Source of the DNA: Candidatus Raymondbacteria bacterium RIFOXYA2_FULL_49_16
GTDB taxonomy: Bacteria > Fibrobacterota > OXYB2-FULL-49-7 > XYB2-FULL-49-35
DNA: 19,737 nucleotides
NCBI GenBank assembly: GCA_001789205.1
Contig: MFYT01000111.1
Location: 1 to 19,737 of the forward strand
Direction: 5' to 3'
The notes under the pieces are model-generated. The model was not told the DNA's origin and did no database searches. It was given only the letters and a program-made list of their open reading frames with translations. Made by a program: the position numbers and the translations under genes. The stretch's first letter is position 1, and each line of letters opens with the position of its first letter. Positions 1-19,737 of the stretch are shown piece by piece.

Positions 1-321
1 TACAAGCGTCTTTTTTATATCGTTTCCATCAGGTATGAATTGCAGAATATATTGATGTTTGTCTTTACCATAAAAGTGCTTCTTTGCAGTGTTAGAATTA
101 CCGCCTTTTCCCACGGTGAACCAGGAAATATATTCTCCAAGAGTATTTCTGAAAGAACAACTTTTCATTGTGTTTAATTCACTGTCTGATAAATTATTGG
201 TATTATTCAACAAAGAATGAATTTTATTAGTTGAATCCATATTCACAAACTCCGTGTTATTAGCGGCCAAAATACTGGCAAATGCGATAAGAAGTGTAGC
301 ATGACATATTATTCTGTTCAT
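1..321 (-). CDS. Secreted protein of unknown function, N-terminal part (gene runs off the left edge)
   Basis: An open frame of 107 codons starts at the ATG at 321-319 and is still open at base 1, so the C-terminus lies outside the window. Residues 1 to about 20 (MNRIICHATLLIAFASILAA) form a signal peptide with a short basic start, a hydrophobic core and an A-A cleavage region, so export is likely. The rest is polar and Asn/Ser/Lys rich, with one WFTVGKGG stretch and a single Cys in the visible mature part. I recognise no family. No good Shine-Dalgarno sequence is visible before the ATG. The codons are clearly more AT-rich than those of the genes further right, which could mean a different origin. 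It has the same orientation as the broken exported-protein genes at 394-1956, from which it is separated by 72 bases. Confidence 0.6.
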   Translation of the reverse strand, partial: MNRIICHATLLIAFASILAANNTEFVNMDSTNKIHSLLNNTNNLSDSELNTMKSCSFRNTLGEYISWFTVGKGGNSNTAKKHFYGKDKHQYILQFIPDGNDIKKTLV

Positions 322-393
322 TTTAATTTATCATAATTTATTACAGGACGCTATTAAGTATATCTTTGTTTTTAGTTTCCCGTCAAGCTTTTC

Positions 394-561
394 CTACTCC
401 CCTGCTTTTACCATCTCCGTCTCCATGGTAACCTCAAAGGATTCACTGATGTTCTGCTCCTTGCACTGCACCCTGCTTCCCACCTGTATTTTCATGGGTT
501 CCCCATTCAGTCCCAGGTTAAAGCAGGTAAAACACCCGTCAGAATCTAGCACCCCTTTTCA
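394..561 (-). other. Short open frame, probable 3' part of the broken gene at 580-1024
   Basis: On the minus strand a frame free of stops runs from just after a TGA (563-561) to a TAG at 396-394, about 55 codons. It reads KGVLDSDGCFTCFNLG and continues with GEPMKIQVGSRVQCKEQ, containing three cysteines including a C-x-x-C pair. It lies in the same frame as the downstream half of the pseudogene at 580-1024, separated from it by two TGA codons 18 bases apart. A third frame across that gap reads NEDVQMPAEKG, so two small compensating frameshifts would join the pieces. I infer that this is the end of the same gene. The alternative is a separate small ORF using the internal ATG in GEPMKIQ. No family recognised. 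Confidence 0.35.
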
Positions 562-579
562 GCTGGCATCTGTACATCT

Positions 580-1024
580 TCATTCTTTGGCCTCTCCCTT
601 CTTCTCCTTGCTCTTTTCGATCAGTTCCCTGGCCTTGTCCGGGATCTTCTTCGCCTTTTCCGGATGCGCCCCGATCCTGTATTCCCTGCCATCGTCAGGT
701 ACAATTATCCAGAACTGGCCGTCCGCTTCGGTGTTATACGTGCCCAGAGGCACCAGGGATTGTGTTTCCGTTCTTTTCCAATAGAACGACCACAGGAACC
801 TCGGCGTTCTGCCCTTCTGCCCCCGCTTCCGCTGTCCACTCGGCCTTTCCATAGAACATCTTAAGCCCCTTTTCCAGCTTTTTCTCATTCCAGGTCAGGT
901 CTATCAGCTTTCCCCTTGCTCTGTCAGCTAAATGCCCCTTGCCGTCCGTTAAATAGGTCTGCTGCGTAATACTCCCGCTGCTCAAGGCGGCCGCCAAGGC
1001 CATTATTCCGATCATTTTCATCAT
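580..1024 (-). pseudogene. Small exported protein of unknown function, disrupted by a frameshift
   Basis: The start is the ATG at 1024 (a second ATG follows at 1021), with GGAG five bases upstream, just 3 nt after the stop of the beta-helix gene. Residues 1-18 (MMKMIGIMALAAALSSGS) are a signal peptide. The first frame reads to EVPVVVLLEKNGNT and then runs into nonsense, stopping at 734. A second frame picks up the protein-like sequence QSLVPLGTYNTEADGQFWII and continues to a TGA at 582-580 with a Lys/Glu-rich tail. The switch falls near 762-785 in an A-rich stretch and needs one extra base or two missing bases. The hybrid would be about 148 residues, longer if joined to 394-561. No known domain recognised. 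Gene decay and an assembly indel are both possible. Several other breaks lie nearby while large genes elsewhere are intact, which favours decay. Confidence 0.55.
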
Positions 1025-1027
1025 GGT

Positions 1028-1956
1028 TTACTCCGGTGGTGGACCTGATGGGTCCTGTATAGGTGTTTTTGTTGTGGTCTTATCGTCTGTTGTCCCTGCT
1101 TTATCCCTCTCAAGGTAGATTATTCCTGCCGCAGCAAGCCCCACGCCCAGCCCACCGAGCATCCAGTACATCTTTTTATTGGCCTTCTCGATCTTCACTG
1201 TGTCGTTCTGGCTGGTTTGTGGTGTTGCCTCAATTATTTCCCTGAAATTGTAGGGAATTCCCTCTTGGACTTCCATTTTCTGGTCATTGTATCTGAAGTT
1301 CTCTGCTCCGTTGTTCTGGAAGACCGCATTTTCAATATTTAAATACCTATTTTTCGCACTTTTCAGGCCACTGTTTGCATATTCAATCACCACATTTTCA
1401 AAAATCTGTTCCGCTGACATGGTTCTTATCTCGATTCCTTCCCAATCCATGGCAGCCGGGCCTGTGGCATACCCGTCGCCATTGATATCCCCGCCCCTTT
1501 CATCGTTTTTAAGGGTCGTGAAAATCACTTCTCCGCCTGTTTTGCCCTTGGCCTCAATACTCTATCAAACCGGCAGTTCCTCATTTCCCATACTACAGTG
1601 CCGGTGTTTGTAATGTTGTGATTGCTTTTAATTATCAGGTCAGAAAGCCCTGTCTTCCCGAATTTCGCTGTTCCCTGCAATGCTATTTCTACTCCAGGAT
1701 TCTCCCCTTTGAAATACACAAAATCATTCGAGGTCACTGTCATTAAATTGCTTTTTGTTGTCTTTACATATACAACAACCGGACTTACCTCAGTCGGGCT
1801 TTTGCTGTTCGCGTATGTCACTGCCTCATCAATGGTGCCATAATCGCACCCGAGTGAACACACGCTCACAAAGCCCCGCCCTTTCAGATTCATGGTGTCC
1901 TGCGGGTGCAGGTGGCCCACCAGGGCAAAGTCTGTTGCTCTCAGGTTCCTCCGCAT
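1028..1956 (-). pseudogene. Right-handed beta-helix surface protein with C-terminal membrane anchor, frameshifted and 5'-truncated
   Basis: Two overlapping minus-strand frames make one protein. The first (1956-1525) has CDYGTIDEAVTYANS followed by short beta-strand repeats up to WEMRNCRFD, then loses sense. The second (whose first ATG is at 1528) can be read back in frame as IEAKGKTGGEVIFTTLKNDE, followed by GGDINGDG and DWEGIEI. Those last two blocks are typical of parallel beta-helix (pectate-lyase-like) surface proteins. The break lies near 1555-1565 and fits a single missing base. The C-terminal part has a charged stretch, one hydrophobic segment (YWMLGGLGVGLAAAGIIYL) and a Thr/Pro-rich tail, so it was probably membrane-anchored. 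No signal peptide is seen. A stop lies 24 bases before the ATG at 1956, and the region just upstream looks like debris, so the true 5' end seems lost. Substrate or binding partner unknown. Confidence 0.6.
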
Positions 1957-2144
1957 ACCCTGCGGTCCCGGCCTTTCCTAACAAAGCCCGGAATGACAGA
2001 ATCAAGGCTATGTATAAGAAGGATGTGAATGTCGCGCTTATAGACGACAGGGCGGATGTATTCCAGGAGGTAATCCATCATTTCTTCCGGGAAGATTCTA
2101 AAGTTTTAAAGTCATATAACGGAAGGGCAAGGTTCAGTACCTGA
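1957..2144 (+). other. Debris between broken genes; possible C-terminal protein remnant on plus strand
   Basis: The most protein-like reading is plus strand from about 1981 to the TGA ending at 2144: NKARNDRIKAMYKKDVNVAL, then a stretch with IDDRADVFQEVIHHFFRED. It has no credible start and no family I recognise. The segment around 1975-2005 (CCCGGAATGACAGAATC) resembles dispersed intergenic repeats of the type that read as CCGGAATGACA in many genomes, but no second copy exists here. The rest carries no feature I can support. Confidence 0.2.
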
Positions 2145-2169
2145 CTTTTCAATCCCCTCAAGAAACTTC

Positions 2170-2208
2170 TTGACCTTTATGCATAATTTATGCATATTTA
2201 TATGTATA
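2170..2208 (+). promoter_or_regulatory. vapBC promoter and repeated palindromic operator
   Basis: A -35-like TTGACC (2170-2175) is followed by two exact direct repeats of TTTATGCATA (2176-2185 and 2187-2196), each containing the palindrome TATGCATA. A third, slightly degenerate copy, TATGTATA, lies at 2201-2208. The centres are 11 and 12 bp apart, about one helical turn. A weak -10 (CATATT at 2193-2198, 17 bp from the -35) lies inside the second copy. A strong Shine-Dalgarno, AAGGAGG, follows at 2208-2214. VapB antitoxins usually repress their own operon, so these boxes are the likely binding sites; that is inference. Confidence 0.6.
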
Positions 2209-2218
2209 AGGAGGTCAT

Positions 2219-2413
2219 ATGAGAACCACGCTAATGTTAGACGACAGTACTTTCAAGAAAGCCTCTGAACTGACGGGAATCAAAGAGAAAACTTCTTTGG
2301 TCAGGATGGGGCTGGAGGCGCTCATCGCCAATGAAAGCAGAAATAGGTTGATCCGTCTGGGTGGGACAGAACCGCACCTCAGGCACATCAGAAGAAGAAG
2401 GACGGCTGCCTGA
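2219..2413 (+). CDS. vapB: VapB-type antitoxin
   Basis: A 64-residue protein that should bind and neutralise the VapC toxin encoded 2 nt downstream and repress the operon. The N-terminus MRTTLMLDDSTFKKASELTG is the ribbon-helix-helix DNA-binding half, matching the usual MRTTLxLDD opening of this family. KTSLVRMGLEALIANE forms the following helices. The tail RLIRLGGTEPHLRHIRRRR carries the conserved LGGTxP segment and basic end that wraps into the VapC active site. Length is normal. The ATG has AAGGAGG 4 nt upstream and a promoter with three palindromic boxes (2170-2208). Nothing suggests damage, unlike the genes on either side of the pair. Confidence 0.9.
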   Translation: MRTTLMLDDSTFKKASELTGIKEKTSLVRMGLEALIANESRNRLIRLGGTEPHLRHIRRRRTAA

Positions 2414-2415
2414 TC

Positions 2416-2784
2416 ATGGTATTAATCGATACATCTGTCTGGATAGATCATTTTGTCCATGCGGACCAAACCCTGCAAAACATGCTGACCGAAAACGAAG
2501 CCGTGATACATCCATTTGTCACGGGTGAATTGGCTTGCGGAAACCTCAAAAACCGGAAAGAAATATTTCGCTTATTGAACTATTTGCCTTCCATCCAAAC
2601 AATTACAGATGAGGAATATGATTTCTTCATTGAGCGTCATAGGCTCTTTGAGACCGGATTGGGGTTTGTTGATATCCATCTGCTGGCATCTGCGCTTATG
2701 TCTCATTGCCTCATATATACCCGCGATAAAATTCTTTTCGTGGCTGCAAATACCCTGAGAATTGCATACAAAAACGGCCATTGA
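2416..2784 (+). CDS. vapC: VapC-type PIN-domain ribonuclease toxin
   Basis: A 122-residue PIN domain, full length for VapC. The expected acidic metal-binding residues are all present: D5 in MVLIDTSVWIDH, E38 in HPFVTGELACGNL, D86 in GLGFVDIHLLASAL and D104 in IYTRDK. Family knowledge: VapC cleaves tRNA or rRNA in a metal-dependent way, halting translation when VapB is degraded; the target of this one cannot be read from sequence. The start is ATG at 2416, 2 nt after the vapB stop, as expected for translational coupling. The 3' end lies 8 nt before the ATG at 2793 of a truncated ATPase gene, so the pair sits at a rearrangement junction. Confidence 0.92.
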   Translation: MVLIDTSVWIDHFVHADQTLQNMLTENEAVIHPFVTGELACGNLKNRKEIFRLLNYLPSIQTITDEEYDFFIERHRLFETGLGFVDIHLLASALMSHCLIYTRDKILFVAANTLRIAYKNGH

Positions 2785-2792
2785 ATAGCGTG

Positions 2793-3410
2793 ATGAATAA
2801 AGATTGCCTGGAGACGGTCCTGCGCGCAGTGGCACGGTCAGTGGGCAGCCGCCTGAAATACACCCGGCTTGCCAAAGGCTATTCCGGCCATACGATAAAA
2901 CAGGCGTTTCAATTATTGACGCGCGCCCGGGTCATAACACCTGTGTATTCCGCAAGCCCTTCAGGCCTGCCATTGGGAGCGTTGAAAGACGTGTCGACGT
3001 TCAAGGCGATCATGGTTGACCTGGGGCTAATGCATTCTTTATGCGGGCTGAACGCCGCGGAGGAATGTACACGGGAAAACCTTCTTTCCATATATAACGG
3101 CGCACTGGCCGAACAATTTGCCGGGCAGGAGCTCAGGATAACACAGGCCGGCGGCCTGTACTACTGGTCGCGCGAAGCCAAAAGCAGTTCAGCGGAAGTG
3201 GACTACCTTGCCGTGGTCAATGGTTCCATCCGTCCGATCGAGGTAAAAAGCGGGCCCGAAGGCCGTTTGAAAAGCATGCATCTGCTCCTGGAAACATTCA
3301 ATAATTGCGGAAACGGGATTGTCCTTAACGAAGGCATATTCGGAACGCTGCCTTCGAAAAGATTGGAATTCATTCCTTTATATTATACGTCCGCTGCCAC
3401 GAGGATATAA
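2793..3410 (+). pseudogene. DUF4143 C-terminal fragment of an AAA-type ATPase (ATPase domain missing)
   Basis: About 205 residues match only the C-terminal DUF4143 half of a widespread ATPase family. Markers are a winged-helix-like part (LKYTRLAKGYSGHTIKQAFQ, LLTRARVITPVY), then SGLPLGA, FKAIMVDLGLM, the YNGALAEQFAGQELR block, LYYWSREAKS, AEVDYLAV and RPIEVKSG. The last two hold the nuclease-like acidic/Lys residues usual for the domain. The normal N-terminal P-loop domain (about 200 residues) is absent. The frame begins at an ATG at 2793 (a TTG at 2781 is in frame but overlaps vapC), with no Shine-Dalgarno. I infer a 5' deletion or vapBC insertion. The stop is 7 nt before the symporter ATG. 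A free-standing DUF4143 protein is possible but less likely. Confidence 0.7.
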
Positions 3411-3417
3411 AACTATT

Positions 3418-4977
3418 ATGGCTTCTGAAAACTGGGGCTCCAAGCTTGGCGTCATACTCGCGGTCGCGGGCAGCGCCGTGGGTCTGGGAAATTTTTTGCG
3501 CTTTCCCGGCCAGGCAGTTGCCAACGGCGGCGGCGCCTTTATGATACCCTATTTCATCAGCTTTTTGCTTCTTGGCATTCCCATCTGCTGGCTTGAGTGG
3601 GCCCTTGGCCGCTATGGCGGAAGGCAGGGCCACAACTCCCCTCCCGGCATCTTTTATACGCTTTCACGCCATCCATCGGCAAAATACCTTGGCGTTTTTG
3701 CCATTCTGATTCCCATGGTCATCTATATGTATTACGTATATATTGAATCGTGGTGCCTGGGGTATGCCTTCCATTTTCTCAAGGGTACGCTTTCTCTGGG
3801 AAAAGACCCTGCGGCATATGGCGTGTTTTTTGAACAATACGTTGGCATGGGGGCAAATGGCTCTCTCTTTTCCGGGACCGGCATGGGAACGCTTTTTTTT
3901 CTCGCAATCGCCTTCTTCCTCAACTTTGTCCTGGTCTACCGGGGCATTACAAAAGGTATTGAAGCCTTTTGTAAAATAGCCATGCCCTTGCTCCTCTTCT
4001 GCGCAGTCATTATTCTGGTCAGGGTGCTTACCCTGGGCACGCCCGACCCCTTGCTGCCCAACCAGAATGTGTTCAATGGCCTGGGTTTCATGTGGAATCC
4101 CGATTTTTCCAGACTGACAGAAGGCAAGGTGTGGATGGCCGCGGCCGGGCAAATCTTCTTTTCCCTTTCCGTGGGCTTTGGCCTTATCCTCACCTATTCA
4201 AGCTATGTGAAAAAAGACGACGATGTGGTGCTCTCGGGACTGACGGCAAGTTCGACCAATGAATTCAGCGAGGTTATTTTAGGCGGCCTTATTACCATTC
4301 CCGCGGCCTATATCTTTCTTGGCGCAGCTCCCATTGAAAAAATTGCGGGATCCACTCTGGGGCTTGGGTTTTACACCATTCCCGTGGTCTTCAACTACAT
4401 GCATTTCGGACAGTTCTTCGGTTTCTTATGGTTTTTCCTGCTCTTTCTGGCAGCCCTCACCTCCTCCATCAGCATGCTTCAGCCTGCAATAGCATTTATT
4501 GAGCAGGCCTTTGGCGTTGGCCGTAAAGCATCGGTCGCGGGTCTTGGCGTTGTCACCGCTTTTGGCACTCTTGCGGTCATCTACCTGTCAAAAAACCTTG
4601 CCGCACTTGACACCATGGATTTCTGGGTGGGCACGGCCTTCATCTACCTATCAGCAACGGTCATGGTCATCTTCTTCAGCTGGGTCTTTGGCATTGAAAA
4701 AGGCCTTGTCGAGGCCAACCGCGGGGCATCGTTTCCCATTCCGCGCTGGGTGGGCTTTGTCATGAAATATGTGACGCCTCTCTACCTTATCGCCATTTTT
4801 TGCCTCTGGGTCTATAACTCGGCAGGCGCCTATGTTCAGGCCGCACTCGAAAACCCCGATGTTCTGGTCACACTCATCGGTCTTGGGCTGCTGTTCCTGT
4901 TTATTCTGATCATGATTAAACTGGCGGGCAAACGATGGGCAAAGACCGATGCCCGCGGGCCTGAAGGAGCGCTATGA
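3418..4977 (+). CDS. LeuT-like sodium-coupled amino acid symporter (NSS/SNF family)
   Basis: A 519-residue polytopic inner-membrane protein of the neurotransmitter:sodium symporter family. TM1 carries the unwound-helix signature GSAVGLGNFLRFPGQA, followed by NGGGAFMIPY and the EWALGRYGGRQGH loop. YYVYIESW matches LeuT TM3 around the substrate-binding Tyr. SLSVGFGLILTYSSYV (TM6 region), VLSGLTASSTNEFSEVILGG (TM7) and LAALTSSISMLQP (TM8, Na2-site Ser/Thr) follow in LeuT order. The similarity to Aquifex LeuT is high over the whole length, so a small hydrophobic amino acid is the likely substrate; specificity is inference. The position of LeuT Asn21 is Ser, as in other family members. I chose the ATG at 3418 because the conserved protein begins there; the upstream in-frame extension lies inside the DUF4143 remnant. 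It overlaps the next gene by 4 nt. Confidence 0.93.
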   Translation: MASENWGSKLGVILAVAGSAVGLGNFLRFPGQAVANGGGAFMIPYFISFLLLGIPICWLEWALGRYGGRQGHNSPPGIFYTLSRHPSAKYLGVFAILIPMVIYMYYVYIESWCLGYAFHFLKGTLSLGKDPAAYGVFFEQYVGMGANGSLFSGTGMGTLFFLAIAFFLNFVLVYRGITKGIEAFCKIAMPLLLFCAVIILVRVLTLGTPDPLLPNQNVFNGLGFMWNPDFSRLTEGKVWMAAAGQIFFSLSVGFGLILTYSSYVKKDDDVVLSGLTASSTNEFSEVILGGLITIPAAYIFLGAAPIEKIAGSTLGLGFYTIPVVFNYMHFGQFFGFLWFFLLFLAALTSSISMLQPAIAFIEQAFGVGRKASVAGLGVVTAFGTLAVIYLSKNLAALDTMDFWVGTAFIYLSATVMVIFFSWVFGIEKGLVEANRGASFPIPRWVGFVMKYVTPLYLIAIFCLWVYNSAGAYVQAALENPDVLVTLIGLGLLFLFILIMIKLAGKRWAKTDARGPEGAL

Positions 4978-5120
4978 CATTTGCTGGAACAATTATGCTT
5001 GTGGTCTCCGTGGGTCTGGTGCTTACGCTGACTATGTTCTGCTTCTACAAAATATTCACTGAAAAGCCGCACACGCACCACGCGCCAATTGACATTGAAA
5101 CGAAAGACACGGAGGAGTGA
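4974..5120 (+). CDS. 48-residue single-helix protein, candidate MetS-like small subunit of the symporter
   Basis: The start ATG overlaps the symporter stop (ATGA, 4974-4977), with AAGGAG four bases upstream. The protein has one hydrophobic helix, residues about 6-27 (IMLVVSVGLVLTLTMFCFYK), then a polar tail with HTHH and an acidic end. Its size, topology and position match the small subunits (MetS type) that accompany some NSS transporters such as MetP of Corynebacterium. I cannot show sequence homology by eye because such proteins are short and variable. The inferred role is assembly or activity of the adjacent symporter in the inner membrane. The stop overlaps the Shine-Dalgarno region of the nitroreductase gene, so all three genes are probably co-translated. 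Confidence 0.7.
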   Translation: MTFAGTIMLVVSVGLVLTLTMFCFYKIFTEKPHTHHAPIDIETKDTEE

Positions 5121-5122
5121 CC

Positions 5123-5701
5123 ATGATGCTCGATCTGGTAAAAAAAAGCCGCAGCTTCCGCAGGTTCGACCAGTTCCGCCGCATTGATACCAGCGTACTC
5201 AAAGAGCTGGTCGATTGTGCGCGCCTTTCGCCCACAGGCGGCAATATGCAGCCCCTAAAATTTATCATTGTAAACGACCCGACAATGAACAGTGCGCTTT
5301 TTCCAGCGCTGGCATGGGCAGGGTATCTCAAAGAATGGAACGGCCCTGCCGAAGGACAGCGTCCAACAGCCTATATTGTGATACTGGGAGACTCTGCCAT
5401 ACGGAAAGATTTCGGATGCGACCACGGCATTGCCGCTCAATCCATTATGCTGGCTGCTGCGGAAAAAGGCATTGGCGGATGCATGATCGGCTCCATTAAG
5501 CGCGAATTGCTGCGGCAGATGCTTGCGTTTGACGAACGGTTTGAGACACTTCTGGTGTGTGCGCTGGGATATCCGGCAGAGACTGTTGTACTCGAAGAGA
5601 TCAACGGACAGGACAGCATTAAATACTACCGCGATGCAGCTGACGCGCACCACGTGCCCAAACGCGCGCTCGATTCTGTTATTGTTAAAACGATTGCCTG
5701 A
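5123..5701 (+). CDS. Nitroreductase family flavoprotein
   Basis: About 192 residues of the FMN-dependent nitroreductase fold. The N-terminal KKSRSFRRFDQ holds the arginines that usually bind the FMN phosphate. ARLSPTGGNMQPLKFIIV is the conserved second FMN/dimer motif. GIAAQSIMLAAAEKGIGGCM and LLVCALGYPAE are the late family motifs. Substrate unknown: such proteins reduce nitro compounds or quinones, or modify other small molecules, with NAD(P)H. The Shine-Dalgarno GGAGGAG (5111-5117) favours ATG 5123 or 5126 over the GTG at 5117. It follows the small-subunit gene by 2 nt, so it is the third gene of the symporter operon and perhaps acts on a transported or derived compound; that link is only contextual. 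Confidence 0.85.
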   Translation: MMLDLVKKSRSFRRFDQFRRIDTSVLKELVDCARLSPTGGNMQPLKFIIVNDPTMNSALFPALAWAGYLKEWNGPAEGQRPTAYIVILGDSAIRKDFGCDHGIAAQSIMLAAAEKGIGGCMIGSIKRELLRQMLAFDERFETLLVCALGYPAETVVLEEINGQDSIKYYRDAADAHHVPKRALDSVIVKTIA

Positions 5702-5730
5702 AAAAACCGTCAGGTAATCAGCCGTTTTTT
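5692..5730. terminator. Shared hairpin terminator between convergent genes
   Basis: GATTGCCTGA (5692-5701) can pair with TCAGGTAATC (5710-5719) around an 8-nt loop, using one G-U pair on the plus strand. AGCCG and six T (5725-5730) follow. Six A at 5701-5706 give the matching U-tract on the minus strand. The stop codons of both convergent genes (nitroreductase TGA 5699-5701; permease TGA 5712-5710) lie in the two arms. Confidence 0.5.
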
Positions 5731-6477
5731 CATCCGTTTTATTCCCACAACAAACGCCACTGTCCCAAGCGCGCATAGCGCGGCAATGTGAATGAGCAAC
5801 GCTGAGGAAATCTCTCCGGCAAACAGGGCGCGGGAGAGTGCCACCGCATGGGTAAGCGGCAGAAATTGTGCAAAGGTCTGCATCCAGGCGGGAAAACGGT
5901 CGAGAGGGAAAAAAACGCCTGAGAAAAAAAACATGGGTGTAATGATAAGCTCGGTATAGTAGCTGAAAAAATCAAAATTGGGCGCAACCGAGGTTACGAT
6001 CATTGCGAGCGAGGCAAAAAGCAGTCCAGTGAAAATCATAAGCAGAACCAGTGCGGGCAGTGCAGTCCACGAAGCCGGAAGAACGCCAAGGGCCATGGCA
6101 ATAATAAGCATGAGAGTACCACTGATGAGCCCCCTGAAAGAGGCCCAGGCGATATCGCCTGCCACCGCATCCTCGGCCGACACCGGTGTGGCGACAAGTG
6201 AGTCGTACAGGTGTTCGTGGACAATCTTGACAAATGTTCCATACAGGCATTCGAACGTGGCTGCCATCATGACCGAAGAAATGAGCACACCTGGCACCAG
6301 GAAGTGGAGATACGGCTTTCCGCCGAAATGACCCATGTAAGCTCCCATGCCCAGGCCAAAGGTGACCAGGTAAAAGAGCGGCTGGCCCAAGCTAACCACA
6401 AAGGTGGGAATAATGAACCGCTTGTACGAAATCAAGTTCCGTAAAAAGACATAATAGATACGGTACGATAAGTTCAT
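5710..6477 (-). CDS. ABC-2 type exporter permease (NodJ/DrrB-like)
   Basis: A 255-residue inner-membrane protein with about six hydrophobic segments. After the amphipathic N-terminus (SYRIYYVFLRNLISYKRF) comes the typical first helix with PLFYLVTFGLGMG, then LHFLVPGVLISSVMMAATFE. The late block ITPMFFFSGVFFPLDRFPAW, followed by FLPLTHAVALSRALFAG, is diagnostic of ABC-2 permeases of the NodJ type. It would pair with the ATPase encoded immediately upstream: the ATPase stop and this ATG overlap as ATGA (6477-6474). Cargo unknown; relatives export drugs, lipo-oligosaccharides or polysaccharides. Confidence 0.9.
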   Translation of the reverse strand: MNLSYRIYYVFLRNLISYKRFIIPTFVVSLGQPLFYLVTFGLGMGAYMGHFGGKPYLHFLVPGVLISSVMMAATFECLYGTFVKIVHEHLYDSLVATPVSAEDAVAGDIAWASFRGLISGTLMLIIAMALGVLPASWTALPALVLLMIFTGLLFASLAMIVTSVAPNFDFFSYYTELIITPMFFFSGVFFPLDRFPAWMQTFAQFLPLTHAVALSRALFAGEISSALLIHIAALCALGTVAFVVGIKRMKKRLIT

Positions 6478-7391
6478 TCGATGAGGCTCCTGCCAGTGAG
6501 TTTGAGAAAAACATCCTCGAGCGTGGCTGGTCGATGCAACACATTAGGCAGATTGAGCGACAACATCCGCTCCATGAGCGCATGACTGTCAGTACAATAC
6601 AGATAGAGTGTATCGCCTGCCCGTTCATGTCCTGTATAGAGCGGCGACAGTGTTGCCAGAAGTCCTGCGTCCCCTTCCTCGGACGCGCGTATCTCGACAA
6701 CCTCCCTGCCGATCTCGTCCTGCACCAATCGCTGGGGAACACCCTCTTTAAGAATGCGTCCCTGGTACATGACCACAATGCGGTCGCAGAGCTGCTCTGC
6801 TTCTTCCATGTATTGGGTGGTAAGGATAAGCGTAACGCCCTGCTTTTTAAGCGACCGGAGCCGCTGCCAGATAAGGTGGCGCGCTTGGGGATCGAGCCCT
6901 GTGGTGGGTTCGTCGGCAATGATGAGCCGTGGATTGTTGAGCAGGGCCCGGGCAATGAGGATGCGGCGTTTCATGCCCGTAGAGAGCTGACCTATTCTGC
7001 TGTTCCGCTTGTGCTCGAGTTCGACAAAGGCCAGAAGTCCTGCCACGCGCTCCTTTGCCTCTGATCGCGGAATATCAAAAAACCGGGCAAAGACCATGAG
7101 ATTTTCGTACACAGTGAGGTCGTTGTCCAGGGTTATCTCCTGAGGAATGACGCCCGTGATCTTTTTAATGGCCCGGTTATTTATTCCCGCTGCCTGGCCA
7201 AACACCGACACGCTTCCCTCGGAAATGGGCGACACGCAATGTATCATGCGAACCGTGGTGGTCTTGCCCGCGCCATTGGGGCCCAAGAAACCGAAGCATT
7301 CGCCTTCGTTGATGGAAAAAGAAATGGCATCCACAGCGGTGAGTTCGCCGTACTTCTTTGTCAGCCGATCGGCTGAAATGACGCTGTCCAT
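6474..7391 (-). CDS. ABC transporter ATPase (NodI/DrrA-like)
   Basis: A 305-residue nucleotide-binding subunit. Walker A GPNGAGKTT is at residues 38-46, the Q-loop in GVIPQE near 84, signature LSTGMKRR at 136-143 (Thr in place of the usual second Gly) and Walker B LIIADEPTTGLD around 157-167. LILTTQYMEEAEQLCDRI holds the region of the H-loop; here the usual TTH is TTQ, as is common in NodI-like proteins. The C-terminal 80 residues end in TLEDVFLKLTGRSL, typical of drug/lipid exporters. I chose the ATG at 7391; an in-frame ATG at 7481 would overlap the divergent parvulin gene. A TATAAT box at 7413-7408 lies 16 bp before the chosen start, without a clear -35 or Shine-Dalgarno. Confidence 0.9.
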   Translation of the reverse strand: MDSVISADRLTKKYGELTAVDAISFSINEGECFGFLGPNGAGKTTTVRMIHCVSPISEGSVSVFGQAAGINNRAIKKITGVIPQEITLDNDLTVYENLMVFARFFDIPRSEAKERVAGLLAFVELEHKRNSRIGQLSTGMKRRILIARALLNNPRLIIADEPTTGLDPQARHLIWQRLRSLKKQGVTLILTTQYMEEAEQLCDRIVVMYQGRILKEGVPQRLVQDEIGREVVEIRASEEGDAGLLATLSPLYTGHERAGDTLYLYCTDSHALMERMLSLNLPNVLHRPATLEDVFLKLTGRSLIE

Positions 7392-7479
7392 AGCGTTTTT
7401 AAAATGTATTATATGACACAACCCAATCAAGAATGTATTTTCTCTTTTCACATATTTAAACCAAGAAAGGGGCCTTTTC

Positions 7480-7761
7480 ATGAAAACCGCAAGCGCGCGT
7501 CACATTTTAGTAAAAACCGAAAAAGAGTGCATTGCCCTGAAAAAAAAGATAGAAGACGGCGCTGATTTCGCCAAAATTGCTGAAGAGTGTTCCGAATGCC
7601 CTTCAGGTGAAACCGGCGGCGATCTGGGCTCTTTTTCTCCGGGCGAAATGGTTCCTGAATTCGACAAGGTCGTCTTTTCAGAGGAAGTCGGCAAGGTGCA
7701 TGGTCCCATCAAAACCCAGTTCGGATATCACTTGGTGGAAATCACCGGCCGGAATGGATGA
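7480..7761 (+). CDS. ppiC: Parvulin-type peptidyl-prolyl cis-trans isomerase
   Basis: A 93-residue stand-alone rotamase domain, the size of E. coli PpiC. It starts with the parvulin opening ASARHILVKTEKEC, then DGADFAKIAEECSECPSG, GGDLGSFSPGEMVPEFDKVV and GPIKTQFGYHLVEI, the core motifs of the fold including the catalytic Cys in SECPSG and the final His in GYHLVEI. No signal peptide, so it is cytoplasmic and probably aids folding or maturation of proline-containing proteins. AAGAAAGGGG lies before the ATG. It is divergent from the ABC exporter genes with an 88-bp gap. Its stop is followed in the same frame by a remnant of a restriction enzyme gene. Confidence 0.9.
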   Translation: MKTASARHILVKTEKECIALKKKIEDGADFAKIAEECSECPSGETGGDLGSFSPGEMVPEFDKVVFSEEVGKVHGPIKTQFGYHLVEITGRNG

Positions 7762-7944
7762 AGGCTTTCACCGTTCATACGTACGAAGAAGAAAGAAAAA
7801 GAGGCCAAGGTAGATACGGTAAAGACGCTCTGGGCGCCAGCGGTAAACAACCACGGCGGTTTCGGAAGATGGGCTTTCGTGGAAATACTTGATCCATGGG
7901 ATGCGAAAAAGACAATTTATAATTCTATTGGAAAGGACGGATAA
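7762..7944 (+). pseudogene. C-terminal remnant of a type III-like restriction subunit (Res)
   Basis: Directly after the parvulin stop and in the same frame, codons from about 7786 read KKEKEAKVDTVKTLWAPAVN, then NHGGFGRWAFVEILDPWDAK, ending at TAA 7942-7944. I recognise this as the very end of the large helicase-nuclease subunit of type III-like restriction systems, whose C-termini read VPAVNNHGxFGRWAF(I/V)E(I/L)xDPWDA. There is no start codon or upstream domain, so nearly the whole gene (several hundred codons) is gone. The stop abuts the ATG of the MntA gene, which preserves the original operon junction. Recognition is from memory of the family. Confidence 0.65.
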
Positions 7945-8235
7945 ATGGGAAAAAACGATATACTCGTCCTGTTGCGGATGTACAAAGGGCGTTGCGCGGG
8001 AAAATACGGTATCAATGCGCTTGGAGTCTTTGGGTCTGTTGCGCGCGACCAGGCAACCGGTGACAGCGACGTGGATATTGTCGTTAAAATGGAGCAGCCG
8101 AACCTTGTCACACTGTCCCGCATACGCCTCGAGATAGAGGAGATGGTACATACGCATGTGGATATCGTGCACTACAGGGATACAATGAACAAACTGCTGA
8201 AAAAGAGAATCGACGAAGAGGCCGTGTATGCGTGA
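7945..8235 (+). CDS. mntA: MntA-type minimal nucleotidyltransferase antitoxin
   Basis: A 96-residue minimal nucleotidyltransferase. The motif GVFGSVARDQATGDSDVDIVV holds GS (residues 30-31) and the metal-binding D42-x-D44. The third acidic residue is D73 in HTHVDIVHY. In characterised MntA-HepT pairs this enzyme transfers AMP groups to a Tyr in the HepT active site and so silences the RNase. The ATG follows the stop of the Res remnant with no gap, and the reading frame overlaps the HepT gene by 8 nt. With no promoter visible, it probably relied on the transcription of the restriction operon and may now be read from the parvulin promoter. Confidence 0.88.
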   Translation: MGKNDILVLLRMYKGRCAGKYGINALGVFGSVARDQATGDSDVDIVVKMEQPNLVTLSRIRLEIEEMVHTHVDIVHYRDTMNKLLKKRIDEEAVYA

Positions 8236-8599
8236 AAACGAAATCGTCCTGGATGTGCTGCAGTCGATCAGGACCGCGGCTGTGAGAATCCTGAAAAAAA
8301 TGGAGGCTATTCATTCGCCAGCCGATTTCGACGCAACAGAAGAAAACAAGGACAGTCTGGATGTAATTTGCATGCAGCTGACCGGGATTGGCGAAGGCCT
8401 CAAACAAATAGACAAACTCACAGACGGCCGTTTGCTGGACGGATATCCGGAAGTTGACTGGAAAGGCCTCAAGGGTGTCCGGGACGTCATAGCCCACCAG
8501 TATTTCAGCATCAGCACCGAAGCGGTGTATGATGCGTGCCGGAAAGATATTCCTGCGCTTATGGCTGCGGTCGAGAAAATAATCAGGGACAAATGCTGA
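8228..8599 (+). CDS. hepT: HepT-type HEPN ribonuclease toxin
   Basis: A 123-residue all-helical HEPN protein. The catalytic signature R-x4-H-x-Y is intact as R85-DVIA-H90-Q-Y92 in GVRDVIAHQYF; Y92 is the residue AMPylated by MntA in studied pairs. The rest (VLDVLQSIRTAAVRILKKME, then a helix with CMQLTGIGEGLKQIDK) fits the HepT subfamily. Expected role: RNA cleavage when freed from the antitoxin. Start ATG 8228 lies inside the mntA 3' end. The pair is intact although restriction-modification genes on both sides have decayed. Confidence 0.88.
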   Translation: MRENEIVLDVLQSIRTAAVRILKKMEAIHSPADFDATEENKDSLDVICMQLTGIGEGLKQIDKLTDGRLLDGYPEVDWKGLKGVRDVIAHQYFSISTEAVYDACRKDIPALMAAVEKIIRDKC

Positions 8600-8651
8600 C
8601 AGCCAAACCCATCGAATTCAATGGAATTAATAAACAGCCCGGATTGAAAGG

Positions 8652-9116
8652 ATGACGAGAAAGCGCCACAAACCATCCTCTACCCCCGCGACCCTTCGCT
8701 CGACCCCCAGCCTGTCTGGAAGGGCAAGGACGAGCAGGACATTGAACCTTTGGACAAAAAGACCGGAAAGATACTGCCGCAAAAAGACGGCACTGTTGTC
8801 ATCGAGATCAAGGGCGTGGATGTATACGACCCAACCACGGGCCAGGTGCGCGCCAACAGCACGGACGATATTGCCTGCTGGTTCGTGGACACCAATTACA
8901 ACGGCGAAAGCTTTTTTGTGAGGCACGCATACTTCACGGGCGCAGACAAACCGTACGAGAAGCTGAAAAACGCGCTCCGGGCCGAATGAATCTGCATGGA
9001 ACAGCTTGTATTCGACAAAGAGCAGGCCGTTCAAGAGGCCAGAAACAGGGAAGATCGCCATAAAAGTCATCAACCACTATAGCGATGAGGTCTTGAAAGT
9101 GTTTGAGGTAAAATGA
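8652..9116 (+). pseudogene. Remnant of a type III-like DNA methyltransferase (Mod): both ends kept, centre deleted
   Basis: ATG 8652 starts the wrong frame (MTRKRH). One base missing near 8657 restores MTEKAPQTILYPRDPSLDPQ, then VWKGKDEQD, the N-terminus typical of these methyltransferases. At about 8741 this passes straight into C-terminal sequence: LDKKTGKILPQKDGTVVIEI, VDVYDPTTGQVRANSTDDIA, CWFVDTNYNGESFFVRHAYF, DKPYEKLKNALRAE. A TGA at 8987-8989 breaks the frame. Shifting it recovers NESAWNSLYSTKSRPF and TGKIAIKVINHYSDEVLKVF, to TGA 9114-9116. The whole catalytic centre (target recognition, DPPY and SAM motifs) is missing, an internal deletion of probably more than 2 kb plus two frameshifts. 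Family recognition is from memory. Confidence 0.7.
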
Positions 9117-9129
9117 CGATTTGCCAACC

Positions 9130-12100
9130 ATGAACATATCGGCCATACGCGACGGTATCGAACCCCACATCTTTCACCGCGGCAAGGAATACCTCACCGC
9201 ATACCGCGTGGAGTTTATAAAACAGGAGCTGAACATCCTTCGTTTCAAGGTGAAAGGGACGGAAGATTACTCCACGTCTCTTTTCCTTGACGACAATGCC
9301 GCGTCAATCCTGAAAGGCTCGTGCACTTGCCCCTATGGCGGAAACTGCAAGCACATTGCCGCGGCCGCGCTCTACGCCGAACGCTCCCCGAATATCGCAT
9401 CCGCGGCAATGGTATCCGGCCACAACGCTGTGGTCATGTCCACGTTCGCGTTAAAACCGCTGACAACGTTTCTCAAGCGTTACATCAGAGACCCGAGCCT
9501 TATCGAAGAATTCACAAGGGACCCCGAGAATAAAATGTTCAAAGTCCTGTCCGCGCTCGAAAGCCATGACTATGAATTACCCGATGAATTCATGTCTTGC
9601 CTGGAAGAGTATAAATTCAGGTTCAACAAGAAACTCCTGAAAGAACTCGAGGAAAAATACGATGATTGGTGCGACCTGTACCAAGGCGAAGACGCTGACT
9701 TTCCCGAAGAAGAGGAGGAAGAGGGGGTGGACAGAAAAGCGGCCCAACAGTATCAGGCCAACTTTGACCGCTACCATTCGTTCATTTACAATCTTGCCCC
9801 GCAGGTGCTTTCAGGGTCCGGCGCATCGGACCTGGAAAAGGCCGTTCCCTGCGATAAACCGCGTTTCGGCCTGCGGATAAAGGACGCCAGCTATACCTAT
9901 TACGGAGCAAAAAAGGAATACCGGTACGAGATCCAGCTTCTCTTCGACAGGGGCGATAAATTTCTTATCGTGAAAAATCCGGAAAGACTTATGGCCGACA
10001 TTGTGCACTCAGGGTGCTTTTCCGCGGGTAACGACCGTTTCAGGACGCCGGTCACCGCCATAACCCCGGCAATGAGGCGAGCGAGCGAGATCGTGTCCGC
10101 GTCCAAATTCCACTCAAAAGGATATGCCGCGTTCAATTCAGCCTCTTTTTTCAACGCGCTTCCGGACCTGTGCCGCGACGGAATCCCCGTCTTCTTCAAC
10201 AACAGGGAACCGGTGGAATTGTCCGATCTGGAATGCACGGTCAGCGTGGAACTCGACTACGACAAATCAAAACTGAAGACCGCATGGTCGGTTGTGATCA
10301 ACGGCGTAACCGTGCCCGGCGGCGAGCTCGAAGCGCTTCTTCCGGGACAGCCCATGATGGCACTGCATGGAAATGTTCTGGTTCCGTTCCCCGCAGCCCT
10401 GCCTGCCGAGGCGCTCAAGTCGCTTATTGACGCTGACCAGACCGGCATGGCCCTGCACGGGCTTGTCCGCTGGCACGAACGGTTCGTGGAGCCCCTTTCT
10501 GCGGTCATAAACATAACCTGTTCCGGCAAATACAAAAAGGCCCTGGGTACAATCGAAGAATTCGGAATCAGACTAACGCTCGACTACCTCAATGATAAGG
10601 GAGCGTTCCTAAAACTGGAATTCCTGTACGGGTCAAAGAGCCATACCCCTTTGGTGTGCCGCATTGGAGAAAAAGACTTTGATCCGTTTAAAGAGGGAAA
10701 AGACAAGACACGGGATTTTGTCCGCGAACACGAATTTATCACTCTCATCAACCGGCATTTCAACGTTGCGCGCGACGGCTCATTCGTGTTTTACGGCGAA
10801 AACGAGGACGTCCTCCTCAGCATGGCCCATGCAGGCCTTGCCAAATACCCGCACGTGCGCGAAGTGGTGCGCACCCCCGCCTTTGAGCAGCGGTTTGCTG
10901 TGCGGCAGCCTGCCCCGTCGTTTTCCGTCACGGGTTCGGACGTTGATTTCCTTGAAATTTCATTTACCTTGGGAGATGGCATACTGCCCGAGGAAACCGG
11001 CCCCATCATGGAGGCTGTCCGGCAGGGACAGAAATATTACCGTCTGAAAAATGGCGCATTGCTTATGCTCGAATCAACCGATTTGTCAATGTTCATTGAA
11101 ACCATCAGCGCTCTGGGTAAGTCGCGGGAATTGTTCGCCGGAAAACCCGCCCGCCTCACAAAAGCCGACATGCTGTATATGTCCGTGTGCATGAAGGAGG
11201 AAAACAACCTGCTGCCAGACGCGGTCCAGGCCGAAATTTCGGGCCGCCTCAGGGAATTCGACACATACGAGCCGCCAGAACTGGCCGCCGGGTTTTGCGG
11301 AACGCTCAGGGGATACCAGCAGACCGGCTTTCACTGGCTCCACAAAATGAGCTCTTCCGGGTTCAATGTGATATTGGCCGATGACATGGGTCTTGGAAAA
11401 ACCGTGCAGACCATTGCGCTGCTGATAAATGCATACTCGGGCAGGGATTCAGGGGCCCCCCCGCCCTCTCTTATTGTCTGCCCTTCAATTCTTGTATACA
11501 ACTGGATGGCTGAACTCTCCCGTTTTGCCCCGGAGCTACGGACTGCAGCGCTATACGGAAACAAGGGCGACCGGGACGCCCTGTTCCGCGAGAAAAAATG
11601 CAATGTGTACGTGACCAGCTACGCCACCATGCAGCGGGACATTGAGATGCTCAGCGAAACCCGGTTCCTGTATGCGATACTCGATGAGGCCCAGAAGATA
11701 AAGAACCGGTCCACGCAGAGCTTCAAGTGCTGCAGGCTCATTCGCGCAGACCACCGGTTTGCGCTCACCGGCACACCCGTGGAAAACAGGCAGACCGATC
11801 TCGTGTCGATCTTCGAATACCTTGAACCGGGGTTCTTAAGATCGGGAGAAATAAGCGCGGGTTTCAAGGCGGACAGCGGCAAAGAAACCGGCATTCTCAA
11901 GAGGCGGACCTCGCCTTTTATCCTGCGCCGCATGAAACGGCAGGTTCTCGACGACCTTCCCGCAAAGAGTGAACAGACACTCACCTGCGAACTTGGTGAC
12001 GCTCAGAAAAAACTCTACGTCTCTCTGAGGGCTGAATTTGAAGGCCAGGCCAGGTTTCTAATAAATGACAAGGGCATCGAACGATCGCGCATACACATCC

Positions 12101-12687
12101 TTGCGCTGCTGACAAGGCTTAAGCAAGTCTGCTGCCATCCCATGCTCATCGACGCGTCCGGAACACTGGAAGCGGCCGGTTCGGCAAAGCTCGATCTCCT
12201 GCTCGAACTCATGGAAGAGATCATGGAGGGAGGGCACAGGGTCCTTGTATTCAGCCAATTCACCTCAATGCTTGCCATAATCCATAAACGGCTTGAAAAA
12301 AACGCAATAAAATGCTCCTATATGGACGGTGAGACAAAGGACCGGCTTGCTCTGGTTGATGCCTTCAACAAGGACTCGTCGATTCCCTGCTTTCTCATCA
12401 GCCTCCGGACCGGCGGCCACGGGATAAACCTGACCGGCGCCGATACGGTCATCCATTACGACCAGTGGTGGAACCCGGCGGTCGAGGAACAGGCCACGGA
12501 CCGCGTTCACCGTATCGGCCAGTCCAAGGAGGTGACCGTGTACAAGCTGATATGCAAAGGAACCATTGAGGAGAAGATCGTTGAATTGCAGAAAAAGAAA
12601 CGCGAGCTTTTCGCTTCGCTGGTGGACGAGTCCCAGGGCGGCCTGAACCTGACCGCGGAGGACATCGCGGAACTGCTGGCCGGCTGA
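9130..12687 (+). CDS. SNF2-family DNA helicase with N-terminal SWIM zinc finger
   Basis: A protein of 1185 residues. A SWIM zinc finger near residue 65 (CTCPYGGNCKHIAAAAL: C-x-C-x5-C-x-H) is followed by an acidic patch and a long linker like that of bacterial SNF2 proteins. The two-lobed motor comes next: motif I DDMGLGKT near 750, motif II DEAQKIKN near 850, ALTGTPVENR, KQVCCHP near 1000, VFSQFTSML, SLRTGGHGINLTGADTVIHYDQWWNP and HRIGQ near 1126. It is an ATP-driven DNA translocase rather than a true unwinding helicase by family knowledge; its pathway (transcription recycling, repair or defence) is unknown. The start is ATG 9130 or an in-frame TTG at 9121, which has GAGGT 11 nt upstream. The gene begins 13 nt after the Mod remnant and looks intact. 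Confidence 0.9.
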   Translation: MNISAIRDGIEPHIFHRGKEYLTAYRVEFIKQELNILRFKVKGTEDYSTSLFLDDNAASILKGSCTCPYGGNCKHIAAAALYAERSPNIASAAMVSGHNAVVMSTFALKPLTTFLKRYIRDPSLIEEFTRDPENKMFKVLSALESHDYELPDEFMSCLEEYKFRFNKKLLKELEEKYDDWCDLYQGEDADFPEEEEEEGVDRKAAQQYQANFDRYHSFIYNLAPQVLSGSGASDLEKAVPCDKPRFGLRIKDASYTYYGAKKEYRYEIQLLFDRGDKFLIVKNPERLMADIVHSGCFSAGNDRFRTPVTAITPAMRRASEIVSASKFHSKGYAAFNSASFFNALPDLCRDGIPVFFNNREPVELSDLECTVSVELDYDKSKLKTAWSVVINGVTVPGGELEALLPGQPMMALHGNVLVPFPAALPAEALKSLIDADQTGMALHGLVRWHERFVEPLSAVINITCSGKYKKALGTIEEFGIRLTLDYLNDKGAFLKLEFLYGSKSHTPLVCRIGEKDFDPFKEGKDKTRDFVREHEFITLINRHFNVARDGSFVFYGENEDVLLSMAHAGLAKYPHVREVVRTPAFEQRFAVRQPAPSFSVTGSDVDFLEISFTLGDGILPEETGPIMEAVRQGQKYYRLKNGALLMLESTDLSMFIETISALGKSRELFAGKPARLTKADMLYMSVCMKEENNLLPDAVQAEISGRLREFDTYEPPELAAGFCGTLRGYQQTGFHWLHKMSSSGFNVILADDMGLGKTVQTIALLINAYSGRDSGAPPPSLIVCPSILVYNWMAELSRFAPELRTAALYGNKGDRDALFREKKCNVYVTSYATMQRDIEMLSETRFLYAILDEAQKIKNRSTQSFKCCRLIRADHRFALTGTPVENRQTDLVSIFEYLEPGFLRSGEISAGFKADSGKETGILKRRTSPFILRRMKRQVLDDLPAKSEQTLTCELGDAQKKLYVSLRAEFEGQARFLINDKGIERSRIHILALLTRLKQVCCHPMLIDASGTLEAAGSAKLDLLLELMEEIMEGGHRVLVFSQFTSMLAIIHKRLEKNAIKCSYMDGETKDRLALVDAFNKDSSIPCFLISLRTGGHGINLTGADTVIHYDQWWNPAVEEQATDRVHRIGQSKEVTVYKLICKGTIEEKIVELQKKKRELFASLVDESQGGLNLTAEDIAELLAG

Positions 12688-12732
12688 ATGTGGTTTGGAA
12701 AAAATCGCCGCCGGGGCCGCTAAAGGGGTCTT

Positions 12733-13317
12733 CTAGAACCGATACCCGGCGGTAAAACCAAAGTTTTGGCTGCGGGGAGAATAGGCCAGACGCACGTCGA
12801 ACTTTTTGTGTGCCTGCGCTGTCGCAAGCTTCTGATTGTACCTCTTGGCGCCTTGGTAGGCGTCATACAAGCCCCAAATATAAAAACCACCCGTGAGAAT
12901 AGCCGTGCTAAAGGTAAGGTATTTTTCCGTATCTGAGGGCCATTTCCAATCAGCGTCGGCTTTGGGAACATAGACAGACCGGTAAACACCTGTATGGGTC
13001 CCCTGCCTGGTGGTCTCGGCAAAATAAACCGTGTCAGTGTTAAACAATTCAAACCGTCCATACAAGTACTGGGCCAGGTAGAGACAGCCGTAAAATCCAG
13101 CCGCCGTAACGAGTCCCCGCCCATATTCCCGGTTGTAAATTTGACCCGTTCCCGGCAGGGTCGCGGAAAGGGCGCACGATGCGAATGGATCCTTGGGCAC
13201 TGCGTCATAATCGTATTGCGCAATCTGCGGCTTGAGTACAAAAGCACTGTCACCATCATCCGCATATGCGGCGATGGTGACAACTGCTATGCTTATTACG
13301 ATCAGGGCTCTGATCAC
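12733..13317 (-). CDS. DUF5683-type exported protein
   Basis: 194 residues. MIRALIVISIAVVTIAAYA is a signal peptide. The central LSATLPGTGQIYNREYGRG with following hydrophobic stretches (FYGCLYLAQYLYG and FSTAILTGGFYIWGLYDAYQ) is the signature of DUF5683, a membrane-associated family of unknown function common in diderm bacteria. The C-terminus FGFTAGYRF ends in an aromatic residue, as barrel-related outer-membrane proteins do. The start lies 12 nt after the lipoprotein stop, so the two form one minus-strand operon, probably driven by the sigma-54-like element at 14399-14414. It converges with the SNF2 gene over a 45-bp gap. Confidence 0.75.
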   Translation of the reverse strand: MIRALIVISIAVVTIAAYADDGDSAFVLKPQIAQYDYDAVPKDPFASCALSATLPGTGQIYNREYGRGLVTAAGFYGCLYLAQYLYGRFELFNTDTVYFAETTRQGTHTGVYRSVYVPKADADWKWPSDTEKYLTFSTAILTGGFYIWGLYDAYQGAKRYNQKLATAQAHKKFDVRLAYSPRSQNFGFTAGYRF

Positions 13318-13329
13318 ACGAGCGCCTTT

Positions 13330-14340
13330 CTAGTTATTGGTATAGTCCTGGGTTTCAAGCTCTGTTCCGTGCGCATCGACCTTGGAATAATATAATTTTT
13401 CACCCGAAGCGGTGTTCTTATAAATTGTAACCTCGCGATATCCCAGCGCCGCGTCCGTTGCCGGATAGAAATGGATGTTGAAGAAGAGGCTGTCACCGGT
13501 TTCGCCCCAGGGAATGGTAAAGGTCACCACGCCTTCATTGTCCTCGTAACGCAGATAGGGCAGAGTGGGGTCCTGGCTGTTCTTGTGAATGATCTGCAGG
13601 TCGAATGCAAACGTATGCGATTCACCGTTATCGTCCTTAGCGTCAAAAAACGATCCATGCCCGACCTGGGTATAGGTGGCTTCGTCAAGACTTGTCAGTT
13701 CAAAAGAGGCTGTGTCGCCTTTGCCTAATTCATCCAGCACTGATATGTTTTTGCCCCATGCTGTGGTATACCCTGGCCGAATGCTCGCTGGATCCTGGAG
13801 CGAACCTGCGCTGAATGTGATAGTGACATTAATAGTGTCAATTTCCATGTCGCTTCCCACAACATGCCATGTTTTTATTTCGCGGCCATTGGCTTTCCAT
13901 GAAATAACATCCGTGATAAGTGACGCATTGAGATTTGCGGGCAACGCTGGCACCGCCCCGCCATATCGGAAAGAGACCTCTGCTTTACCCGTAAATTTTT
14001 TAAGTGGATCCTGATTGTCAGGCTTGTTCACAACAGTTTCCCAATAGGTAAGAATACCATTGCCGCTATCGACAAGTCCATTACCGGTCTGCCAGATGTC
14101 CTGTGTAGCGCATCCGCGCGCCAGAAACTGCTTGGCAGCGCCTTGAGTAACAGTGCTCTTTGCGCCTTCCTTGCCATTTTCCTCTTCATTAATTGCCGAA
14201 GGTTTGCCCATGGCTTTTCCTATCTTTGCGAAAAGATCCAGACCTCCTGCAGCGCCCGGACCAAAAGGGTTTTTTCCGCATCCGGCAAGGACCACGCCCC
14301 CAACCAGAAGCACTGCGATCAATTTGTTTCGTGTAACCAT
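13330..14340 (-). CDS. Lipoprotein of unknown function
   Basis: 336 residues. The N-terminus MVTRNKLIAVLLVGGVVLAGC is a lipoprotein signal with the lipobox VLAGC; Cys21 would be lipidated and Gly at +2 does not signal inner-membrane retention, so the outer membrane is likely. A Gly/Ala/Asn-rich linker leads to a beta-rich, Thr/Asp-rich body (AEVSFRYGG, INVTITFSAG, HTFAFDLQIIH, VVTFTIPWGETGDSLFFNIHF). I recognise no domain; it reads like a beta-sandwich. ATG 14340 has AGGAGG five bases upstream. A sigma-54-like promoter lies 58 nt before the start with an enhancer-like palindrome further upstream, so control by the neighbouring two-component system is plausible. Cotranscribed with the DUF5683 gene. 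Confidence 0.8.
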   Translation of the reverse strand: MVTRNKLIAVLLVGGVVLAGCGKNPFGPGAAGGLDLFAKIGKAMGKPSAINEEENGKEGAKSTVTQGAAKQFLARGCATQDIWQTGNGLVDSGNGILTYWETVVNKPDNQDPLKKFTGKAEVSFRYGGAVPALPANLNASLITDVISWKANGREIKTWHVVGSDMEIDTINVTITFSAGSLQDPASIRPGYTTAWGKNISVLDELGKGDTASFELTSLDEATYTQVGHGSFFDAKDDNGESHTFAFDLQIIHKNSQDPTLPYLRYEDNEGVVTFTIPWGETGDSLFFNIHFYPATDAALGYREVTIYKNTASGEKLYYSKVDAHGTELETQDYTNN

Positions 14341-14398
14341 TCTCTCCTCCTTTTTATTATTGTTTTGGTTTTTTATAAGCTATTTTCCAAAACAATAC

Positions 14399-14414
14399 TT
14401 CAAAGAAAATGCCA
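14399..14414 (-). promoter_or_regulatory. Sigma-54-like -24/-12 promoter of the lipoprotein operon
   Basis: On the minus strand TGGCATTTTCTTTGAA matches the consensus TGGCAC-N5-TTGCW at the exact spacing: TGGCA and TTG are kept, with T for the last C of the -24 box and A for the -12 C. It ends 58 nt before the ATG at 14340. Activity would need a sigma-54 activator, and one is encoded at 17304-18653. The -12 mismatch lowers certainty. Confidence 0.5.
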
Positions 14415-14486
14415 GTTTTAAATATTCTGATAAGTCGCTGATATTGCAACAAATACAAAACACTCCGTTCTTGGTTTTTACTATTT

Positions 14487-14502
14487 GTATCATTCTTGAT
14501 AC
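14487..14502. promoter_or_regulatory. Palindrome GTATCA-N4-TGATAC, candidate activator site
   Basis: Perfect 6+6 inverted repeat GTATCA-TTCT-TGATAC. It lies 72 bp upstream of the sigma-54-like element of the lipoprotein operon, about -100 to -115 from the expected transcript start, the usual place for a sigma-54 activator. The same arms recur at 15474-15489. It could also form a weak 6-bp RNA hairpin, but no plus-strand gene ends here. Confidence 0.5.
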
Positions 14503-14534
14503 TGTTTTATTCATAAGAATATCACAATTGATAA

Positions 14535-15323
14535 TTAAAAAGCCCATCCAAGGCCAAGCAAAGGCAGCTTCACGTACTGAAATGTATAATGAGAAGCCAG
14601 GCTCAGATCAATGCGCAGATGGGTCCTCTTATACTGAAACCCAAAGAAAATAAAGGAATACAGGTCGCGGTCACGGTTGTCAAAGTCCAGCTTGTCGCTG
14701 TCCTTGGCAAATTGAAGACTCTTCATTGGAATAAACCGGGTGTTGGTCATATAATATTCAAATGAAAAGCTCCACCGTTCGTTTATAGCCACGCTATATG
14801 CCGGAATAATAAAAAAGGTGGACTGGTCCTGGTTCTGGTGTGAGGAGATTGAGGTAAATAGATTGAAGGAGTGCCTGTTCCATTGATATCCCTGGGTAAT
14901 AAACAGGGCTGTTGACTTGTCTTCAGAATCCATGAGAAGCATGGTGCTGTCACCGAACTGACTTTTTGAACTGTATGTTTTGAGCCCAACACCCGCTGTG
15001 TAGGGATGCCCCTTCACCTGGGCCGAGAAAGGCCTTGATTTTAAAGTAAAAATTCTGAAGTTGTCGGTCATGGTCCCACCCTGGGCTCGTAACAGGTTGG
15101 GCAATCCCGCTGCCACAAGATCAGCCATAAGCCAATTGTTGATGTTCCAATATCCTTCCCAGATAAGGAAGTCATTCATCCGTATGCCACCATGCCATTT
15201 TTCTCCAATGTCCGGCGTTTCACTGAAAATAACCTTGTGCGCAAAAGGTTTGGATCGTTCTTCAGCCATTGATCCCGTCACCAGCACTGCAATACACACA
15301 AAAATTGAAAAAATGGTCTTCAT
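14535..15323 (-). CDS. Outer-membrane beta-barrel-like protein of unknown function
   Basis: 262 residues. Signal peptide MKTIFSIFVCIAVLVTGSMA, then about 240 residues of alternating polar/aromatic beta strands (NFRIFTLKSRPFSAQVKG, HSFNLFTSISSHQNQDQSTF, WSFSFEYYMTNTRF, LYSFIFFGFQYKRTHLRIDL) ending in LPLLGLGWAF with a terminal Phe, the pattern of an integral outer-membrane barrel. No named family recognised. ATG 15323 is preferred over the in-frame ATG at 15353 because AGGAGG lies 7 nt upstream and the signal peptide starts there. A sigma-54-like element ends 58 nt upstream of the ATG, exactly as for the lipoprotein gene, and the second palindrome lies 76 bp beyond it. AT-rich, gene-free sequence of 194 bp separates its stop from the lipoprotein start. 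Confidence 0.75.
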   Translation of the reverse strand: MKTIFSIFVCIAVLVTGSMAEERSKPFAHKVIFSETPDIGEKWHGGIRMNDFLIWEGYWNINNWLMADLVAAGLPNLLRAQGGTMTDNFRIFTLKSRPFSAQVKGHPYTAGVGLKTYSSKSQFGDSTMLLMDSEDKSTALFITQGYQWNRHSFNLFTSISSHQNQDQSTFFIIPAYSVAINERWSFSFEYYMTNTRFIPMKSLQFAKDSDKLDFDNRDRDLYSFIFFGFQYKRTHLRIDLSLASHYTFQYVKLPLLGLGWAF

Positions 15324-15381
15324 CTCTTCTCCTCCTGGTCTGAATTTTATCAAGGCACGCTTTTTGATTCATCCCTGGATA

Positions 15382-15397
15382 AACAAATTACATACCA
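15382..15397 (-). promoter_or_regulatory. Sigma-54-like -24/-12 promoter of the barrel gene
   Basis: The minus-strand sequence TGGTATGTAATTTGTT keeps TGG-A, the exact spacer and TTG-T of the consensus TGGCAC-N5-TTGCW but has T for C at three positions. It is a weaker match than the one at 14399-14414. Support comes from its identical distance (58 nt) to the start codon and from the shared upstream palindrome. A perfect inverted repeat CAAATG-ATA-CATTTG (15396-15410) overlaps its upstream edge. Confidence 0.42.
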
Positions 15398-15473
15398 AAT
15401 GATACATTTGCCTAACAACAATATAAATCAAAGGGATTTGCCATGAAAAGCCCCTGAAAGAAAAAAGAGCCGA

Positions 15474-15489
15474 GTATCAATTATGATAC
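15474..15489. promoter_or_regulatory. Second copy of palindrome GTATCA-N4-TGATAC
   Basis: GTATCA-ATTA-TGATAC has the same arms as the copy at 14487-14502. It lies 76 bp upstream of the sigma-54-like element of the barrel gene (minus strand) and 37 bp before the ATG of the DUF4390-kinase-activator operon (plus strand). One protein bound here could act on both divergent units. The plus-strand side has AT-rich sequence with a possible TATATT -10 box but no sigma-54-like element. Confidence 0.5.
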
Positions 15490-15526
15490 GGAAACGATAA
15501 AATTAAATTATATTAATTTCTGATCA

Positions 15527-16111
15527 ATGAGTTTTATTATAAGCATAGTCTTTGCCGTAAAAAGCATTCTGCTTTTTACTGGCGCGGTTGCTCAGGACAA
15601 ATCCGCGGCCTATTTTGACCAGCCCCAGATTATTGTTGTTGGGGAAGAGGTGAAGATGAGCTGCGGATTGCACAATGCCTTTCCCGATGAATTGAAAAAA
15701 CTGGCCGCCACGGGTACGGAAATCCCCCTGTACTTTTTTATTGAAATCAAGACCAGCCCGTCACAAGGCACGCTTCACCAGACTATTATTGAACACACCC
15801 TGAGGTACGACCTTATTGCCAAACAATACTGGGTAGTGCGCAAGCCGGCCATGGACACCCTTGGTTTTGCCTCGGCCGATTCGGCGATTGCGCAGGCATG
15901 CACCTTTCCCCGTTTCAGCGCCTTTCCCCTTTCAATAATCGACAAGGACAAAATGTATACCATTACCTCGTATGCAGTACTGGGAAAGGCCATGGTCGAG
16001 GCGCTCGAAAACCACTCTATTGATCTTATGTATTACTGGAACTACAAGCGGCCGACAATTAAGACAGAAAAAATCCCGGGCGGTCAATTCCTGGCCCGCG
16101 GAAGGAAGTGA
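15527..16111 (+). CDS. DUF4390 exported protein, first gene of the two-component operon
   Basis: 194 residues. An N-terminal hydrophobic segment (FIISIVFAVKSILLFTGAVA) acts as signal peptide or anchor. The body follows the DUF4390 pattern: a first strand block (FDQPQIIVVGEEVKMSCGL), a central block PLYFFIEIKTSP, HTLRYDLIAKQYWVV, and a late YAVLGKAMVEALENHSID. Function is unknown. The family is repeatedly found directly upstream of NtrY-like kinases, as here (6 nt to the kinase gene), which suggests a periplasmic partner that could inform the kinase; that role is inference. ATG 15527 has no strong Shine-Dalgarno, so initiation may be weak. Confidence 0.7.
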   Translation: MSFIISIVFAVKSILLFTGAVAQDKSAAYFDQPQIIVVGEEVKMSCGLHNAFPDELKKLAATGTEIPLYFFIEIKTSPSQGTLHQTIIEHTLRYDLIAKQYWVVRKPAMDTLGFASADSAIAQACTFPRFSAFPLSIIDKDKMYTITSYAVLGKAMVEALENHSIDLMYYWNYKRPTIKTEKIPGGQFLARGRK

Positions 16112-16117
16112 GCGCGC

Positions 16118-17326
16118 ATGAAAAATATTTCCCTGCGCACAAAGACTTTTGTACTGCTCTTTTTCGTGGTACTCTGCGCGACCGTACCGCTTATCATCTT
16201 CTACACCAAGGCCGCGCAGGGCCTTGCCGCGCTGGGCGCTGACCCGGCAATAGAGACCAACCTGGCAAAGACCATTGATTTGGCGCCTGACCAGGAGGGA
16301 AAAAAACAGGCCGCTCTTGCGTTAAAAAAATACCGGCAGATCGGGGTGCTGAAACAGGGGATTATACGCCAGGTACTGGTCTTCAGCGTCTTCTTTTTTG
16401 CCTTTACCATTGTGGTGACCCTCACTCTTGGCTTCTTTTTCACCTCGCGCATCACTAAACCGCTATCCAACCTCACTGCGGCCATACGCCGTCTTGCCGG
16501 AGACGACGCGCCCAAAAAGCTGAAAGACCGCGCGGGCGGTGAAATCGGCGTGCTCATTGAGTCGTTCAATAAAATGGCCGCGGACCTAGCCAGCGCGCGC
16601 GAACAACGCGCCATGGCCGAGCGCCGCGCTACCTGGCAGCATGTGGCGCGCACCATAGCGCACGAGATAAAAAATCCGCTCACACCCATCAGGCTCTCCA
16701 CCGAGCGCATGTACGACAAGTTCTTGAATGCAAGCGCGGATTTTCCCGACGTGATAAAAAGCACGACCACCACTATTCTCCACGAAATAGAGAACCTGCA
16801 AAAACTGGTGGACTCGTTCCACAAATACGCGAAATTCCCTGACCCTGCCCTGCGCAGGGAAAAGATCGACGCTATCCTTGGCGAGCTTGTGCCCATGCTG
16901 CAGACAACAGGAGTCGATCTCTCACTTTCATGCACCAGCCCCTTGCCTGAGGTCATGATTGACAAGGGGCAGATACGCGAGGCCTTCACCAACCTTATCA
17001 AAAACGCGATCCAGGCCATTCAGGAAAAGGGCGGACTTGGCGCTGTCCGGGTGGTATGCACGCGGGAGGACCTCAAAATCGTTATTTCAGTGGAGGACAA
17101 CGGGGCGGGCATTCAGGAAGAGAACATGAAGCGGCTCTTTCAGCCCTATTTTACCACAAAAAAACACGGCAGCGGCATTGGCCTTGCTTTGACAGAACGT
17201 ATTATCAACCTTCACGGCGGCACCATTGCGGTGCGGAGCCATGCGGGTCAGGGGACTGTCTTTACACTCAACCTTCCCCTGCCGCCTGAAACAGGAGAAT
17301 ACTATGGCAAAAATACTGGTCATTGA
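16118..17326 (+). CDS. Membrane sensor histidine kinase (NtrY-like)
   Basis: 402 residues. TM1 at about 9-29 and TM2 at about 86-109 enclose a small periplasmic part of about 55 residues. A HAMP linker follows (SRITKPLSNLTAAIRRLAGD). The dimerisation/phosphoacceptor box is IAHEIKNPLTPI with His182. The ATPase domain has the N box NLIKNAIQAI (N292, N296), G1 DNGAGI (327-332), FTTKK and G2 GSGIGLAL (351-358). The HEIKNPLTPI box and ending resemble NtrY kinases, but the PAS domain and extra membrane helices of classical NtrY are absent. It should phosphorylate the activator encoded next, whose gene overlaps by 23 nt. Signal unknown. Confidence 0.9.
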   Translation: MKNISLRTKTFVLLFFVVLCATVPLIIFYTKAAQGLAALGADPAIETNLAKTIDLAPDQEGKKQAALALKKYRQIGVLKQGIIRQVLVFSVFFFAFTIVVTLTLGFFFTSRITKPLSNLTAAIRRLAGDDAPKKLKDRAGGEIGVLIESFNKMAADLASAREQRAMAERRATWQHVARTIAHEIKNPLTPIRLSTERMYDKFLNASADFPDVIKSTTTTILHEIENLQKLVDSFHKYAKFPDPALRREKIDAILGELVPMLQTTGVDLSLSCTSPLPEVMIDKGQIREAFTNLIKNAIQAIQEKGGLGAVRVVCTREDLKIVISVEDNGAGIQEENMKRLFQPYFTTKKHGSGIGLALTERIINLHGGTIAVRSHAGQGTVFTLNLPLPPETGEYYGKNTGH

Positions 17327-18653
17327 CGACGAAGAGAACATCCGAAAGACCCTTGACGAGATCCTTTCAGACGAGGCGCACGAAGTGGTTTCAGCCGGCG
17401 ACGGTAACCAGGGGCTGCGTGCGCTCAAAGAGGAACTTCCCGACGTGGTGCTGCTGGACATCCAGCTTCCGGGAAGGGATGGGCTCGAGATACTACAGGA
17501 AATTAAATCCTCGGGCGTTGACTGTGAAGTAATTATGATTTCGGGCCATGGCACCATTGAAGCGGCCATCAAGGCCATACGACTGGGCGCCTACCACTTT
17601 CTGCAGAAGCCCCTTGCCATGGTCGAAGTGAAGCAGAACGTGCGGCACGCGGCAGAGGCAAAACTTCAGCGCGATGAACTGCAGAGCCTGAAAGAGAAGG
17701 AAGGGAACAGATACCGGATCGTTGGTACAGGAAGCGCTGTTGAGCGCATGGAGCAGCAGATTGCCAAAGTGGCGCCCACACCGGGCCGGGTCCTTATCAC
17801 CGGCCAGAGCGGCTCGGGCAAGGAGCTTGTCGCCTACGCGATCCACCGGCAGAGCCAGCGCGCCTCTGGTCCTTTTGTAAAAATCAACTGTGCTGCCATT
17901 CCTCAAAACCTGATAGAGAGCGAACTTTTTGGCCACGAAAGAGGGTCGTTCACCGGCGCCGTGTCCCTGAAAAAAGGCAAATTCGAAACAGCCCACCTGG
18001 GCACGCTCTTTCTGGATGAGATCGGCGACATGGACCTTAACACGCAGACCAAAGTGCTGCGGGTTATTCAGGAAGGTGAGTTTGAGCGCGTGGGTGGAAT
18101 CAAAACCATTAAAGTCGACGTGCGCATCGTGGCTGCGACCCACCGCGACCTTGAAGCCATGATTGCAGCGAGGACATTCAGAGAAGACCTCTACTACCGG
18201 CTCAACGTGGTGCCCATCCGGGTGCCCACGCTTGCGGAAAGGACCGAGGACATTCCTGCTCTGGCCCAATATTTTCTGGAACTCTACTGCGCTGAAAACA
18301 GCATGGCAAAAAAGTCTTTTGCGTCCGAGGCGCTGTCGCTTTTATGCGCACGTACCTACAAGGGAAACATCAGGGAATTAAAAAACATTGTTGAGCGCGC
18401 CGCGATTCTGACTGAAGCACCAGTCATATCCGCTGCAGCCCTCCAGGCGCTTATCGAGATTAAGCAGGAAGCCAACATGTCGCTCTTTACCCGTACGCGG
18501 CCACTCAATCAGGCCAAAGACGAATTGGAACGGGTCTATGTGCAGACCCAGCTTGAATTGAATGAATGGAACATTCCCCGCACCGCGGACCTGCTCGATA
18601 TGCAGCGCACCAATTTGCACCGGAAGATAAAACAGCTGGGTATTGAACGGTGA
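17304..18653 (+). CDS. Sigma-54-dependent response regulator (NtrC/NtrX-like)
   Basis: 449 residues. Receiver domain 1-120 with D8/D9, phosphoacceptor D52 ([13 protein letters not shown]) and K102. AAA+ domain: Walker A GQSGSGKE (167-174), sigma-54 contact loop GSFTGA (214-219; Ser in place of Ala in the canonical GAFTGA), Walker B LFLDEIGD (235-242) and the arginine-rich [12 protein letters not shown]. The C-terminal Fis-type helix-turn-helix is [20 protein letters not shown] to the end. It should turn on sigma-54 promoters after phosphorylation by the adjacent kinase. I chose ATG 17304 (ACAGGAGA upstream) where the receiver begins; the longer frame lies inside the kinase gene. Its likely targets in this window are the promoters at 14399 and 15382. 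The stop codon coincides with the start of a palindromic repeat. Confidence 0.92.
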
Positions 18654-18695
18654 CCTCTCCCTCGTGTACCTGAACGTTCACGAGCAATAAGGTCA
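18651..18695. repeat. Nested inverted repeat at the activator stop codon; possible degenerate repeat copy
   Basis: TGACCT (18651-18656) pairs with AGGTCA (18690-18695) and, inside it, CTCGTG (18661-18666) with CACGAG (18679-18684). The first 11 bases, TGACCTCTCCC, equal the terminal inverted repeat of the two larger elements at 18712 and 19308. The TGA is the stop of the response-regulator gene. It may also end transcription, but no U-tract follows. Confidence 0.4.
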
Positions 18696-18711
18696 GGCCA
18701 GAACAGAATAC

Positions 18712-18835
18712 AAAATCCCTCTTGTACTAGCGCTGACCTCTCCCCCAACAGACAAAAAAATCTGCCTACGCCCCCTCTCCGTACGGAGAGGGGGCCTGGC
18801 AGTCGCATATTCCCTTGGGGGGTGAGGTCAGCCCC
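18712..18835. repeat. Palindromic MITE/REP-like element, copy 1
   Basis: About 124 bp, nearly identical to 19308-19433 and in the same orientation. Imperfect terminal inverted repeats: GCTGACCTCTCCCCCAA at 18732-18748 against TTGGGGGGTGAGGTCAGC at 18815-18832. At its centre is a perfect 24-bp palindrome (18771-18794), CCCCCTCTCCGT followed by its reverse complement. The last 22 codons of the DUF559 gene and its stop are made from this element. Confidence 0.8.
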
Positions 18836-19206
18836 ACAACGCAAGAGCGCCGTATTTTTTCCAGCACTTTTCCAATATCAGAAAAAACTTCCCCGTTTTT
18901 TATGCGAAGTACCGTAAGCCCTTTTTCGCTGAAAATCCGATCGCGTTCCGCGTCATATGTCTTTTGTTCAGGAGAATTATGCACGCTGCCGTCTATTTCT
19001 ACAACCAAACCAGCCGCGTCGCAGTAAAAATCTGCAATAAATCCCACAATAACCTGTTGTCGCCGGAACTTTATCCCATCGAGCCGTTTCGCGCGTATCT
19101 GTTCCCAGATCAATTTCTCCGCAGGAGTCATTGTAGTGCGCAGGGCTTTTGATAGTTGCACTTTAAGAGGTGTGACTTTTTGAAATCTTGCAATAGCGCG
19201 AGACAT
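18766..19206 (-). CDS. DUF559 (Vsr-like fold) endonuclease-domain protein
   Basis: 146 residues from ATG 19206, where the conserved protein begins; an in-frame ATG at 19356 would lie inside repeat copy 2. Family motifs: MTPAEKLIWEQIRAKRLDGI, KFRRQQVIVGFIADFYC, LVVEIDGSVHN (acidic residues of the predicted nuclease site), YDAERDRIFSEKGLTVLRIK and NGEVFSDIGKVLEKI. This is the PD-(D/E)XK/Vsr-like DUF559 family; its biological role is not established. The C-terminal tail (TSPPKGICDCQAPSPYGEGA) is translated repeat sequence. Codon use is more AT-rich than in the kinase operon. With repeats on both sides in direct orientation, the gene looks like the cargo or partner of a small dispersed unit. Confidence 0.82.
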   Translation of the reverse strand: MSRAIARFQKVTPLKVQLSKALRTTMTPAEKLIWEQIRAKRLDGIKFRRQQVIVGFIADFYCDAAGLVVEIDGSVHNSPEQKTYDAERDRIFSEKGLTVLRIKNGEVFSDIGKVLEKIRRSCVVGLTSPPKGICDCQAPSPYGEGA

Positions 19207-19307
19207 AGCGTCCTTTCCAAAAAAACAAGGCCAGCGTGTAGAAAGGTCTAAAAACCTCTCCGCGCAAGGAAGCAATATACTTATAAAGCCGCAATTGCGT
19301 GAATAAA

Positions 19308-19433
19308 AAAATCCCTCTTGTACCGGCGCTGACCTCTCCCCCAACAGCCAAAACAATCTGCCTACGCCCCCTCTCCGTACGGAGAGGGGGTCTGGCAGTC
19401 TAATATTCCCATTGGGGGTGAGGTCAGCGCCCC
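19308..19433. repeat. Palindromic MITE/REP-like element, copy 2
   Basis: Direct repeat of 18712-18835 with about ten differences, offset 596 bp. Same terminal inverted repeats and the same central 24-bp palindrome (19367-19390). It lies upstream of the DUF559 start codon, so the two copies bracket the gene and recombination between them would remove it. Confidence 0.8.
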
Positions 19434-19528
19434 AAAGAACAGGTATTTAAGTTCTCCGTTTTGGTAAAATAATAAAAGAATGCCGCCTTAACAGCTTGTT
19501 TTGGATTATATTTTTGTGCTATTATAGT

Positions 19529-19654
19529 ATGAAAAAAATCCTCTCCTACCTGGCCATTTATCTCATCTGGGGCTCTACTTACTTCGCCATTCGCGTGGCA
19601 GTGCAGAGCATTCCCGCATTCGCCATTGTGGGCCTCCGCTTTGTCCTAGCGTGA
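19529..19654 (+). pseudogene. EamA/DMT-family transporter gene, truncated after 41 codons
   Basis: ATG 19529 opens MKKILSYLAIYLIWGSTYFA, continuing IRVAVQSIPAFAIVGLRFVLA and then TGA (19652-19654). This is the first helix and the start of the second in the drug/metabolite transporter superfamily (YedA-like), in which LRF(L/V)LAG is followed by nine more helices. The break falls exactly where the family continues with Gly. Downstream sequence shows no EamA-like reading in any frame, so the gene was cut by insertion or deletion at about 19651. The 95 bases between repeat copy 2 and the ATG are AT-rich; no clear Shine-Dalgarno. Confidence 0.7.
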
Positions 19655-19690
19655 GTTTACTATAAATAAGTGATTTCTGGTTTGGTAAGC

Positions 19691-19737
19691 GGACCGTAGC
19701 TGATTGCAGGACAATCAGTTATGGTCCGTTTTGTTTT
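19691..19737 (+). terminator. Strong plus-strand hairpin with T-rich tail
   Basis: GGACCGTAGCTGATTG (19691-19706) pairs with CAATCAGTTATGGTCC (19712-19727) around the loop CAGGA, 16 of 16 positions if two G-U pairs are allowed, followed by GTTTTGTTTT to the window edge. AAGC before the stem can pair further with GTTT after it. The G-U pairs work only in plus-strand RNA, so a rho-independent terminator is likely. It could instead be a subterminal hairpin of whatever interrupted the EamA gene. Confidence 0.5.

Follow-up and report, generated by a model that had tools for sequence, protein, structure and literature searches.

A conserved palindrome in Fibrobacterota as the proposed enhancer of an NtrX-like sigma-54 activator encoded beside a DUF4390 protein

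The NtrC enhancer of E. coli glnAp2 consists of two tandem palindromic sites, at -108 and -140, upstream of a -24/-12 promoter. A published account places the two sites at about 90 and 140 (PMC7408454). Regulons of NtrX are described in alphaproteobacteria: in Brucella and Sinorhizobium the reported site is CAA-N2-5-TTG, palindromes are bound near ntrY among other places, and the reported targets include cell-cycle genes (PMC9223101), while in Rhodobacter the reported site is GCA-N9-TGC. The PlrP-PlrS-PlrR system of Bordetella belongs to the NtrYX family and has a DUF4390 protein as its third component (PMC13001219); the published survey of DUF4390 covered Proteobacteria. In Desulfovibrio vulgaris, sigma-54 regulons were predicted from a palindrome and a conserved -24/-12 element beside a co-localised activator gene (PMC4641369), and a 'bacterial exterior' theme places the outputs of sigma-54, lipoproteins included, in the cell exterior (PMC3162934). 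Full-text searches of a collection of papers found no sigma-54 regulon study of Fibrobacterota. Is there a comparable system in this phylum? A window of 19,737 nucleotides (the whole stretch of DNA analysed) from the genome of an uncultured Candidatus Raymondbacteria bacterium suggests that there is. Its mode of control would be a familiar one. Given that a palindrome and its spacing are conserved in related genomes, a binding site and a few target genes can be proposed for an unstudied regulator, an NtrX/PlrR-like activator whose partner is a DUF4390 protein.

The activator is encoded in an operon on the plus strand. Its first gene (15527..16111) encodes an exported, PlrP-like DUF4390 protein (PF14334, 30.7 bits against a cut-off of 27). 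It is followed by a membrane histidine kinase (16118..17326) with HAMP, HisKA and HATPase domains in Pfam and two transmembrane segments by hydropathy, and by an NtrX/NtrC-type sigma-54 activator (17304..18653) with receiver (PF00072), AAA+ (PF00158, Sigma54_activat) and Fis-type HTH (PF02954, HTH_8) domains, whose AAA+ motif is GSFTGA in the window and GAFTGA in relatives. A DUF4390 gene adjoining NtrYX-type genes is also what PlrPSR-type systems have, and the likeness to PlrP-PlrS-PlrR extends to the order DUF4390, kinase, NtrX-like regulator, to the close or overlapping genes and to the export of the DUF4390 protein. The differences are that the host belongs to Fibrobacterota and not to Proteobacteria, and that the activator, whose best NCBIfam model is NtrX (NF051870), scores 454 bits, below the cut-off of 600, so that it is NtrX-like only. 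Furthermore, PlrP is believed to work through a periplasmic PDC domain, for which this kinase has too little room: Pfam shows no PDC match, and the stretch separating the transmembrane segments (about 3-34 and 80-112) is only about 45-55 aa long.

The candidate target genes lie on the minus strand. One unit begins with a lipoprotein gene (13330..14340; GCG-NPF start, lipobox LAGC), with which a gene for a DUF5683 protein with a signal peptide (12733..13317; PF18935, E 7.7e-7) is probably co-transcribed. The other encodes an exported protein, presumed to be an outer-membrane barrel (14535..15323; signal peptide, GWAF C-terminus). The lipoprotein and the presumed barrel have no family match in Pfam or NCBIfam, in line with the initial annotation, which recognised no family for either. 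Each unit is preceded by a predicted sigma-54 element on the minus strand containing TGG-A-N6-TTG, TGGCATTTTCTTTGAA (14399..14414) for the lipoprotein unit and TGGTATGTAATTTGTT (15382..15397) for the barrel gene. Further upstream are two perfect copies of the palindrome GTATCA-N4-TGATAC, GTATCATTCTTGATAC (14487..14502) and, in the region that separates the barrel gene from the DUF4390 operon, GTATCAATTATGATAC (15474..15489). These elements, palindromes and distances had been reported in the initial annotation and are confirmed by the sequence: the gaps between element and palindrome measure 72 and 76 bp, 37 bp lie between the end of the second palindrome and the ATG of the DUF4390 gene (15527), and both elements end 58 nt before their ATGs when taken as 16-mers, or 60 nt when counted to the TTG only. 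A weaker palindrome, ATATCACAATTGATAA (14519..14534, two mismatches), had been overlooked. It lies exactly 32 bp from GTATCATTCTTGATAC, so the lipoprotein promoter would have two tandem sites, as glnAp2 has, with centres some 106 and 138 bp upstream of the predicted start, near the glnAp2 positions of -108 and -140. The palindrome itself, the activator subfamily and the targets, which are surface proteins instead of nitrogen assimilation genes, are different from those of glnAp2.

How specific are these signals? The whole-genome scan that had been suggested for the palindrome found exactly two perfect copies in 5.43 Mb, both within one 1-kb stretch of the window; about 0.3 would be expected from genome length alone, and the backwards control pattern has none. 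With one mismatch, palindromes outnumber the backwards control in three genomes (19 vs 6, 21 vs 3 and 16 vs 6); we give this excess no weight, since the control differs in composition. As for the -24/-12 elements, the sigma-54 consensus has GG at -25/-24 and TTGC at -12, and neither element of the window has the canonical GC at -13/-12 (GA stands there in one and GT in the other), so that each alone is an unremarkable sigma-54 match; 25 and 45 of the 39,444 16-mers of the window score at least as high as the two elements. The case for these predicted promoters is one of conservation, not of the window matches by themselves. Absence of rpoN had been named as an argument against the sigma-54 reading; a single rpoN (PF04552 match) is present in this genome and in each of the two relatives discussed below, with the RpoN box ARRTISKYRE here and ARRTVAKYR in both relatives.

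Two related genomes (G032 and G056) keep the gene order, the palindromes, the 32-bp pairing and the -24/-12 element. The lipoprotein orthologs are 43% and 40% identical and the barrel orthologs 42% and 37%. Scanning 167 genomes of Fibrobacterota with nothing but the motif led to a fourth lipoprotein-DUF5683 locus, in G158, which is far more divergent, with a distant lipoprotein ortholog, but has the same order of the two genes and the same paired sites; the motif has enough specificity to reach a diverged target locus from the DNA sequence only. Positional equivalents of GTATCATTCTTGATAC occur in all three of these genomes, and in the four genomes the pair at the lipoprotein promoter is exactly 32 bp apart, its centres lying upstream of the TGG by 80.5/112.5 bp in the window, 82.5/114.5 in G032, 81.5/113.5 in G056 and 68.5/100.5 in G158, while the DNA between the elements shows no obvious conservation. 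The orthologous elements TGGCATACCCTTTGCA, TGGCACAGCAATCGCA and TGGCACAAAATTTGAT stand at matching distance, the first two, from relatives, being near-consensus. At the barrel gene, GTATCAATTATGATAC has equivalents in the same divergent intergenic region, GTATCATTGGTGATAC (L037 5710) and GTATCGTTTTTGATAC (L038 5956), and the relatives have the elements TGGCATGCTTTTTGTT and TGGCACATCATTTGGT, with about 150 bp between element and palindrome vs 84.5 bp in the window. The palindrome and the -24/-12 elements, whose conservation had been proposed as a check, are thus kept in relatives, and at the lipoprotein promoter so are the distances. Remoter matches were also met: weak DUF4390-like ones in G002 and G065, without the palindrome at the equivalent place, and lipoprotein homologs in G014 and G067, in other gene contexts and without an upstream palindrome.

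Is the regulon local, as the initial annotation described it? The sites do cluster here, but these genomes have similar ones ahead of sigma-54 promoters at other places, where further intergenic palindromes are found in front of genes for lipoproteins or secreted proteins. When the palindromes of three genomes with at most one mismatch were classified by hand, an oriented sigma-54 match lay near 12 of 15 intergenic and 3 of 41 coding ones (Fisher p 3e-7); without the syntenic locus the intergenic figure is 5 of 8, against the same 3 of 41. Since the genome-wide counts cover at most one mismatch, the list of regulon members is a lower bound. Taken over 15 promoters in five genomes, several of them with near-consensus elements, palindrome centres lie mostly 60-115 bp upstream of the TGG (about 150 bp at two barrel promoters), and pairs 31-33 bp apart occur at nine of the 15. 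Judged by position, the putative sites have the placement of NtrC-type enhancers, whose palindromes typically stand some 80-150 bp from the start on its upstream side and often form pairs in helical phase.

There is a further question of concern, which activator binds them? We consider it likely that GTATCA-N4-TGATAC is the enhancer of the regulator encoded at 17304-18653, which would drive the surface genes through sigma-54; binding, signal and activation are what we infer here. The assignment is indirect but good, because the best sites of the three genomes adjoin the operon of this activator and in the two relatives lie upstream of its promoter. In G056 a palindrome and a near-consensus sigma-54 promoter, TGGCATAAGGCTTGCA, face the activator operon, and in G032 a palindrome and a near-consensus promoter, TGGCATTTTATTTGCA, lead into it through an inserted kinase gene. 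This arrangement supports autoregulation, which the initial annotation had considered possible; for the window itself the promoter is absent, as no -24/-12 element was found in the 37 bp between the palindrome and the first codon of DUF4390, so the palindrome there would serve at least the barrel gene. A weak sigma-54-like match, AGGCACGCTTTTTGAT (15353..15368, plus strand, score 14.8), 158 nt before the DUF4390 ATG, is a possible, unproven operon promoter, in which case the palindrome would lie downstream of it. The missing operon promoter, the non-canonical -12 elements of the window and the different barrel spacing in the relatives count against the proposed reading.

The palindromes might instead be enhancers of a different activator encoded elsewhere, with the neighbouring operon merely another target. 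The genome is rich in sigma-54 activators (104 first-look candidates, of which all 28 that were scored matched), and several are 40-43% identical to the activator of the locus, so another could own the palindrome; sites are also found away from the operon. A further point against the neighbouring activator is that its ortholog was not found among the best matches in G158, where the contig leaves 244 bp ahead of the barrel gene in a genome that is 79% complete. Against these points, the strongest sites keep to the operon as described, DUF4390, the marker of the operon, is above cut-off in only 3 of the 167 genomes, which are exactly those holding the complete locus, and the HTH segment QRTNLHRKI is identical across the three orthologs. 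We regard this alternative as unlikely. Still less likely, and in our view quite improbable, is a role as operators, bound by a repressor or another ordinary transcription factor, with coincidental or independent -24/-12 matches. The imperfect -12 elements of the window and the site 37 bp before the DUF4390 ATG with no sigma-54 element between would agree with it, but placement upstream of 15 sigma-54 elements, with the pairing at nine, is that of an enhancer; an operator that overlaps the core promoter would not fit. Chance, or a role as terminator or attenuator hairpins in RNA, is hardly credible: the perfect hairpins do fold at -5.3 to -6.1 kcal/mol as RNA, beating nearly all shuffles, and the 14487-14534 pair directly follows the barrel stop codon, but the six pairs of the stem are mostly A-T and there is no T run, a search of 15324-15640 gave no terminator-like site, the sites are conserved at promoters and not at gene ends with their spacing to -24/-12 kept, and chance is excluded by the counts and the conservation.

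With the neighbouring regulator as the activator, a scenario can be given as follows. The membrane kinase, together with the DUF4390 protein, would read an envelope signal and cause phosphorylation of the regulator, which would then bind the palindromes, that is, the 32-bp pair at the lipoprotein-DUF5683 unit and the single site between barrel gene and operon. Bound regulator would oligomerise, loop the DNA and use ATP hydrolysis to open the RNA polymerase-sigma-54 waiting at the -24/-12 elements. The output would be the exported lipoprotein, the DUF5683 protein, the presumed outer-membrane barrel and a few further lipoprotein or secreted proteins encoded elsewhere; in the relatives the regulator would also drive its own operon through sigma-54. 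Such a regulon resembles those of alphaproteobacterial NtrX in having an NtrX-like regulator and palindromes, one of them near the kinase operon, with binding predicted here, though the palindrome matches neither CAA-N2-5-TTG nor GCA-N9-TGC. It also resembles the predicted regulons of Desulfovibrio vulgaris in its palindrome and conserved -24/-12 element beside the activator gene, and differs from them in lineage, motif and targets, which have no family assignment. The predicted output, with its lipoproteins, would agree with the 'bacterial exterior' theme of sigma-54. Structure prediction from two-sequence alignments gave mean pLDDT values of 30 for the presumed barrel and 34 for the lipoprotein, too poor to judge a barrel fold. 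Three surface proteins of unassigned function are nevertheless tied to one control circuit, so that they can be tested as a unit. One tentative idea, in which our confidence is low, is that the module is self-contained: the DUF4390 protein and the short-loop kinase may monitor the lipoprotein/DUF5683/barrel complex that they induce, as one outer-membrane structure under feedback control.

Does the palindrome GTATCA-N4-TGATAC mark a regulon? The initial annotation described two perfect copies (14487-14502 and 15474-15489), each upstream of a minus-strand -24/-12 element (a sigma-54 promoter match). Re-checking in the window sequence bore out the positions and distances of both palindromes and both elements, and a scan of the 5.43-Mb genome (G000), whose contig C111 makes up the entire window, gave no perfect copies beyond these two. 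At 32 bp from the first palindrome there is an additional site, ATATCACAATTGATAA. In two related genomes, G032 and G056, the loci (L037 and L038) share the divergent layout of the window, with the presumed-barrel, lipoprotein and DUF5683 genes on one strand (14535-15323, 13330-14340 and 12733-13317, minus, in the window) and the DUF4390, kinase and activator genes on the other (15527-16111, 16118-17326 and 17304-18653, plus). Comparison of these orthologous regions found the palindrome at both equivalent places in each relative. At the lipoprotein promoter it is paired in each of the three genomes, always with a spacing of exactly 32 bp; from the centre of the proximal member to the TGG of the -24 element the distance is 80.5 (G000), 82.5 (G032) and 81.5 bp (G056). 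The -24/-12 positions are conserved there too, the elements of the relatives, TGGCATACCCTTTGCA and TGGCACAGCAATCGCA, being superior to that of the window. For the barrel promoter, the distance from palindrome to element is 84.5 bp in the window, versus 151.5 and 149.5 bp in G032 and G056. By protein search, the activator orthologs show 68% (G032) and 64% (G056) identity, the next best match 45%; the lipoprotein matched G032, G056 and one remote protein, and in a search widened to 167 genomes two remote matches besides G032 and G056.

Does the activator also control its own operon? This suggestion of the initial annotation finds support in the relatives, where near-consensus sigma-54 elements face the activator operon, TGGCATAAGGCTTGCA 73.5 bp downstream of the shared palindrome in G056 and TGGCATTTTATTTGCA 63.5 bp downstream in G032. 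That support does not extend to the window, which lacks such an element and where 37 bp separate the palindrome from the DUF4390 ATG; a weak plus-strand match upstream of it, AGGCACGCTTTTTGAT (15353-15368), carries no weight in the argument. The divergent intergenic region is 203 bp in the window versus 363 bp in G056, and the former looks as if a segment had been lost. In G032 the insertion of an additional response-regulator/Ser-Thr protein kinase fusion gene (L037 5827-7113, contig C32) separates DUF4390 from the shared palindrome; the inserted gene comes directly behind TGGCATTTTATTTGCA and is the first one downstream of that element.

A survey of the three genomes took in every palindrome with no more than one mismatch and scored its surroundings for sigma-54 matches; intergenic and coding sites were separated by the largest non-overlapping ORFs and counted by hand. 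An oriented match (score at least 13.9, at 60-160 bp) accompanies 12 of 15 intergenic versus 3 of 41 coding sites (Fisher p 3e-7), and 5/8 versus 3/41 (p about 0.001) without the original locus, to which 7 of the 12 belong, p-values which overstate the specific link because composition and promoter content are not the same in intergenic and coding DNA. Better evidence comes from the pairing and from the orthologous positions. Among the remaining targets, lipoproteins and secreted proteins predominate: a Por_Secre_tail protein (G000 C9), lipoproteins (G032 C215; G056 C112 and C131) and a secreted protein (G056 C9). The G032 C215 promoter is kept in the congener G069, where there are also two sites 33 bp apart. 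In G032, G056 and G069 a lipoprotein promoter with such a site has a CgeB-like glycosyltransferase retained divergently from it (L080 2157-3809, with Glyco_trans_1_2 and DUF3880; L112 2107-3747; L158 3468-5111); the adjoining lipoproteins look similar in G032 and G069 and different in G056.

The 167 genomes of the phylum, Fibrobacterota, were also scanned for paired half-degenerate palindromes, or a palindrome plus -24/-12. Beyond G000, G032, G056 and G069, this gave scattered matches and contig C54 of G158, a genome of another family that was absent from the lipoprotein search matches. On C54 the genes for a barrel-like protein, a GCG-NPF lipoprotein and a DUF5683 protein are ordered as in the window, with sites spaced 32 bp apart and 68.5/100.5 bp from TGGCACAAAATTTGAT. 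The lipoprotein (profile comparison, E 7e-13) and DUF5683 protein (BLASTP 6e-12) are homologous to those of the window; for the barrel-like protein homology is weak. From the start of the contig to the barrel gene there are 244 bp, which include another one-mismatch palindrome at position 126, and an activator ortholog was not found among the best matches elsewhere.

The best reading is that surface-protein genes form a small sigma-54 regulon, on which the NtrX/PlrR-like activator would act via palindromic, often paired, predicted enhancers. The activator has receiver, AAA+ (GSFTGA) and Fis-type HTH domains, and its best NCBIfam model is NtrX, below cut-off. DUF4390 exceeds its cut-off in just 3 of the 167 genomes, G000, G032 and G056. 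The Bordetella DUF4390 protein PlrP adds a third component to PlrSR, an NtrYX-family system, and its effect probably passes through the periplasmic PDC domain of the kinase (PMC13001219). The membrane segments of the window kinase are about 45-55 residues apart, so its coupling to DUF4390 must differ. Known NtrX sites, CAA-N2-5-TTG (PMC9223101), are unlike the palindrome. Such a regulon fits the known link of sigma-54 to the bacterial exterior (PMC3162934). While this mode of control is textbook knowledge, the novelty lies in the motif, in the lineage, in a link to DUF4390 beyond the Proteobacteria and in targets without family assignment.

A related palindrome, CTATCAAAATTGATAG (L188 6722-6737, G065 contig C175), is flanked by divergent strong sigma-54 matches, TGGCATACCATTTGCC and TGGCACAAATATCGCT, and may serve a different activator. 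Two genomes of family f7 have TGTCA-N4-TGACA palindromes ahead of sigma-54-like elements (G057:C40:158471-158562 and G163:C35:35776-35867), in G057 just after an activator-like gene (156860-158218). In the window, a near-identical stretch of about 90 bases (CTGACCTCTCCCCCAACAG..CCCCCTCTCCGTACGGAGAGGGGG..GGTGAGGTCAGC) occurs at 18720-18830 and 19320-19430, at either end of a minus-strand ORF (18766-19356) that may encode a DUF559-type nuclease-like protein.
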